Assembly (NCBI GenBank): GCA_023511615.1
Contig: JAIMBL010000005.1
Span: 1 to 64,000 of the forward strand
Length of the DNA stretch: 64,000 nt
Direction of reading: 5' to 3'
Source: Leptolyngbyaceae cyanobacterium HOT.MB2.61
GTDB taxonomy: Bacteria; Cyanobacteriota; Cyanobacteriia; Leptolyngbyales; Leptolyngbyaceae
The notes under the pieces were generated by a model. That model made no database searches, was not told the DNA's origin, and saw only the letters and a list, made by a program, of their open reading frames with translations. Of the stretch, positions 1 through 64,000 are shown in pieces; positions within the stretch are counted from its first letter, which is position 1; each line of letters begins with the position of its first letter. Both the position numbers and the translations under genes were made by a program.

Positions 1-23
1 CGGACACTGGAATTAGTACAGCA

Positions 24-96
24 GTGGGGGCTTCGCCCCCAGCCAGGGGTTTCACCCCTGTACCCCGTCCCAACTACAATGACTACCGCTATACCC
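24..96. repeat. Dispersed palindromic repeat, family A, copy 1
   Basis: Two adjacent short palindromes, GGGGGCTTCGCCCCC and CAGGGGTTTCACCCCTG, are followed by ACCCCGTCC and then ATGACTACCGCTATA. The same blocks recur near 21,790-21,840. The CAGGGGTNNNACCCCTG core and the ATGACTACCGCTATA block recur near 19,183-19,261. It lies upstream of the MASE1 kinase gene. No reading frame was recognised in it. Confidence 0.75.
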
Positions 97-124
97 TCTA
101 CTCCTCTACCAAAATTGATTGGTT

Positions 125-151
125 AATTGGATGCTGAGTGGTCATCCAATT
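125..151. other. Intergenic hairpin upstream of the MASE1 kinase
   Basis: A perfect 9-bp inverted repeat (AATTGGATG and CATCCAATT) encloses a 9-base loop. It lies about 110 bases before the kinase start and could be a leader hairpin or protein site. Only the symmetry is visible; a role is inference. Confidence 0.35.
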
Positions 152-261
152 GGGGGAAGCAGGGAAGTGAGCAAATCGCCAAGCTGGTGATAGGAACAGT
201 AGGTTGATAGCTGAGCGATCACCATGCAATTTTTAGGTCCAGGGAAAGCGCCATTGGTTGC

Positions 262-3200
262 GTGTCGGATTTATGTCCTATGGAATTGAATTCAGAAGTT
301 TCTCGACATTCCATTCTGACCGCTGGTGTGATCGCTCTGATTTGTTTTTTGTCTGCCAGAATTGCGGATGATTTGTTGGATTTTGGGGCAGCTGCGTCTC
401 CGGTTTGGCCTCCAGCGGGAGTTGCTTTAGCGGCACTGTTACTGTTTGGGCGCAGGCAATGGGTGGGGGTAGCCCTGGGAATGCTGCTGTTTGACCTGTC
501 GTTGCAGGTGGCCTGGGTATCGGCAGGGGTTATGGCAACCGGGCAAACCCTGGGAGCGATCGCAGCAGATGAGCTACTCCACCGGATTAAATTTCGCCTG
601 TCTTTCATCAGCTTACGGGATGTGCTGGGGTTCATTGTCTTTGCGGTTGTTCTTTCTCCCGTAGTCAACGCCACGATCAGCACACTCAATGCCTGCCTGA
701 CAGGAATGATTCCCTGGCAAAACTTTGGGCTGCACTGGGGAACAATCTGGCTGGGAGACGGGATCGGAATTCTGGTGATTACGCCTCTTCTGTTAACCTG
801 GCTTGGTAAGTCCTATCCAGAACGATGGTCCTGGCGATCGCTGCTAACCCAATGGCAGCAAAATCTCAGATTTCGGCAGCGGGCGATCGAAAGTTTGATC
901 TGGTTGATTGTACTCCTTGCTGTTAGTTGGGCGGTTTTTCAATCCTCTTCTGATACCAGAATTGCCCATTACCCACTAGAGTACTTACCCTTCCCCTTCA
1001 TCATCTGGGCGGCTCTACGGCTGGGGCAACGAGGTACTGTTCTAGGAAGTTCGATTATCTCCAGTGACGCAATCTTAGGAACCGTGCGGGGTAACGGTCC
1101 TTTTATCACCGAAACCGATGGCAATGTCTGGGAAGCCATTTTTCTGCTACAGGCATTTGTAGGCATCATCACAGCAACCGCCCTGGTTCTTGCAACGGTT
1201 GTGACTGAGCGGCAGCAAGTGGAGGAACGGTTGCGTGCCAATGAAGAGCAACTGCGGGGAATGTTTGAAGGAGCGGCGATTGGAATTGGGCTTGATGACC
1301 TGGATGGGCGAGTTGTCAAAAGCAACCCGGCTCTCCAGCGCATGCTGGGCTATAACCAGGAGGAGCTGAGTCGCATGAACTTTGCCGACTTCACCCATCC
1401 GGAAGACCTGGCTGCCGATGTTGAACTGTTTCAGGAAATGAGTGCCGGGCAGCGCAATGCTTACCAGTTGGAAAAACGCCACATCCGTAAAGACGGGGAA
1501 ACGATTTGGGTCCGCCTGACCAACTCCCTGGTGCGGGATGAGGCAGGCAACCCCCGGTTCACCATTGGTATGGTTGAAGACATCAGCGAGCTCAAGCGGG
1601 CCGAGGAAAGCATTCGCCTCTATGCCAACATTGTCCAGAATATGCAGATTGGACTGATTGTCTGGCATTTGCAAGACCTGCACGACGTGCACAGCTTCCG
1701 GTTAGTGGACATTAACCCGGCTGCCCGCCAAATCCTGCAAATTAGAGCCTGTCCACGAGACTTGATTGGGCAACGCATGGAGGAAGTGTTTCCCAGTTTG
1801 ATGGAAAGTGCTTTTCCGGGCATCTATGCCAGTGTGATTCGCTCTGGTAAAGAGCGGGATCTAGGAGAAATTCGTTATGGTGACGAGGTTATGCCTGAGG
1901 GCATTTACGCCACTAAAGCATTTCCCCTGCCTAATCAATGTCTGGGATTAATGTTTGAAGATATTACCAATCGCAAACAGGCAGAGGAGGCATTGCAGCA
2001 GAGTGAGGCCCGCTTCCGGGTCATTGCCGAAACCGCTGCCTGTGCTGTTCTGGTCTATCAGGGTACCCGCTTGCGTTATGTAAACCCGGCAACGGAACGA
2101 ATTACGGGTTACAGCCGGGATGAAATCCTGTCAATCGATTTCTGGAATCTGGCTCACCCGGAGTTTCGGGAACTGGTGCAGCAAAGGGGACTGGCCCGGC
2201 AGCGGGGGGAAGCTGCTCCTTCCCGTTATGAGATTAAGATTCTGACCAAGTCGGGCCAGGAACGCTGGGTAGATTTTACGGCTGGTGTGATTCTGTACGA
2301 GGGAAAACCAGCTGGCATTGCAACCGCCTATGACATTACCGATCGCAAACAAGCCGAAGAGAAACTCCTCTGGGCCGCAAATCGAGAACGGTTGCTGGCA
2401 GAAATGGCGTCTCGCATTCGGAGTTCGTTGAAGCTAGAAGAGATTTTGCAAACGACCGTCGATGAAGTCCGGGGGTTTTTGAAAGCGGACCGGGTTTTCA
2501 TTAGCTATTTTGATGAAGCAGGCGGCTGCCAGGCCGTATCGGAATCCGTTGATCCCCAGTGGGGTTCAATCCTGGGTTGGGAAGTGACCGATGAGAAGGT
2601 ATTGGAGTTCAAAACTCGAATTCAGTCCAGCCGGATTCGGGTGGTGAATGATACGAGTGCGATCGAAGAAACCCCTTTTCTGCGCGAATGCTACGAGCAA
2701 GGTAAAGTTCGAGCCCTGGTCAGTGTTTCTTTAATGCTGAAGGACCGCATGTTTGGAGTTTTGATTGCCAACCAGTGTTCTGGACCGCGAGAATGGCAGC
2801 CCTTTGAAATTGAACTGCTGGAGCAACTGGCAACAGGGGTTGAGATTGCCATTCAGCAGGGACAGTACTATCGCCAGGTGCAAACCCTGGCAGCCAGTCT
2901 GGAACGCCAGGTAGAGGAACGAACGGCCGAATTGCAACAGCGGATGCAGGAGTTGCAAAACCTGAATCAGGTCAAGGATTTGTTGCTGCACGCCGTTTCC
3001 CATGATCTGCGCACTCCTGTTCAGGGGATGCTGATGGTCTTGAACCGTCTGCGGGGCAAGTGTTGCGACTGTGAAACGGTTTCGATTTCTCGCTTCGTGC
3101 TGGATTGCATGATTCAGAGCAGTGAGGATCAACTGCGGCTGCTCAATGTTCTGCGTGACGACCAGTCTACCGATGAGCCTAAACTTCATCTGGAGCGGCA

Positions 3201-3696
3201 GCCCATCTGCTTCAGTCAAGTGCTGTGGGCGGCACTCACTACGGTTGAACCCCTGCTAAACCAGAGCAAGGCTGTGCTGACCAATCAAATTACTAATGAT
3301 CTGCCAACCGTTTTTGCAGATCCCAACGAGCTTCGGCAGGTGCTGGAAAGTTTGTTGTCGAATGCGGTGAAGCATAATTTGCCTGGCGTGGCGATCGCCC
3401 TTCACGCAGAAGTCGTTGACGCGAATTCGCCTCCACCTATCCCCCTGCCAGCCTCCGATTCAAACTCCAAAATTCTTTACATTACCGTTGAGGATACGGG
3501 TGTTGGTATGAGCCGGGAACAGTGCGATCGCCTCTTCAAGCCCTACGTCCGCAGTCTGGATAACCCCAACCGCACTGGAATTGGCTCAAGTCTGTACCGT
3601 TGCCGTCAGATTATCACTGCTCATGGTGGGCAGATTGGCGTCATCAGCCAACCCGGAAAAGGGTCAAAGTTCTGGTTTACCTTACCATTGGTCTAA
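262..3696 (+). CDS. MASE1-PAS-PAS-PAS-GAF sensor histidine kinase
   Basis: Membrane sensor kinase of about 1144 residues. The first ~310 residues are a run of hydrophobic segments typical of MASE1 (motif SPVWPPAGVALAAL near the start). Three PAS domains follow at roughly 327-445, 455-570 and 577-695, each ending in a DI(S/T)xxK/R-type linker. A GAF domain spans about 705-865. The phospho-acceptor motif AVSHDLRTP has its His at residue 914, and a HATPase domain ends the protein. The G2 box reads GIGSSLY rather than the usual GxGLGL, so catalytic efficiency is uncertain. The start is GTG at 262; ATG at 280 (MELNSEVS) is the alternative. No partner regulator is adjacent, so the signal and output are unknown. 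A short palindrome over the stop codon may end transcription. Confidence 0.93.
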   Translation: MSDLCPMELNSEVSRHSILTAGVIALICFLSARIADDLLDFGAAASPVWPPAGVALAALLLFGRRQWVGVALGMLLFDLSLQVAWVSAGVMATGQTLGAIAADELLHRIKFRLSFISLRDVLGFIVFAVVLSPVVNATISTLNACLTGMIPWQNFGLHWGTIWLGDGIGILVITPLLLTWLGKSYPERWSWRSLLTQWQQNLRFRQRAIESLIWLIVLLAVSWAVFQSSSDTRIAHYPLEYLPFPFIIWAALRLGQRGTVLGSSIISSDAILGTVRGNGPFITETDGNVWEAIFLLQAFVGIITATALVLATVVTERQQVEERLRANEEQLRGMFEGAAIGIGLDDLDGRVVKSNPALQRMLGYNQEELSRMNFADFTHPEDLAADVELFQEMSAGQRNAYQLEKRHIRKDGETIWVRLTNSLVRDEAGNPRFTIGMVEDISELKRAEESIRLYANIVQNMQIGLIVWHLQDLHDVHSFRLVDINPAARQILQIRACPRDLIGQRMEEVFPSLMESAFPGIYASVIRSGKERDLGEIRYGDEVMPEGIYATKAFPLPNQCLGLMFEDITNRKQAEEALQQSEARFRVIAETAACAVLVYQGTRLRYVNPATERITGYSRDEILSIDFWNLAHPEFRELVQQRGLARQRGEAAPSRYEIKILTKSGQERWVDFTAGVILYEGKPAGIATAYDITDRKQAEEKLLWAANRERLLAEMASRIRSSLKLEEILQTTVDEVRGFLKADRVFISYFDEAGGCQAVSESVDPQWGSILGWEVTDEKVLEFKTRIQSSRIRVVNDTSAIEETPFLRECYEQGKVRALVSVSLMLKDRMFGVLIANQCSGPREWQPFEIELLEQLATGVEIAIQQGQYYRQVQTLAASLERQVEERTAELQQRMQELQNLNQVKDLLLHAVSHDLRTPVQGMLMVLNRLRGKCCDCETVSISRFVLDCMIQSSEDQLRLLNVLRDDQSTDEPKLHLERQPICFSQVLWAALTTVEPLLNQSKAVLTNQITNDLPTVFADPNELRQVLESLLSNAVKHNLPGVAIALHAEVVDANSPPPIPLPASDSNSKILYITVEDTGVGMSREQCDRLFKPYVRSLDNPNRTGIGSSLYRCRQIITAHGGQIGVISQPGKGSKFWFTLPLV

Positions 3697-3716
3697 ATTA
3701 GACCATAGACCTTTTT
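3689..3716 (+). terminator. Possible terminator hairpin at the kinase stop codon
   Basis: TGGTCTAA and TTAGACCA form an 8-bp inverted repeat with almost no loop, overlapping the TAA stop, and CTTTTT follows a few bases later. The stem is AT-containing and weak, so this is only suggestive of a factor-independent terminator. Confidence 0.3.
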
Positions 3717-3736
3717 CCGCAGACATGGAATAGCTC

Positions 3737-4885
3737 ATGACCCAAACGCTTTCAATCAATAATAGCCAGCGACTCCAACTCGCACCCCTCAACCTTCCTG
3801 ACCGGCTCTTGCTGGGACCCGGACCCTCCAACGCCCACCCCGCCATCCTCCAGGCAATGGATACTCCCCCCGTGGGCCACCTCGATCCAGCTTTTCTGGC
3901 CCTGATGGATGAGATTCAATCCCTGCTCCGCTACGTCTGGCAGACCGAAAACCCAATGACGATCGCCGTCAGCGGTACGGGTTCCGCTGCCATGGAAGCC
4001 ACGATCGCCAACGCTGTTGAGCCGGGGGATGTTGTTCTAATCGGTGTCATGGGTTACTTTGGCAATCGCCTGGTGGATATGGCTGGACGCTATGGCGCCG
4101 ACGTGCGCACCATCACCAAACCCTGGGGTCAAGTCTTTTCGCTGGGAGAACTGCGGACTGCCCTGGAAACCCATCGTCCTGCGATTCTGGCTCTGGTGCA
4201 TGCCGAAACCTCAACCGGAGCCCGGCAACCCCTGGAAGGAGTCAGTGAGCTATGCCGGGAATTTGGCTGCCTACTGTTGATTGATACTGTCACCAGTCTG
4301 GGTGGTGTCCCCCTGTTTCTGGATGCTTGGGGGGTTGACCTGGCCTATAGCTGTAGCCAGAAAGGATTGGGTTGCCCACCCGGTGCTTCCCCCTTCACCA
4401 TGAGCCCGCGGGCAATGGAGAAGCTCCAAAAACGCCCCTCAAAGGTGTCTAACTGGTATCTCGATATGGTTTTGCTCAGCAAATATTGGGGAGCCGAACG
4501 AGTCTACCACCACACTGCTCCGATTAACCTCTATTACGCCCTGCGCGAAGCCCTGCGCCTGATTGCAGAAGAAGGGCTGGAAAACTGCTGGCAGCGGCAT
4601 CAAAAAAATGCCGAATACCTCTGGCAATGGCTGGAAGAGATTGGACTCACACTCCATGTTGAGCCAGAATTCCGCCTGCCCACCTTAACCACCGTTCGAA
4701 TTCCAGAAGGGATAGATGGCAAAGCGATCGCCCGCAAACTGCTGACCGAATACAACATTGAAATCGGTGGCGGCCTGGGCGAACTCGCTGGAAAAGTCTG
4801 GCGAGTCGGTTTGATGGGTTACAACAGCCGCCCAGAAAATGTAGACAAGTTGGTGGCAGCGTTAAAAGAGGTCTTGCCGCGGTGA
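3737..4885 (+). CDS. Alanine/serine--glyoxylate aminotransferase family protein (class V)
   Basis: PLP-dependent class V aminotransferase of 382 residues, the usual family length. N-terminal [11 protein letters not shown] is characteristic. [10 protein letters not shown] is the phosphate-binding stretch, [10 protein letters not shown] carries the ring-contacting Asp (D183), and [13 protein letters not shown] carries the Schiff-base Lys (K209). By family it transfers an amino group to glyoxylate, giving glycine, a photorespiratory step. Cyanobacterial members have historically been mislabelled as a 42-kDa soluble hydrogenase subunit; no hydrogenase feature is visible. A hydroxyacid dehydrogenase of the same pathway type lies one gene away at 5485. 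The exact amino donor cannot be read from sequence. Confidence 0.93.
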
Positions 4886-4906
4886 GACCAGGCGACGGGC
4901 AACTAC

Positions 4907-5407
4907 CTACAAACACCCCAACGATTCTCTGGTATCAACCCCGGTCTTAGGGTTCACCCCACTGGCTGTCTTGCACAATTCCAGTACCTGCTCCTTGTCC
5001 AGAGCAGCATTGCTGAAGTCTGTGCCAGTCACCCTGGCCCCTTTGAAATCTGACTTCAGGAGCATTGCTGAATCAAAAATGGCACCGCTTAAATCGGCGT
5101 CTGAAAAGTTGGCGATGTAGGCAATGCCATCACTAAAGTCCGCGTTTTGCAAATTTGCCTGAGTCAGATTGGTCCCGTTAAATACGGCACCGCGAAGATT
5201 GGCATTCTTGAAATTAGCATTCGTTAAATCAGCATTGCCAAATTCTGCTTTGATCAGGCTTTGTCCAGCGAAGTCTTTGCTGGTGATTTCTATATCGTCA
5301 TAGGCACGGATGAGAGAAGAACTGGCAGCGAAGACAGGGAGAGAAAAATGGCTGGTCAGCAGGATTAAGGTGGTGAAGAATACAACTAAGGACTGAAGTA
5401 CGCGCAT
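4907..5407 (-). CDS. Secreted pentapeptide repeat protein, thylakoid-lumen type
   Basis: 166-residue protein with a clear Sec signal peptide (hydrophobic core VVFFTTLILLTSHFSL, cleavage likely after VFAA). About twelve A(D/N)Lxx-type pentapeptides follow (for example LTNANFKNANLRGAVF), which should fold as a short right-handed quadrilateral beta-helix. The C-terminus LCKTASGVNPKTG...SLGC keeps the paired cysteines seen in plant thylakoid lumen TL15/TL17 relatives. Location is therefore probably the lumen or periplasm; the biochemical role of this family is unknown. It is convergent with the aminotransferase gene on one side and divergent from the dehydrogenase on the other. Confidence 0.85.
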   Translation of the reverse strand: MRVLQSLVVFFTTLILLTSHFSLPVFAASSSLIRAYDDIEITSKDFAGQSLIKAEFGNADLTNANFKNANLRGAVFNGTNLTQANLQNADFSDGIAYIANFSDADLSGAIFDSAMLLKSDFKGARVTGTDFSNAALDKEQVLELCKTASGVNPKTGVDTRESLGCL

Positions 5408-5484
5408 GTTCTAACAGAGTTTAACGACCTTCTGTCATTAAAATTAACATTTGCTGACAGGGAATTTTTATTACCTGGACTACC

Positions 5485-6492
5485 ATGCCCCCATTCCATG
5501 TTCTAATTACTCGCCGACTGCCGGTTGAGCTAGACAAACTTGAAGCGATCGCCACTGTTGAAGTCTGGCCGGAACGGCAACCACCCCCCCGTGAGTGGTT
5601 GTTAGAAAGGATCAAAACCGTAGATGGGCTGCTGTGTTTGCTTACAGACCCCATTGATCGCCCCCTGATTGAAGCGGCAACTTCCCTCAAGGTCATTAGC
5701 CAGATGGCTGTGGGCTACGACAATATCGACATTCCAGTCGCAACTGCCCGAAAAATTCCAGTGGGCCACACCCCCGGAGTGTTAACTGATGCCACGGCTG
5801 ACCTGACCTGGGCGTTGCTGATGGCGGCGGCGCGGCGGGTGGTGGAGGGCGATCGCTTTACTCGCTCCGGGCAGTGGAAAACCTGGGAGCCCGATCTCCT
5901 GCTGGGACCGAATGTATCGGGTGCCACTTTGGGAATCATCGGCATGGGGCGCATCGGTCAGGCTGTGGCACAGCGGGCAAAAGGGTTTGACATGCGCATT
6001 CTGTATCACAGCCGCACTCGCTGTAATCTGGAACTGGAGCAGTCTTTAGGTGTGGAGTGCGTATCCTTCGATCGCCTCCTGCAAGAATCCGACTTCATCA
6101 CCATTCACACTCCCCTGTCTGAGGATACGCACCATTTGTTCAGTGATACCCAGTTTGAGCAGATGAAATCCTCAGCGATTCTGATCAACACTGCCCGTGG
6201 CCCAATCATTGACCCGAATGCACTCTATCGAGCTTTGAGTCAGGGTCAAATTGCCAGGGCTGCCCTGGATGTAACCGAACCAGAACCCATCCCTATGGAT
6301 AGTCCCCTGTTAACCCTGGATAACCTGATCATTACTCCCCACATTGGCAGTGCCAGTGTGCAAACGCGGCGAAAGATGGCAGAAATGGCGATCGCAAACC
6401 TGATTGCTGGACTGCATGGCCGTTTTCTCCCCCACTGCGTCAATTTAGAAGTCTATGATGCTGGTTCTCCGGGCTTGCCGGTGAAAGAGTAG
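5485..6492 (+). CDS. D-2-hydroxyacid dehydrogenase (hydroxypyruvate/glyoxylate reductase-like)
   Basis: 335-residue NAD(P)-dependent dehydrogenase of the GRHPR/D-glycerate dehydrogenase type. The Rossmann glycine motif is GIIGMGRIGQAVA. The catalytic triad is visible: Arg in NTARGPIID, Glu in LDVTEPEP and His in ITPHIGSAS. The likely reaction is reduction of hydroxypyruvate to D-glycerate or glyoxylate to glycolate. The nearby glyoxylate aminotransferase supports a photorespiratory role, by inference. The last nine codons (GSPGLPVKE plus the stop) lie inside a dispersed repeat of family B that is otherwise intergenic, so the natural C-terminus has apparently been replaced or extended by the repeat. 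No strong ribosome-binding site precedes the ATG. Confidence 0.92.
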   Translation: MPPFHVLITRRLPVELDKLEAIATVEVWPERQPPPREWLLERIKTVDGLLCLLTDPIDRPLIEAATSLKVISQMAVGYDNIDIPVATARKIPVGHTPGVLTDATADLTWALLMAAARRVVEGDRFTRSGQWKTWEPDLLLGPNVSGATLGIIGMGRIGQAVAQRAKGFDMRILYHSRTRCNLELEQSLGVECVSFDRLLQESDFITIHTPLSEDTHHLFSDTQFEQMKSSAILINTARGPIIDPNALYRALSQGQIARAALDVTEPEPIPMDSPLLTLDNLIITPHIGSASVQTRRKMAEMAIANLIAGLHGRFLPHCVNLEVYDAGSPGLPVKE

Positions 6493-6525
6493 CGTAAGAT
6501 ACTCTTTCATCTAAAACAAAATCCC
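6463..6525 (-). repeat. Dispersed repeat family B, copy 1 (reverse orientation)
   Basis: On the minus strand it reads TTTTGTTTTAGATGAAAGAG, then a stem-loop (AAAGAGTA...TACTCTTT type), then CACCGGCAAGCC and GGAGAACC. The same order of blocks occurs at 43,460-43,578, 49,092-49,162 and 55,755-55,919. This copy overlaps the 3' end of the dehydrogenase gene and sits between two convergent genes, so it could also act as a terminator. Confidence 0.85.
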
Positions 6526-6578
6526 TAATGCCCATTCCCCTTGCGGAACAAACCGTGCTCTGATGGAGAGGGTTGCGT

Positions 6579-6857
6579 TCAGTCTACCCGTTCCAACTGC
6601 CAGAGGATCTGGTTTCCTTCTCGCCGAACGCGGGAGACGACCCAATTACGCCAGACCCAGTTATCGCCGCGACTGGTAACAGCACTGGCGTTGATATCCA
6701 TCAGGTCCGCAAGCTCGGAACTGGTAATCAGATATCCCTTACTGGCGATCTCATCAGCAATATTGAGGGCGTCAATCAAATCGCGCAGTTGGCCAACTCT
6801 GATTTCCCGAGGCAGGTTTTCGAGTGAATCAGACGGTGAGGGAGGATGAAAGTCCAT
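6579..6857 (-). CDS. Small conserved-looking protein of unknown function
   Basis: 92 residues, soluble, no signal peptide. The body contains IRVGQLRDLIDALNIADEIA and LITSSELADLMDINASAV, which looks like a helix-turn-helix-like arrangement, followed by a Trp-rich end (WVWRNWVVSRVRREGNQILW). I recall similar short proteins in cyanobacteria but cannot name a family. A DNA-binding role is possible from the SSELADLMDINASAV stretch, but is inference. It is convergent with the dehydrogenase gene and is followed on the same strand by the M28 peptidase about 80 bases upstream of its start. Confidence 0.65.
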   Translation of the reverse strand: MDFHPPSPSDSLENLPREIRVGQLRDLIDALNIADEIASKGYLITSSELADLMDINASAVTSRGDNWVWRNWVVSRVRREGNQILWQLERVD

Positions 6858-6937
6858 AAAGACCCGGTTTGGTGCTGTGATGACTCTGATGTTAACTTGA
6901 GTTCAACAGCACAGTGTGTAGCAGGTAACAGGCAAAA

Positions 6938-7780
6938 CTAGAGGTGGCGAAGCCCAATCGCCAGTCCCTGGCAAATGCCTGTCAGGAAGTCGAGGTTAAG
7001 CGTTTCGATGCGATCGCTCGGCTGGTGATAGTGGGGATTCCGCATGAAAGCCGTATCGGTGATCATAATGGCCCGGTAGCCCCGATCCCAGAAGGGAGCA
7101 TGGTCACTTAAGCGCGTCGCCTGCACGATCAGGCCCCGCTTTCCAGCAGGTAACCAGCAACTGGGAACACCGGCTTCGTGGATGGAACCGCAAAGGCGAA
7201 TCATGTCAGGGATAGTTCCCAGGTTACCAATCAGCCCAATGAAGTTACCCTGATTAGGATAAAAGTACTGAAGACCGGGTGGGTAGTTTTGGGAATTGGG
7301 CTCCTGGCTGCAATAGCCCAACATTTCCAGGGAAAGCATAAGGCGTACAGGTTCTTTCTGCTGCACTAATGCCTCAGCATAATGGGCACTGCCCAGTAAC
7401 CCGTACTCTTCCAGATCAAAGGCAATCAACTGTACCGGGTAGCGGGCGGGTTGGGCCGAGAGCGATCGCGCCAGTTCCAGCAGGACCGCTACTCCACTAG
7501 CGTTATCATCGGCTCCCGGTGTTCCCGGCACCGCATCGTAATGGGCACCAATCAAAATGGGCGGTTTATTTTCCCGTCCTGGTTGAGCAGGCAAATTCAA
7601 AATCAAGTTGGTATGAGTCCGTGCTTTGATTTTGAACTCCCAGGTTTCGACCGTGCCCCATCGTTGGAACTGGTGACGAATATATTGCTGCACATAAAAA
7701 TGCCCTTCCGTGGCCAGATAGGGATCGCGTTCTCTGGCGATGTGGGCGAGGTGTTCTTCAAGTTGGTGTTTAAGATTCAC
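6938..7780 (-). CDS. M28 family zinc aminopeptidase-like protein
   Basis: 280-residue metallopeptidase domain. The zinc-ligand motifs of M28 are in order: GAHYDAVPG (His), GADDNASG (bridging Asp), FDLEEYGLLGS (catalytic and ligand Glu), and a late His in RNPHYHQPSD. There is no signal peptide, so it probably acts in the cytoplasm. The family cleaves N-terminal residues from peptides; the preferred substrate cannot be read here. It stands alone on its strand with a 228-base spacer upstream, and shares no obvious operon with the sugar-phosphorylase genes. Confidence 0.9.
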   Translation of the reverse strand: MNLKHQLEEHLAHIARERDPYLATEGHFYVQQYIRHQFQRWGTVETWEFKIKARTHTNLILNLPAQPGRENKPPILIGAHYDAVPGTPGADDNASGVAVLLELARSLSAQPARYPVQLIAFDLEEYGLLGSAHYAEALVQQKEPVRLMLSLEMLGYCSQEPNSQNYPPGLQYFYPNQGNFIGLIGNLGTIPDMIRLCGSIHEAGVPSCWLPAGKRGLIVQATRLSDHAPFWDRGYRAIMITDTAFMRNPHYHQPSDRIETLNLDFLTGICQGLAIGLRHL

Positions 7781-7907
7781 GAGCGTCCAGAGAAGGCAAC
7801 AGGCAACAGAGAAAAGTGAAGGGGGGAGAGGCCAGCATTGGCTGGCAGAATAGCCAAATAGTCTTGATCTGGGGGCATTGCTGAATCCGGGTATGAAATG
7901 GATGCTG

Positions 7908-7953
7908 GATGCTCGAAACTTCGTTTCGATTCATACTGCTTCTCAGCGATGCC
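7908..7953. repeat. Dispersed repeat family C, copy 1
   Basis: GATGCTCGAAACTTCGTTTC followed by GATTCATACTGCTTCTCAGCGATG. A second, diverged copy lies at 31,650-31,695 with the same hairpin (GAAACTTCGTTTC). It lies in the 228-base spacer between the M28 peptidase and the HAD gene. An imperfect AAATTGGCTACA direct repeat is also present nearby (7981-8007). Confidence 0.5.
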
Positions 7954-8008
7954 TGATCTGAGTGGGTAGATGGGTCGATAAATTGGCTACAGATAAATTG
8001 GCTACAAA

Positions 8009-8719
8009 TTAACACGTCTGTTTTTGCAGTGTCATCTGTGCGGTGTGGGAAGATTCAGGAATTGCCCCGACGACGGCAGTTAGTTTACTTTGCAGATCTG
8101 CCCAGTGGGCTCCTTGCAAATTAGGAAGAAGGACATGAGCTGCTCCTACCCGTTCTTCAGGGCCCAGCCCAACGGCCCACATTCCGGCTCTCAGAGCGGC
8201 TTCGATACCCGATTCTGCGTCTTCAACCACTACACAGTCGGCAGGATTGAGATGTAGCAGTTCTGCGGCATGGAGAAAGACATCGGGTGCGGGTTTGGAG
8301 TGGGTGACGTTGAGACCGTCGGCGATCGCATCGATCCGGTTTACAATTCCCAATCGCTCAATCACTTCCCTGGCATTTTTGCTGGCAGAACCTACCGCTA
8401 CCTTGATTCCATCTGCTTGCAATTCATCCAGTAGCTCAGACACACCGGGGAGCAGATGTTTGGGGGTAATCGTGCGGATAAAGTTCAGGTAGTAGCCGTT
8501 TTTGCGGGCCATCATCTCCTGAAACTGTTCGTCGGTCACTGATCGCCCATTGAGCAGAAATAGCAACGAGTCTCGGCGAGAAACTCCCCGTAGAGCTTCG
8601 TTCGCGGCGCGATCGAAGGGAATGCCTTCCTCGTCGGCCAGCCGTTTCCAGCTAAGGTAGTGAAACTCCGATGTGTCAGTCAAAACGCCATCCAGATCGA
8701 AAATCGCTCCCTTTAAGAT
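8009..8719 (-). CDS. Beta-phosphoglucomutase-like HAD phosphatase, non-standard start
   Basis: HAD subclass IA protein of about 236 residues. The nucleophile motif AIFDLDGVLTDT is present, followed by the cap domain, motif II region VAVGSASKN, and CVVVEDAESGIEAALRAGM for the magnesium-binding acidic pair. By family it isomerises beta-glucose-1-phosphate to glucose-6-phosphate, the natural partner of the GH65 phosphorylase just upstream. There is no ATG, GTG or TTG between the preceding in-frame TAG and the FDLDG motif. The only TTG lies after the nucleophile and would give an inactive protein. An ATC at 8719-8717 sits exactly where the family methionine is expected (ATC then LKGAIFDLDG). I annotate from there, which implies near-cognate initiation, a mutated start, or a sequence error. 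Confidence 0.8.
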   Translation of the reverse strand: MLKGAIFDLDGVLTDTSEFHYLSWKRLADEEGIPFDRAANEALRGVSRRDSLLFLLNGRSVTDEQFQEMMARKNGYYLNFIRTITPKHLLPGVSELLDELQADGIKVAVGSASKNAREVIERLGIVNRIDAIADGLNVTHSKPAPDVFLHAAELLHLNPADCVVVEDAESGIEAALRAGMWAVGLGPEERVGAAHVLLPNLQGAHWADLQSKLTAVVGAIPESSHTAQMTLQKQTC

Positions 8720-8740
8720 CAGGGGCTGGGGGAGGTGTCC

Positions 8741-11035
8741 CTATTTGCTAATCCGAGTAGAGGGGGGAACAGCGGTAGGGAAGATCCGTGGAAGAGTGGA
8801 AGTCGATTTTGTGTCTTCATGTTGCTGACTTTTCGTAGTTTTTGGGTTCCTCAAATCAAATTTGTAAACCTGTCCCTGCCAGACAAATTGGAATTTGAGC
8901 CGAGTCCAGTTTTCTGGGAGACGGGGGGTTGCCACAGGTCCATTTTCGGTCAGATGGACACCTGCAAAGCCGAAGACAACAGCCTGCCAGGTGCCCCCTG
9001 TCGAAGCGGCGTGAATACCTTCGTGGGCATTGCCGCGCACGTCTGCCAGATCAACCAGAGCGGCCCGCATAAAGTGCTCGTAAGCTTCGGCTGGTTTGTC
9101 GAGTTCGCACGCCATAATCGCATGGACTGCGGGACCTAAAGACGAACCGTAGGTATGGTCGGTGCGGGGAACGTAATAATCCCAGTTGGCTTGCAGTGTT
9201 TCATAGGAGTAGCTGTCTTCATGGGGCTGGCTGAAGATTCCCCGCCGCAGCAGATAAAGCAACATCACCACATCCGGTTGTTTCAAGACCTGGCGACTGT
9301 TGGCTCCTTCAATACCCAGAATTGATTGCATGGATCGGGTTCGAGGCTCGTAGTCTTCCAGATTCAGGTCTTCTAGAGCAAAAAATCCTTCAAATTGCTC
9401 AATCAGTCCATTCGCGTTCTGGGAAATCCAGATTTTCTGGATAATCTCTTCCCAGTGTTGCAGGCGATCGCTCGTCAGGTTAAGCCTTTGTTGCAGTTCG
9501 GCGGCCCGATCGCGATCCATTTTCTGGAGCCAGTCCCACACCTTGAGAGCGGTTCTCAGGTGCCAGCGCATCATGATATTGGTGAAGGCGTTATTGTTGA
9601 CCCGCTCGTGGTACTCGTCGGGGCCAATGACATCGCTGATTTCGTAGCGTTGGCGATCGCCATTCCACTCCACGCGGCTGCCCCAAAACACTGCCGTGTC
9701 CAGAATCATTTCTGCACCACAGTCCCGCATCCAGTCATGGTCACCCGTGGCCTGCCAGTAGTGCCAGGAGGCATAGGCCACATCCGTGCTGATGTGTAAT
9801 TCAATTTCGCCACACCAGATGCGCACCAGATTTTCCCCAGTTGGAGTTGGAACCCAGCTTGGCGTCACCTCATCGCCTGTATTGGCACTCTCCCAAACAT
9901 ACATGGCTCCCTCATACCCGTGGGCTTTCGCTTTGCGGCGTGCTCCCTCCAGGGTATGGTAGCGGTAAGTCAGCAGATTCCGTGCCAGTTCTGGTTGCGT
10001 ATAGGTCAGGCAGGGCAGAATAAAAATTTCCGTGTCCCAAAAAATATGCCCCCGGTAGGCAAAGCCAGAGAGGGTTTTGGCCGGGATACTCACCCGACTG
10101 TCGTTACGCGGCGCAACCGAAAGCAGTTGGAACAGGTTGTAGCGTACGGCCAGTTGCGCATTCAGGTCCCCTTCAATCACAATGTCGCTAATTTCCCAGA
10201 CTTTTGCCCAGGCCGCTTCGTGGTCAGCATAAAGCACATTAAAGCCAGGCAGGTTTGCCAGCTTGTCCTGGGCCATCAGAACTGGATTGGGCACATCACG
10301 GGAGGTGTAGACTGTCACAATCTTTTCCAGGTAAGCCGTTTGCTCTGGCTGAATGGAAAACCGGGTAACCAGGGTAGGATAACCCTGAAAACTTATTGGT
10401 GTAGTTTGTTCAGCGGCCACTCCTGAAATGGTCAGCCGTGCAGCCATTCCCAGGTCGATTTTGCTATGGCGCGTGCGGACGTGCAGCCAGATGGAGTGAT
10501 CCGCTCCCCCCTGGTTGACGGCATCCCAGTGCAGATAGCCTTGATTGTCAGAGTAGCCGTTGAGACTGGTATGGACTTCAACCGGTCCAGCATAGTCGAT
10601 AGAGGTGATCTGACATTGCAGTGCCAGGACATGTTCATCGGCCAGGCTGGCAAAGCGGTCAAAGCGAAACTCAAAGGTTTGCCCCGCAGGACTTTGCCAG
10701 CGGACGTAGCGGCTTAGCACGCCACGTTGCATATCCAGCCAGCGTTTGTAGGCCATAACCTTGCCCTGGTCAAGGCGAAAGCGGGCTCCCCCTATTAAGA
10801 TTGTGAGAGAGAGCCAGTTAGGAGCGTTGGCCAACTCGGTAAAGACGATTGGCACGTTATCGTAGACGCCGTGGATGAGCGTCGAGGGGCGATCGCCCGG
10901 ATAGCCTTCTTCAAACGAACCGCGGGTTCCCAAATAGCCATTACTTAAGGTGAAGACGGTTTCTGTGTGGTGCTGTTGTGCGGGGTTAAAACCGTCTTCC
11001 GTCGTTTCGGTAACAATCCAATCAGCCTGTTGCAT
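8741..11035 (-). CDS. Glycoside hydrolase family 65 disaccharide phosphorylase
   Basis: 764-residue protein matching the GH65 phosphorylases (maltose, trehalose or kojibiose phosphorylase). An N-terminal beta-sandwich is followed by the (alpha/alpha)6 barrel with FWDTEIFILPCL. The catalytic-acid motif VIGPDEYHERVNNNAF has its Glu near residue 474, and KQPDVVMLLYLL is also present. It should phosphorolyse an alpha-glucobiose into beta-glucose-1-phosphate and glucose, feeding the HAD gene directly downstream. Which disaccharide it uses cannot be told from sequence. The start ATG has AAAGAG six bases upstream. The C-terminal tail (after the end of the barrel and jelly roll) is a low-complexity stretch containing SQQHEDTKSTST that looks repeat-derived. 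Confidence 0.93.
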   Translation of the reverse strand: MQQADWIVTETTEDGFNPAQQHHTETVFTLSNGYLGTRGSFEEGYPGDRPSTLIHGVYDNVPIVFTELANAPNWLSLTILIGGARFRLDQGKVMAYKRWLDMQRGVLSRYVRWQSPAGQTFEFRFDRFASLADEHVLALQCQITSIDYAGPVEVHTSLNGYSDNQGYLHWDAVNQGGADHSIWLHVRTRHSKIDLGMAARLTISGVAAEQTTPISFQGYPTLVTRFSIQPEQTAYLEKIVTVYTSRDVPNPVLMAQDKLANLPGFNVLYADHEAAWAKVWEISDIVIEGDLNAQLAVRYNLFQLLSVAPRNDSRVSIPAKTLSGFAYRGHIFWDTEIFILPCLTYTQPELARNLLTYRYHTLEGARRKAKAHGYEGAMYVWESANTGDEVTPSWVPTPTGENLVRIWCGEIELHISTDVAYASWHYWQATGDHDWMRDCGAEMILDTAVFWGSRVEWNGDRQRYEISDVIGPDEYHERVNNNAFTNIMMRWHLRTALKVWDWLQKMDRDRAAELQQRLNLTSDRLQHWEEIIQKIWISQNANGLIEQFEGFFALEDLNLEDYEPRTRSMQSILGIEGANSRQVLKQPDVVMLLYLLRRGIFSQPHEDSYSYETLQANWDYYVPRTDHTYGSSLGPAVHAIMACELDKPAEAYEHFMRAALVDLADVRGNAHEGIHAASTGGTWQAVVFGFAGVHLTENGPVATPRLPENWTRLKFQFVWQGQVYKFDLRNPKTTKSQQHEDTKSTSTLPRIFPTAVPPSTRISK

Positions 11036-11664
11036 TCGAACTCTTTGCCAAATTAGGTGAACTTTTTCTGGAAACCGACCAGTGAGTGTCTGCGCGTCCT
11101 CAACCCTGTCTTTGCATAGGCGGTAAGCACATCAGTGCTGCTATCCTTGCCTCTCTGAAAGCAAAGACTCACAAGAAAAATAATTCAAGGGACAGAAATT
11201 TCTAAGCTTTGAAAAGCAAAGGAACTCAAACCTCGCTGCTATCGCAGTCCCAAATAGTGGGAGAATTTGGGAAGAAACCTGAAAGATTGTCCTGGAGACC
11301 CTTTCACAATCCAAACAGGATCCGTATGTAGAGTTCCCGATATTAAACACCCTGATCGCAGGTTTGGACCCCATTTATTTCGATCAGGTTAAAGAAAAAA
11401 TTAATTACTTAATAAATCCAGTAGCCCTTTCCTCATCAGTACTTCAAGCACTCTCAATTTAGTAATCCCTTCACTATTTATTAAGTTTTAGAAATCAATT
11501 TCCGGTGACAAAAATTGATTTCTAAAGAGGAGTTTTTTGAGGTGCAGAGCAGGTTTTTGAGCTACTGCCTCTATATAACTTCTTACACGAATGCAAAACC
11601 CTACTTGGAAGACTTGTTCTCTTTCTATAAAAAAAACAATCCTTCGCAACTTTCTTTAAAATCC
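11036..11664. other. Intergenic region, 629 bases, no supported gene
   Basis: AT-rich compared with its neighbours, especially 11,390-11,540. It holds the promoter side of the GH65 gene and the 3' side of phzF. Reading frames here (for example a 77-codon minus frame at 11,141-11,374) have no recognisable product. I see no tRNA, no family A-D repeat and no strong hairpin. A small RNA cannot be excluded. Confidence 0.5.
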
Positions 11665-12552
11665 CTAAACAAACTCTCCCCGCGCAACCATAACTACCTT
11701 TCCACCCACCCGAATTTCAATTGTTTCTTCCACTTTTTCTGCCTTCAAAAGCAGGAGGGAGGGTCTATTAATTTCATAACCCTGCTCTACCCGGACATCG
11801 ATAGAAGAACTGCCCAGATATCCGTGTTCTACCAGATACCCGGCAAAGCAACCACTGGCACTTCCCGTTGCCGGGTCTTCAGGGATGCCGATCGCGTGGG
11901 CAAACATGCGAGCACTGAAATGGTTGGCGGCATTTCGCACTTCTGGGCAGAAAACGAAGAGCATTTTGGCCTCCAGTGGTTCAACCAGGGCCAGCATTTG
12001 ATCCACATTCACCTGAATCCGTTGCAAGGCTGCCAGCCGCTTGAGGGGCACGATGAGGAAAGGTACCCCCGTCGAAACTTCCTGAATGGGAAAGCGTGGG
12101 TCGATGTCGTCGATTGACAAGTGAAGAACAGGAGCCACAGCCTCCGCCGTTAGAACTTCTCCAAACACGGGTGGATTCTGACGCATCCACAGCACATCAG
12201 GCTGCTGGTTTTGGTAGAGAATCGTGACAGGAATGGGGCCGACTTTGAGGTTGAGGGTTACGGTCTCTATCGGTTGCTGAATCAATGCCTGTTGCAAGAT
12301 ATAGGCCGTTCCCAGGGTGGGATGTCCGGCAAAGGGAAGCTCTTTCCCTGGAGTAAAGATCCGCACGTCGTACCCTCCCTCACGAGGAGTGGGTGAGAGG
12401 ATAAACGTGGTTTCCGAGAAGTTGGTTTCCCTGGCAAGGCGCTGCATCTGCTCAGTTGAAAGCGTACCTGCATCGGTGAAAACAGCCAGTTGGTTTCCGG
12501 CGTATTTCTCTTCCGCAAACACATCTACAATGTAGAAGTTCAAGGGGGGCAT
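11665..12552 (-). CDS. PhzF-family isomerase/epimerase
   Basis: 295 residues, the normal length for the two-domain PhzF/DapF-like fold. N-terminal FYIVDVFAEEKYAGNQLAVF is characteristic, with the conserved catalytic Glu in TNFSETTFI. The second half carries EDPATGSASGCFAGYL, the family signature. PhzF itself isomerises a dihydroanthranilate in phenazine synthesis, but most bacterial homologues have no assigned substrate and no other phenazine gene is visible. The ATG lies only three bases after the stop of the upstream GGDEF-EAL reading frame, so the two were probably co-transcribed and translationally coupled. Confidence 0.9.
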   Translation of the reverse strand: MPPLNFYIVDVFAEEKYAGNQLAVFTDAGTLSTEQMQRLARETNFSETTFILSPTPREGGYDVRIFTPGKELPFAGHPTLGTAYILQQALIQQPIETVTLNLKVGPIPVTILYQNQQPDVLWMRQNPPVFGEVLTAEAVAPVLHLSIDDIDPRFPIQEVSTGVPFLIVPLKRLAALQRIQVNVDQMLALVEPLEAKMLFVFCPEVRNAANHFSARMFAHAIGIPEDPATGSASGCFAGYLVEHGYLGSSSIDVRVEQGYEINRPSLLLLKAEKVEETIEIRVGGKVVMVARGEFV

Positions 12553-12555
12553 GGG

Positions 12556-15138
12556 TTATTTGTGAAGCGCTTCGGGGGTGTCAGGTGTGGCTGAACGAAG
12601 CCAGTTTACAACGTCTTCCCTCTTCATGGGGTGGGCAAACAGGTAACCCTGACCGTATTCACTACAAAAGGCTTGCAGCATGAGTTGTTGCTCCACTGTT
12701 TCAATGCCTTCGGCAACGACGTTCATTCCCAGGCTATGGGCAAAGTTGACGATCGCCCTGACAAACTCCCGGTTCTGCTGTCGCCGGTCCATGTTGTGGA
12801 CGAAGGAACGATCGACTTTGATGGTGTGAACTGGCAGGCTCTGGAGGCGGGAGAGGGAGGAGTGCCCAGTGCCAAAATCATCAATCGAAATCTGAACGCC
12901 GATCGCCTTGAGGGCGTTGAGTTTTTCGATGACAGCATTTAAATTTTCGGCGATCGCGCTTTCTGTCACTTCGATACACAGGTTTTCAGGTGGCAGATCG
13001 GCTGCTTGCAAAATTTGTTGAATCTGCTCCACCAGGTCATTTTGAGCAAACTGTCGCCCTGCCACGTTGACACTGATTTTCACATCCTCACCAACCACCT
13101 TCTCCAACTGCCACTGGCGCAGTTGCTGACAGGCCGTCTGAAGTACCCAGATGCCAATCGGTACAATTAATCCGGTTTCTTCGGCAATGGGGATGAAATC
13201 ACCGGGAGAGATAAATCCCTTGACGGGATGGGTCCATCGCAGGAGTGCCTCAAACCCTTTCAGCTTTCCAGATTGCAGGGAAAGGATGGGCTGGTAACAG
13301 AGGAACAGTTCTGAACGGTCAATTGCTCGACGCAAATCCATTTCCAATGGCAATCGGGTGAGAACGGTGTCATGCATGCGATTGTCAAAGATGGCATAAC
13401 AGGCTTTACCCTGTTGCTTGGCCCGATACATGGCAATGTCCGCATCCCGCAGCAGGTCTGTCAGGCTTGCGTAGGGCTGTCCAGTTGTCTGGTCATGACT
13501 GAAAGCAATGCCAATGCTGGCACTGGTAACAAGTTCCTGTTCATGGAGTGAAAAGGGCTGACTCAGTTTTTCCTGAATTCGTTCAGCAATGGGAATGGCG
13601 TTTTCGGGGTGCTGAATGTTTTCCAGCAGCATGGCAAATTCGTCACCTCCCAAGCGGGCAACGGTGTCACGGCTCCGGATACACTGCCGCAGTTGCAGGC
13701 CAACCTGGGTCAGCAACTGATCTCCGGCCAGGTGCCCCAGGCTATCGTTCACAACCTTAAACTGATCCAGGTCAATAAAGAGGATGGCAAAGGGAGGTCC
13801 TTCCTCTCGCTGGGCGCGATGTAATGCTGTTTGCAGGCGTTCCATGAAAAATGCCCGGTTTGGCAAGTCGGTAAGGGAGTCATAGAAGGCACTATAGAGA
13901 AGCTGCTCTTCGACTTGTTTGCGATCGCTGATATCCCGCGCAAAGCCATAGCTCTTGTCTTCCGCCGGAATGGCTACCCAGTTCCAGGACAACCAGTGGT
14001 AAGCCCCTGCTGCTGATCGCCAGCGATGCTCAAAATTAGCTGTACGTGACTCAGAGGCAAGCTGCTAACGATACAGTTGGGTTAGCTCCCGGTCATCGGG
14101 ATGGACAAAGTGCAGCAGATGCCGACCCTCCAGAACCTCTGGGCTATACCCTAAAACGTTTTCCCAGGCCGGGTTGACCTGTTGAATCACCCCCTCGGAA
14201 TCGAAAATGGCCATCAGGTCAATGGAGTAGTTAAAGAAGCGATCGCGCTCGGTACGGGTTTCTTTTAACTGACGTTCGCGCGTCTGAATATTGTTCACCA
14301 TTTCCTGAAATGCCCTCGCTAAAATGTCCGTTTCATCCGGAAACAACGTCCGGTTCAAAACCGCAAGATCTGGCCCATAGTCGCCCTGCCCAATTCGTCT
14401 AGCTACAAGCTGGAGCTTGTTTAAAGGACGGGTGACGACTCCCGCAACCAGGTAAATCAACGTCGCCAGAGAACCGTAAACACAAACAAAGGAAATGAAC
14501 ATCACATTGCGAATGCTTTGCTGGATAGCGAGAACATAATCTGCTTTGAAGTCAATCCCCAGGGCACCGACCACCTTTCCTCGGGAATTTTTGATCGGAC
14601 CAAAGGCCGAAATCCAGGTTCCCCATACATCGGTATAGGGGTTGGTAAGGACTGCAATTTCAGTCAACCCCCGGTACAGGTCAGTCTTTGCTGGGTCGAC
14701 AGTATGGGATTCCTGAAAGGCCGTTTTGGGGCGGGATCGAATGATACGGGATACATCCCCAATCCAGCGTACCTCATAGGGTTTCTGCCCCCTGATAAAG
14801 GTGAAGGGGTTGGCACGGTTCTCAACCAGGGAAACTCGATACAGCCAATTCTGATGGGCGGTGTAGAGTGGGTTATCTAGGGGTTCATGCTGTCCTGGGG
14901 GCAGAGTTATCTTCGATAGGGCTTCAAACTGATCGCCATCAATGCCTGCGATCGCTCCCTTTAGAGTGCCAACCAGATCTTCCCGGATGCGCTGCACTGC
15001 CCGGTTAACAGCGAATTGATAGAATCAGTGATAGGCACTGGTATAAACAATAGCAATAACAACCGTAAAACCAATTAGAAGCTTGATCCGTAAGCTAATA
15101 AATTTGGTTCCTTGCCCTGAATTGATGGATTGATTCAT
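12556..15138 (-). pseudogene. Sensor GGDEF-EAL (c-di-GMP) protein gene interrupted by two nonsense codons
   Basis: One continuous frame of 861 codons from ATG at 15,138 to TAA at 12,556 is broken by TGA (15,027-15,025, codon 38) and TAG (14,067-14,065, codon 358). The first falls in the N-terminal membrane helix, right after IAIVYTSAYH. The second falls inside the PAS domain, between DDRELTQLYR and QLASESRTANFEHRW. The intact protein would have a transmembrane helix, a periplasmic Cache-like sensor, a second helix (VMFISFVCVYGSLATLIYL), HAMP, PAS, GGDEF and EAL. Both signatures are intact: RLGGDEFAML and GFEALLRW. The middle and last segments could start only at GTG (14,997) or TTG (13,992), without good ribosome-binding sites. 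It would have made or degraded c-di-GMP. Recent inactivation is the simplest reading; sequencing error is the alternative. Confidence 0.85.
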
Positions 15139-15341
15139 TTTCAGGATGTTTTCCCTTATTATCGTGATGCATAGAATATTCCCTTTAGCCAGCAAGTTCG
15201 CTCCGTTACCAATAAAAATCCCAACCAGTTGGTTAAAAATCAGACATGGCTTACGGAGACTTCACACGTAATCTTTACACTACTTTCCCCAGAATCAACC
15301 CAGCCTATAAAATGGAAAACGGCTTAAATTGAGGAACCCCG

Positions 15342-16325
15342 ATGGCAGAAACGCTGATGTTCAACGCCCTGCGTGAGGCGATTGATGAAGAAATGGCAAA
15401 AGACCCCACCGTACTCGTGATGGGAGAAGATGTGGGGCACTATGGCGGTTCCTACAAAGTCACCAAGGACTTGTATAAGAAGTATGGGGAACTGCGCCTG
15501 CTGGATACCCCGATCGCCGAAAACAGTTTCACTGGCATGGCGATAGGAGCGGCGATGACCGGGTTGCGCCCAATTATCGAAGGCATGAACATGGGCTTTT
15601 TGCTGCTCGCCTTTAACCAGATTGCCAACAATGCTGGAATGCTGCGCTACACCTCTGGCGGCAACTTCAAGATTCCCATGGTGATTCGGGGTCCGGGTGG
15701 GGTGGGTCGTCAGTTAGGAGCCGAACATTCCCAGCGACTGGAAGCTTATTTTCAAGCTGTTCCTGGGCTCAAAATTGTAGCTTGCTCCACCCCCTACAAT
15801 GCCAAAGGATTGCTCAAATCTGCCATTCGGGACGATAACCCGGTTTTGTTCTTTGAGCATGTTCTGCTCTACAACTTGAAAGAGAATTTGCCCGAAGGAG
15901 AATACTACCTCCCCTTGGACAAAGCCGAAGTGGTGCGGAAGGGCAACGATGTGACGATCCTCACCTATTCCCGTATGAGACACCACGTGATGCAGGCGGT
16001 AAAAACCTTAGAGAAAGAGGGAATAGACCCCGAAGTGATTGATCTGATTTCTCTGAAACCGCTGGATTTTGAGACGATTGGAGCCTCAATTCGGAAAACG
16101 CATAAGGTCATCGTTGTCGAAGAATGTATGCGGACTGGCGGCATTGGAGCCGAGATCATCGCTTCAATTAACGATCGCCTCTTCGACGAACTCGATGCTC
16201 CGGTCATCCGGCTTTCCTCTCAGGACATCCCCACTCCCTACAACGGCACCCTGGAAAACCTAACCATTGTGCAGCCCTATCAGATTGTGGAAGCAGCGAA
16301 AAAGATGGTCGCGTTGAAGGTTTAG
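15342..16325 (+). CDS. pdhB: Pyruvate dehydrogenase E1 component, beta subunit
   Basis: 327 residues, the standard length. N-terminal [18 protein letters not shown] and [15 protein letters not shown] are typical. The thiamin-diphosphate contact region ([18 protein letters not shown]) and the C-terminal transketolase domain ([14 protein letters not shown]) are present. With PdhA it decarboxylates pyruvate and transfers acetyl to the E2 lipoyl domain. In cyanobacteria the PDH genes are scattered, and none of the other subunits is in this window. A 203-base spacer containing the shared upstream region separates it from the divergent broken GGDEF-EAL gene. secD begins about 40 bases downstream, so they may share a transcript. 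Confidence 0.95.
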
Positions 16326-16368
16326 AGTTTTGAAGCGCTATCATAGCGTTTGTTACAGGGGTTACAAC

Positions 16369-17781
16369 ATGCAAAGACAGCGATCGCTCCTCGCCCTCAT
16401 TCTGGTATTGCTGATTGCCGCCATCGTGGTGATCGTCAAATTACCACCCCGACTGGGGTTGGATTTACAGGGTGGTTCACAGCTCACCATCCAGGTCAAG
16501 ACAACGGAAGATATTAAAGAAATTACTCCCAGAGAACTGGAAGCGGTGCAGAAGGTAGTTGAAGGACGGTTGAATCCCCAGGGTGTCTCTGAGATTGTGG
16601 TTCAAACGACAGGCAATGACCAGATTCTGGTCCAGTTACCTGGTGTTAATGATCCGCGAGAGGCAGAAGAATTGTTGGGCCGGGTTGCCAAACTGGACTT
16701 CCGGAAGCAGAAACCCGGTACCGAAGCTCAATTACGGGTGGAATACCAGATACTGCGAGAACACCAGGCAGAGCAAGAAAGGCTAAAGAAGGGCGACGAC
16801 CAGAAAGCCATTGATGAAAATAAAGCGGCTATCCGGCGTAGCAGCGAGGCGATCGCTAAGTTGTTTGAACCCACTAGCCTGACTGGGGAAAATTTGAAAG
16901 ATGCCTTTGCCCAACCCACAAACGTCTCAAATGCCTGGGAAGTAGGGTTAAGATTTGATGCTAAAGGGGCTGACCTGTTTGCTGACCTGACCAAGAGCCT
17001 GGCAGGTACGGGGCGATCAATTGGAATCTTTCTAGACAATGAGCTGATCAGCGCTCCTACCGTCGGTCCTGAGCATGCCCAAACGGGAATTACCGGAGGA
17101 AGCGCAGTAATTACCGGTAACTTTACGGCGGAGAGCGCAAATACCCTGGCAACTCAACTCTATGGTGGGGCCTTACCCGTCCCTGTAGAAGTGGTCGAAA
17201 CCCGCACGGTTGGAGCAACCCTGGGACAGGACAGCATTCAGCGCAGTATTTATGCCGGGGTCGTCGGATTGTTACTGGTTCTGATCTTTATGGTGGTTTA
17301 CTACCGCCTGCCTGGCCTGATTGCTGATATTGCCCTCCTGATCTACGCAATTCTGACCTTTGCCGCCTTCAATTTACTGGGAGCGACGCTCACCCTACCA
17401 GGCATTGCAGGGTTTATCTTGAGTATTGGAATGGCAGTTGATGCAAATGTCCTGATCTTTGAACGCACCCGTGAAGAGTTGAGGGCGGGTAAAACGCTTT
17501 ATCGTTCTGTTGAAGCAGGTTTTTACCGGGCATTCTCCAGCATTCTAGATAGTAATGTCACTACGCTAATTGCCTGCGCTGCACTCGGATACTTGGGCAC
17601 TAGCTTTGTGAGAGGGTTTGCCGTGACCCTGTCAGTGGGGGTCGTCATCAGCATGTTTACCGCAATCACCTGTAGCCGAACTCTGATGCTGTTTGTCCTC
17701 AGTTTTGCCAACCTGCGCAAACCCGAATACTTCTGTCCCAATCTGCCATCGACTCAACCCCAACCGGAGGCAACCCCATGA
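16369..17781 (+). CDS. secD: Protein translocase subunit SecD
   Basis: 470 residues. One N-terminal membrane helix ([18 protein letters not shown]) is followed by the SecD signature [17 protein letters not shown] large periplasmic P1 region comes next, then five C-terminal helices with the RND-like motif [18 protein letters not shown]. SecDF uses the proton gradient to pull proteins through SecYEG in plasma and thylakoid membranes. I chose the ATG preceded by AGGGG; an in-frame TTG 39 bases upstream would add 13 unlikely residues. Its stop overlaps the secF start (ATGA), showing translational coupling. Confidence 0.96.
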
Positions 17782-18767
17782 AGCTTCAGGTCATTAAGCA
17801 ACGCAACCTCTGGTGGGCTATTTCTGTCGCCCTGATCCTGGCTGGAATTGCGGCAATGGTGATTTCCTGGCAGCAGTTTGGGGCACCCCTGCGTCCCAGT
17901 CTGGACTTTATAGGGGGCACCCGGCTTCAGTTTGAACTGGATTGCGCCAAGAGTGACTGTAGCAAACCAATTGATATTGCAGCAGTACGCTCAATCCTGG
18001 TCGATCAGGGGCTGGGTAATAGCAGTGTTCAGGAGGCAACCAGTCGGGGGCGACGGGGTGTTTCAATTCGTACCTCTCCGTTGAGCCCAGAGCAGCGATC
18101 GCAGCTTCAATCAGCATTGAGCCAGAAGATCGGAACTTTTGATCCATCCAAAACCCAGATTGACACCGTTGGCCCAGTCCTCGGTCAGCAGATTCTATCT
18201 TCGGGATTGTTGGCCTTACTGGTGGCCTTCGCCGGGATTACCATCTATCTCAGTCTGCGATTCCAGTTGGATTACGCCATTTTTTCTCTAGTAGCTCTGG
18301 CTCATGATGTATTGATTACGGTAGGTAGCTTTTCCGTTCTGGGTCTGGTATTGGGGGTTGAAGTAGACAGCCTGTTTATCGTAGCTCTGCTGACCATTGT
18401 AGGGTTTTCAGTGAATGACACGGTCGTTATTTATGACCGGGTGCGGGAAACCCTGGCACTCAACCCGGATCGCTCTATCGATGAGGTTGTCGATATGGCG
18501 GTCAATCAGACCCTGACGCGCTCTGTTAACACTACCTTTACGACGCTGCTTCCTCTGTTTGCCATCTTTCTATTCGGTGGGGAAACCCTGAAGTATTTTG
18601 CCCTAGCTCTCATTATTGGATTTATCGCTGGGGCGTATTCCAGTATCTTCATTGCCAGTACATTACTGGCCCTCTGGCGTGAACGGACTGAGAAACTGGC
18701 TCCTGCGACTGTCATCGATTCAAGCGTAAGCGATTCACCCAGCAGTCCGCCTGATGCATCATCGTGA
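17778..18767 (+). CDS. secF: Protein translocase subunit SecF
   Basis: 329 residues, with an N-terminal helix, the SecF motif [13 protein letters not shown], a short periplasmic domain and a C-terminal helix bundle. The motif [13 protein letters not shown] matches the SecF half of the SecDF channel. The acidic and polar residues around [16 protein letters not shown] and [14 protein letters not shown] are family hallmarks. It overlaps secD at its start and the next small membrane-protein gene at its stop, so the three form one translationally coupled unit. The last ~25 residues ([18 protein letters not shown]) are a low-complexity tail. Confidence 0.96.
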
Positions 18768-19186
18768 CTATGGATTATCCTGAGGAGCGACCCATCCCAA
18801 TGAGTAATGTGGAGGTTTCAGACTCGACCTTTCAGCAAGAAGTGGAACGTCTGCATCAACTGACGGTCTGGGGGCGGTGGGTGGTGGTCGGCGTGTTGTG
18901 GCTGACGGTGGGTACTCTCAGTTTGTGGGGATTGCGCTACCCCATTTCCCTGATTCTGGATCATTTCACCTGGGCTGCTGTTCGCTATGGCCTGGCCTTT
19001 CACCGTTTGGCAGCGACCGGGCTGGCAATTTGCCTGGGCTCCACCCTGGGAGTCCTCATCTGGCAGAGTCGAAATATTTTGATGGGGTTACCCCAACGGG
19101 AAAAGAAACGCCTGGAACAGCAAGTTTGCCGAATCCGCCAGCAGGGCCCCAGTCATCCACTCTGGAAATACATCTGTCAGCGATAA
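18764..19186 (+). CDS. Small two-helix membrane protein coupled to secDF
   Basis: 140 residues. Two hydrophobic segments are visible (about 38-58, [18 protein letters not shown]; and 84-104, [19 protein letters not shown]), followed by a basic, charged tail ([15 protein letters not shown]). The GTG start overlaps the secF stop; ATG at 18,770 or 18,800 are alternatives. The tight coupling suggests a role tied to SecDF or the membrane, but I recognise no family with an assigned function. The gene ends just before a long perfect hairpin that lies between it and the convergent histidine kinase gene. Confidence 0.75.
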
Positions 19187-19283
19187 TGACTACCGCTATA
19201 TAGCTGTCGCCAGGTTGCTTAGGACGAGGTGCAGGGGTGGAACCCCTGCACCTCGTCCTAAGCCTGATGGCTAGCTATATCTT
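19183..19283. repeat. Dispersed repeat family A, copy 2, with 20-bp perfect hairpin
   Basis: The core, 19,219-19,238 pairing with 19,242-19,261, is a perfect 20-bp inverted repeat around a GGA loop, beginning TTAGGACGAGG. Flanks ATGACTACCGCTATA, TAGCTGTCGCCA and CCTGATGGCTA match the other family A copies. It lies between two convergent genes, where it could end transcription from both sides. It slightly overlaps both 3' ends. Confidence 0.85.
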
Positions 19284-20641
19284 CTAGCCCGAATGAAGGG
19301 CAAACGAACTACAAATGTTGTCCCTGAAGCAATCTGGCTACTGACTTCAATTCTGCCTTGCAACAGATCGACAAACTTTTTCACCACACTCAATCCCAGA
19401 CCAGTACCGGGAATATTACTCACATTTCGACCCCGATGAAATGGCTCAAATAAATGAGGGATATCTTCCAGTGGAATTCCAATGCCCTGATCTTTGACCT
19501 GAAAGACGATCTGATTTTGCTGCGTGAAAACCTCAAATTGAACCTTACTTTCGGGTGGGGAATAGCGCACTGAATTGATCAAAATATTGGTCAGAATTGA
19601 GCGTAACAATTGCTCATCCAACTGTGCCCAAATGGATTGAACTGGAGTTTTCACGTCTATGCTGTGTTGGGGAGCTGTTAACCGCAGTTCTGCTACCAAA
19701 CTCTGGCAGAACTCGACCAGATTCAGCGGGGTAGGCTGAACTTCGATTTTTTTTGCTTCTACCTTGCCGATGACCAGAATGTCGTCGATCATGTGAACCA
19801 TTCGTTCCACATTGGCCTGGATATCCTCCAGGTATTGCATCTTTTGCTGTGCTGAAAGCTGCTCAGTGTAGCGAGCCAAATAGGAAACTGAAAGAGAAAT
19901 ATTGTTCAGCGGGTTGCGGAACTCGTGACATACCATTGAGACGACCCGTGATTTCAGGTCATTCAGTTCTTTCAATTGCTCATTCAACTGTTGCAATTCA
20001 GCGGTGCGTTCCTGCACCTTCAGTTCCAGTTCTTCATTGGCTTGCTGCAAAACCGTTTCTGCCCACTTGCGCTGGGTGATATCTCGAAAGACAACCACTG
20101 CGCCCACCAGTTTGCCCTGTTCATCTCGCATGGGGGTGCTGATGTATTCCACTGGGAAACTGGTGCCATCCTTGCGCCAGAAGACTTCGGTTGTCACCCG
20201 ATGGATAATGCCATCCTGAAAGGCTGCATAAATGGGACATTGCTCAACCGGATAGGGGGAGCCATTCGGGTGGGAGTGATGCAACACCATGTGCATACAT
20301 TTGCCAATCAAATCTGCCACTTCCCAGCCAATCATGGCGGCGGCGGCGGGATTAACAAAGGTGACCTTTCCTTCCCTATCAACGCCGTAAACCCCTTCTC
20401 CCACCGAGTTGAGAATGAGCTGGTGCTGTCGTCGCAGTTTTTCTAAATCCTGGTCAACGGGGATAGGCGATCGCTCTGAGAGTTGATCCTGTAGCTGATC
20501 CTGTAATGGTTCAGAGAGCCGCTCTTGCAATGGCTGTGATGGCTTGTCGGATAACCAAAAGGACTGCCGCATACTGGCTAAAAATTGCGGAGAATACGCC
20601 AATTTAACCATACTTTCCCAATCTAACGGCGATTCAACCAC
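19271..20641 (-). CDS. PAS-domain histidine kinase
   Basis: 456 residues, no membrane helix, so cytoplasmic. Residues 30-60 contain a short repetitive stretch of LQ(E/D)(R/Q)L(S/Q) units. A PAS domain lies at about 72-190 (VTFVNPAAAAMIGWEV...VVVFRDITQRK), then a coiled coil (ELELKVQERTAELQQLNEQL). The HisKA motif SMVCHEFRNPLNN has His239, and the HATPase domain has GIGIPLEDIPHLFEPF and GTGLGLSVVK. The start is GTG; an in-frame ATG lies at codon 11. It is divergent from the response regulator gene with about 97 bases between them, the most likely partner. The end overlaps the flank of the family A repeat. Confidence 0.93.
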   Translation of the reverse strand: MVESPLDWESMVKLAYSPQFLASMRQSFWLSDKPSQPLQERLSEPLQDQLQDQLSERSPIPVDQDLEKLRRQHQLILNSVGEGVYGVDREGKVTFVNPAAAAMIGWEVADLIGKCMHMVLHHSHPNGSPYPVEQCPIYAAFQDGIIHRVTTEVFWRKDGTSFPVEYISTPMRDEQGKLVGAVVVFRDITQRKWAETVLQQANEELELKVQERTAELQQLNEQLKELNDLKSRVVSMVCHEFRNPLNNISLSVSYLARYTEQLSAQQKMQYLEDIQANVERMVHMIDDILVIGKVEAKKIEVQPTPLNLVEFCQSLVAELRLTAPQHSIDVKTPVQSIWAQLDEQLLRSILTNILINSVRYSPPESKVQFEVFTQQNQIVFQVKDQGIGIPLEDIPHLFEPFHRGRNVSNIPGTGLGLSVVKKFVDLLQGRIEVSSQIASGTTFVVRLPFIRARRYS

Positions 20642-20738
20642 CTGCCAGATTGTTGCTCGGGATACCGTATCGATTTACACCGCAGGAAATGCCCGAAACC
20701 CAATTAATTAATTAAAAAAGCAGGCATCAGGAGGCACC

Positions 20739-21551
20739 ATGAAAACCATTCTGGTGATTGAGGATGAAGCGCAAACCCGCGATATTTTTGTGCGTTCTCT
20801 GACCTTTGAAGGGTTTCATGCGATCGCGGCAGAGAGCGGTGCAGTCGGGCTGAAGCTGGCACAAACCCATCTGCCCGATTTGATTGTTTGCGACATTATG
20901 ATGCCTGACCTGGATGGGTATGAGGTGTTGTCCATACTCCGGCAACGGCAATCAACTGCTGCGATTCCCTTTATCTTTCTGACCGCAAAGGTCACAATGG
21001 CAGACCTGCGCCAGGGAATGGAGTTGGGGGCTGATGATTATCTGACCAAACCCTGCACAGTGGAGCAATTTCTGGCGGCGATCGCCACCCGGCTGGAACG
21101 ACAGCAAGTCCTGAAGCAATGCTATACCCGCGAATTACAGGAACCTATATCGCTCCATTCTGAAGCATCTAAAGCGAGGGAAACTCTCCCCACCCCCACT
21201 ACTCTCTTTCCAGACTGCCCAAAACTGGAAGCGGTCTTCTGCTTCATTGAAACCCACTATCCCCAATCCATCAGCCTGAGAGATGTTGCCCAGGCCGTGG
21301 GCTACTCTCCCGCCTATCTCACCAATCTGGTGCAAAATCTGACTGGGCGTACTGTCAAACAATGGATTACCGAGCGGCGCATGGCTCAAGCCCGGATGCT
21401 ACTGATCCACTCTGCCCAATCCGTCACTCAGGTAGCCGAGGCCGTGGGCTATTCCGATGTGTGCTACTTTATCCGGCAATTTCGTCAGTTGCATGGGGCT
21501 TCTCCACAGGTCTGGCGAAACTCTGACTCCGTTCAAGTCTCAGCTGGTTGA
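20739..21551 (+). CDS. Response regulator with AraC-type DNA-binding domain
   Basis: 270 residues. The receiver domain (1-120) has DE at 9-10, phospho-acceptor Asp52 (VCDIMMPDLDG) and the conserved Lys in YLTKPC. The AraC/XylS domain (about 165-262) holds two helix-turn-helix motifs, including SISLRDVAQAVGYSPAYLTN and QVAEAVGYSDVCYFIRQFRQ. It should bind DNA as a phosphorylation-controlled activator. GGAGG sits a few bases before the ATG. The divergent kinase gene beside it is the likely phosphodonor; target genes are unknown. Confidence 0.95.
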   Translation: MKTILVIEDEAQTRDIFVRSLTFEGFHAIAAESGAVGLKLAQTHLPDLIVCDIMMPDLDGYEVLSILRQRQSTAAIPFIFLTAKVTMADLRQGMELGADDYLTKPCTVEQFLAAIATRLERQQVLKQCYTRELQEPISLHSEASKARETLPTPTTLFPDCPKLEAVFCFIETHYPQSISLRDVAQAVGYSPAYLTNLVQNLTGRTVKQWITERRMAQARMLLIHSAQSVTQVAEAVGYSDVCYFIRQFRQLHGASPQVWRNSDSVQVSAG

Positions 21552-22054
21552 TTACAGTAACTTTCACCTGATTAAACCAGACCACTCCCCACTCGCCATG
21601 CCCAATAGCGATGCTTAAACTCCTGACAGGGCAGGCGATCGCTGCTTTCCAGGGGAGGAGCGTTGGTTTCACGACCTGTCACCACAATTTCTACTCAGCA
21701 ACTGATTTGATTTATAGCAGAGAGTTGGGAGCAGGCGTCAGGTGGTATGGCTGTCGCCAAGTTGCTTAGGACATTGGGTTTAAGGGGGTGTGTGGGCTTC
21801 GCCCCCAGCCAGGGGTTCCACCCCTGCACCCCGTCCTAAGCCTGATGGTTATAGCTAGTGGCTATAGCTATAGCAGGGAGTTGGGAGTAGGCGTCAGATG
21901 GTAGGAGCTACTCGTTGTTAACCATCGCTATAAATCGAAAGAAAATCCTATTCTTTCAAAAATTACTCCAATGTAATCCTCCAGGCGCTCTGATACCTTA
22001 CTCCCAAGATTGCCCCGACCCTCGCCATCCCATTCTTAGCAAGGTTTAACTGAT
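21552..22054. other. Intergenic region, 503 bases, before the cyanate operon
   Basis: It contains a family A repeat and a GAGTTGGGAG(C/T)AGGCGTCAG(G/A)TGGTA element repeated at about 21,722-21,748 and 21,879-21,903. The last 110 bases before cynA are AT-richer and must hold its promoter. I looked for the NtcA consensus GTA-N8-TAC and found none; the nearest (GTAGGAGCTAC) has the wrong spacing. Confidence 0.6.
21746..21860. repeat. Dispersed repeat family A, copy 3
   Basis: It starts TATGGCTGTCGCCAAGTTGC and continues through GGGCTTCGCCCCC, CAGGGGTTCCACCCCTG and CACCCCGTCCTAAGCCTGATGG. It shares the double-palindrome core with copy 1 and the outer flanks (CTTAGGAC...GTCCTAAGCCTGATGG) with copy 2, so it links the two into one family. 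It lies upstream of cynA. Confidence 0.85.
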
Positions 22055-23653
22055 ATGAATTCAGGATCTTCTATTGCTGTTCAAGCGAAGCGTTCATTGG
22101 AGTTAAAGCCCACAGAGTTACGGTGCCCCTGTGGGGGTGAGCATCTGCCCCAAGACCACTGGAGATACCTGGAAGGAATGCCGCAGAACCCTGTAGACTA
22201 CATCGATGACTTGATGAAAATGGGGTTATTCAGGCCAGATGCTCTTTCTCTGGCAAACAGCCTGACAGGAGCAGAATTCAGGAAAGAACTGTTTTTGCAA
22301 AATATCGCTGGGGGTAATCAGGCGCGTCGTCGGTTCTGTGAGGAGTTGGTTCAAGAGGCGGGTGGACTGGAAGCGGCGTTTACGGCAGCGTTTGGTCCCC
22401 AGGCGGCAGAATTCTTTGGCAATACGATGAAGCGGGGCAGCTACAGCCGACGGGAGTTTATTAAGCGGGTTGTGGTCTCCGCCGCCCTGGTGGGAATGGC
22501 AAGCTGTGCCACACGGCAGGAACAACCAACTGCCCAATCCTCTCCAACAGGCGGTGGTGGCGCCAACCTGGAGAAGAAGGAATTGACGATTGGTTTCATT
22601 CCGATTACCTGCGCAACCCCCATCGTGATGTCCGATCCGCTGGGCTTTTATGAGAAGCACGGGTTAAAGGTGACGGTGAAAAAGATGCCCAACTGGGCCG
22701 CGGTGAGAGACTCGGCGATCGCTGGTGAACTGGATGCCTACCACATGCTCTCCCCCATGCCGATTGCTATCACCATGGGTCTGGGTTCTGCGGCTTTCCC
22801 CATCAAGCTTGCCAGCATCGAAAACATCAACGGACAGGCCATCACCGTCGCCATGAAACACAAGGACACGGTGAAAGAGGCCAAGGATTTCAAGGGCTTC
22901 AAGATTGGGGTACCATTTCCCTTCTCCATGCACAACCTGCTGATCCGTTACTACTTGGCGGCGGGTGGGCTTGACCCCGACAAGGACGTGCAAATTTTCC
23001 CCGTCCCCCCTCCAGACAGCGTGGCCAAAATGACCGCTGGAGAACTGGATGCCATGCTGATGCCCGATCCCTTTAACCAGCGGGCTGTCTACGAAAAGGT
23101 CGGCTTTATCCACATGCTGACCAGAGACCTGTGGGATGGACATCCCTGCTGTGCCTTTGCTGCCAGCCAGCAATGGATCGACGCCAATCCCAATACCTTT
23201 AGAGCGGTGAACAAGGCGATCGTCGATGCGGCAGGTTATGCCGACGATCCGGTTAATCGGCAGAAGGTTGCAGAAGCACTGATTGAGCGGAAGTATCTGA
23301 ACCAACCCCTCCCTGTGGTGCAGGCAGTGCTGACCGGCAAATTTGAAGATGGCCTGGGTAATACCCAGGAGGTTCCGGATCGCATCGGCTTTGACCCCTA
23401 CCCCTGGAAGAGTTTCGCCAAGTGGATTTCTTCCCAACTTGTTCGCTGGGATTTGATGCCGAAGGAAAAGGCCGATTACGACAAAATTGCCAACGAGATC
23501 TTTCTCACGGATGTGGCGGCAGAACTTCAGAAAGAACTGGGGCAGGCACCCCCTGCTGAAACGGAAAGGGTTGAAAAGCTGAAGTACGACACCTTTAACC
23601 CCGAAAATCCAACTGCCTACGTAAACGACCAGATTAAGAAGTTCAAGGTGTGA
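22055..23653 (+). CDS. cynA: Cyanate ABC transporter substrate-binding protein, with N-terminal extension
   Basis: 532-residue member of the NrtA/CmpA/CynA family. The binding-protein body begins near residue 172 (ELTIGFIPITCATPIVM), with GELDAYHMLSPMPIAI and GELDAMLMPDPFNQRAV as typical family stretches. The export signal is internal: SRREFIKR has the twin arginines at 132-133, then a hydrophobic run and lipobox GMASC with Cys151. So it carries Tat and lipoprotein features. The preceding ~125 residues (with CPCGG near residue 29) look like a folded soluble region. The gene order with a permease, ATPase and cyanase identifies the substrate as cyanate. A shorter start at ATG 22,427 would give a normal Tat signal, but lacks a clear ribosome-binding site. 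Confidence 0.85.
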   Translation: MNSGSSIAVQAKRSLELKPTELRCPCGGEHLPQDHWRYLEGMPQNPVDYIDDLMKMGLFRPDALSLANSLTGAEFRKELFLQNIAGGNQARRRFCEELVQEAGGLEAAFTAAFGPQAAEFFGNTMKRGSYSRREFIKRVVVSAALVGMASCATRQEQPTAQSSPTGGGGANLEKKELTIGFIPITCATPIVMSDPLGFYEKHGLKVTVKKMPNWAAVRDSAIAGELDAYHMLSPMPIAITMGLGSAAFPIKLASIENINGQAITVAMKHKDTVKEAKDFKGFKIGVPFPFSMHNLLIRYYLAAGGLDPDKDVQIFPVPPPDSVAKMTAGELDAMLMPDPFNQRAVYEKVGFIHMLTRDLWDGHPCCAFAASQQWIDANPNTFRAVNKAIVDAAGYADDPVNRQKVAEALIERKYLNQPLPVVQAVLTGKFEDGLGNTQEVPDRIGFDPYPWKSFAKWISSQLVRWDLMPKEKADYDKIANEIFLTDVAAELQKELGQAPPAETERVEKLKYDTFNPENPTAYVNDQIKKFKV

Positions 23654-23656
23654 CCC

Positions 23657-24487
23657 ATGACCAACAACGTGTTGCAAGTGACAACGACACGGGCGCGATC
23701 AGTAACGCTAACAACAAACCAAAAATCCTTCTTGCTGTTCCTGATCCTTTTGATCACCTTCCTGGGGGGTTGGGAACTGGGAGCCAGGATGGGGGGGTTC
23801 CTGCCCATCATGCCTTCTGCCAGCCAGACTATCAAAGATTTCTGGTTCTGGGTCTCCAATCCGTTCTTCGACTATGGTCCTAATGACCAGGGTATTGGCT
23901 GGTTACTGCTGACCAGCCTGCGACGGGTGTTGACGGGCTTTTTGATTGGGTCAGCGATCGCCGTTCCCCTGGGGATTCTGCTGGGCTTATCCAGGGTGGC
24001 CGCGAGAGCGGTAGATCCCTTCATTCAGGTTCTACGCCCAGTTTCCCCACTGGCCTGGCTACCCCTGGGACTGGCGCTGATGAAAGATTCAGAAAAAACC
24101 GCCCTGTTTGTTATTGCCATTACCAGCATCTGGCCGACACTGAGCAACACTATTTTTGGCGTAAGCAATGTCGATCCCGCCTACCTGAATGTTGCCCGTA
24201 CCCTGGGAGCTTCCCGCTGGCGCACCATCCGCAAAGTGATTTTGCCCGCTGCGGCACCCAGCATTGTGGCGGGTTTGCGTATCAGTCTGGGCATCGCCTG
24301 GCTAGTCATTGTGGCGGCAGAAATTCTGTTAAGTGGCGGAATTGGCTACTTCATCTGGAACGAGTGGAACAACCTGAAGATCACCAGCATCATCACGGCA
24401 ATTCTGATCATCGGCCTGGTTGGACTGGTGATGGATCGGCTATTTGGCCTGTTGCAAACCAAAGTGTCCTTTGGGCAGAGGTCATAA
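23657..24487 (+). CDS. cynB: Cyanate ABC transporter permease
   Basis: 276 residues, about six membrane helices of the BPD_transp_1 fold. The cytoplasmic EAA loop is seen as [20 protein letters not shown]. It is related to the NrtB/SsuC permeases for nitrate, bicarbonate and sulfonate. The ATG is three bases after the cynA stop, with AAGGTG as ribosome-binding site inside the cynA end. It works with CynA and CynD in the plasma membrane. Confidence 0.92.
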
Positions 24488-24488
24488 T

Positions 24489-25379
24489 ATGCACTTCCCT
24501 GACTCCAGCACCATGACTCCCCCCCTTAACCCGGACATCGCTGCCGCTCAACTGTTGATCCAGAATGTGTCGAAAGTGTATTACGGCAGACAAACCTGGG
24601 TCGATAAGTTACTCAAGCAAACTTCTCAGGATTTTGTGGCGATCGCCGACATTAATTTGCAAATTGCATCCAACACCTTCGTTTCCATCATTGGTCCCTC
24701 CGGCTGCGGCAAATCCACTCTGCTTAACATCATTGCCGGGCTTTTGCGCCCATCCACGGGTTCCATCATTCTGAATGGGGAGCCGATCAAGGGTCCTGGA
24801 CCTGATCGCGGCGTCGTTTTTCAGAACTATGCCCTCATGCCCTGGATGAATGTGGCAGAAAACCTGCGGTTTGCGATTGAAACTGTCTACCCCAACATGC
24901 CTCTGGTGCAACAAAAGAGCATTGTTCACGAATATATCGATCTGGTTGGGCTAAGTGGAGCTGAACACAAACATCCCCATGAACTCTCTGGCGGGATGAA
25001 ACAGCGGGTTGGCATTGCCCGTGCCCTGGCCATCAACCCCGAAATTTTGCTGATGGATGAGCCGTTTGGAGCCCTGGATGCACTTACACGGGGCTTTTTG
25101 CAAGACGAAGTGGCTCGCATCTGGGAGCAACAGCGCAAGACCGTGATTCTCATTACCCACAGTATCGAGGAAGCCCTGCTGCTGTCCGATCAGATTGTGA
25201 TGATGACACGTGGACCCGCCGCCAAAATTGCCGAAGTGTTGAATATACCGTTTCCTCGCCCGCGCAAGCGAGAGGAACTCGATCAATACTCTCACTATCA
25301 CGAGCTAAAGGCTGCACTGGAACAGCACCTTTCCCGCGAAACCCGTGCGGTAGAAGAAGCCCGCATTCGAAGAAAGTAG
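24489..25379 (+). CDS. cynD: Cyanate ABC transporter ATP-binding protein
   Basis: 296 residues. Walker A is GPSGCGKST, the signature is LSGGMKQR, and Walker B is [12 protein letters not shown], followed by the switch His in [13 protein letters not shown]. It belongs to the NrtD/SsuB-type ATPases and powers CynB. The ATG overlaps nothing but follows the cynB stop by one base; ATG at 24,513 (MTPPLNPD) is an alternative start. The central operon position supports the CynD name. Confidence 0.92.
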
Positions 25380-25407
25380 TCCCCAAATGTGTGAAAAGGA
25401 GCAAGCG

Positions 25408-25857
25408 ATGTCAAACGTTGAGATTCCCGCCATCAGTCAGAAACTATTGGATGCCAAGAAATCGAAGGGCATGACCTTTGCCGATTTGGAAAAAGCTGTT
25501 GGGCGAGATGAAGTCTGGATTGCATCAGTGTTTTACCGCCAGTCAACCGCATCTGAAGAGGAAGCAACCAAAATTCTGGAGGCGTTGGGATTGCCGACTG
25601 ACCTGGCATCCGAACTGACGGTCTATCCGACTAAGGGGCTGGGTCCCGTTGTTCCAACCGATCCGCTCATCTACCGCTTCTACGAAATCATGCAGGTCTA
25701 TGGCATGCCGATGAAAGATGTGATTCAGGAAAAATTTGGTGATGGTATTATGAGCGCGATCGACTTCACCCTGGATATTGAGAAGGTTGAAGATCCGAAG
25801 GGCGATCGCGTCAAGGTCATCATGAACGGTAAATTCTTACCCTACAAGAAATGGTAG
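25408..25857 (+). CDS. cynS: Cyanate hydratase (cyanase)
   Basis: 149 residues, the normal cyanase length. An N-terminal HTH-like helical domain is followed by the catalytic domain. The active-site residues are present: Arg and Glu in [12 protein letters not shown] and Ser in [10 protein letters not shown]. It converts cyanate and bicarbonate to ammonia and two CO2 (via carbamate) as a decamer, providing nitrogen and CO2. I chose the ATG with AAGGAG eight bases upstream rather than one at 25,387, which would add MCEKEQA. It closes the cynABDS operon. Confidence 0.95.
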
Positions 25858-25889
25858 GACAATCGCCAAAAGCGCAATAACGGGCACAA

Positions 25890-26660
25890 TTGAATCAAAT
25901 TCAACGTCAGCAGGGAGTAGAATTGTCCGAAGGCAATGGCTCCCTGCTTTGTGCCGTCCTGTCTATCGAACATTCATCTTCAATGCACCACCACTCTGCC
26001 GATTGCCATCATTCCCACTCCACAACCAGCTCTATAGAGCTAACAACAGATCCAACAATCAAGCAGACCCAACTGGCGATCGCTCTCCTGTTGATCGGCA
26101 CTTTTGCCCTGGTAGAGTTTGGCATGGGATGGATGAGTCATAGTCTGGCCCTGATTGCAGAGTCAGGCCACATGGCATCCGATGGTTTCGCACTCGTCCT
26201 GGCCCTGCTGGCAACCTGGATTACCCGGCTACTCAGGTCGCGGCTGAGTAGTAACCCCCCTCTGGAAACTGCCGCCGCCCTCATTAATGGCATAGCACTC
26301 GTTGTCATGGCTACCTGGATTGGTTGGGAAGCAATTCAGCATCTCCAATTTCCTCCCAAGGAAATTGCCACTGTACCCATGCTGCTCACCGCCTGTGCGG
26401 GCACCGTGGTCAACGGCGTCAATGTTGCTGTGTTACATCGTGGCAGCGCCCACGACCTGAACTTAAAAGCCGCATTTCTGCATGTTCTGGCAGATACCAT
26501 CAGTTCCATTGGAGTCGTGGTGGCCGCGATCGCGATTGCCCTTCTCCACTGGCTCTGGGCCGATGGAGTCATCAGCCTCTTCGTCGCTGGACTGATTTTG
26601 ATGAGCGCACTACCGCTGATCATCGAAAGCACAAAGACCCTGTTGCAGCTTGGCAAGTGA
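25890..26660 (+). CDS. Cation diffusion facilitator (zinc/metal efflux) family protein
   Basis: Up to 256 residues, with about six membrane helices. The metal site is seen as GHMASD on helix 2 and HVLADT on helix 5, both in the HxxxD arrangement. The usual Asp three residues before the first His is Glu here (AESGH). The protein lacks the cytoplasmic C-terminal domain of YiiP/CzcD. The N-terminus is His-rich (MHHHSADCHHSHS). The start is uncertain: TTG at 25,890, or ATG at 25,983 just before the His cluster, which I consider equally likely. It follows cynS by about 30 bases and could share its transcript. Confidence 0.85.
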   Translation: MNQIQRQQGVELSEGNGSLLCAVLSIEHSSSMHHHSADCHHSHSTTSSIELTTDPTIKQTQLAIALLLIGTFALVEFGMGWMSHSLALIAESGHMASDGFALVLALLATWITRLLRSRLSSNPPLETAAALINGIALVVMATWIGWEAIQHLQFPPKEIATVPMLLTACAGTVVNGVNVAVLHRGSAHDLNLKAAFLHVLADTISSIGVVVAAIAIALLHWLWADGVISLFVAGLILMSALPLIIESTKTLLQLGK

Positions 26661-26731
26661 GGAATGAGAGAAGCTATTAGTTTTGGTTGTTCGTTCTTAA
26701 AGAGAAGTGAGGGGGAGGAGTGAGGGAGAAG

Positions 26732-26763
26732 CTCAAAACTCAAATTTCAGAACTCAAAACTCC
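26732..26763. repeat. Low-complexity CTCAAAACT-type short repeat
   Basis: Degenerate repeats of CTCAAAACT / TCAGAACT units lie between the cation-efflux and cyclase genes. Related AACTCAAAACT-like runs, read from the other strand, appear inside priA (about 54,800-54,850). This is typical of short repetitive sequence found between cyanobacterial genes. Confidence 0.5.
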
Positions 26764-26958
26764 ACCCCTCTACCCTTCTCCCCAATTTCCCAAAACCGTG
26801 CAAAACTTGACGCATTCGGGAACCCTATTAGAAGCGTACCGACCCCTTAAAGGCTTATCATCTGACCCTTTTATAAGCAGGAGAGAGTGTGAGGGGGAAA
26901 AAGGCGAAAGAGAAACGCATCTCCAAGTGACCTGAACTCTATTGGCCAGTAAAACCCC

Positions 26959-29244
26959 ATGGAAAATGATCTACTGACATCAGAATTGAAGGGACACCGT
27001 ACACTGGCAACAGTTGTGTTTACGGATTGTGTTGGCTTTAGTGCCCGGATGTCGGTCAATGAAGACCATACCCTGGACCTGATTCGACGGGATCTGAAAT
27101 TGATGAAACAGGTCTGTGATGAGTATGAGGGGCGTGTACTCAAATCCACTGGGGATGGCTTACTGATGTGCTTTGTCAGTGCAGTCAAAGCGGTTGAGTA
27201 TGCAATTGAAATTCAGAAACGGCTGATTGAAAAAGCCGCCAACCGCTCTCCGGAAGATTCACTCCAGCACCGCATCGGCATTCACCTGGCAGACATTTTT
27301 ATTAACGAAACAGATGTGATGGGCAATGGCGTCAATATCGCTGCCCGCCTGCAAACCCTGGCAGAACCGGGGGGAATCTGCATTTCCCAAACGGTTTATG
27401 ATGTTGTGAAGGCGGGGATGCAGTTAGAAACCCGCTATCTTGGCCCTCAGGAACTGAAGAACATTCGTGAGGTTGTTCCCACCTACAAGATTATCCTCGA
27501 CCCAACCGCAGAATCTGCCGATCCCTATCTGGAAACCATTCGCAGTTTGGAACAAAGCCAAAACTTCACCCGCATCAAGAAACTTCTGGTTTATGTCTGT
27601 AAAAACACCTGGGAAGGGGATGCAAACCGGTTAGCCAGGATTGATTTGAGAGATTTGCTGAATGAATTGCTGCGGCTTGCCCCCACATCAGAGCGATTGC
27701 AGCAGGCTTTAGAAGCGGCGGTTAAAACGTTGAGTAAGCCTGCTGAGTATTCCCTGGTTGCCAGTGTCATCGTCGAGGAAATTAGCAAGCTCTGCTTCAA
27801 TCTCCAGCAGCAGGCCCAGTTTGGGCACTCTGCCTCGCAGCCTGTGACAGACGCGATCGCCCCCCTCACTCCCGTTGCCAGCAACCCCAATCCTCTCTAT
27901 GAGCAGGTCGCTCGAGAACTGGAACAGACGGGAAATTTGCTGCGAATTAAAAAATTAATTTACTACGTCTGCCGCAGGCGTTGGGAAAACGACCCGAACC
28001 AGCTAGACAACCTCTATCTACCCCACTTGGTTGCCGAACTTCATCAACGACTTCCCAGCCCTGAACTGCTGCGGACGACGCTGAACGAGTTCATTCAAAC
28101 CCTCAGCAAACAGGGAGAATACACCCTGGTCGGGAATGCGATCGCCAGCAAATTTCAGCGGCTTTACGCCAGCTCTAAGGCAACAGATCAAACCCAGGCC
28201 AACCAGCCTCCGCTTACTCCCGCGGATGAAACCGCACTGTTGACTGCTGATGTCCTATCAGAATTAAAGCCAGAACCGAAGGTAGATGATCCCTACTACC
28301 AGATTGCTGCCGAACTGGAACAGGACCCCAACGCCAGTCGGATGAAGAAGCTCATTCTCTACGTCTGTCGGCGGCGGTGGGAAAGTGATCCAATCGCACT
28401 TCAACGCATTGACCTGGGGGCCTTGCTGCAAGAACTCTACCAGCTAACCCATACACGAGAGCAATTAAAACTGGCCCTCAATGCGGTGGCCCAATCCCTC
28501 AACAAACGGGAAGAATATATGGCGATCGCCGGCACCATCATCAGGCAGATGGGTAAACTCTACCCCGACTACCAGGAATCGGAACCGGAGCCTGAAGCAC
28601 CACCAGCACCAGTCAGTTCTCAACCTGAGCCAGCTCCCAACCCAGTTGCTGAAATCGTTTCAACCTCTCCTCCCGAAGAAACTGAAGACCTTGAAGTACC
28701 TGAAGAAGCCACACCCGCCATCGATCCCAACACCATAGAAACCCCGTTTGACAATCCCCAGAAACCCTTCACCAGTCTATTTGACTACCGACTGGGAATT
28801 ATGAAGTATGCCAACCCGTTACGGGCAAAGATTCTCCTCTTCTCTGCTCTGCACGGCGAATTTGGCTATAGCAACCAGGACTGGCTTACCCTCAAGATGT
28901 ACGAACTCGATGGGTTGATGCGGCAAGTCATCAAAAGTTGCAAATTCTACACGGAACTGGAAGCCCTCCTGTATGGCGCAGCCCGGCGGTTGAGAGAGCC
29001 TGAGGAAAATGTTGAAACAGCAAGTGCTATGATTCGCTGTCTCCGTTCCCTCTACCTCTACCGCAGTTCCCATCCGGAAATCGACAATCCTACGGAGGAA
29101 ACCTGCATCAGCCTCGACGATTTTGAGGAAACTACTCTGGAAATTGCCCACACCAGCAATGAAGATGAGCTTACATGTCAGCTTCTGATTCAACCGCCAA
29201 CTGAAGAACACTCACGGGAATCCAACCAGACAGCTATCGAGTAA
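26959..29244 (+). CDS. Class III nucleotide cyclase with fourfold-repeated C-terminal domain
   Basis: 761 residues, cytoplasmic. The cyclase homology domain (about 15-180) has both metal Asp residues, D23 in VVFTDCVGFS and D66 in KSTGDGLL, and the transition-state motif GNGVNIAARL. It should make cAMP or cGMP. The rest is a ~95-residue helical unit repeated at 188-280, 311-404 and 443-536, each with (R/K)(I/M)KKL(L/I)xYVC(R/K) and a Trp a few residues on. A fourth, diverged copy lies at about 605-700. Acidic, Pro-rich linkers (EPEPEAPPAPVSS) join the last copies. I do not recognise the repeat as a named domain. It could bind a partner, a ligand or the cyclase itself. No ribosome-binding site is strong. 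Confidence 0.9.
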   Translation: MENDLLTSELKGHRTLATVVFTDCVGFSARMSVNEDHTLDLIRRDLKLMKQVCDEYEGRVLKSTGDGLLMCFVSAVKAVEYAIEIQKRLIEKAANRSPEDSLQHRIGIHLADIFINETDVMGNGVNIAARLQTLAEPGGICISQTVYDVVKAGMQLETRYLGPQELKNIREVVPTYKIILDPTAESADPYLETIRSLEQSQNFTRIKKLLVYVCKNTWEGDANRLARIDLRDLLNELLRLAPTSERLQQALEAAVKTLSKPAEYSLVASVIVEEISKLCFNLQQQAQFGHSASQPVTDAIAPLTPVASNPNPLYEQVARELEQTGNLLRIKKLIYYVCRRRWENDPNQLDNLYLPHLVAELHQRLPSPELLRTTLNEFIQTLSKQGEYTLVGNAIASKFQRLYASSKATDQTQANQPPLTPADETALLTADVLSELKPEPKVDDPYYQIAAELEQDPNASRMKKLILYVCRRRWESDPIALQRIDLGALLQELYQLTHTREQLKLALNAVAQSLNKREEYMAIAGTIIRQMGKLYPDYQESEPEPEAPPAPVSSQPEPAPNPVAEIVSTSPPEETEDLEVPEEATPAIDPNTIETPFDNPQKPFTSLFDYRLGIMKYANPLRAKILLFSALHGEFGYSNQDWLTLKMYELDGLMRQVIKSCKFYTELEALLYGAARRLREPEENVETASAMIRCLRSLYLYRSSHPEIDNPTEETCISLDDFEETTLEIAHTSNEDELTCQLLIQPPTEEHSRESNQTAIE

Positions 29245-29331
29245 ATTTCTTGGAAGAAACGGTTTTTGATCTGCAAAAATCAATCATCTAAATCCAAATT
29301 CAGCAAGGCAGGCGGTTAATTGAGATAACGC

Positions 29332-30327
29332 ATGGACGCAAGTGAGTTATTGCAGCGCTACCAGGCAGGAGAAGTTGATTTTCGAGGAGCGAACCTCAGT
29401 AATGCCGGTTTAGAAGGTGCAGATCTGATTGGGGTAGACCTGACAGGGGCAGACCTGGCGAATGCAAACTTGATCTTTGCCTATCTCAACCGGGCCAATC
29501 TGAGCAAAGCCAACCTGATGGGTACCCGACTGTGCGGTGCGAACCTGAGCCAGGCAGATCTACTCAACGCCAACCTGCGGGACACCGACCTGCACGGGGC
29601 TAACCTGTACGGGGCTGACCTGCGCGGGGCTGATATTACCCTGGCGAATCTGCTGGATGCCAACCTGATGACGGCTGATTTGAGAAGTGTGAACCTGAGC
29701 GGAGCTAACCTGCGCGGTGCCTGCCTGCGGGGTGCCAACCTGCGCTTTGAAAAACGCTGTTATGATAGGGCGAACCTGCGCGGCACAGACCTGCGAAAAG
29801 CTGATCTGCGCGGGGCCAACCTGACCGGAGCGGACCTGACCAAAGCCGACCTGCGGGGTGCCGATCTGAGCGAAGCCAGTCTGAGGGAAGCGAATTTGAC
29901 TGGTGCGAACCTGACGGGGGCTTTCATGAAAGGCGTTTTTCTGACCGATGCTGTGCTAGCTGAGGCCCATCTGAGACAGGCCCACTTGGTTGATGCCAAA
30001 CTGGAACGGGCCAACCTGACCGAAGCTAACCTGGCGGCGGCTGACCTCTCTGGGGCTAATCTGACGGCTGCTATTCTCACCAAAGCCACCCTGACCCAGG
30101 CAACCCTCAAACGAGCACGGCTGAATCGCTCCGATTTAAGTCGGGCAGACCTGCGGCAGACAGACCTGGTAGGAGCCACCCTCATCGAGGCTTACCTGGG
30201 GCGAGCGGATCTGCGTGATGCCAACCTGACGGAAGCTAACCTGGCCAAGGCAGAACTGAGTAGCGCCAATCTTGCTGGAGCAAACTTGCAGGGAGCCACC
30301 ATGCCCGATGGGTCAATTCGAGACTGA
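29332..30327 (+). CDS. Large pentapeptide repeat protein
   Basis: 331 residues made almost entirely of A(D/N)LxxA(D/N)L pentapeptides, roughly sixty units, which should form a long right-handed quadrilateral beta-helix. A short break ([14 protein letters not shown]) near residue 140 interrupts it. The first 20 residues ([17 protein letters not shown]) form a capping helix common in this family. There is no signal peptide, so it is cytoplasmic. Some pentapeptide proteins mimic DNA and protect gyrase, but nothing here shows that. The last 15 bases overlap the ispF 3' end on the other strand. Confidence 0.93.
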
Positions 30328-30804
30328 GGATGCTAATAACAAAACAATGGCATAGGCAGCAATTCCTTCTTCTCGTCCAGTGGCATCTAATTTTTCATTC
30401 GTGGTCGCTTTGATACCAACCTGATTGGATTGGAGGTTGAGGACGGTAGAGAGGCGATCGCGCATGGCCGGAATATGGGGCTTTAACTTGGGCCGCTCGG
30501 CTACAATCACTGAATCGATGTTGCCAATCTGCCAGCCCCTGGCTTGAATCAATCGATCTACCTGAGCTAGCAGTTCCAAGCTATCTGCGTCTTTCCACTG
30601 CGGGTCTGAAGGCGGAAAGTAGTGACCTATATCTCCTAAACTGAGCGCTCCCAGCATCGCATCCATAATGGCGTGGGTTAGGACATCGGCATCGCTGTGC
30701 CCCAGCAACCCCAGTTCATGGTCAATTTTCACCCCCCCTAAAATCAGTGGGCGCTCTGGGACCAGACGATGAATATCGTAGCCGTTGCCGATGCGGATGT
30801 TCAT
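30313..30804 (-). CDS. ispF: 2-C-methyl-D-erythritol 2,4-cyclodiphosphate synthase
   Basis: 163 residues, standard length. [11 protein letters not shown] carries the metal-binding Asp and His, [13 protein letters not shown] carries the next His, and [14 protein letters not shown] is the substrate loop. It forms the cyclic diphosphate in the MEP isoprenoid pathway, a trimeric enzyme needed for carotenoids and chlorophyll phytol. The gene is convergent with the pentapeptide gene and overlaps it by 15 bases. A short low-complexity AG-rich spacer follows its start. Confidence 0.96.
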
Positions 30805-30922
30805 GGAGAGGAATCAGGGGCAGAGGTCAGGAGCCAGGGGGCGATGGTAGTCCGTTTATCACCTCATCCCTGACTTCTGATTACTATACTGCGAAGTGGT
30901 GTGTTCAAGAGGGTGGGTGGCT

Positions 30923-31528
30923 TCAGGCGATCGCTACCATACCTCCATAAATCATGGCCAGATCTCCATCTTGCAGGCTTTCCATCGATCCCTGGGGGCT
31001 CCACAGCAACTCAAACGCCATCAGGTAACTCTCCCGCATCATCGTAATCTCCTGCAACACGTCCCGGAGTAACGAAGCCGAGTAGATTTCTTCAAATAAT
31101 GGCTGATCATCGGCTGTGCACAGCAGAAGTGTGACCACTACGTAAAAGTGATTGTCCCCCAGATCAACAGGTGAGAGTACTGCACCATTTAATCCAGACT
31201 GGGTGATGGTACTGACCTTACGGCGTTCATGAACCAGAAGACGGTTGAACAATTCTGTGGCGGTTTCACGACTGGCAAATGTCTCTGAACTGGCAAGGAC
31301 ATGGGTCCAAAATTCTGAGTAATCAAGCAGCAGGTAAGCTGTTTTCTGTAATAGCTCAAATAATCCTTCAATACTTCTGATATCAGCGCTGGCGGTTAAC
31401 TGATCTAGCTTACTTTGAAGGGTTCTTGCCTTGGCCCGTAGCGCGACCTGAAGTTTGCTGACTGTGACGATATCATTCGTTAGTTCGGAATCATCAAAAC
31501 TCTCGATTTCATCCAATTCTTGGTTCAT
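30923..31528 (-). CDS. Short DUF1517-family protein without membrane anchor
   Basis: About 201 residues from the ATG preceded by GAGG (MNQELDEIES). It matches the second half of the longer DUF1517 protein at 31,697: shared VSKLQVALRAKARTLQSKL versus VSKIQVALLAQARSIQTEL, and a shared end (AFELLWSPQGSMESL versus VFELLWSPQEETDSL). The signal and glycine-rich regions of the longer form are missing. The function is unknown; relatives occur in cyanobacteria and plastids. The two genes are tandem and co-directional, so this is probably a duplicated and shortened copy, now cytoplasmic. Confidence 0.8.
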   Translation of the reverse strand: MNQELDEIESFDDSELTNDIVTVSKLQVALRAKARTLQSKLDQLTASADIRSIEGLFELLQKTAYLLLDYSEFWTHVLASSETFASRETATELFNRLLVHERRKVSTITQSGLNGAVLSPVDLGDNHFYVVVTLLLCTADDQPLFEEIYSASLLRDVLQEITMMRESYLMAFELLWSPQGSMESLQDGDLAMIYGGMVAIA

Positions 31529-31649
31529 AACACCCTCGATCTTTATGGTCCCCAAAGGAGCGGGGTTTCAGAATGTCAGCCCTTCCGCTCAATGTACCCA
31601 GGCAACCCACTCCTCCAATCGCTAAATTTCGCGGTTTCCGGCTGATCAA

Positions 31650-31695
31650 TGATGCTCAAAACTTCGTTTCAATTCGTGCTGCTGTTTAGCAACGG
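31650..31695. repeat. Dispersed repeat family C, copy 2
   Basis: GATGCTCAAAACTTCGTTTC followed by AATTCGTGCTGCTGTTTAGC, matching the copy at 7908 with about eight differences in the first 30 bases. It lies between the two DUF1517 genes and directly abuts the 3' end of the longer one. Confidence 0.5.
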
Positions 31696-31696
31696 G

Positions 31697-32854
31697 TCAA
31701 ATTTGAACCATATCCGAATACTCTGTCAGTAACTCATCATAGGTCAGGCTATCGGTTTCCTCCTGAGGGCTCCAGAGCAACTCAAACACCAGCAGATACT
31801 CGGATGGGATGGATGCTAGCTTCTCCAACACCTGCTTTAATTCTTCCGTCGTCCGAATTTTATCGAACAGGGGATGGTCGTGGGCCGTTCCAACCAGTAA
31901 GGTCACTACGATGTAGGAAGCAGGCCCCTCGTCTGGGTTGGGTTTAAGCTCTTTGCGGCTAACCTTGCCCCCAACATTGGTCAGGGTTTCGACGCTAAAT
32001 TTGCTGCGTTCAGCAATTGATAATTTGTTGAACAGGACCTCCGCCTGAGTCAGACTGGAAACAGTCTCTGAATGACCTAAGGCATGGGACCAGTTTTCGG
32101 GCGATCGCAACAGGGCTAGAACCGATTCCTGGAGCAGTTGCAGCAGGCCCTCGGAGGTGCTGGTGTCAATTTCCAGGCTAAGTTTGGTTAACTCGGTCTG
32201 GATGGAGCGTGCCTGGGCCAGCAGTGCCACCTGAATTTTGCTAACCGTCACCGTACTGTTGGAAAGTTCCTGGCCTGGGTTAGCCCCCCTACCTGCGATG
32301 CCGCCGCCCCGTGCCCTCATCATAGAGAAGACAACCATAAAAATAACAGGTGCTGACAGACCCAGAAGTAAAAGCCCGACAATCAGCCACCACCAGTCAT
32401 CATCCGATGAAGGATTGGAGGCAGTATTGAAGGGGACGGCGCGATCGCTCGAACCCCGATAGGAATCACCGTAGGCCGGAGGAACGGAAGGGGTATAAAC
32501 AGGAGGACCGGCAGGTACAGGCAGAATCACAGGTCCCCGGTTGTTGTAGTAAGGATCGCGGTAGGAGCCCCCCCGTCGCTGGTAGGGGCGGTACTCCCAG
32601 GAGGGGTTGGGATTGGAGTAGGGGCGGGAGTAACCTCCACCAGAAGAGGAACCACCAGAACCAGAAGAGCGAGAGGGCGCAGAACGAAACGAGCCACCTC
32701 CACTCCGCCCCCCACTTCTGCGAGCGTAAGCTTCCGAACCTAAGTCCAGGTGCAGCCCCATCTTTTCTGGAGAAAAGTGAACACTGACAAAACCTGCCAC
32801 AAAAGCACTGGTGGCGATTGCACAGAGACGCCTTAATCGTCTAGTTTTTGCCAT
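31697..32854 (-). CDS. DUF1517 domain membrane protein, glycine/serine-rich
   Basis: About 385 residues. It has an N-terminal hydrophobic signal or anchor (LCAIATSAFVAGFVSVHF), then a Gly/Ser/Arg-rich and Pro/Tyr-rich segment (RRSGGRSGGGSFRSAPSR), a transmembrane helix (WWWLIVGLLLLGLSAPVIFM), and the DUF1517 domain as a C-terminal soluble region. I chose the ATG giving MAKTRRLRRL. A near-duplicate of the start-codon context (TTGCCATAAA twice) precedes it. No biochemical role is established. The gene reads toward its shorter paralogue. Confidence 0.88.
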   Translation of the reverse strand: MAKTRRLRRLCAIATSAFVAGFVSVHFSPEKMGLHLDLGSEAYARRSGGRSGGGSFRSAPSRSSGSGGSSSGGGYSRPYSNPNPSWEYRPYQRRGGSYRDPYYNNRGPVILPVPAGPPVYTPSVPPAYGDSYRGSSDRAVPFNTASNPSSDDDWWWLIVGLLLLGLSAPVIFMVVFSMMRARGGGIAGRGANPGQELSNSTVTVSKIQVALLAQARSIQTELTKLSLEIDTSTSEGLLQLLQESVLALLRSPENWSHALGHSETVSSLTQAEVLFNKLSIAERSKFSVETLTNVGGKVSRKELKPNPDEGPASYIVVTLLVGTAHDHPLFDKIRTTEELKQVLEKLASIPSEYLLVFELLWSPQEETDSLTYDELLTEYSDMVQI

Positions 32855-33007
32855 AAATTTTTGCCATAAAAAATAGACCTGGACAAATGTTCTCAAACTA
32901 CCCTAAGCTCGTTGCTCCCATTCTAGGCAGCGAAAAACAGCCAGACTTGAAATCTAAACAAATTTTTGAATGGTAAAACTCTGCTAGAGAAAGGGCTGGG
33001 AAGTTGT

Positions 33008-33721
33008 TCAAAACTCATCCCCTTCCCTCTTCCCTCTCAGCCACTTCTCATACAAATCTGGGCGGCGATCGCGGGTTCTCTCAATTTGTTGAGCTTTCCG
33101 CCAGCGGGCGATTTCAGCGTGATTTCCAGAAAGTAGCACGTCGGGTACGGCCCAGCCCCGGAAAACGGGTGGGCGGGTGTACTGCGGATAATCCAGCAGT
33201 CCCTCTTCAAAGCTTTCGGCTTTGAGGGATTCTTCTTTGCCCACGGTTCCTGGTAATAGCCGAATGACGCCATTGAGTAGGGCTAGGGCTGGAATTTCGC
33301 CGCAAGTGAGGACAAAATCTCCCAGGGATACTTCGCGGGTCACCAGATTGAGCACTCGCTCATCCACCCCTTCGTAGTGACCGCAGATGATCACTAACTG
33401 GTTCTGCTGGGTTGCAAATTCTTGAAACATTCGCTGGTTCATTGTTTCTCCCTGGGGAGTTGTCAAAATCACCTCGCGCTGGGGCAACACTGGCAAGGCT
33501 TCCACAGCAGCAAAGATGGGTTCTGGTTTGATTAGCATGCCTGCGCCCCCGCCATAGGGCTCATCATCCACCCGATGGTGCTTGTCGGTTGTAAAGTTAC
33601 GGGGATTGGTGAGATGGACTTCCGCAATCCCTTTTGCCAGCGCTTTCCCCAACAATCCTGAATGGAGGGGAGAGGTGAAGAAGTCAGGAAATAGCGTGAC
33701 AATATCGAAGCGCATATTCAT
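33008..33721 (-). CDS. trmD: tRNA (guanine-N1)-methyltransferase
   Basis: About 237 residues. N-terminal MNMRFDIVTLFPDFF is characteristic. The SAM-binding trefoil knot is seen as IICGHYEGVDERV and EVSLGDFVLTCGEI, with VDDEPYGGGAGM earlier. It methylates G37 of tRNAs with CNN anticodons. An upstream in-frame codon would add 17 unlikely residues, so I place the start at the ATG before NMRFD (33,721; 33,715 is possible). A divergent cyanophycinase gene lies beside it. Confidence 0.94.
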   Translation of the reverse strand: MNMRFDIVTLFPDFFTSPLHSGLLGKALAKGIAEVHLTNPRNFTTDKHHRVDDEPYGGGAGMLIKPEPIFAAVEALPVLPQREVILTTPQGETMNQRMFQEFATQQNQLVIICGHYEGVDERVLNLVTREVSLGDFVLTCGEIPALALLNGVIRLLPGTVGKEESLKAESFEEGLLDYPQYTRPPVFRGWAVPDVLLSGNHAEIARWRKAQQIERTRDRRPDLYEKWLRGKREGDEF

Positions 33722-33941
33722 TGAAGACAAATATCGAAGAAAAATTTCACAGTTATTTAAACTACGCTTCAATGATCTGGCATGATGCGTAATAGTGGGT
33801 AAAGCACGCAGCGATCAGGCAGCAACCATGAACAGGAGCAGTGTCCCTACTTCGGTTACGAAATTATTGGAGCGCTGGTTTCAGGGTACGTCTGGGCGTG
33901 TTTCTACGCCACAACTCGAATTGCAATCGTTTGGAGAGAAG

Positions 33942-34766
33942 ATGCCCCAGTCTATAAAAACAGCCATTATGGTGATTGGGGGAGCGGAAGATAAGGTTCA
34001 CGGGCGAGAGATCCTGCATAGCTTTTTTAATCGCTCTGGTTCAACGGATGCCCGGATTGCGATTATTCCTTCTGCTTCCCGTGAACCAGCCATTATTGGC
34101 GATCGCTACCGCACCATCTTTGAAGAAATGGGGGCAAAAGGAATTGAAATCCTGGACATCCGCGATCGCGATCAGTGTGACGATCTCCTGATGCAGAGCT
34201 ATGTGGAAAACTGCACGGGCGTTTTTATGACGGGCGGGGATCAGTTAAGGCTATGTGGGCTTCTGGCGGATACTCCTCTTATGAATATTGTGCGGCAGCG
34301 AGCCCAGCGAGGTGAGATGACCTTGGCGGGGACGAGTGCAGGTGCTGCCGTAATGGGTCATTATATGATTGCGGGGGGAGGGAGTGGGGAATCTCCTAAC
34401 CGTTCTCTAGTTGATATGACAACTGGCTTGGGTATTATCCCGGAAGTGATTGTAGATCAGCACTTTCACAACCGTAATCGAATGGCCCGTTTAATGAGCG
34501 CGATCGCGGCTTATCCCAATCAATTGGGGATTGGGATTGACGAAGATACCTGCGCTGTTTTTGAGGGAGATGGGCTGATTCAGGTGATAGGCAAAGGCTG
34601 TGTCACCATCCTTGATCCAGCAGAGCTTTCCCACACCAACCATCCCTATATTGGAGCAACCGATCCAATCAGTCTGGGCAACTTACGGTTGCATGTGTTG
34701 AGCCATGGCGATCGCTTCGATTTGCGTAAGCGAAAGTCCATCTTCTCCGACTGCCACTTCTCCTAG
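33942..34766 (+). CDS. cphB: Cyanophycinase
   Basis: About 274 residues from the ATG with GGAGAG six bases upstream, close to the ~271-residue length known for the family. IMVIGGAEDKVHGREIL starts the domain. The nucleophile elbow is AGTSAGAAVMGH (Ser), with VDQHFHNRNRMARL (His) and GIGIDEDTCAVFEG also conserved. It is a serine exopeptidase that releases beta-Asp-Arg dipeptides from cyanophycin. A GTG at 33,795 would add 49 residues that do not look like family sequence. It sits directly upstream of cphA, giving the usual storage-and-mobilisation pair, though 238 bases apart. Confidence 0.95.
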   Translation: MPQSIKTAIMVIGGAEDKVHGREILHSFFNRSGSTDARIAIIPSASREPAIIGDRYRTIFEEMGAKGIEILDIRDRDQCDDLLMQSYVENCTGVFMTGGDQLRLCGLLADTPLMNIVRQRAQRGEMTLAGTSAGAAVMGHYMIAGGGSGESPNRSLVDMTTGLGIIPEVIVDQHFHNRNRMARLMSAIAAYPNQLGIGIDEDTCAVFEGDGLIQVIGKGCVTILDPAELSHTNHPYIGATDPISLGNLRLHVLSHGDRFDLRKRKSIFSDCHFS

Positions 34767-35004
34767 TCCGTCGCCTGGATCGAACTCCAACTGGCTGCTG
34801 TGTTTAGTTTGCTTGCTCGTCTCTGCTTCGTTTCAGCCCAATTAATTGGGGCTGCTTTGTTGTAAAACTGTCCATCGTGAACAGTTAGTGCCCTTTTCGC
34901 ATCTGAAACTGGGATGTTGTTCCTCTTCATCCCTGTATCGGGCAATCTTTTGCCCTCCTATAACGAGCCCACAATCGCGATTGGAATCCTACTCATCATT
35001 AGCC

Positions 35005-37767
35005 ATGAAGATACTCAAAGTCCAGACACTACGGGGTCCAAACTACTGGAGCATTCGACGCCAAAAGCTGATTGTAATGCGTCTGGATCTGGAGGAACTG
35101 GCCGATAGACCTTCCAATACCATTCCCGGTTTCTATGAAGGTTTAACTGAAGCCTTACCCAGTCTGGTAGAACACTTCTGCTCACCGGGCTGCCGGGGTG
35201 GTTTCTTGAGCCGGGTACGGGAAGGTACCATGATGGGCCACATCGTTGAACACGTGGCGCTGGAGCTTCAGGAACTGGCCGGAATGTCAGCGGGCTTTGG
35301 GCGCACCCGTGAAACTTCAACACCGGGCGTTTACCAGGTGGTCTTCGAGTATCTGGATGAGCAGGCCGGGCGCTATGCCGGACGTGCTGCCGTTCGCCTT
35401 TGCCAGAGCATCATCGACACAGGGCACTACCCTCAGGAAGAACTGGAGCAAGATCTGAAAGACCTGCGGATGCTGTGGGCAGATGCGTCCCTGGGCCCCA
35501 GCACCGAAGTCCTGGTCAAGGAAGCGGAAGCCAGAGAGATTCCCTGGTTTCAGCTCGGTGCCCGCTCCATGATTCAGTTGGGCTATGGGGTTCACCAGAA
35601 GCGACTCCAGGCTACTTTGAGCAACCAGACGGGCATTCTGGCGGTCGAACTGGCCTGTGATAAGGAAGGGACAAAGAAAATTCTGCGGGATGCAGGCGTT
35701 CCAGTGCCACGGGGTACAGTGATTGGGTATCTGGATGAACTGGAAGAGGCGATCGCTGCCGTAGGAGGCTTCCCGATTGTGATCAAGCCTCTGGATGGCA
35801 ACCACGGACGCGGCATCACCATCGACATCAACTCCTGGGAAGCCGCCGAAGAAGCCTACGACGCTGCCAGAGAAGTGTCCCGGCAGGTTATCGTCGAGCG
35901 CTACTACCGGGGACGGGATCACCGCATTCTGGTGGTGAATAGCAAAGTAGTAGCCGTCGCCGAGCGGGTTCCTGCCCATGTGAAGGGGGATGGTCGGTCA
36001 ACGATCGAAGAACTGATTGAGAAAACCAACCAGGACCCCCGCCGGGGCGAAGGTCACGACAATGTGCTGACCAAAATTGAGGTAGACCGAACCAGCTGGC
36101 AACTGCTGGAGAAACAGGGCTATACCCTGGATACCGTCCTGCCCGAAGGTGAGATCTGCTATCTGCGAGCAACCGCAAACCTCAGCACAGGAGGTACTGC
36201 CGTCGATCGCACCGACGATATCCATCCTGAAAACGTCTGGCTGGCCCAACGGGTTTCCAAAATTATTGGTCTGGACATTGCGGGCATTGATGTGGTCACC
36301 CCCGACATTACCCGCCCCCTACGCGAAGTGGATGGGGTAATTGTCGAAGTCAACGCCGCTCCCGGTTTTCGCATGCATGTGTCTCCCAGCGAAGGGATTC
36401 CTCGCAATGTGGCAGAACCCGTTCTGGATATGCTGTTCCCACCGGGTACCCCCAGTCGGATTCCCATCGTGGCGATTACGGGCACCAATGGAAAAACCAC
36501 AACCACCCGTCTGATTGCCCATATTTTTAAGCAAACGGGGCAGGTGGTGGGTTACACCACGACCGATGGTACCTACATTGGCGATTACCTGGTCGAACCC
36601 GGTGACAACACGGGACCCCAGAGTGCTCAGTTAATTCTGCAAGACCCCACCGTTGAAGTGGCCGTTCTGGAAAGCGCCAGGGGTGGAATTTTGCGATCGG
36701 GTTTGGCCTTTAGCACCTGCGATGTGGGTGTCGTCTTGAATGTTGCGGCTGACCACCTGGGCATTGCTGATATCGATACACTTGAGCAGATGGCACAGGT
36801 CAAAAGTGTGGTTGCCGAAACAGTGATGCCAAATGGCTACGCCGTTCTAAACGCTGAAGATCCATTGGTGGCAGAGATGGCAAACCGGGTGAAGGGACAA
36901 ATTGCGTACTTTTCGATGAATCCCGATAACCCCTTGATTCGTTCCCATACCCAGCAGGGTGGATTGGCTGCTGTTTACGAAAATGGTTATCTGTCCATTC
37001 TGAAAGGAGACTGGACGCTGCGGATTGACCAGGCCGTGAATGTGCCCCTCACCCTGGCAGGGCGTGCCCCCTTTATGATTGCCAATGCCCTGGCGGCCAG
37101 TCTGGCAGCATTTGCTCAGGGTGTACGGATTGAGGACATCCGGGCGGCTCTGGCGACCTTCTCGGCCTCGACGCAACAAACTCCAGGACGAATGAATCTG
37201 GTAAATTTGGGCAAGTTCCATGCGCTGGTTGACTATGCCCATAACCCCCATAGCTACGAAGCATTAGCAGGTTTTGTGAAAAACTGGCCCGGTGAGCGGA
37301 TTGGAGTGGTGGGCGGACCGGGCGATCGCCGCGACGAAGACTTTATTACTCTAGGGCGACTGTCTGCTCAGATGTTTGATCGCATCCTCATTAAGGAGGA
37401 CGATGACAATCGTGGCAGATCCCGTGGGGAGGCTGCCAGACTTATTGCCGAAGGGATTGAACAGATCAAACCCGATGCCCGCTATGAAACCATTCTGGAC
37501 GAGGCGACGGCCATTGAAACGGCATTAAATACGGCTTCCCTGAATGGGCTGGTGGTGATTTTACCAGAGAGTGTCAAACGCGCCATTAACCTGATCAATG
37601 CCCGTCGGCCCCAATCTGAAGTAGAGGCGGTGATGGCCTTCCCCGCTCCGTCTCCTCAAAAGAGTGTCCCTCACACCGCCAATGGCAGTTCCGAACAGTC
37701 AGAATCCGTTGTCGCCGAATCTGTTGAATATGTCTCAACGGAATATGTCTCAACGGAAGTTGTTTAA
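35005..37767 (+). CDS. cphA: Cyanophycin synthetase
   Basis: 920 residues. The N-terminal domain starts MKILKVQTLRGPNYWS. The ATP-grasp half (about 165-480) contains GFPIVIKPLDGNHGRGI and VEVNAAPGFRMH. The Mur-ligase-like half begins at VAITGTNGKTTTTRLI (P-loop) and ends with DYAHNPHSYEAL and VVGGPGDRRDEDF. It alternately adds Asp and Arg to build the nitrogen store cyanophycin without ribosomes. The last ~45 residues are Ser/Val/Glu-rich and low in complexity. I chose the ATG at the family N-terminus; upstream in-frame sequence is not family-like. The stop overlaps by four bases with the convergent hybrid kinase. Confidence 0.97.
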   Translation: MKILKVQTLRGPNYWSIRRQKLIVMRLDLEELADRPSNTIPGFYEGLTEALPSLVEHFCSPGCRGGFLSRVREGTMMGHIVEHVALELQELAGMSAGFGRTRETSTPGVYQVVFEYLDEQAGRYAGRAAVRLCQSIIDTGHYPQEELEQDLKDLRMLWADASLGPSTEVLVKEAEAREIPWFQLGARSMIQLGYGVHQKRLQATLSNQTGILAVELACDKEGTKKILRDAGVPVPRGTVIGYLDELEEAIAAVGGFPIVIKPLDGNHGRGITIDINSWEAAEEAYDAAREVSRQVIVERYYRGRDHRILVVNSKVVAVAERVPAHVKGDGRSTIEELIEKTNQDPRRGEGHDNVLTKIEVDRTSWQLLEKQGYTLDTVLPEGEICYLRATANLSTGGTAVDRTDDIHPENVWLAQRVSKIIGLDIAGIDVVTPDITRPLREVDGVIVEVNAAPGFRMHVSPSEGIPRNVAEPVLDMLFPPGTPSRIPIVAITGTNGKTTTTRLIAHIFKQTGQVVGYTTTDGTYIGDYLVEPGDNTGPQSAQLILQDPTVEVAVLESARGGILRSGLAFSTCDVGVVLNVAADHLGIADIDTLEQMAQVKSVVAETVMPNGYAVLNAEDPLVAEMANRVKGQIAYFSMNPDNPLIRSHTQQGGLAAVYENGYLSILKGDWTLRIDQAVNVPLTLAGRAPFMIANALAASLAAFAQGVRIEDIRAALATFSASTQQTPGRMNLVNLGKFHALVDYAHNPHSYEALAGFVKNWPGERIGVVGGPGDRRDEDFITLGRLSAQMFDRILIKEDDDNRGRSRGEAARLIAEGIEQIKPDARYETILDEATAIETALNTASLNGLVVILPESVKRAINLINARRPQSEVEAVMAFPAPSPQKSVPHTANGSSEQSESVVAESVEYVSTEYVSTEVV

Positions 37768-40076
37768 TCTTTGCTGCCCCCTGACACTTTGCAATACTTT
37801 GGCAAATGCAGGGCAAAGCAACTGCCAGAGCCCAATTTGGAGGTGACGCTAATGTCTCCGCCATGGAGTTGGGCGAGTTTGCGGGCCAGCACTAGCCCCA
37901 GTCCAGTTCCCTGATATTTTCGGTCTAACCCTCCATCCAACTGCTGGAACGGTTGAAACAAAAGCGAGAGCCCTTCTGGAGAGATGCCAATGCCGGTGTC
38001 AATTACATTGAAGGTGATGAATGGGGAGTGGGCAGTGAGGAGTGGGAGGTAGGGTGTGGTGGATGACTGATCAGAAGGAGCGCCAGAAGTTGGCTGTTTG
38101 CCACTGTCTATAGCCAGCGTAACGGAACCCGTTTCTGTGAATTTGACCGCATTGGAAAGCAGATTGAATAGGATTTGCTTGAGGCGGCGGCGGTCGGCAA
38201 CACAATAATCAACTTCGGGCGCGATCGCCAATGACACCTGTAATCCCTTGCTTTCTGCCTGCTCCTGAATCAGGGAAATACAGGTTTCGCCCAGTTCGCG
38301 CACATCCAGGGACTCCAGAATCAGGTCTTCTCGCCCCGCTTCAATTTTGGAAAGATCCAGCAGGTCATTAATGAGTGACAGCAAGTGCTCTCCACAGGTG
38401 TAAATATTCTCAATGTACTGCTGTTGCTTTTCGTTCAGGGGGCCAAAGATTTGTTTGAGGAGAACGCTTGAAAAGCCCAAAATGCCCGTGAGCGGAGTCC
38501 TCAGCTCGTGGCTCATGTTTGCCAGAAACTCACTTTTGGCACGGTTGGCGGCGTCGGACAGGCGTTTTTCCTCTTCCAGCTCACGGGTGCGGGTCTGGAT
38601 GGTTTGTTCTAGTCGTTCGTAGCTCTGAGCATTGTAAAGGGCGATCGCAGTCTGGTCTGCAATCCGTTGCAGCAGATCAATTTCGTCCTGGGTAAAGTGA
38701 CGGTGAACAGTGGTTGTGTGGATTTCCAGCCCACCAAAAAACTGGTCTCGAATAAAAATGGGAACACTCAGCACCGATAGCACGTTTTTTTGATGGACTA
38801 ATGTCAGCCGGGCTGGAGTTGGAGGTAACAGGGCATAATCGGGAGCGTGAAAGACAAAGTTCGTTTGGGCATCCTGGGGAGTTCGTTCGAGGCTATCAAA
38901 CCAGTCCCCTACGGAAGCGTTGAAGTCGATCATGGAAAAAACTTGCTGGTTGGCGAGCCATTCATTTTTGATGTGAATCCGTCCCGCTTCAATCGCAAAC
39001 AACAGGGCCCGGTCCACCCCAAAGCACTCACCCGTCAATCGCACAATTTCTTGCAGAATATAGCCCGGGTCCAGGCTGGAGTTCAGGGCTCGCCCAATCT
39101 GGTTGAGAAATTGTTCTTGCTTTGCCTGCTGCTGCACCTGACTGAAGAGTTGGGCCTGGTGGATAGCGATCGCACACTGGTCTGCAATAGCCTTTACCAT
39201 TGACACCTCATCGCTGGTCCAACTCCGCTCGCGATCGCACTGGTAAAGTGACAGCCCACCCAGAAAGTCTTGTTGATAGATAAGAGGAAGGATTAAAAAG
39301 GCACGGATGCGATACAGCGCCGCAATTTCCTCTACCCCCAACTGAACCAGTTCTTCAGCGGAATGGGCAATGATCAGTTCATCCTGGCGCAGCTTTTCAG
39401 CACAGGGAGCATAGATTGAACAGGGTTGATTCAATAATTCTTGCCATTCTGGTGAAGCTGACTGGTTGATGTTGTAGACAATCATATTGCCAGCTGCATC
39501 GGGACGGAGAATCAGACAGGAATTGACCTGGAGGGCATCGCTGACCATATCTACTGTGGTTTGCAGCACCTCATCCAGCACCAGGGTTTCTCGCATCGCC
39601 CGTACAATGCGGTTAATGATGGTTTCCCGCTGCGCCTGCTGGTGGATTTGAGCGGTTGCCAGCCGCTGTTGCCGCTTGAGTTCAAATTCCTGGAGGGATC
39701 GCTTCAGCACCAGGGGCAGACGAAACAACCGGTCCTTCAGCACATAATCCGTCATGCCAGCTTTGATGCAATCCACCGCGGCTTCCTCGCCCAGGCTACC
39801 CGTCACCAGAATTAACGGAATTTCCTGCCCCGACTGTTTCAGTAACTCCAACACTCTGTAGGCATTAAACCCTTTCAGGCGAAAGTCGGCCAGGATCACA
39901 TCCCATGACTTTTCCTGCAAAAGCTGTTGACAGGCTGCTAACGTATCGACCACCTCGCAAATGGTGGAAATATTTGCAGCTTCTAGCGTTAGTAAAACCA
40001 GTTCAGCATCTGCTGGCACATCCTCCACAGTCAGTATGTGCAGATTTGATGGCAACGTTGACTTAGATTGTGGCAT
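37764..40076 (-). CDS. Receiver-GAF-GAF hybrid histidine kinase
   Basis: 770 residues, cytoplasmic. A receiver domain (10-130) has phospho-acceptor Asp64 (ILADFRLKGF) and Lys in YVLKD. Two GAF domains follow at about 155-310 and 325-485, then a coiled coil. The HisKA motif FLANMSHELRTPLTGI has His523, and the HATPase ends in GTGLGLVLARKLA. It is the last gene of a three-gene operon with the Rcp1-like regulator and the AhpD-PAS kinase (spacers of about 30 and 43 bases), suggesting a phosphorelay. The GAF ligands are unknown; no conserved chromophore Cys is obvious. Confidence 0.92.
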   Translation of the reverse strand: MPQSKSTLPSNLHILTVEDVPADAELVLLTLEAANISTICEVVDTLAACQQLLQEKSWDVILADFRLKGFNAYRVLELLKQSGQEIPLILVTGSLGEEAAVDCIKAGMTDYVLKDRLFRLPLVLKRSLQEFELKRQQRLATAQIHQQAQRETIINRIVRAMRETLVLDEVLQTTVDMVSDALQVNSCLILRPDAAGNMIVYNINQSASPEWQELLNQPCSIYAPCAEKLRQDELIIAHSAEELVQLGVEEIAALYRIRAFLILPLIYQQDFLGGLSLYQCDRERSWTSDEVSMVKAIADQCAIAIHQAQLFSQVQQQAKQEQFLNQIGRALNSSLDPGYILQEIVRLTGECFGVDRALLFAIEAGRIHIKNEWLANQQVFSMIDFNASVGDWFDSLERTPQDAQTNFVFHAPDYALLPPTPARLTLVHQKNVLSVLSVPIFIRDQFFGGLEIHTTTVHRHFTQDEIDLLQRIADQTAIALYNAQSYERLEQTIQTRTRELEEEKRLSDAANRAKSEFLANMSHELRTPLTGILGFSSVLLKQIFGPLNEKQQQYIENIYTCGEHLLSLINDLLDLSKIEAGREDLILESLDVRELGETCISLIQEQAESKGLQVSLAIAPEVDYCVADRRRLKQILFNLLSNAVKFTETGSVTLAIDSGKQPTSGAPSDQSSTTPYLPLLTAHSPFITFNVIDTGIGISPEGLSLLFQPFQQLDGGLDRKYQGTGLGLVLARKLAQLHGGDISVTSKLGSGSCFALHLPKYCKVSGGSKD

Positions 40077-40106
40077 GAGTTGAGAGCACCCGAATCGCTT
40101 CAGTTG

Positions 40107-40556
40107 TTAGGGAGAAAGCAAGGGCGGTTTGTTAAGCAGCGTCCAGTACAAACCGACTTGTTGGGTAACCTCAAGGAATTGTTGAAAGTCCAGAGGCTTC
40201 ACTACATAGCTATTAATTCCCAGATCGTAGCAAGCGTTTAGGTCGCTGTCCTCTTGAGAAGACGTCATTACCACTATCACCAACTGGCGAGTTTTGGGGT
40301 GGGCCCGTAAAGTCTGTAAAACTTGAAGACCATTGACTTTGGGGAGCTTTAAATCCAGCAGCACCAGGCGCGGCAAAGGGTGAGCAGGTGGCTCATCATC
40401 CTGCCCAAGCAGGTAGCGCAACGCCTGCTCGCCATCGGAAACCACATCTATTCGGCTCAAAAAGTTATAGGGGCTTAAAGCAAGCTGGACTAACTCCACA
40501 TCATTGGGGTCATCCTCTACTAAGAGAATCCGAGTCGGTTCAATACTCAAAGTCAC
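40107..40556 (-). CDS. Single-domain response regulator, Rcp1-like
   Basis: 149 residues, receiver domain only. DD at 15-16, phospho-acceptor Asp68 (LLDLKLPKVNG), and Lys in SYVVKPLDF are present. The 8-10 residue insertion after the first half and the PKVNG motif resemble phytochrome-partner regulators such as Rcp1. It has no output domain and presumably passes phosphate between the two adjacent kinases. It is middle in the operon. Confidence 0.93.
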   Translation of the reverse strand: MTLSIEPTRILLVEDDPNDVELVQLALSPYNFLSRIDVVSDGEQALRYLLGQDDEPPAHPLPRLVLLDLKLPKVNGLQVLQTLRAHPKTRQLVIVVMTSSQEDSDLNACYDLGINSYVVKPLDFQQFLEVTQQVGLYWTLLNKPPLLSP

Positions 40557-40599
40557 TCACTCTCACTTGGGTTGATTAGATCCTCAAAATGCCTCAGGT

Positions 40600-43311
40600 T
40601 TAAGGGGAGGCTCCAAGTTTGAAATAAAATATGGCACCGTTACCAGGTTCGCTCTCTGCCCAGACCATACCCCCATGGCGATGAATAATGCGTTGGACGA
40701 TCGCTAAACCAATACCCGTTCCCTCAAACTCTGACTGGGAATGCAACCGCTGGAATGCAACGAACAGTTGATCGGCATATTCCATCTGAAACCCAACCCC
40801 ATTATCACGGACAAAAATGGTGCCATCGACTAATGCTCCAACCTCAATCCGGGCAGGGCAACGGCCCCGGCTAAATTTGATGGCATTTTCAATTAAATTG
40901 GCAAAGACCTGTTGCAGTAAGGTTGCGTCCCCCACTACAGTTGGGAGCTCGCCAAGCACAAACTCAATGGAATGGGAAGAATCTTCCGCTAACATATCCG
41001 TTGATACGGTTCCTTCAGGCAATTGAGTCAGCACCGACTGCACCAGGGCATTGAGATCCACTGGCAGCGCTGCCATCTGTCGTCGCCCAACTCGCGAAAG
41101 AGTAAGCAACCCGTCGATCAACTGTCCCATCTTTGAACTGCTGTCTTGAATCACCTGTAAGTAGTGAGCAATTTTGGGGTCGTTCAGGCTATGGTTCTGT
41201 TCCAGGCGACTGATCAGGGCGTTGACAAACCCACTGATGTGTCGCAGGGGCGCGCGCAGGTCATGGGAGACGGAATAGGAGAAAGAATCGAGCTCCCGAT
41301 TGGAAGCTTCCAGTTGAGCAGTGCGCTTTGTCAAAGCGTGCTGGACTTCAATGAGTTCAGTGTAGTCACGCGACAGGCCCAACAGCGCATAAATTTCGCC
41401 ATTCAGCCGCCGCAGTGGAATTTTATAGGTTTCAAAGTGATGGGGTCCATCGGTTAAGCCAACTGTTTCCTGAATATGCAAAGTTTGTTGGGATTCAAAC
41501 ACCTGTTGATTTTGCTGACGAAAATAAAGGGCATCTTTTTCAGGAAAACACTCGAAGATGGTTTTACCCTGAACTTGCTGGCGATCGCCCAACCCAACCC
41601 CCTTCACAAATGCTTCATTACACAGGAGAATCCGCATCGTCTCACGCTCAATGACATAGATATAGTCCGGCATCAGGTTGATCAGGCTTTCCAGTTCTTC
41701 GGTGCGCTGAGCCAGGGCTTCTTCCCATTGCTTGCGCTCTGTAATGTCGTCCACAATTCCCAAAATGTAGAGAATTTCCCCAGCGTGATTGCGTATCACC
41801 CGTGCTGTCAGGTTGCCCCAGATGATTTGCTGATCCTTTCGGATATAGCGCTTAACTATTTGGTATTCGGAAATGTCTCCAGCCAGCAATCGCTCAGCAT
41901 AGGGTTTTTCGGCTTCCAGATCCTCTGGGTAGCTAATCACAGGACAGGAACCATGCAGTAGTTCTTGAGCAGAATATCCCAGCATCGAGCAAAACGCTGG
42001 ATTAACCATCGTAAAGTGATAATCCCTGGGGTCGGCAAGGGCAATCCCAATGGGAGCACTTTCAAAGATTTGCCGCAGGAGTTCTTCACTCTGTCGGAGC
42101 GCAAATTCGGCCCGCTGCCGTTCCTGAATTTCAGCCTGTAACCGCTCGTTGATCTGATGCAGTTCGTGAATCCGGGCTTCAACCCTTTGCTCTAATTCTT
42201 CGTTTAACTGTTTCAAATCTTGCTCAGCCCGTTTGCGATCGCTGATGTCAATCATTACACCAATCATCCGCACCGCCCGCCCAGATTCGTCATCCAGTCC
42301 CCGCCCTTTAGCCAGCACCCAATGCAGGCTGCCGTCAGGATAGATGACCCGGTATTCCATCTCATAGTTGGTCTGGGTTTCCAGGGCATGGGCAACTGCC
42401 TGTTCAATCTGCTGAATATCCTCAGGGTGGATGCGATCGCGCCAGGTCTGATAGTCAGCTTCTCCATCTGGCTCTAACCCCAACAGCCGAAAGTGATTGG
42501 CATTCCAGGTAACTTTATTCGTCGCCAGATCCCAATCCCAAGTGCCAATATGGGTAAAGTCCAGGGTTAACTTCAGAAGCGCTTCCACCTGTTTTCGCTT
42601 TTCAATTTCACTGACTAACTCCGTCTCTCGCCGTTGCTGTTCTTGCTGGACCTGTTCCCGGTAGGTGGCAAAGAAATGGGCGAGGGAAGGTTCTTCCCGT
42701 AAGAGTTGATGCAGGTAAAGTTGGGCGCGCTGGTCGGCTTCGTAGGAGAGTTCGGGGTAGTTTTCGACCCACTGATGGCAGGTGCAGATGTATCCCAGAA
42801 AGGCTGAGAGGTGGGTGTAATTTTGGGGGCCTAACAGACGGCGGAGTGCCTGACGTTGGGCAGATGCCTGCTGAGGAGTGAGAAAGAGGGCGATCGCCCA
42901 GTCCAGCAGCATTGGCTCAAGCGCCGTTTCCTCTAAGCAATCGATATCAAGTCCCTGCTCTGTAAAAGCATGCAGTTCTGAAGCTTCAATTGTGGGTGGC
43001 GGCTTTGAGATCAACTCCAGGATGTCTCTGGCACTCATTCCCAGGGGGCGCAGAGCACAGCTATGGCAAACGATACAGTAAGGAATGGAGCAGTAGCGAG
43101 AGAGATAGGCAAATAATTTTTCTTTAAAGAGTGCAGGTAGTGGGTTGTTGATATAGGCAGAGAGCGTTTGCTGCCAAAGATTCTCTAAAATCGCCGGAGT
43201 CGTTTCAGCAGGGGCAAAAAAGGGTGGAAAGAAGCCAAATGTAGCTTCAATCTCTGCTCGAATCTGTTCACGGGTTCGCCCAAATGAAGCCGAGCCAGAG
43301 GCAGGCATCAC
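40600..43311 (-). CDS. AhpD-like-domain, triple-PAS histidine kinase
   Basis: 903 residues. The first ~130 residues resemble the AhpD/carboxymuconolactone helical fold (LFKEKLFAYLSRYC), with C79, C82, H83 and C85 in YCIVCHSC. Helical sequence follows to ~225, then PAS domains at about 245-360, 415-530 and 545-660. The HisKA motif YSVSHDLRAPLRHI has His683, and the HATPase has GTGIGLAIVQRI. The N-terminal Cys pair could sense peroxide or redox state; this is inference. The canonical AhpD CxxCxxxH spacing is changed, with His next to the second Cys. The ATG at 43,308 has GGGAG upstream. First gene of the operon. Confidence 0.92.
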   Translation of the reverse strand: MMPASGSASFGRTREQIRAEIEATFGFFPPFFAPAETTPAILENLWQQTLSAYINNPLPALFKEKLFAYLSRYCSIPYCIVCHSCALRPLGMSARDILELISKPPPTIEASELHAFTEQGLDIDCLEETALEPMLLDWAIALFLTPQQASAQRQALRRLLGPQNYTHLSAFLGYICTCHQWVENYPELSYEADQRAQLYLHQLLREEPSLAHFFATYREQVQQEQQRRETELVSEIEKRKQVEALLKLTLDFTHIGTWDWDLATNKVTWNANHFRLLGLEPDGEADYQTWRDRIHPEDIQQIEQAVAHALETQTNYEMEYRVIYPDGSLHWVLAKGRGLDDESGRAVRMIGVMIDISDRKRAEQDLKQLNEELEQRVEARIHELHQINERLQAEIQERQRAEFALRQSEELLRQIFESAPIGIALADPRDYHFTMVNPAFCSMLGYSAQELLHGSCPVISYPEDLEAEKPYAERLLAGDISEYQIVKRYIRKDQQIIWGNLTARVIRNHAGEILYILGIVDDITERKQWEEALAQRTEELESLINLMPDYIYVIERETMRILLCNEAFVKGVGLGDRQQVQGKTIFECFPEKDALYFRQQNQQVFESQQTLHIQETVGLTDGPHHFETYKIPLRRLNGEIYALLGLSRDYTELIEVQHALTKRTAQLEASNRELDSFSYSVSHDLRAPLRHISGFVNALISRLEQNHSLNDPKIAHYLQVIQDSSSKMGQLIDGLLTLSRVGRRQMAALPVDLNALVQSVLTQLPEGTVSTDMLAEDSSHSIEFVLGELPTVVGDATLLQQVFANLIENAIKFSRGRCPARIEVGALVDGTIFVRDNGVGFQMEYADQLFVAFQRLHSQSEFEGTGIGLAIVQRIIHRHGGMVWAESEPGNGAIFYFKLGASP

Positions 43312-43630
43312 GACACTCCCTGCAGGAGGTTGATAGAGGAAAGTGGATGGGTAAATAAGGTACTATTCTTCACCTTCAGGATTCCCGATTCCCTTGCATT
43401 ACTCTACCACAAAGATAATTCTACAAAAGGTAATCCTGCCTCTTTTGAAGGGCAAAAAGCTCTCTTGAGAGTTTGGTGATCAGCAGCTTATCACCAAAAC
43501 AAAATCAATCTTTCAAGGGTTTTGTTTGAGATGAAAGAGTAACTCACGCTACTCTTTCACCGGCAAGCCAGGAGAACCGCAAAGAATGTGGCTAATTCAA
43601 CTGAAAACCCCTGTAATTCTGTTTCGCGTC
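43312..43630. other. Intergenic region, 319 bases
   Basis: It lies between the start of the AhpD-PAS kinase gene and the end of the hetZ-like gene. Most of the right half is a family B repeat. The left ~140 bases should carry the kinase operon promoter. No reading frame or RNA gene was recognised. Confidence 0.5.
43460..43578 (+). repeat. Dispersed repeat family B, copy 2 (near full length)
   Basis: Blocks in order: CTCTTGAGAGTTTGGTGATC, CAGCTTATCACCAAAACAAAATC, AGGGTTTTGTTTGAGATG, AAAGAGTAACTCACGCTACTCTTT, CACCGGCAAGCC and AGGAGAACC. Two internal stems are visible (GGTGATCAGCAGCTTATCACC; AAAGAGTA...TACTCTTT). It lies 53 bases past the hetZ-like stop. Confidence 0.88.
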
Positions 43631-44896
43631 TTAATTCTGGTTTCGAGTTTGTCGTGCCAGTTCCAGAACCTGTCCCCAGCGCTTTTGTAATTGCTTGGGG
43701 GTACACTTCACCGCCTGGGCAATCTCTTGCTCTGGGACATGAGCCTGTTTTAGCTCCAGAATTCTTCGCTGCTCTGGGGAAAGTCGATTCATAAAAATCT
43801 GCCACTGCTGGGTTGAAAGTCCCAGGTTCTGATCCAGATCGGCCCCCAACCACTGGTGAACCAGTTTCCAGTTTTGGGAGAGGGTAAATTTCTCAACGTG
43901 GTATTTGAAGCGCTGTTGCAGGTAGTCGCGCTGGCGGGCGGTGAGTCCCAAAATTTCATCAATTTCGGGAGCAGGCAGATCCTGGAGTTTGAGCACCAGG
44001 TAGTCCACACAGTCGGATTGCCCCTGGGCACTCAGGTAGTTGATCAGTTCGGCGATGACGCGATCGCGCAGGACAGTTTCCGAGGGGGCATCAATTGCAT
44101 CCATCACCATTTGCTCTCGTAACTGCTGGGCCAAGGGCGATCGATTGTGGGCTTCAGCTTCTTCACTCTTGGGCGACTCGAGGGCCTGCTCAATATCAAC
44201 AGACACTTCCAGGGGTTGCCGCTTGCCAAATCGCTGCGCCCGCAGAACGATCAATTGCTGGTTCTGTCCGTTAGGGAGGGAAATCCGCCGCTTGGCATAC
44301 TGTTCAGTAAAGGCCATGTACTCTGCTAGCTCTAAGCGGGTGCGAGGCTGGTAGCCATCGGGTAGCTCGTTCTCCCGCCGAAAAGCCTTCAGCGATTCGC
44401 TGTAGAAGCTTTGCAGAAAGTCTTCAATCAGGTTGTAGCGGGCTTGAAACCCCAACTGCATCCGGGTTGGCGCAACGTAGCGATAAACCATAGAGCCCAG
44501 GGTGCTATGCAGTTCCAACCTTCCCCGTCTGGAGCCAAGCTGGTAGTAGGTGAGGCACTTTTGCAACCGATGTCGGGCCAGGGAGAGCTGCCAGGAGCGC
44601 ACCTTGCCGGACTTTTGAATACGTCCACTCTTATGACAAATGCGATCCACCTCGGTGGCAATGCGGGTTGCCAGGGTTTCTACGTTGTTAGCGGAGGCTT
44701 TCACTTCAGCGCGCAGTTCCTGTAAAAGAAGCTGGGTCAAGGTCTGTAAATCTAAAAATTCGGGTGAACCATTCGCCAGAGGGGAGTCAGATTCATCAGC
44801 GAATCTATCCGCTGCGAAGGAATTCGCGGAGTCATCTATCAGGTCATTGCTGGGGTTCGCCGCCTCAGAGCGGAGGGAAGTCGATTTGATATTCAT
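43631..44896 (-). CDS. HetZ-like regulatory protein
   Basis: About 421 residues. The body resembles, from memory, the heterocyst-differentiation protein HetZ: LYYQLGSRRGRLELHST-type and LELAEYMAFTEQYAKRRI-type stretches, ILGLTARQRDYLQQRFKYHV, and a C-terminal sigma-region-4-like HTH (SPEQRRILELKQAHVPEQEI...TPKQLQKRW). HetZ is needed early in Anabaena heterocyst formation, but homologues are also found in filaments without heterocysts, where the role is unclear. I cannot align it formally here. A TTG at 44,914 is an alternative start; the chosen ATG lacks a good ribosome-binding site. Confidence 0.65.
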   Translation of the reverse strand: MNIKSTSLRSEAANPSNDLIDDSANSFAADRFADESDSPLANGSPEFLDLQTLTQLLLQELRAEVKASANNVETLATRIATEVDRICHKSGRIQKSGKVRSWQLSLARHRLQKCLTYYQLGSRRGRLELHSTLGSMVYRYVAPTRMQLGFQARYNLIEDFLQSFYSESLKAFRRENELPDGYQPRTRLELAEYMAFTEQYAKRRISLPNGQNQQLIVLRAQRFGKRQPLEVSVDIEQALESPKSEEAEAHNRSPLAQQLREQMVMDAIDAPSETVLRDRVIAELINYLSAQGQSDCVDYLVLKLQDLPAPEIDEILGLTARQRDYLQQRFKYHVEKFTLSQNWKLVHQWLGADLDQNLGLSTQQWQIFMNRLSPEQRRILELKQAHVPEQEIAQAVKCTPKQLQKRWGQVLELARQTRNQN

Positions 44897-44914
44897 AGCG
44901 GGTAGTGCACTCAA

Positions 44915-45264
44915 TGGAAAACCGTAAGACGCAGAAGACCCTGAGTGAAAGCGATGAGTTATAAGTTAAGAGCGAGGCGTTTTGCATAGCTGACTCAGCA
45001 CTCAAAACTTAGAACCCAACACCTTCCAATTGGTGTCTCCAGGATCTACACGAAGAGATCGGTCCGCTACGGTCAACCGAATTCGTGCTATGTCACTTTT
45101 TTAGGTGGTTACATGCGCGGTAGAGTACAGTTCCCTGAATCCCGTTCCAATCGCACAGGCAATCCGGATGAAACCCAACGAATAGCCCGGATGGGCGGGG
45201 AGCGATCGCAATTCCAGACAAGCGATCACCTCTCCTTCTAGAGGTGGACAGTTGGCAAGCTGGT
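44915..45264. other. Intergenic region, 350 bases
   Basis: It lies between the Sua5/YrdC 3' end and the hetZ-like gene, and should contain the hetZ-like promoter. A 42-codon plus-strand frame at 45,113-45,241 (MRGRVQFPESRSNRTG...) has no support. The GGTAGAG...CCCGTTCCAATC stretch superficially resembles tRNA arms, but stems do not pair. No AGGGGTNNNACCCCT palindrome was seen here. Confidence 0.5.
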
Positions 45265-45936
45265 TCAAGGGATTTCAGCAACCCAGGTAGATGCCTCTTC
45301 CCATCCTAGACCCCTCCGAACCACAATGGGTTCCTCATTGGTTAAATCCAGAATTGTGGAGACTTGAAACCCAGGCTCGGTACCGTTATCCACAATAATG
45401 TCTACCAGTTTCTCAAGACTGTCAAACAGTTCGTAGCGGGTGGGGCCGTAATGCGGTTTTCCCGAATTTCCAGACAGAGCCTCCTCATCTGCCCAAAGGG
45501 GGGCAGAGGTTGAAATAATCGGATTGCCTAAAACCTCTAGCAAGGCTAAACAGATAGGGTGGTCAGGAACCCGGATCCCGGTTGTTTTTCGTTTAGGGCT
45601 CATTACCAAGCGGGGAACCAGTTTGGTGGCTGGCAACAAAAACGTATAGGGTCCTGGAATCAACCGTCGCATAATGCGATACGCAGTATCACTCACCTGA
45701 GCATATTGAGCAATGTTAGACAAAGACTGGCAGAGAAAGGTCAGTGGCTTGTCGTTGGACAACTGCTTGATCTGGCGCACCCGCTGTACCGCATTCTTGG
45801 CGTATAGATCGCAACCAATCGCATAGACCGTATCGGTGGGATACAGCATTACTGCCCCCGCTTGAAGTGCAGACCCAATTTGCTCAATGGTTCGCGTTTG
45901 AGGATTGTCAGGGTGGAGGGTGTAGACAGTTGCCAT
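45265..45936 (-). CDS. L-threonylcarbamoyladenylate synthase, Sua5/YciO/YrdC family
   Basis: 223 residues. The YrdC fold is shown by MLYPTDTVYAIGCDL near the start, KPLTFLCQSLSNIAQY, and PGPYTFLLPAT; TTGIRVPDHPICLALLE and ISTSAPLW complete the ATP/threonine-binding surface. It makes the threonylcarbamoyl-AMP used for the t6A37 tRNA modification. It is the single-domain type, without the Sua5 C-terminal domain, so YciO-like activity cannot be excluded. It precedes the hetZ-like gene on the same strand. Confidence 0.9.
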   Translation of the reverse strand: MATVYTLHPDNPQTRTIEQIGSALQAGAVMLYPTDTVYAIGCDLYAKNAVQRVRQIKQLSNDKPLTFLCQSLSNIAQYAQVSDTAYRIMRRLIPGPYTFLLPATKLVPRLVMSPKRKTTGIRVPDHPICLALLEVLGNPIISTSAPLWADEEALSGNSGKPHYGPTRYELFDSLEKLVDIIVDNGTEPGFQVSTILDLTNEEPIVVRRGLGWEEASTWVAEIP

Positions 45937-45980
45937 AGTTAGAGGGTGACGGGGAGAAAGGGGTTGCAGGGAATTAGGGG

Positions 45981-46110
45981 CTAAGAAGAAGGAAGGAGAA
46001 AGAGGAAAAATGAAAGAAGGGAGTCAGGAGTTGGAAGGATAAAGGGAGATGGCAGGAGTCAAGAGTTAAGAGCCAGAAGCAGGGGAAGCTGGGAGAGTCA
46101 GAGGTAGCTG
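45981..46110. repeat. Purine-rich low-complexity repeat between Sua5 and larC
   Basis: Long runs of A/G with degenerate GGAGTCAGGAGTTGG, AGGAGTCAAGAGTTAAG and AGAGCCAGAAGCAGGGG units. The AGAAGCCAGGAGCC-like units recur inside larC (about 47,165-47,205) and, on the other strand, inside priA. Confidence 0.6.
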
Positions 46111-46183
46111 AGTAGAGAATAAATAGATTCAGATTGCCTAAAGGGTGATAGATAGGAAGATATAGCATCAACCCCTTACGCCC

Positions 46184-47716
46184 ATGACCAAAATTGCTTA
46201 CCTGGAGTGTCCAACTGGAATTGCCGGAGATATGTGTTTAGGGGCGCTTGTGGATGCAGGAGTTCCTCTGGATTATTTGATTGAAGCCCTGAGTTGTCTG
46301 GGCCTTTCTAAGGAGTATCGGTTACGGGCAGAGCGAGTACATCGTAACGGTCAACAGGCTACAAAAGTTCATGTTGATCTGGTGCTTCCTCTTAATGAGG
46401 AGGTTGAGCCTCAGGAGGCAAACAGCGCCCCAACAGCCTACCATCCATGGGGCTATTATCATGTTCATTCCACTGGGGAGCAGGAGGAGTTGGAACATGG
46501 TCATGTCTCTGACCTGTTCCACTCCCACAGTCACCCTCACGCCTCTGATCGCACTCCCGCTCCCCCTGCCCATCGACACTCGCACACCGCCAGCCGTCAT
46601 CTACCAGAAATTGAACGGCTGGTTTTAGCTGCCGGATTACCTTCCAAAGCCGAGGTTTGGAGCCTATCGATCTTTCGCCAACTGGCAGAGGCAGAAGGAG
46701 CGGTTCACGGGATTCCCCCGGAACAGGTTCACTTCCATGAGGTGGGGGCAACGGATGCGATCGTAGACATTGTGGGTACCTGTTTGGGGCTGGACTGGTT
46801 GGGCATTGATAAAATCTATTGCTCTGCGCTGCCTGTCGGAGGGGGTACCATTCGGGCTGCTCACGGTCGATTACCCGTCCCCGCTCCAGCCGTGCTCAAG
46901 CTGTTTGAGTTGCGTCAGATTCCTCTCTACAGTAACGGCATTGAACGGGAGTTGGTGACACCGACGGGGGCCGCGATCGCAACCACCCTGGCCACTCAAT
47001 TTGGCCCGCCCCCTTCCATGACCCTACTCCGGGTTGGTTTAGGGGCAGGCTCGATTGATTTACCTATTCCCAACCTTTTGCGGTTATGGATTGGGGAAAG
47101 GGGAAAGGGGCCAGGGGTCAAGGACTGGGGGCTAGAAGGGGGAAGGGAAAAGGGAAAAGGGGAAAGGAAGGAGTTAGAAGCCAGAAGCCAGGAGCCAGCG
47201 GTAGGGAGTGGAGAAGAGGAAACTCAGCCCTCTATCCACCGCCACTCTCCCTTCTCCACAGAAATGATCGCTGTCCTTGAAACTCAAATTGACGACCTCA
47301 ACCCGCAAGCCATCGGTTATCTATACGATGTGCTGTTTGCAGCAGGGGCACTGGATGTGTTTACTCAAGCGATCGGGATGAAGAAATCTCGCCCTGGAAT
47401 GTTGTTAACCGTTATCTGCCGCCCAGAGGATGCGATCGCCTGCGAGACTATTCTGTTTCGAGAAACTACCACCCTGGGAATCCGGCGCGCAACTCAGCAC
47501 CGTCAAACTCTACACCGCGAAATTCGGCAGGTAGAGACTGAATACGGCTCTATCCGCGTGAAACTTGCCTGGGCAGCAGGAGCCGATGAACTCCCCATTA
47601 ACGTGCAACCGGAATACGAAGACTGTGCCCGAATTGCCCGCCAGCATGACCTTCCCTGGCGAGAAGTGCATCGACTGGCCCTCCAGGCGTGGTATGGCAA
47701 AGGGGAAGGCGGGTAA
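46184..47716 (+). CDS. larC: Nickel pincer cofactor biosynthesis protein LarC
   Basis: 510 residues. N-terminal YLECPTGIAGDMCLGALVDAG is typical of LarC. A His-rich segment (GHVSDLFHSHSHPHASD and following, about 100-145) probably binds nickel. The next conserved parts include HFHEVGATDAIVDIVG and ELVTPTGAAIATTLA. The C-terminal half begins VLETQIDDLNPQAIGYL. LarC inserts nickel into the dinicotinic-acid pincer used by lactate racemase-type enzymes. The junction of the two halves, where some bacteria split LarC1 and LarC2, carries a ~50-residue low-complexity insert (about 302-350, rich in Gly, Lys, Glu) built from repeat DNA. No larA, larB or larE is visible here. Confidence 0.93.
   Translation: MTKIAYLECPTGIAGDMCLGALVDAGVPLDYLIEALSCLGLSKEYRLRAERVHRNGQQATKVHVDLVLPLNEEVEPQEANSAPTAYHPWGYYHVHSTGEQEELEHGHVSDLFHSHSHPHASDRTPAPPAHRHSHTASRHLPEIERLVLAAGLPSKAEVWSLSIFRQLAEAEGAVHGIPPEQVHFHEVGATDAIVDIVGTCLGLDWLGIDKIYCSALPVGGGTIRAAHGRLPVPAPAVLKLFELRQIPLYSNGIERELVTPTGAAIATTLATQFGPPPSMTLLRVGLGAGSIDLPIPNLLRLWIGERGKGPGVKDWGLEGGREKGKGERKELEARSQEPAVGSGEEETQPSIHRHSPFSTEMIAVLETQIDDLNPQAIGYLYDVLFAAGALDVFTQAIGMKKSRPGMLLTVICRPEDAIACETILFRETTTLGIRRATQHRQTLHREIRQVETEYGSIRVKLAWAAGADELPINVQPEYEDCARIARQHDLPWREVHRLALQAWYGKGEGG
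47086..47230 (+). repeat. Low-complexity purine-rich insert inside larC
   Basis: GGGGAAAGGGG, GGGAAAAGGGAAAAGGGG and GAAGCCAGAAGCCAGGAGCC runs, like those in the spacer upstream of the gene. It stays in frame and is translated as a Gly/Lys/Glu-rich linker ending RSQEPAVGSGEEE. Confidence 0.75.
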
Positions 47717-47747
47717 ACATCGTCACGTCCTTCCCCTCTCCTTCTCC

Positions 47748-47784
47748 CAACAACTAACAACCAACAACTAACAACTAACAACTT
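47748..47784. repeat. Heptamer-type tandem repeat at the pyrE 3' end
   Basis: Repeated AACAACT / AACAACC units (five copies, seven-base period). They span the intergenic space and the last codons of pyrE on the opposite strand. Confidence 0.75.
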
Positions 47785-48391
47785 CCCTCCACCGCTGCTG
47801 AATGTCTTGAATCGAAAAGACAGATTGGAAAGGAATTCCAGCTTGTTGATAGAGTTCGGCTCCGCCCTGGTGGCGATCAACCAGCGCGATAATTCCATTG
47901 ACGCGATAACCAGCCTGCTGTAAGCGTTCGGTGGCTTTCAGGGCTGAACTTCCAGTCGTTACCACATCTTCCAGAACCGTGATGATGCTTCCTTCGGGCA
48001 GGAGGGGGCCTTCGATGTAAGCGCGGGTTCCGTGTCCTTTGGCTTCCTTGCGAATAATTAGAGCGGGTAGCGATCGCCCCTCATAGGCGGCAACCACATT
48101 CACTGCGGTCACAATTGGGTCTGCACCCAGGGTTAGCCCAGCAACGGCTTGAGTTTCGGGGGCTAAGAGAGGTAACAAAATGCGCCCCACGGCCAACCCG
48201 CCCCAGGCATGGAGAGTTACCTGCTTGCCGTTGATGTAATAGGAACTCCGCTGACCGGAAGAGAGTAAAAAGTCTCCTTCCTGATAGGCAACCTGACAGA
48301 ATAGATCTAACAGTTTCTGTCGCAAAGTCGGCCAATCTAAAGCTGCAATTGCATCAGTGAAATCAGTTAACGATTGAGGAATTTCTGTCAT
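47768..48391 (-). CDS. pyrE: Orotate phosphoribosyltransferase
   Basis: About 207 residues from the ATG at MTEIPQ. The PRPP-binding signature VLEDVVTTGSSALKA and the earlier LIIRKEAKGHGTRAYIEG are clear. The enzyme joins orotate and PRPP to make OMP in pyrimidine synthesis. The last four codons (VVSC) and the stop are encoded by heptamer repeats, so the C-terminus has been altered by them. A TTG four codons upstream is an unlikely start. Confidence 0.95.
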   Translation of the reverse strand: MTEIPQSLTDFTDAIAALDWPTLRQKLLDLFCQVAYQEGDFLLSSGQRSSYYINGKQVTLHAWGGLAVGRILLPLLAPETQAVAGLTLGADPIVTAVNVVAAYEGRSLPALIIRKEAKGHGTRAYIEGPLLPEGSIITVLEDVVTTGSSALKATERLQQAGYRVNGIIALVDRHQGGAELYQQAGIPFQSVFSIQDIQQRWREVVSC

Positions 48392-48533
48392 TTTTTGGGG
48401 CAAACTCAGTAAAATTAGTAAGGGCTAAATCTGTGGTTTGGGTAGACTCTAGAGGATAGCCAGATATTCTACCAGTCCCGATCTTAGTCTTAAAAAGAGA
48501 CAACCCCTAATTCAAAAAATGAGGAGTGATCCC

Positions 48534-49085
48534 ATGAGAATAATGTGTAAGAATGCGATCTCCGGGCTGGCTGTTTCTTTCCTTTCTATTCTTGGAGTTT
48601 CATCTGTCACCGCCCAAGAAATTCTGATTAGCCCTGCCCCTGCGCCCGTCAAAAGCCGCGCTCCCTTAGAATTTCGCAACAGTGTTGAAGAAGCTTTTGA
48701 TGACGCTTTCTTCGATAACGATCGCGACTTTTATAAAAACCGCAGTTTTCCCAGGCAGGTTGACTGGCTACTTGGTATTGGAGGGTTCCCTGAGATTGAA
48801 ATCAGTCGGGATGGTAAAGAGGTGAATGATCTTTATCGGGAAGTGCTTGCCCGTCAATTAGCAGGTGGTCCGATTATTCGGGTGTTTGACCTGCCCAGCC
48901 CCTTCTGTCAATCCTTGCGAACCGTACCTGTTTCACCCAATTGCTTGATTGACGGTTGTCCTTCAGTCGGCTGTCCGGTCGTTGTTCAACCCGTTGTTCC
49001 TCCCTCATCCGTTCCATCCGTGATCGAAAGTGTTCCCCCCACTCAAGTCCCACCGACCCAGCAGCGAATTCCGGCACTCTGGTAG
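48534..49085 (+). CDS. Secreted protein of unknown function
   Basis: About 183 residues from the ATG with GAGGAG eight bases upstream. A Sec signal peptide (ISGLAVSFLSILGVSSVTAQE, cleavage probably near AQE) is followed by an acidic Phe/Asp segment (EEAFDDAFFDNDRDFYKN) and a Cys-containing, Pro/Val-rich tail (SPNCLIDGCPSVGC). I do not recognise the family. Four Cys residues in the second half suggest disulfides outside the cytoplasm. A family B repeat follows the stop by a few bases. Confidence 0.75.
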   Translation: MRIMCKNAISGLAVSFLSILGVSSVTAQEILISPAPAPVKSRAPLEFRNSVEEAFDDAFFDNDRDFYKNRSFPRQVDWLLGIGGFPEIEISRDGKEVNDLYREVLARQLAGGPIIRVFDLPSPFCQSLRTVPVSPNCLIDGCPSVGCPVVVQPVVPPSSVPSVIESVPPTQVPPTQQRIPALW

Positions 49086-49091
49086 AGATGG

Positions 49092-49162
49092 CTCTCCTGG
49101 GAGTTTGTTTTAGATGAAAGAGTCGCTTAGGCTACTTTTTCACCGGCAAGCCGGAAGAACCG
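49092..49162 (+). repeat. Dispersed repeat family B, copy 3 (short)
   Basis: CTCCTGGGAGTTTGTTTTAG, then ATGAAAGAGTCGCTTAGGCTACTTTTTCACCGG-type core and CAAGCCGGAAGAACC. It lacks the AAAACAAAATCAA middle part of copies 2 and 4. It directly follows the secreted-protein gene. Confidence 0.8.
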
Positions 49163-49288
49163 GAGAGAGATGTCCGTAGAGGGGATGGAGTGACAGAGTG
49201 AAAGGCATCACTCAGCCAGCCCCTATTCTTTGTCTCCTTCCTCATTTTTGGATTGGCTTGAAAGATCCTGCATGATAGAGGAGTAGCG

Positions 49289-49726
49289 TTGGTAGATGAA
49301 ATGATGGGCGACTTAACTGGCGATCGCGACCTTCCCCATACCCAACCGCCAGATTCGGATACGGTGAGAGTTCGTCCCTGGGGGACGGTAACGCTCCTGG
49401 AAGAGAGCGATCATTACCGGATTAACCGGATTGAGCTTTTGCCCGGCCATCACATCAGCACCCAGATGCATTATCACCGCAGTGAACATTGGATTGTTGT
49501 ATCGGGAACGGCCAGGGTCATTTGTGATGGCAAAGAGACCATTCTGGTTCAGAAGCAGTCCACCTATGTCCCCACCTGTACCCCCCATCGGGTCGAAAAT
49601 CCAGGGGTCATCCCGCTTGTGATGATTGAAGTTCAAAACGGAGAATACCTCGGTGAAGACGATATCACCCGGTTTGGCGACACCGAAACGGAAAATGAAA
49701 AGACAAAGCTCAAGGCTAAGAGCTAA
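49289..49726 (+). CDS. Cupin-fold protein, phosphomannose isomerase type II C-terminal-like
   Basis: 145 residues. The cupin metal motif is seen in LLPGHHISTQMHYHRSEHWI with several His and a Glu, and the second motif is in CTPHRVENPG. It resembles the C-terminal domain of bifunctional GDP-mannose pyrophosphorylase/mannose-6-phosphate isomerase. The good ribosome-binding site (GAGGAG) lies six bases before a TTG, so I take TTG at 49,289 rather than the ATG at 49,301. It may isomerise mannose-6-phosphate, but stand-alone members are not all characterised. Confidence 0.85.
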   Translation: MVDEMMGDLTGDRDLPHTQPPDSDTVRVRPWGTVTLLEESDHYRINRIELLPGHHISTQMHYHRSEHWIVVSGTARVICDGKETILVQKQSTYVPTCTPHRVENPGVIPLVMIEVQNGEYLGEDDITRFGDTETENEKTKLKAKS

Positions 49727-49740
49727 TTAGAAAATCAGTA

Positions 49741-49815
49741 GACCTCACAAGGTAATGATGAGTGGCGCTAGCCACCATCATTCGCAACTCAAAAATCATT
49801 ACGATTTGGGCACTA
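49741..49815. repeat. Dispersed repeat family D, copy 1
   Basis: GCTAGCCACCATCATTCGCAACTC, AAAAATCATTACGATTTGGGCACT. It shares CTAGCC...TCAT...AACTCAAAA.TCAT.ACGATTTGGGCACT with 57,319-57,371. An inverted repeat AATGATG-AGTGGCGCTAGCCAC-CATCATT surrounds its first part. Confidence 0.65.
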
Positions 49816-49938
49816 CCAGAAAATCAGAGTGTAGAAATACTGCCAGGCTGTAAAATATAGGCGGATCTTTCGCCTTTCTCGATTCCTCTATACCACTTGT
49901 GTTACCATCTGTAAAACTCTTGTTTCAACTGAATCATA

Positions 49939-50436
49939 ATGGGCAAGGTTCTGGTGCTCAATGCCTCTTACGAACCGCTCAATATTACGAGCTGGCGTAG
50001 GGCTGTCATCTTGCTAATTAAGGGCAAAGCAGAGCAGGTTGAACACAACGGCAAGTACGTTTATTCTGGCTTTCCCCTTCCTACGGTTATTCGGCTGCGT
50101 CACTATGTCCGGGTACCCTACAAAGAAATTCCCTTGACGCGTCGTAATCTGCTGCATCGAGATAGTCATTCTTGCCAGTACTGTGGCTATACGGGGGATG
50201 AGCTTACACTGGATCATGTGGTACCCCGATCGCGCGGCGGCGGCGATACCTGGGAAAACATCGTAACGGCCTGTGTGCGTTGCAATGTCAAGAAGGGGAA
50301 CCGCACCCCCAAGGAAGCCGGGATGATTCTCCAGGTTCCCCCTCGAAAACCTTACAGTGGACTTTACTTCGAAGTGACGAAACATCTTAAAAACGGTGTT
50401 AACCAGGAGTGGCGTAAATACGTGATTGGTGTGTGA
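49939..50436 (+). CDS. HNH endonuclease
   Basis: 165 residues. N-terminal GKVLVLNASYEPLNITSWRR is conserved in this cyanobacterial family. The HNH core has a zinc Cys pair (CQYCGY), LDHVVPRSRGG with the catalytic His, WENIVTACVRCN with the second Cys pair. It should nick or cut double-stranded DNA, but its natural target is unknown. It is widespread in cyanobacteria and is probably not part of a restriction system here, since no methylase is nearby. Confidence 0.9.
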   Translation: MGKVLVLNASYEPLNITSWRRAVILLIKGKAEQVEHNGKYVYSGFPLPTVIRLRHYVRVPYKEIPLTRRNLLHRDSHSCQYCGYTGDELTLDHVVPRSRGGGDTWENIVTACVRCNVKKGNRTPKEAGMILQVPPRKPYSGLYFEVTKHLKNGVNQEWRKYVIGV

Positions 50437-50704
50437 CCCTCTGTGTGTGATCGCGGAGGGTCTTGTTTTGGTTTGTCCACTATACCCTCCGTCGCTGGTA
50501 GTGGCCCTTTTCGTGCCTGACCTCTGTGGTCTGACCCCGATTTCCCCCCATTCCTGTGAAGTACCCTTTAGGCTTATGACGTTTTTAGAGTTTTTTGCGA
50601 AGATCAAAGAATCACCTTATCGCATCTAAGTGCTGGCTTCTACCAGATAACTAGGCCGCGATCAGGTAGAGGTTCTGCCGCACTTACCTTTTTTGGTTGC
50701 AAGT

Positions 50705-52000
50705 ATGCAAGACTCGCTCCCGTCCCTTGATAATTTGTTAATTGCCCCGGAGGCTAATCCAGTCAATACCTATTCCTCCCCCCTTACCCTTGACTCGACC
50801 GCTATTAAGCCAGTGGCAAAGTCTACGCATCAGACAGAGAGCTTTCAAGCACAGCCGTTTGGTTATGAAGTTCCCCGTTCACTGGAGCAGAGCCAAAAGG
50901 TAGAAGCCCTGCGCCAGACTTTAGATAAGCACCGGGGAGAACGGCAAATTGTGGTCTTGCAAGACTTTCCCGACCCCGATGCCCTGTCTTCGGGTTGGGC
51001 TTACAAGCTCATTGCGCAGAAATTCGACATCCAGTGCGATATTGTCTACGCAGGCACCCTCAGCCACCAGGAGAACATCGCCCTGGTTAAACTGACGAGC
51101 TTACCTGTGCAGCGCTGGGCCCTTCCCACGCTCAAAAGCCGTGACCTTTCAGTTTATCAGGGGTGCGCTCTGGTTGATAACCAGGGAACCACCTGTGGTC
51201 TGGTACCGTCCCTACTTCAGGCTGGAATTCCAATCACGGTTGTCATCGACCATCACAGTATGCAGGAAGACATCAAAGCCGAGTTTGTGGACATTCGCCC
51301 TCATACTCGTGCCACGGCAACTATCTTGACCCAGTATTTGCAGGCGGGGTTGCTGAAGCTGGATAGCAATTCGAGTGAGCATGTCAAGTGTGCCACCTCC
51401 CTCATGCATGGGTTACGGTCTGACACTAATGCCCTCAGACAGGCCCAGGAAGAAGACTTTCTGGCAGCAGCTTTCTTGAGCCGCTACTACGATGCGCAGC
51501 TACTCAATGCAGTCCTTCAGTCCTCCCGTTCCCGCCAGGTGATGGATGTGATTGAGCGATCGCTCAAAAACCGCATTGTGCAAAACAACTTCTCCATTGC
51601 CGGGGTTGGCTACCTGCGCTACGATGACCGGGACGCCATTCCCCAGGCGGCTGATTTCCTCGTCACTGAAGAAAACGTCCACACCGCCGTGGTCTATGGC
51701 ATTGTCCACGACGAAGACGAGGATCTGGAAGTGGTGGTTGGATCCCTGCGAACCAACAAAATTACCCTTGATCCCGATGAATTTATCAAAGAAGCCTTTG
51801 GGCAAGATGCTCAGGGCCGCTTCTTTGGTGGGGGGCGATCGCAGGCAGGCGGCTTTGAAATTCCCCTGGGCTTCCTCTCTGGTTTCACCGAAAGCTCCGA
51901 ATACGCCAAGATGAAGTGGACCGTCTTTGACACCCAGGTGAAGCAAAAACTTCTCCGTCTGGTGAACCCAGAACAGCACTTTCCGAACGGAATGAACTAA
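50705..52000 (+). CDS. DHH family phosphoesterase (NrnA-like)
   Basis: About 431 residues from the ATG at MQDSLPS. DFPDPDALSSGWA and VVIDHHSM are the DHH motifs; the DHHA1 part has FFGGGRSQAGGFEI near the end. By family it degrades nanoRNA or removes the 3'-phosphate from pAp. The first ~70 residues form an extra N-terminal region that may be disordered. A TTG twelve bases upstream is possible. The sixA gene starts five bases after the stop. Confidence 0.9.
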   Translation: MQDSLPSLDNLLIAPEANPVNTYSSPLTLDSTAIKPVAKSTHQTESFQAQPFGYEVPRSLEQSQKVEALRQTLDKHRGERQIVVLQDFPDPDALSSGWAYKLIAQKFDIQCDIVYAGTLSHQENIALVKLTSLPVQRWALPTLKSRDLSVYQGCALVDNQGTTCGLVPSLLQAGIPITVVIDHHSMQEDIKAEFVDIRPHTRATATILTQYLQAGLLKLDSNSSEHVKCATSLMHGLRSDTNALRQAQEEDFLAAAFLSRYYDAQLLNAVLQSSRSRQVMDVIERSLKNRIVQNNFSIAGVGYLRYDDRDAIPQAADFLVTEENVHTAVVYGIVHDEDEDLEVVVGSLRTNKITLDPDEFIKEAFGQDAQGRFFGGGRSQAGGFEIPLGFLSGFTESSEYAKMKWTVFDTQVKQKLLRLVNPEQHFPNGMN

Positions 52001-52005
52001 GTACA

Positions 52006-52512
52006 ATGGCAACCCTCGATCTTTACATCATGCGTCATGGATTAGCCGGAGAGCGGGGTACCTATGCTAATGATGACGAACGCCCTTTGACGAGTGAAGG
52101 TAAGAAAAAGACCCGGCAAATTGCCAAACGGCTGACTGAGCTTGAGGTTCAGTTTGACCTGATCCTGACCAGCCCCCTGGTACGGGCAAAGCAAACCGCA
52201 GAAATCCTGCTAGAAGCCGGACTGGCCCAATCTCTGGAAGAGGCGGGTTATCTTGCCCCCGGTGGCGATATTGACGCCTGGATAGACTGGTTGCAGACCT
52301 GGCGGCAATCAGGAAGCAGTCTGGCCCTAGTTGGACATGAACCCGACCTGAGCGAATGGGCCGAAACCCTCGTGTGGGGGAAACCCAAAGGTGCTTTTAT
52401 CCTTAAAAAGGCAGGCATCATTGGGCTGACACTGCCAGAAAGCGGCTCTCCGATCGCCAACAGCGAACTATTCTGGCTGTCCCCACCTCGATTTTTGCTG
52501 GGAAAAGGCTAG
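52006..52512 (+). CDS. sixA: Phosphohistidine phosphatase SixA
   Basis: 168 residues, histidine-phosphatase superfamily. The RHG motif is in DLYIMRHGLAGERG, and the later LALVGHEPDLSEW carries the second His. It removes phosphate from phosphohistidine, as in histidine kinase phosphotransfer domains or PTS. The gene is coupled to the DHH gene by a 5-base spacer, so it is likely co-transcribed. Confidence 0.93.
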   Translation: MATLDLYIMRHGLAGERGTYANDDERPLTSEGKKKTRQIAKRLTELEVQFDLILTSPLVRAKQTAEILLEAGLAQSLEEAGYLAPGGDIDAWIDWLQTWRQSGSSLALVGHEPDLSEWAETLVWGKPKGAFILKKAGIIGLTLPESGSPIANSELFWLSPPRFLLGKG

Positions 52513-52678
52513 AACCCTCTCGGGGTTTAGTGTTTGTCAATCCAAAATCGCAAATCCAAAATCAAGAATTAGGATAAGTTGCTCTGAAAATGCCCTCATC
52601 CCCAACCCTTCTTCTGCAGGAGAAGGGAGCAGATTTTTATTCTTTGGGGTGCTGAAACTTCAGCATGGAGGATTGGTA

Positions 52679-55327
52679 TTACAACAAATGCAGCGGATCG
52701 ACATCTACGGTCAAACTTACCTCCCTGGGGCAGAGGGCGCGCAGTTCTGAGAGATCGGGCAGGTTTACGGTGGTTTCGGGTGGAAACTTTAATAAAATCT
52801 GCCAGCGATAGCGGTTTGCAATTCGCAAGATAGTTGCTGGAGCTGGACCTAACCGTTCGACGCCTGTGGCTTCTAAAGGGGATAGGGCGGTGGCGACGCG
52901 CTCGGTCGCTTTTTGGACGGCCACCGGATGGGGACTGCTGAACCGGAGCAAAATCAGCCGACCGCAGGGGGGATAGTTCAGGCTGCGGCGATGGGCCAGT
53001 TCTGCATCGGCAAAGGCTTCATAATTCTGGCGTTGCACCGCCTCAATTACCGGGTGCTCTGGCGAATAGGTTTGCAGGATAACTCGTCCGGGGTCATGGC
53101 CTCGCCCGCTACGACCCGCTACCTGGGTCAGGGTTTGAAAGGTGCGCTCACTGGCCCGGTAGTCACTGAAGTGGAGCAACCCATCGGCGGCCACAATCCC
53201 CACCAGCGTGACCTGGGGCAGGTCGATGCCCTTCGTCAACATCTGGGTGCCAATCAACAGATCCGCTTCTCCCTGAGCGAATTGGGTGAGGAGTGCCCGG
53301 TGTGCTCCTTTGGTCCGAGTTGTGTCACTGTCAAACCGAATTGCCCGTAGCTCAGGAAAATGCCGTGCCAGTTCCTGAACCACTCGCTGAGTGCCACTAC
53401 CAAAGTGTTTGAAGTAAGTGGAATCGCAGGCGGGACAGGTGTTGGGCAGGTGTTGGACGTAGTTGCAGTAGTGGCAGCGCAGCAGGGGTTGGGCATCGGC
53501 ATGGACATGGTGATAGGCCAGGGAAACATCACAGTTGGGGCAGGTGACCACATGCCCACAACTGCGACAGGAGACAAAAGTGCTGTGTCCGCGCCGATGG
53601 ATGAATAGAATGCCTTGCTGATTCCGTTCTTGCAGGGTACGGAGAGCCGCCTGGAGCGATCGACTGAAGATGGAGGCATTTCCTTCATGGAGTTCCTGTC
53701 GCATGTCAACCACCTCAATTGGTGGCATGGGGCGGGCGTGGATACGTTGGGTCAGGGAGAGATAAAGGAATTGGGGGGTGGGAAGGGAGGGAGAGAGGGT
53801 GGGAGGGGGTGCTGAGGGCTGAGGGCTGAGGGCTGCGTGAGTTCCGGGCTCCTTTCTTCTTTCGTCTTCCTGACCCCTGATATTCGCCCAACTTTCCAGA
53901 GAAGGTGTGGCTGAACCCAGGATCAGGGGGCAATTTTCCAGTTCGGCACGCCAGTGGGCAACGGTGCGGGCATGGTAGCAGGGGGCGGGCTGGTCTTGCT
54001 TGAAACTGGAGTCGTGTTCCTCATCCAGAATGAGAATGCCCAGGCGGGGGAGGGGGGCAAAGATGGCAGAGCGGGTGCCAATGACAACCTGGGGGCGATC
54101 GCTCAGCATCTGTCGCCAGGTATCGTACCGTTCCCCATCGGAGAGGGCACTGTGATAGACACAAACTTGATTGCCAAACCGGGCCCGGAACCGATCAGTG
54201 AGCTGGGGGGTCAGCCCAATTTCGGGGACCAGCACCAGGGCTGACTGTCCCCGTTCCAGGATGGGCGCGATCGCCTGCAAATAAACTTCCGTTTTTCCGG
54301 AGCCCGTCACTCCATGCAACAACACCTGGGCAAACCCCTCCAACTTCTGGATCTGGGCCAGCGCTACGGCCTGGTCAGGCGTGAGTGGTTTGGGTGTGTC
54401 GGTGGCGATCGTCCCTCCCTGCTCTGAACGCAACACCTCCTGGGGCTGGATGATCAGGCATCCTTTGGCAACCAGTGCCTTTAGAGTCGTCGAACTGGTG
54501 TGGCACATCTGGAGCAGATCCGATAGCCACATTTCTCCGCCCTGCCGCCGCAAAACACCCACAATTTCCTGCTGCCGGGGTGTCAGGTCAGGCAGGGTGA
54601 AAGAGGGTACCAGGGTCACAGCCTGCCGCAGTTTTGGGCGAGGCGGTTCTGGTGGTTCCAGGTAGCTCTCTACCCAGCCCTGTTTCAACAATTCCTGGAG
54701 CCCCCGGCTTGCTCCTCTCACCTGCCGTTGCAGATGCTGCCAGCTAAAGTCACCCGTTTTGCTGGACTGGAGAAGCTGGAGGAGATGCTGGGCGGGGGAA
54801 GAGTGAGGAAAGTTCTGAGTTTTGAGTTCTGAGTTCTGAGTTTTAAGTTCTGGCTCCTGGCTTCTGGTTCCTGGCTTCTCCCCTTCGCCTGACTTTTCAA
54901 CCAGCCGAACGCGACGGCGCGATCGCGCCATTAGTCCAGGCGGTAACGCGACTCGCACCACCTGCATCAAAGGGGTGAAGTAATAGTCAGCAACCTGCTG
55001 GAGGAGAGCCCAATAGTTGGTTGGAAAAAAGCCAGGATGGATGACGGCCTCTACTTCCCGCAATTGAGTCGTGTCCAGGTGGGTGGGTGGACAATGATGA
55101 CAGGCAATTGCGATCGCCCCCACCTGCTGCGCTCCAAATGGCACACTCAAAATGTCACCTGGCTGCACTGTCATATCCGCTGGCAGGCGGTAGGTAAAAA
55201 GCCCCTGCGCCCCTGGGCAATCGACCAGAACATCCACCCAGCCAGCAGGGGTTGAGTAATAAACCTCTCCTGACTCTGCCAGGATTGGAGATAGCAGACC
55301 AGCAAGCCGGGTAGACATAAACATCAA
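52679..55327 (-). CDS. priA: Primosomal protein N' (replication restart helicase PriA)
   Basis: About 882 residues. Order: DNA-binding N-terminus (VLVDCPGAQGLFTYRL), DEAD-like ATPase with LLHGVTGSGKTEVYL, LILDEEHDSSFKQD and LGSATPSLESW. Eight Cys zinc ligands are seen in CRSCGHVVTCPNC and CHYCNYVQHLPNTCPAC, then the helicase C domain with TQMLTKGIDLP and QVAGRSGRG. Two low-complexity inserts are present: one near residues 150-180 (KPGTRSQEPELKTQ...), one near 480-510 (SPQPSAPPPTLSPSLP). Both are built of the short repeats common between genes here and lie in linkers. The start is TTG at 55,327 or ATG at 55,324. Confidence 0.95.
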   Translation of the reverse strand: MMFMSTRLAGLLSPILAESGEVYYSTPAGWVDVLVDCPGAQGLFTYRLPADMTVQPGDILSVPFGAQQVGAIAIACHHCPPTHLDTTQLREVEAVIHPGFFPTNYWALLQQVADYYFTPLMQVVRVALPPGLMARSRRRVRLVEKSGEGEKPGTRSQEPELKTQNSELKTQNFPHSSPAQHLLQLLQSSKTGDFSWQHLQRQVRGASRGLQELLKQGWVESYLEPPEPPRPKLRQAVTLVPSFTLPDLTPRQQEIVGVLRRQGGEMWLSDLLQMCHTSSTTLKALVAKGCLIIQPQEVLRSEQGGTIATDTPKPLTPDQAVALAQIQKLEGFAQVLLHGVTGSGKTEVYLQAIAPILERGQSALVLVPEIGLTPQLTDRFRARFGNQVCVYHSALSDGERYDTWRQMLSDRPQVVIGTRSAIFAPLPRLGILILDEEHDSSFKQDQPAPCYHARTVAHWRAELENCPLILGSATPSLESWANIRGQEDERRKEPGTHAALSPQPSAPPPTLSPSLPTPQFLYLSLTQRIHARPMPPIEVVDMRQELHEGNASIFSRSLQAALRTLQERNQQGILFIHRRGHSTFVSCRSCGHVVTCPNCDVSLAYHHVHADAQPLLRCHYCNYVQHLPNTCPACDSTYFKHFGSGTQRVVQELARHFPELRAIRFDSDTTRTKGAHRALLTQFAQGEADLLIGTQMLTKGIDLPQVTLVGIVAADGLLHFSDYRASERTFQTLTQVAGRSGRGHDPGRVILQTYSPEHPVIEAVQRQNYEAFADAELAHRRSLNYPPCGRLILLRFSSPHPVAVQKATERVATALSPLEATGVERLGPAPATILRIANRYRWQILLKFPPETTVNLPDLSELRALCPREVSLTVDVDPLHLL
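53800..53890 (-). repeat. Low-complexity insert 2 inside priA
   Basis: On the plus strand, GGGAGGGAGAGAGGGTGGGAG and GCTGAGGGCTGAGGGCTGAGGGCTG units. Read as the gene strand it gives a Pro/Ser/Ala-rich linker between helicase motif III and the QRIHARPMPP segment. Confidence 0.7.
54790..54885 (-). repeat. Low-complexity insert 1 inside priA
   Basis: On the plus strand, GTTCTGAGTTTTGAGTTCTG and GGCTCCTGGCTTCTGGTTCC units. The gene strand encodes RSQEPELKTQNSELKTQN-type sequence between the DNA-binding and ATPase domains. The same units occur between genes at 26,732 and 45,981. Confidence 0.75.
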
Positions 55328-56093
55328 GATGGAGAAAGCCCTATCCTTTTACCTATCCTTTTAGGGGCTGGCTTTCTGTCCAGCGGTAGAGTGCATTCGC
55401 AAAGGGGATATGAGAGCCTTTTATAGCAAAGCTATCGATGACTGTGCAACGTAACTCGCTGAGATTTTTTAACGCTATCTTGAGGGGAAGATATGCTTTG
55501 TTCTCAGAGGTTTTTCCTTCTCTAATCAAAGAAAAGTTAAGGGGGGGCTCCCCAGACCTTGGAAAAGTAGTGTAGGGTAGAGTAACAAAAATTCAGCCGT
55601 AAGCTCTTAGGTGTGAGGAACAATCGCCGAAGAGGCGTTGACATTTAGACGCTTGAGACCGATGAACCTTTTGTAGTTGAGCAAATTGTAATCGAGCAAA
55701 CAACTTGAGAATCCCTATCCAGTAGCTTAACAACAGCCAAACCAAATCTCTCCGGCTCTCCTGAGAGTTTGGTGGTAACTTGCTTATCACCAAAACAAAA
55801 TCAATATTTCAGGAAACAAAATCAATATTTCTTCAGGAAACAAAATCAATATTTCAGGGGTTTTGTTTGAGATGAAAGAGTAGCGTAGGCTACTCTTTCA
55901 CCGGCAAGCCAGGAGAACCATCTCTCCTGCTTGAGTGATTGTTTGAACGGCTACTGGTTTTCGACAGATTTGACCCGAATTCAAGGAAATGACTGACTTG
56001 CGCAACGCCTCATACCCGCCGATCATGCCTGTTTACCATACTCGTTCCTACTTATCTTCCAACTCAAGCTCCTGTTAAATTCTCCCTATTCAT
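55328..56093. other. Intergenic region, 766 bases, upstream of sigC and priA
   Basis: This is the largest gap. It carries the divergent upstream regions of priA (left) and the sigma factor gene (right). The right part has a family B repeat with a tandem expansion. Between 55,590 and 55,750 the sequence is unique and AT-rich; a 66-codon minus frame there has no recognisable product. A small RNA or complex sigma-factor promoter is possible but not visible. Confidence 0.55.
55755..55919 (+). repeat. Dispersed repeat family B, copy 4, with internal tandem expansion
   Basis: CTCCTGAGAGTTTGGTGG, TGCTTATCACCAAAAC, then three tandem copies of AAACAAAATCAATATTTC with AGG or TTCAGG spacers (55,793-55,855), then the ATGAAAGAGTAGCGTAGGCT core, CACCGGCAAGCC and AGGAGAACC. 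The hairpin AAAGAGTAGC-GTAG-GCTACTCTTT is perfect with a 10-bp stem. Confidence 0.88.
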
Positions 56094-57320
56094 ATGTATC
56101 AAAAAATCCACCTTTCAGAATCCGTAACTTCATTTCAATCTGAATTGGAACCACTGACCGGTGCGTCTGATTTTGAAGTGATGGATGTCCTTCAAAAGGC
56201 GATCGCCGGTGATCTGCCCGCCGAACCCGATCTGGAAGAGCCTATCGATCACGAAATTGAGGCGATCGACGCCGACTCCCTTCAACCTGAAGAAGTTTCA
56301 GATGAGCCCGAAGACATTTCCCGCCTGGATCAGATTGCTGTCGCTCGCCCCTCCGGCTACAGCAAAACCCTTTCCGACGATGCAGTAGGGGCGTTCTTCA
56401 AAGAAATGGCGCGCTACCCACTGTTAAAGCCCAATGAAGAAGTTGAGCTTGCCCGCTGTGTTCGTTACCTGGTGGAAGTAGAAGAGCTGCAAAATCGGCT
56501 TACCAGTGAACTGGGACGCCTTCCCAGTCGAGCCGAACTAGCGGCTGCTCAGGGTCTTACCGAGCGCCAGTTAGAGCATAAACTTCACCGTAGCCGCGTT
56601 GCCAAACGCAAAATGATCCGCTCCAACTTGCGTCTGGTCGTGTCCATTGCCAAACGCTATCTGAACCGGGGTGTTCCGTTTCTGGATCTGATTCAGGAAG
56701 GTGCCCTGGGCCTCAACCGCGCCACCGAGAAATTTGACCCCGACAAGGGCTACAAATTTTCAACCTACGCCTACTGGTGGATTCGTCAGGGCATCACCCG
56801 CACGATCGCCAATGACGCCCGCACCATTCGTCTGCCAATCCACATTGTCGAAAAGCTAAACAAGCTGAAAAAAGCCCATCGGGATCTGCGCAAAGAGTTG
56901 AATCGCAACCCGACGGAGGCAGAGTTGGCTCAGGCGCTCGACATGCCACCCGACCAGCTTCGCAATTTGCAGCAGGTACGGCGCAAATCCCTGTCGCTGA
57001 ACCACCGGGTTGGCAAAGGGGAAGATACGGAGCTGATGGATTTGCTAGAAGACGGCGACACCCAATCGCCCGAAGCGCAAATGAGTGAAACCATGTTGCG
57101 CCAGGAAATCTGGGATGTGTTGGGCGATGTCTTGACCGAACGGGAGAAAGACATTATTTCTCTCCGCTACGGGCTCACCTCCAGCAAACCCTGCACCCTG
57201 GAAGAAGTGGGAGGTCTGTTCAACCTCTCCCGTGAACGGGTACGCCAGATTCAGAGCAAGGCAATGCGGAAGCTGCGTCGTCCTCAAATTGCGGAACGGC
57301 TGAAGAGCTGGTTGGGATAA
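56094..57320 (+). CDS. sigC: RNA polymerase sigma factor, SigC type
   Basis: 408 residues. An acidic N-terminal region (about 1-95) precedes region 1.2 (DDAVGAFFKEMARYPLL). Region 2 has RLVVSIAKRYLNRGVPFLDL and YAYWWIRQGITRTIAND, region 3 follows, and region 4 ends with FNLSRERVRQIQSKAMRKL. It belongs to the sigma-70 group 2 of cyanobacteria; WIRQG and the TIANDARTIRLPIHIVEKLN stretch fit SigC best. SigC guides transcription in stationary phase and at high temperature in Synechocystis. There is a 766-base upstream gap with repeats. The SigC assignment is from memory of the family. Confidence 0.88.
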   Translation: MYQKIHLSESVTSFQSELEPLTGASDFEVMDVLQKAIAGDLPAEPDLEEPIDHEIEAIDADSLQPEEVSDEPEDISRLDQIAVARPSGYSKTLSDDAVGAFFKEMARYPLLKPNEEVELARCVRYLVEVEELQNRLTSELGRLPSRAELAAAQGLTERQLEHKLHRSRVAKRKMIRSNLRLVVSIAKRYLNRGVPFLDLIQEGALGLNRATEKFDPDKGYKFSTYAYWWIRQGITRTIANDARTIRLPIHIVEKLNKLKKAHRDLRKELNRNPTEAELAQALDMPPDQLRNLQQVRRKSLSLNHRVGKGEDTELMDLLEDGDTQSPEAQMSETMLRQEIWDVLGDVLTEREKDIISLRYGLTSSKPCTLEEVGGLFNLSRERVRQIQSKAMRKLRRPQIAERLKSWLG

Positions 57321-57371
57321 ACCTCACTAGCCGTCATCGTTCAACTCAAAAGTCATGACGATTTGGGCACT
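57319..57371. repeat. Dispersed repeat family D, copy 2
   Basis: CACTAGCCGTCATCGTTCAACTCAAAAGTCATGACGATTTGG-like sequence followed by GCACTGTAGC (each block matches 49,760-49,815 with few changes). It follows the sigC stop at once and includes a GTCATGAC palindrome. Confidence 0.65.
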
Positions 57372-57504
57372 GTAGCAATCCTGTCTGGATTGTGAAAAGG
57401 CATTCTGCACAAATCCCTTTTCACAAAGCCCTTTCATTTCACGAATCATTTAGGATTGCCATATCTTCTACTGAAACAAAGTAGCATCTGAAGGTTTACC
57501 TTTA

Positions 57505-60255
57505 TCACTCTTGCATTTCTGGTTGATAAAAGTCTGCCCAATCACAGAGGCAGCGATCGCTATCATCCACACTTGGATTCGTTTTCAAGTAGTCTCCTAA
57601 CCAGCGACAACCACGCGTCAATAAGTCGTTCAGATCCCTGTTTTTCTGTCCTTCCAGGGTTTGAAGCAGTTGACCCTCCAGGCTCCAAAGCTTAATGGTT
57701 TTGTCGGCACTGGCAGAGGCGATTTGCTGACCATCCGGGCTGAAGCGAACTGCGAGGATGCGATCGCCGTGTCCCTCAAGCGAGTGAATCAGCGAACCAT
57801 TGACACTCCAAAGCTTAACCGTATTGTCAGCGCTGGAGGAAGCAATGTGTTTGCCATCGGGGCTGAATTGAACACTCCACACCCAGTCGTAGTGTCCTCT
57901 AAAAGTTTGCGCTTCCCTGCCGTCTAATGTCCAAAGTTTTACCAAATTGTCGGCGCTGGCAGAGGCAATTTGCTGACCATTCGGGTTGAAGCTGATACTC
58001 CAGACAGCAGAGCCATGCCCTTGCAGCGTTTGCAACTCATTACCCTCCAGATCCCACAGCTTAATGGTCCCATCTTCTGAGGCAGACGCCAGAATGCTAC
58101 CATCTGGACTGAAACAAACGCAGCGCACCCAATCCTGGTGTCCAGCGTATGTCTGTAATTCCTCACCAGTCAAACTCAGGAGTTTCACTGTTCCATCCTC
58201 AGCTGCTACCGCTAATTTTTCGCCGTCTGGGCTGAAACTGATACTCCATAAACGGGTCGTATAGTTTCCCAATTGCTTTAGCAAAGCACCATCTCTACTC
58301 CATAGATGAATACTGCCATCCTCGCCAGCAGAAGCAAGCATTTGCCCATCTGGACTGAAGGTGATGCTCCAGATCCAGTCCAAATGCCCTTTTAGAGTCT
58401 TTAGCAGCGTACCATCCTGTCCCCATAGCTTGATCGTGTTATCGGCACCAGAGGAGGCAATCAGTTTACCATCGGGGCTGTAACTGACACTCAGAGCCAT
58501 GCTGGTGTGCCCCTGGCAGTTTTCCAGATCCGTGCCATCCAATTTCCAGAATCTGACGGTTTTGTCGTCACTGGCTGAAATTAGTGTTGCTTCAAAGGGA
58601 TGAAAACTAACACCAAACACTCTGGCCTGATGGCCTTTGAAAGTCTGCAACTCAACACCATCCAGTCTCCAGAGCTTTACAGTCCAGTCGGAACTGGCAG
58701 AGGCGATCGCCTGTCCATCGGGGCTGAAGCTAACCCCCCAAATGCCAGCGCTATGCCCTTTAAATGTTTGCAGTTCAGTGCTATCCAGACTCCAAAGTTT
58801 GAGGGTGCGATCGGCACTAGCTGAAGCGAGCATTTGACCATCGGGGCTGAAACAAATGCACCAAATTCCAGACTCGTGTCCTCTCAATGTTTGGGTTTCT
58901 GGATTGCCTTCTAACGGAGTCGCAGTTTGTTCCAGGTTCCAAAGCCTGATTGCTTTATCATCACCTGCGGAAGCGAGCAGCGTACTATTGGGACTAAAAC
59001 AAACGCTCCATACCCCGCCCCTGTGCCCCTCAAGGGTTCGAACTAATTTGCCATTCAGATTCCAGACTTTGACGGTGTGATCTTCACTGGCGGATGCAAT
59101 CCACTTCCCATCGGGACTGAAGCAAATGTTGCGGATCGCCGCAGTGTGCCCTACGAACGTTCGTAACTCCGTAATTTCATCCGGCTGGGCTGCTAAATCT
59201 GTTAGATCCCAAAGCTTGATCGTTTTATCATCCCCAGCCGAAATTAGTAGTTTGCTATCGGGACTAAAGCGGATACTCCAGATCCGGGCGAGATGCCCTC
59301 TCAACGTTTTAAGTAAGGCACCATCCCAACGCCAGATCTTGACAGTTTTATCAATGCTTGAGGTCGCGATGAGATTTCCATCCGGGCTAATACAGACATC
59401 GGAAACACCGTTCGTATGCCCCTCTAATCGATTACGTTCCTGAATGCCATAGGCAACTTGCCACAGTACATCCACCAGCTTGGACTGAGTAGAGGATGGT
59501 AGCTCCGTTGTTATGGATTTCCACCCTGCTTTCACGCTGGCAACCAGAGAACCCAACTGGTCGTTCAACAGAAATAGCGCTTTGGAGAGCGAAGTGAGAG
59601 CATCAATTTCTGCAATTTCTGCTTTTTCATAAAGCTGCTTCCAACGCTGGATCTCCTGCTGCTGCCAGTGTTGGCTGGCAAGAATGAACCGTCTCTGAAG
59701 TTCAGTCGGTTCTGGTGTCTTGCGGTATGCCTGAGCTAACCATAGTGTCGAAGCTTCCAGGTCATTTCCTCGCAACAAACGATCGTCGTTGCGTCCTAAG
59801 CTGTCCCACTCGATCGCTCGCATGAGCAACCGCTTATGCTGCCGGACGTATTCCAGATCCGTATCCAGTGCTTCCGTCAGTTTTTGAAATGCACGGTCAA
59901 AATCATCCTCAGCGAAGGACAGCCAGTTATGTTTTCTGAGCGCGGGAGGCACCTGATCATCTGGAAAGTCTTTTTGACAAACAACAGGAATCAGACGCTT
60001 CTGGTGCTTGATGGCGTATTCCACTTCCTGGCGACAAAACTTGGAGGCAACTGCATTAGAACTCAAAATGGCAATGAAGGTATCGGCCTCCTCAATGCCA
60101 GTTTTAATTTCCTGCCGCCAATCAGCCGCTATAGGGATGTCTTCCCAATCAACCCAAACGTCACGGTTTTGTTGAGTCAGGGCATGATGGAGGGTCTTAA
60201 CAAAGGATATATCTCTACGAGAGTAGGAAATGAATACACTGGATATGTTAGTCAT
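57505..60255 (-). CDS. TIR-domain protein with about 14 WD40 repeats
   Basis: About 916 residues from the ATG (MTNISSVFISYSR) with GAGG eight bases upstream. The TIR domain (1-125) contains SSVFISYSRRDISFV and VDWEDIPIAADWRQEI, with the Glu expected for NAD cleavage in the WxxE position; IAILSSNAVASKFCRQE also fits. A helical linker (130-290) resembles those in cyanobacterial nSTAND/TIR-WD40 proteins. From about residue 290 there are about 14 GH...WD-type repeats (LEGHTNGVSDV, LRGHLARIWSI and so on), enough for two seven-blade propellers; one copy has GNYTTRLW instead of GH. It may be a sensor that degrades NAD when the WD40 part binds its ligand; this is inference. A short C-terminal tail (RDLNDLLTRGCRWLGDY) is common in such proteins. 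Confidence 0.92.
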   Translation of the reverse strand: MTNISSVFISYSRRDISFVKTLHHALTQQNRDVWVDWEDIPIAADWRQEIKTGIEEADTFIAILSSNAVASKFCRQEVEYAIKHQKRLIPVVCQKDFPDDQVPPALRKHNWLSFAEDDFDRAFQKLTEALDTDLEYVRQHKRLLMRAIEWDSLGRNDDRLLRGNDLEASTLWLAQAYRKTPEPTELQRRFILASQHWQQQEIQRWKQLYEKAEIAEIDALTSLSKALFLLNDQLGSLVASVKAGWKSITTELPSSTQSKLVDVLWQVAYGIQERNRLEGHTNGVSDVCISPDGNLIATSSIDKTVKIWRWDGALLKTLRGHLARIWSIRFSPDSKLLISAGDDKTIKLWDLTDLAAQPDEITELRTFVGHTAAIRNICFSPDGKWIASASEDHTVKVWNLNGKLVRTLEGHRGGVWSVCFSPNSTLLASAGDDKAIRLWNLEQTATPLEGNPETQTLRGHESGIWCICFSPDGQMLASASADRTLKLWSLDSTELQTFKGHSAGIWGVSFSPDGQAIASASSDWTVKLWRLDGVELQTFKGHQARVFGVSFHPFEATLISASDDKTVRFWKLDGTDLENCQGHTSMALSVSYSPDGKLIASSGADNTIKLWGQDGTLLKTLKGHLDWIWSITFSPDGQMLASAGEDGSIHLWSRDGALLKQLGNYTTRLWSISFSPDGEKLAVAAEDGTVKLLSLTGEELQTYAGHQDWVRCVCFSPDGSILASASEDGTIKLWDLEGNELQTLQGHGSAVWSISFNPNGQQIASASADNLVKLWTLDGREAQTFRGHYDWVWSVQFSPDGKHIASSSADNTVKLWSVNGSLIHSLEGHGDRILAVRFSPDGQQIASASADKTIKLWSLEGQLLQTLEGQKNRDLNDLLTRGCRWLGDYLKTNPSVDDSDRCLCDWADFYQPEMQE

Positions 60256-60541
60256 AAAAATTTCCTCTGGGGGCAAGAGGTTTCCTCTATCTTCAAAGTA
60301 GATTCTTCTCATTCCGGAGTAATCGTCTTTGCTAATTACTCAGAAAGGAAAAAACACCCAAATGGGTGAATCAGCTATCAATACGGTCTCTTTGCGATAA
60401 CAACCAATGTTTTAACCAGAGTTTGATTTTGCGCATCGGTGCCAATGGTGATGATGGGAGTTTCTGGTTTGGGCTGTTCGCCGGGAAGATAGCCCGTCAT
60501 CTGATCAACACTGGAACGAAAATAGCTCATTATGTGAGTTA

Positions 60542-62947
60542 TTACTTCATTGGCTCAGAGGTTTTCAACAAAGATCGATTCGGAGCCAATTGGCTTTCAT
60601 AGCGGCTGTAAACAACTTGCGTTGAATGCCCGGAAGCAAACCAGTAGAGATCCTGGATCACTTGATAGGCACGATTTTCAGGCTCAGCTTTCAATTGCAC
60701 TAATGCCAGGTTGTTGACTCCAACCACTTCACGCCCATCCTGAAACCAGCGCCATTTCCAAAACATGAAGGGTTGTAGCCATCGCCACCGGGCTCTTCTT
60801 TTGCATTCCGATGAGGACATCAGCCAGGCGGGTGAGTTACCAAAAGTTGGGATCTGGACTGGGTTGCGAGGTATCCACTCCAGTGCACAAAACCAGTCGG
60901 GCTGCTCTGATGGCAAAGACATCTGGGTATCAGCCTGTTTGCCAGAAATGGGGAAGAACTTCCTGTTAGAAAGTTCTGTCATGGTGGGGGGATCGGTCCA
61001 GCCTGCCCAGTGGCGCACCTTTTCTGGCAACAACCACTCTTTCAGACGAGTGTGAATAATTTGAGTTCTGATTTCCTCGTTTTTCAACGCACTGGAAGTT
61101 AATTGAATTAAAACTGATTCCGCCTTAGGAGCTTTAGTAGGGAAGTTTGTATCGATGCAGGACAGACGTACTGTAGAACTGTAGTGGATGTCTCCGGACA
61201 GAATGATTACTTGATTGCGTTGTTCAAATAGAGTGATTAAGAATTGTGCCAGCGCATTATAGTTAATGTTCCAGGCATCTCCTACATCGGTTGAAAATAC
61301 TTTGTTACGTCGTAGCTGCCAGTGATGAATCCAATCAATTACCTGTAGTTCAAATACATTGGTTGGTGCAATGATGAACGTGATTCGAATTTCAGTACCA
61401 GCCGTTTCCTGCAAGGGTTCTAAAAGCTGCCGCTTAAAAGCAGTTGGGCATAATAACATGGGGGGCGTGATCGCCTTTCCATTCGCTGGATAGCCACGCC
61501 AGGTACGGGTATCTAAAACGATCACTTCATGGCACTGGCTCTGTAAGGTGTAATGCCAGGTAATGGTTTCTGGATGCCGATCCAAAATCAATACGGAATC
61601 ATCTTGAATTAATTCAGGTAAACCGGTGTGTGGATTGCTGGGAGGCATACCCAGGTATTGGGCGATCGCACCATAAGCCACCCTATCCGTTCCCTGCGAG
61701 TCAGACCAGGCTTGCGCCGCTGCCAGTAACTTTCCACCCGGTTGATTGGCCTCAAACTGCCAGGGAGTGTTGCCCCATGCCTGAAACACAGCGTAGGCTA
61801 ACAGGGCATTTTGTACAACCCATCGTCCCAACGGACGCCCATACACGCGCAAACACCAGGCCTGATTCAAGTTCCAATCATCACTGACATCATGATCATC
61901 AAAAATTGAGTAGACCGGGACATTGGCGAGAGCGCGCCGTACCTTCCAGAGGGTATGGATGAACTGTTCTATATCCCGCACTTCTCGATCCCACCGTTGG
62001 CAACTCTTGCGATCGCGGGTCATCTCCCGTCCTTTGGGAAAGGGAACCATCCAGCATACCGGCGACCATGCCAGTAAATAGGAGGCGTAATATTCCCCTA
62101 GGCTCAGCAGGTGGCTGTTGACCTTTGCCCGTTTATTCCGCAACCCAGCTGTAAACCCGGCCTGTTTGGTCGCAACTTTGGCCCGCTCCCCGGGGCGCAG
62201 TTGCCTGGGTGTGTAGTGCTGCGAGTTTGGGGCTTCTCTGGGACCAGCCGGAAGCTTTTCATCCCAGCCCAAAAGCAGATTGCCCAGATTGCTGGCTGCC
62301 CACAGTAGCGGATCGGCAACATCATCAGCATAAATCTGATCACCAGTCAGAAATATCTGATGGGGACGTTGCTGGGGCTGGCTGGCAGCCTCTTCAATCA
62401 AACAATCCAGAATTGGTAATGCATCGAACCCATCTCCGTGAGGTTTGCGACAAGAGCCGTGAACGATTCGTAAATGATCGATCTGCTGGGGGGGAAGAGC
62501 AAAGGTTGGCTTCTGGTGCGCAAAATAGCTGATGCTGACACGGGCATAACGATTGGAAACTAACGCCTGTTCCAGTGGGTACTCTGTTTGCTGGGTGGAA
62601 TCGGTAAAGCGGAGGTCATAGGCATACAGGCGATCGCTGCTCAGCCGCTGTCCCATTTCAGATCGGGCCGTAACTGCAACAATGTGGAGAAACTTTCCCA
62701 GTGCAACCGTAGAGCGCGTTGCCTTGAATAAGGAATTGCCAATCTCATTACCGCTGGCAAGGGTTTCGTAAATTGTGAGTTCTACCTGACACGCCTGTTT
62801 TAAGGCCACCCAAACGGTGACGGATTCGGGTTCTGTACTGCGCAAAACGGGGCCGGCCAGGATAAGCGGCAACGCTTGTAAGAATTCACTGCCAATTTGA
62901 GAATCCATTACAAACCGCGAAACCATCGGGGACGAAACGATGCCCAC
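60542..62947 (-). CDS. PhoD-like metallophosphatase
   Basis: 801 residues. Motifs of the PhoD/calcineurin-like superfamily: IVHGSCRKPHGDG, LTGDQIYADDVADP, YSIFDDHDVSDDWN and ILSGDIHYSSTVRL. No clear signal peptide or Tat motif is seen, so it may be cytoplasmic, unlike secreted PhoD. The N-terminal ~120 residues form a beta-rich domain (GPVLRSTEPESVTVWVALK) usual in PhoD. The C-terminus carries Trp-rich sequence (RARWRWLQPFMFWKWRW). The start is GTG at 62,947, or ATG at 62,926 or 62,908. It lies upstream of the TIR-WD40 gene on the same strand, 286 bases apart. Confidence 0.88.
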   Translation of the reverse strand: MGIVSSPMVSRFVMDSQIGSEFLQALPLILAGPVLRSTEPESVTVWVALKQACQVELTIYETLASGNEIGNSLFKATRSTVALGKFLHIVAVTARSEMGQRLSSDRLYAYDLRFTDSTQQTEYPLEQALVSNRYARVSISYFAHQKPTFALPPQQIDHLRIVHGSCRKPHGDGFDALPILDCLIEEAASQPQQRPHQIFLTGDQIYADDVADPLLWAASNLGNLLLGWDEKLPAGPREAPNSQHYTPRQLRPGERAKVATKQAGFTAGLRNKRAKVNSHLLSLGEYYASYLLAWSPVCWMVPFPKGREMTRDRKSCQRWDREVRDIEQFIHTLWKVRRALANVPVYSIFDDHDVSDDWNLNQAWCLRVYGRPLGRWVVQNALLAYAVFQAWGNTPWQFEANQPGGKLLAAAQAWSDSQGTDRVAYGAIAQYLGMPPSNPHTGLPELIQDDSVLILDRHPETITWHYTLQSQCHEVIVLDTRTWRGYPANGKAITPPMLLCPTAFKRQLLEPLQETAGTEIRITFIIAPTNVFELQVIDWIHHWQLRRNKVFSTDVGDAWNINYNALAQFLITLFEQRNQVIILSGDIHYSSTVRLSCIDTNFPTKAPKAESVLIQLTSSALKNEEIRTQIIHTRLKEWLLPEKVRHWAGWTDPPTMTELSNRKFFPISGKQADTQMSLPSEQPDWFCALEWIPRNPVQIPTFGNSPAWLMSSSECKRRARWRWLQPFMFWKWRWFQDGREVVGVNNLALVQLKAEPENRAYQVIQDLYWFASGHSTQVVYSRYESQLAPNRSLLKTSEPMK

Positions 62948-63015
62948 GCGTCAGGTATATTAGCATCAATGTACCGCATTGTAGAAACAATCTCTTCGTC
63001 TGGAGCATTGCTGCA

Positions 63016-64000
63016 CTAGACTGCATAGATCTTGTCCAGTTCCAGAAACGTTTGCAGCAGGACATTCGCTCCCTGGGTGCATTCTTCTGGAGAAGTATAT
63101 TCATCTTCAGAATGGCTAATTCCATTCCGACTGGGAACAAAAATCATACCCATATCAGTGAAGCGTCCGATCTCCTGGGCATCGTGTCCGGCCCGGCTGG
63201 GAAGGTGGGTATAGGGCAGATCTAGCCGTTCACATACCTCTCGAATGACCGTTTTGATTGGCTCAGCCGCCAGTGTTGGCAGGATGTGTAGAGTTTGGCG
63301 TAGGGTGATTTCGGTTTGGGTTGCAGCGGCGATCGCATCCAACTCCTTTTTCAATAAACTCAATAAATATTCCAGATGCTCTTGAGACAGGTCCCGCAGG
63401 TCGATCCTTAAATCCACTTTTCCGGGGACTGTATTCGTTGCATTGGGTGAAATGGTGAAATAACCTACAGTCGCCACCTGATCACCCGGTGTTTCCACGG
63501 CAATCCTGTTCACAGCTAGAACAATGTGAGCGGCGGCTACCAGGGCATCTTTCCGCAGGTGCATGGGAGTTGTTCCAGCGTGGTTCATGCGTCCAACCAC
63601 CGTCACGGCGAAGCGGTACTGCCCCACAATTCCATCCACAACCCCAATTGGAATACCCAGATGCTCTAAAACTCCCCCCTGCTCCACATGTAATTCAACA
63701 AAGGCTGCAATGTCAGAACGGTAGCGTTTTGCCGATCGAATTTTTGACCAGTGCCCCCCAATCTTTTCCAGACAAGGTTGAATCGGTGTCCCATCCAGAC
63801 GAGCATAGTAATCGGGTCCTTCCTTGATTTCGCCAGCCATTGCTTTGCTCCCAATCACCGAACGTTCTTCATCAGTGAACACAATCACTTCAAGCGGGTG
63901 GCGCAACTGAATTTTGTTCTCATTCAACACTCGCACCATCTCTATCCCGGCCAGAACACCCAAACAGCCGTCGTAACGACCTGCAACGGGAACCGTATCA
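63016..64000 (-). CDS. M20-type Zn amidohydrolase (allantoate / N-carbamoyl-amino-acid hydrolase family), partial
   Basis: 328 codons are present; the 5' end is beyond the right edge (the frame is open there: DTVPVAGRYDGCLGVLAG). Metal-ligand motifs are visible: Asp in DTVPVAGRYDG, Glu-Glu in VFTDEERSV, His in FVELHVEQG, and His in NGISHSEDEY. The lid/dimer domain contains VVGRMNHAGTTPMHLRKDA. Family enzymes hydrolyse ureido or carbamoyl groups in allantoate, ureidoglycolate or N-carbamoyl amino acids. Which of these applies here cannot be read. It would fit the nitrogen-scavenging theme of the window. Confidence 0.93.
   Translation of the reverse strand, partial: DTVPVAGRYDGCLGVLAGIEMVRVLNENKIQLRHPLEVIVFTDEERSVIGSKAMAGEIKEGPDYYARLDGTPIQPCLEKIGGHWSKIRSAKRYRSDIAAFVELHVEQGGVLEHLGIPIGVVDGIVGQYRFAVTVVGRMNHAGTTPMHLRKDALVAAAHIVLAVNRIAVETPGDQVATVGYFTISPNATNTVPGKVDLRIDLRDLSQEHLEYLLSLLKKELDAIAAATQTEITLRQTLHILPTLAAEPIKTVIREVCERLDLPYTHLPSRAGHDAQEIGRFTDMGMIFVPSRNGISHSEDEYTSPEECTQGANVLLQTFLELDKIYAV

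Follow-up and report, generated by a model that had tools for sequence, protein, structure and literature searches.

The window analyzed here, i.e. a stretch of 64,000 nt from the genome of Leptolyngbyaceae cyanobacterium HOT.MB2.61, contains a gene whose product combines a nucleotide cyclase domain with four copies of a helical unit, and it raises the question of what such an array does on a cyclase. The reading frame of this gene is open from the ATG at 26959 to the stop at 29244. As described below, the genomic context favours an adaptor or scaffold role of the repeats, and the larger finding is a core of two genes rather than the cyclase: the helical domain is widespread and its partner, encoded by the adjacent gene, is near-obligate. 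The features of both genes are summarized in Table 1.

Table 1. Features of the cyclase/helical-repeat gene and its partner gene (positions in the window)
Feature	Position	Strand	Details
Whole gene: adenylate-cyclase-like domain, 3 N-type and 1 C-type putative helical adaptor domains	26959..29244	+	761 aa
Class III cyclase domain, ~residues 13-181	26995..27501	+	PF00211, PDB 3mr7
Helical copy 1, N-type, residues 190-278	27526..27792	+	N-type 104 bits, C-type 25
Predicted disordered linker, copy 1 to copy 2	27793..27894	+	pLDDT <50 at residues 288-308
Helical copy 2, N-type, residues 313-405	27895..28173	+	N-type 103 bits, C-type 22
Predicted disordered linker, copy 2 to copy 3	28174..28290	+	pLDDT <50 at residues 407-441
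Helical copy 3, N-type, residues 445-536	28291..28566	+	N-type 106 bits, C-type 33; alone pLDDT 91.8
Predicted disordered linker rich in Pro/Glu, ahead of the C-type copy	28567..28773	+	pLDDT <50 at residues 541-604
Helical copy 4, C-type, residues 606-700	28774..29058	+	C-type 119 bits, N-type 16; in a clade with all last copies
Predicted disordered C-terminal tail, residues 701-761	29059..29241	+	pLDDT <50 at residues 702-761
Partner gene, located 87 bp downstream and encoding a pentapeptide-repeat protein of 331 aa	29332..30327	+	PF00805, 292 bits

The original prediction had placed a class III cyclase domain ahead of the repeats, which was borne out by a match to PF00211 (Pfam; residues 17-177, 47.8 bits versus a cut-off of 21.9) and by the similarity of residues 13-189 to PDB entry 3mr7 (E 7e-26), the best solved relative of this part of the protein. 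The domain contains D23 and D66, K62 and D119, and N126 and R130, which correspond, as is established for class III cyclases, to the metal residues, the adenine-specifying pair and the transition-state residues, respectively. All six are kept in 25-26 of the 26 cyclase-bearing relatives. Because these key residues are present and conserved, the domain is predicted to be an active adenylate cyclase, converting ATP into cAMP. Class III cyclases act as dimers. The catalytic domain with all six key residues, including the K/D pair, is common to the window protein and the class III adenylate cyclases (PF00211; e.g. 3mr7, Ma1120 and LipJ, 1ybt), whereas the array of helical domains is absent from these solved relatives.

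The two closest other cyclase domains of the same genome (59% identity) are located on different architectures, and this branch of cyclases thus occurs on several signalling scaffolds. In one of them (L162:1299-5402, C365), the cyclase, 59% identical to that of the window, precedes an NTPase-like region (GASGSGKSS) and an extended series of WD40-like repeats; the whole reads as a cyclase-STAND-WD40-like protein. The other (L002:1477-2613, C167; 378 aa) carries, behind its cyclase, two copies of a different short helical unit (..AIGPIA..), and these C-terminal units gave no Pfam match above the cut-off.

Profile analysis confirmed that a unit of ~90 residues is repeated in the window protein, with boundaries (Table 1) lying a few residues from those proposed earlier. 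Copies 1-3 are pairwise 39-43% identical, and their alignment scores (179-205) greatly exceed those of shuffled sequences (mean ~27, maximum of 500 shuffles 46-58; z = 31.6-33.4). When aligned directly, copy 4 resembles copy 3 most (z = 6.0), followed by copy 1 (z = 3.4) and copy 2 (z = 0.4). Despite this weak direct alignment, copy 4 is the same domain as copies 1-3, because the family profile detects it at residues 606-700 and its helices have the same arrangement, six in number, in the full-length model.

A tree of 81 copies, originating from 27 relatives and the window protein, revealed that all of the last copies (28 of 28) constitute one side of a fully supported branch, with the 53 other copies apart. 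The last copies form an old subtype (C-type), which is distinct from the remaining copies (N-type) and has been kept separate across the class. The original prediction of a "diverged fourth copy" therefore stands with regard to its assignment to the domain, as judged by profile and model, but not with regard to its nature: it is not a decayed copy, but a representative of the old and conserved C-terminal subtype. With a separate profile used to call each subtype, the products of a non-redundant set of 87 repeat genes were found to have mainly the architectures N-N-C (38), N-C (23) and N-N-N-C (18), and N-type copies without a C-type copy occur on ComFB and WD40 proteins. The domain has a conserved hydrophobic/aromatic core that includes W and C. 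In one relative (L045:5440-8196), the linker ahead of the C-type copy has grown into a long GEGKGEGK repeat, while the flanking domains are conserved.

We compared 112 copies of the domain with 24,736 Pfam and 18,950 NCBIfam models, none of which matched more than two of the copies, and all of these matches were weak. The PDB sequence matches were mostly to designed coiled coils and other helical proteins. Identity with a known domain was rejected, since the searches of Pfam, NCBIfam and PDB sequences gave scattered chance matches only. The earlier view that the unit has no known name and is a candidate undescribed signalling module on a cyclase is upheld, with the addition that the domain also occurs on other signalling proteins. 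Of the checks proposed with it, the profile search of the repeat matched no well characterised domain, and the structure prediction (AlphaFold) produced a confident six-helix bundle. The latter was obtained for a single copy (copy 3) aligned with 41 homologous copies (pLDDT 91.8, pTM 0.82), with helices at positions 7-16, 21-33, 40-45, 48-58, 62-75 and 79-94. The full-length model, whose alignment places each copy in its own columns and carries no repeat-to-repeat information, shows copies 1-4 with one common pattern of helices, and with pLDDT <50 in the stretches between them; its cyclase part, for which the 11-row alignment was too shallow, also has pLDDT <50. The array is, according to these models, best described as beads on a string and not as a solenoid.

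Structure searches with the domain model gave no significant match in the libraries searched, and pyrin (death-fold) domains weakly led two of them. Pyrin ranked first in the PDB (E 0.78, TM 0.37-0.39 for the best match) and first and second among viral models (E 0.36, TM 0.44 for the best match), and full-length ASC ranked third when the whole protein was used. Like the pyrin and other death-fold domains (ASC2, ASC, NLRP), the window domain has six helices in ~90 residues, and their lengths in the single-copy model, helix lengths alone being compared, fit the death fold, a Greek key of six helices. In contrast, the E values (>0.3) and TM scores (0.37-0.44, short of the value usually required for a common fold) lie outside the limits that we used for the death fold (E <0.001 or TM >0.5), and no sequence similarity was found between the two. 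The order of the matches is suggestive, but none is significant, and death-fold membership was retained as a lead only.

The domain was found in 216 of the 291 sampled genomes of Cyanobacteriia (74%), mostly at one locus per genome. In the phylum-wide sample all of the matches listed belong to the same class, and the plasmids and phages searched contained no match. A search of genome contigs, the reach of which is limited to close relatives, yielded ten loci from cyanobacteria, e.g. Stenomitos and Leptolyngbya. The small genomes sampled from one family (f2) lack the domain, as do several genomes from other families. All copies present in the genome of the window lie within the single gene described here.

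The protein encoded directly downstream matches the pentapeptide-repeat family PF00805 in 11 stretches, far above the cut-off (20.2 bits). Clustering of the neighbours in 50 loci revealed that a pentapeptide-repeat gene is the one constant companion of the repeat gene (48 of 50 loci; same strand, nearly all directly downstream); the other neighbours change across families. Among the 87 repeat genes, 68 are directly followed on the same strand by a pentapeptide gene (~330 aa), and the number rises to 71 when adjacency is counted on either side, since a few genomes have the two genes side by side in the opposite order. In 13 of the 68 downstream cases the two genes overlap or abut, seven of them by exactly 4 bp, as expected of genes forming one transcript. 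A scan for consensus promoters gave no match between or upstream of the two genes, a result that is uninformative either way. The length of the partner is nearly fixed (330-331 aa in most cases), and the proteins are 49-75% identical to that of the window over a fold that is otherwise repetitive; they share the invariant stretch GACLRGAN, after which comes a charged, conserved non-repeat segment (REEKR-Y).

The presence of the two genes is also linked. In a set of 44 genomes, all 11 that carry the repeats also had a partner ortholog (at least 286 bits), and it was scored as absent (no more than 233 bits) from each of the 33 that do not (Fisher p 1e-10, not corrected for relatedness). An adjacent partner accompanies 71 of the 80 proteins with a C-type copy versus none of the seven without it (p 2e-6, not corrected for shared ancestry); one of these seven (L050) is cut off by the end of its contig, which may be why it shows no C-type copy. 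As regards the nine C-type proteins without an adjacent pentapeptide gene, two are located at contig ends, and in one genome, of family f26, the ortholog is present but lies elsewhere. In one small genome (L144:8229-8954 and G030:C1:1950869-1951849), a strongly diverged repeat gene lies apart from its pentapeptide ortholog, and both genes are kept. The evolutionary distances of the pentapeptide protein correlate more closely with those of copy N1 (rho 0.65) than with those of the C-type copy (rho 0.42). Support from co-evolution for docking of the C-type copy on the pentapeptide protein was rejected, because this copy is not singled out.

The enzyme in front of the repeats is far less constant. 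The N-terminal part of the 87 repeat proteins contains a cyclase in 24 cases, a Ser/Thr kinase in three and neither of these in 60. On the tree of the pentapeptide proteins the cyclase label changes eight times, or seven times after correction of L043, whose contig begins inside the cyclase and which is only seemingly cyclase-free. The label is clearly clustered, yet not of a single origin on that tree. Since it changes several times, the two-gene core outlives the enzyme. The Ser/Thr kinase precedes N- and C-type domains at L088:7204-9666, L142:7159-9528 and L129:7912-9660, and at L142 the pentapeptide gene is located 61 bp downstream of the kinase-bearing repeat gene. Paralogs carrying a single N-type domain on ComFB proteins were found at L131:7463-8521, L136:7814-8491 and L137:8341-9396 (ComFB match 53.9-69.7 bits, cut-off 25). 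ComFB is a receptor of c-di-nucleotides, which controls pili and competence (PMC12313861). A further paralog (L135:8476-10971; 831 aa) combines an N-type domain with a sub-threshold CHAT-like region and WD40 repeats. The paralogs having only the N-type domain on ComFB or WD40 proteins have no adjacent partner. The optional nature of the cyclase, the ancient subtype of the fourth copy and the constant ~330-aa pentapeptide partner had all been missed by the original prediction.

We propose, and give it about an even chance, that the repeats are an unnamed six-helix multivalent adaptor, which forms together with the pentapeptide protein a constant two-gene core with exchangeable signalling outputs. 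The repeats would work as a multivalent connector on flexible linkers, and different lineages would attach different outputs to the N-terminus of the core: adenylate cyclase here, and a Ser/Thr kinase or nothing elsewhere. By analogy, the N-type copies may bind to one another, or to similar domains of partner proteins, which would cluster the enzyme. The C-type copy may dock on the beta-helix of the pentapeptide protein, which would act as a scaffold or a competitor; it is co-occurrence that points to this copy, as the comparison of distances did not favour it over N1. Such an assembly would bring cyclase chains together, and could in this way set the site and strength of cAMP output. In a bolder form of the proposal, which we regard as distinctly unlikely, the domain would be a new death-fold-like (pyrin-like) adaptor family that dates back to the early evolution of Cyanobacteriia and forms homotypic assemblies on a dedicated pentapeptide beta-helix, with interchangeable outputs (cAMP, phosphorylation, c-di-nucleotide binding). 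If this were true, it would be a housekeeping relative of assemblies known from immunity.

Several other explanations were considered. The repeats could be ligand-sensing domains, each six-helix bundle binding a small molecule and relaying its state to the cyclase or kinase. The presence of variable enzymes ahead of one regulatory region fits a classical sensor, and the conserved core with its W and C could make a pocket; however, 60 of the 87 repeat proteins have no cyclase or kinase to regulate, disordered linkers of 20-60 residues are poorly suited to direct allostery, and the pentapeptide partner is left unexplained, which makes this explanation unlikely. It is very improbable that the domains form a rigid structure or a solenoid of the TPR/HEAT type, or serve as tethers, and have no specific adaptor role. 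They are indeed all-alpha and in tandem, and their weak structural neighbours include helical repeat proteins, but each copy is modelled as a closed six-helix domain (pLDDT 91.8) separated from the next by a low-confidence linker, no TPR or HEAT family scored above the cut-off, and the distinction between the two subtypes has been maintained throughout the class. The repeat and pentapeptide genes might also be linked by inherited gene order only, the function of the latter being unrelated. Gene order can persist without interaction, and the distances of the two proteins correlate only moderately. Nevertheless, the two genes stay paired in different families whose other neighbours have all changed, presence and absence of the two genes are tied genome by genome, and adjacency is kept in the few genomes in which the order is reversed; we consider this explanation quite improbable.

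The locus could, finally, be an anti-phage or conflict system, in which the cyclase makes an alarm nucleotide (Pycsar-like) or the repeat is an effector-associated domain (EAD). EADs and bacterial death-like domains were described by Kaur et al. 2020/2021 (PMC7159879, PMC8195603). The EADs are small, non-enzymatic and mostly all-helical domains with cyclase, kinase and WD40 partners (PMC7159879), and the window domain shares both of these traits, being fused to several signalling domains (cyclase, kinase, ComFB, and WD40 with a weak CHAT match); the combination of an adaptor with a cyclase, a kinase or a WD40 protein with a CHAT-like part resembles EAD proteins (PMC7159879, PMC8195603). In addition, the closest cyclase paralogs in the same genome include the cyclase-NTPase-WD40-like protein, and PycC of PADLOC weakly matches the cyclase (33 bits). 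On the other hand, the window domain differs from the EADs by its tandem copies, its constant pentapeptide partner and the lack of a ternary conflict core nearby. No EAD family was present among the Pfam matches listed for the 112 copies, and hhalign gave a probability of 1.2% for EAD1, the only EAD compared profile to profile. EAD membership was rejected despite the similar usage, because the two defining features tested, i.e. profile similarity and linkage to a conflict-system core, both fail. Pycsar likewise consists of a nucleotide cyclase (PycC) beside a neighbouring effector gene, but its effector is a TM or TIR protein, whereas the neighbour here is a pentapeptide protein and the locus is broadly inherited rather than patchy. 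Neither a PycTM nor a PycTIR effector was found beside the window cyclase, and the pentapeptide neighbour gave no PADLOC match. The locus mostly occurs once per genome, is present in 74% of the sampled genomes of the class, has no match in the plasmids and phages searched, and has a recurrent partner that is never a known toxic effector; a role in conflict is therefore highly unlikely.

The proposed pairing of the adaptor with a pentapeptide protein has a precedent in HetL-HetR, an established case of a cyanobacterial pentapeptide protein binding a signalling protein and, in 2020, only the second protein-protein complex known for a pentapeptide-repeat protein (PMC7476756). HetL (All3740) is a pentapeptide-repeat protein like the partner described here, and it binds the regulator HetR. 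The partner differs from HetL and other cyanobacterial pentapeptide proteins in that it constitutes a separate ortholog group of near-fixed length, contains the REEKR-Y segment and is tied to the helical-repeat gene. The open-access journal literature searched contained no description of the repeat/pentapeptide pair. Dozens of pentapeptide-repeat proteins are encoded in cyanobacterial genomes. In the present case, a single ortholog group is linked, in most of the class, to one particular unnamed adaptor domain, so that both its partner and its role can be tested directly. The domain would define a new family linking cAMP, Ser/Thr phosphorylation and ComFB.

The remaining genes near the pair were assigned by sequence reading. 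The pentapeptide gene (29332-30327, + strand) and a convergent, ispF-like gene (30313-30804, - strand) overlap tail to tail by ~15 bp. Upstream of the repeat gene (22055-25857), there is an ABC nitrate/cyanate-type transporter-like operon followed by a cyanase-like gene, and the region 33795-37767 contains cyanophycinase-like and cyanophycin synthetase-like genes.
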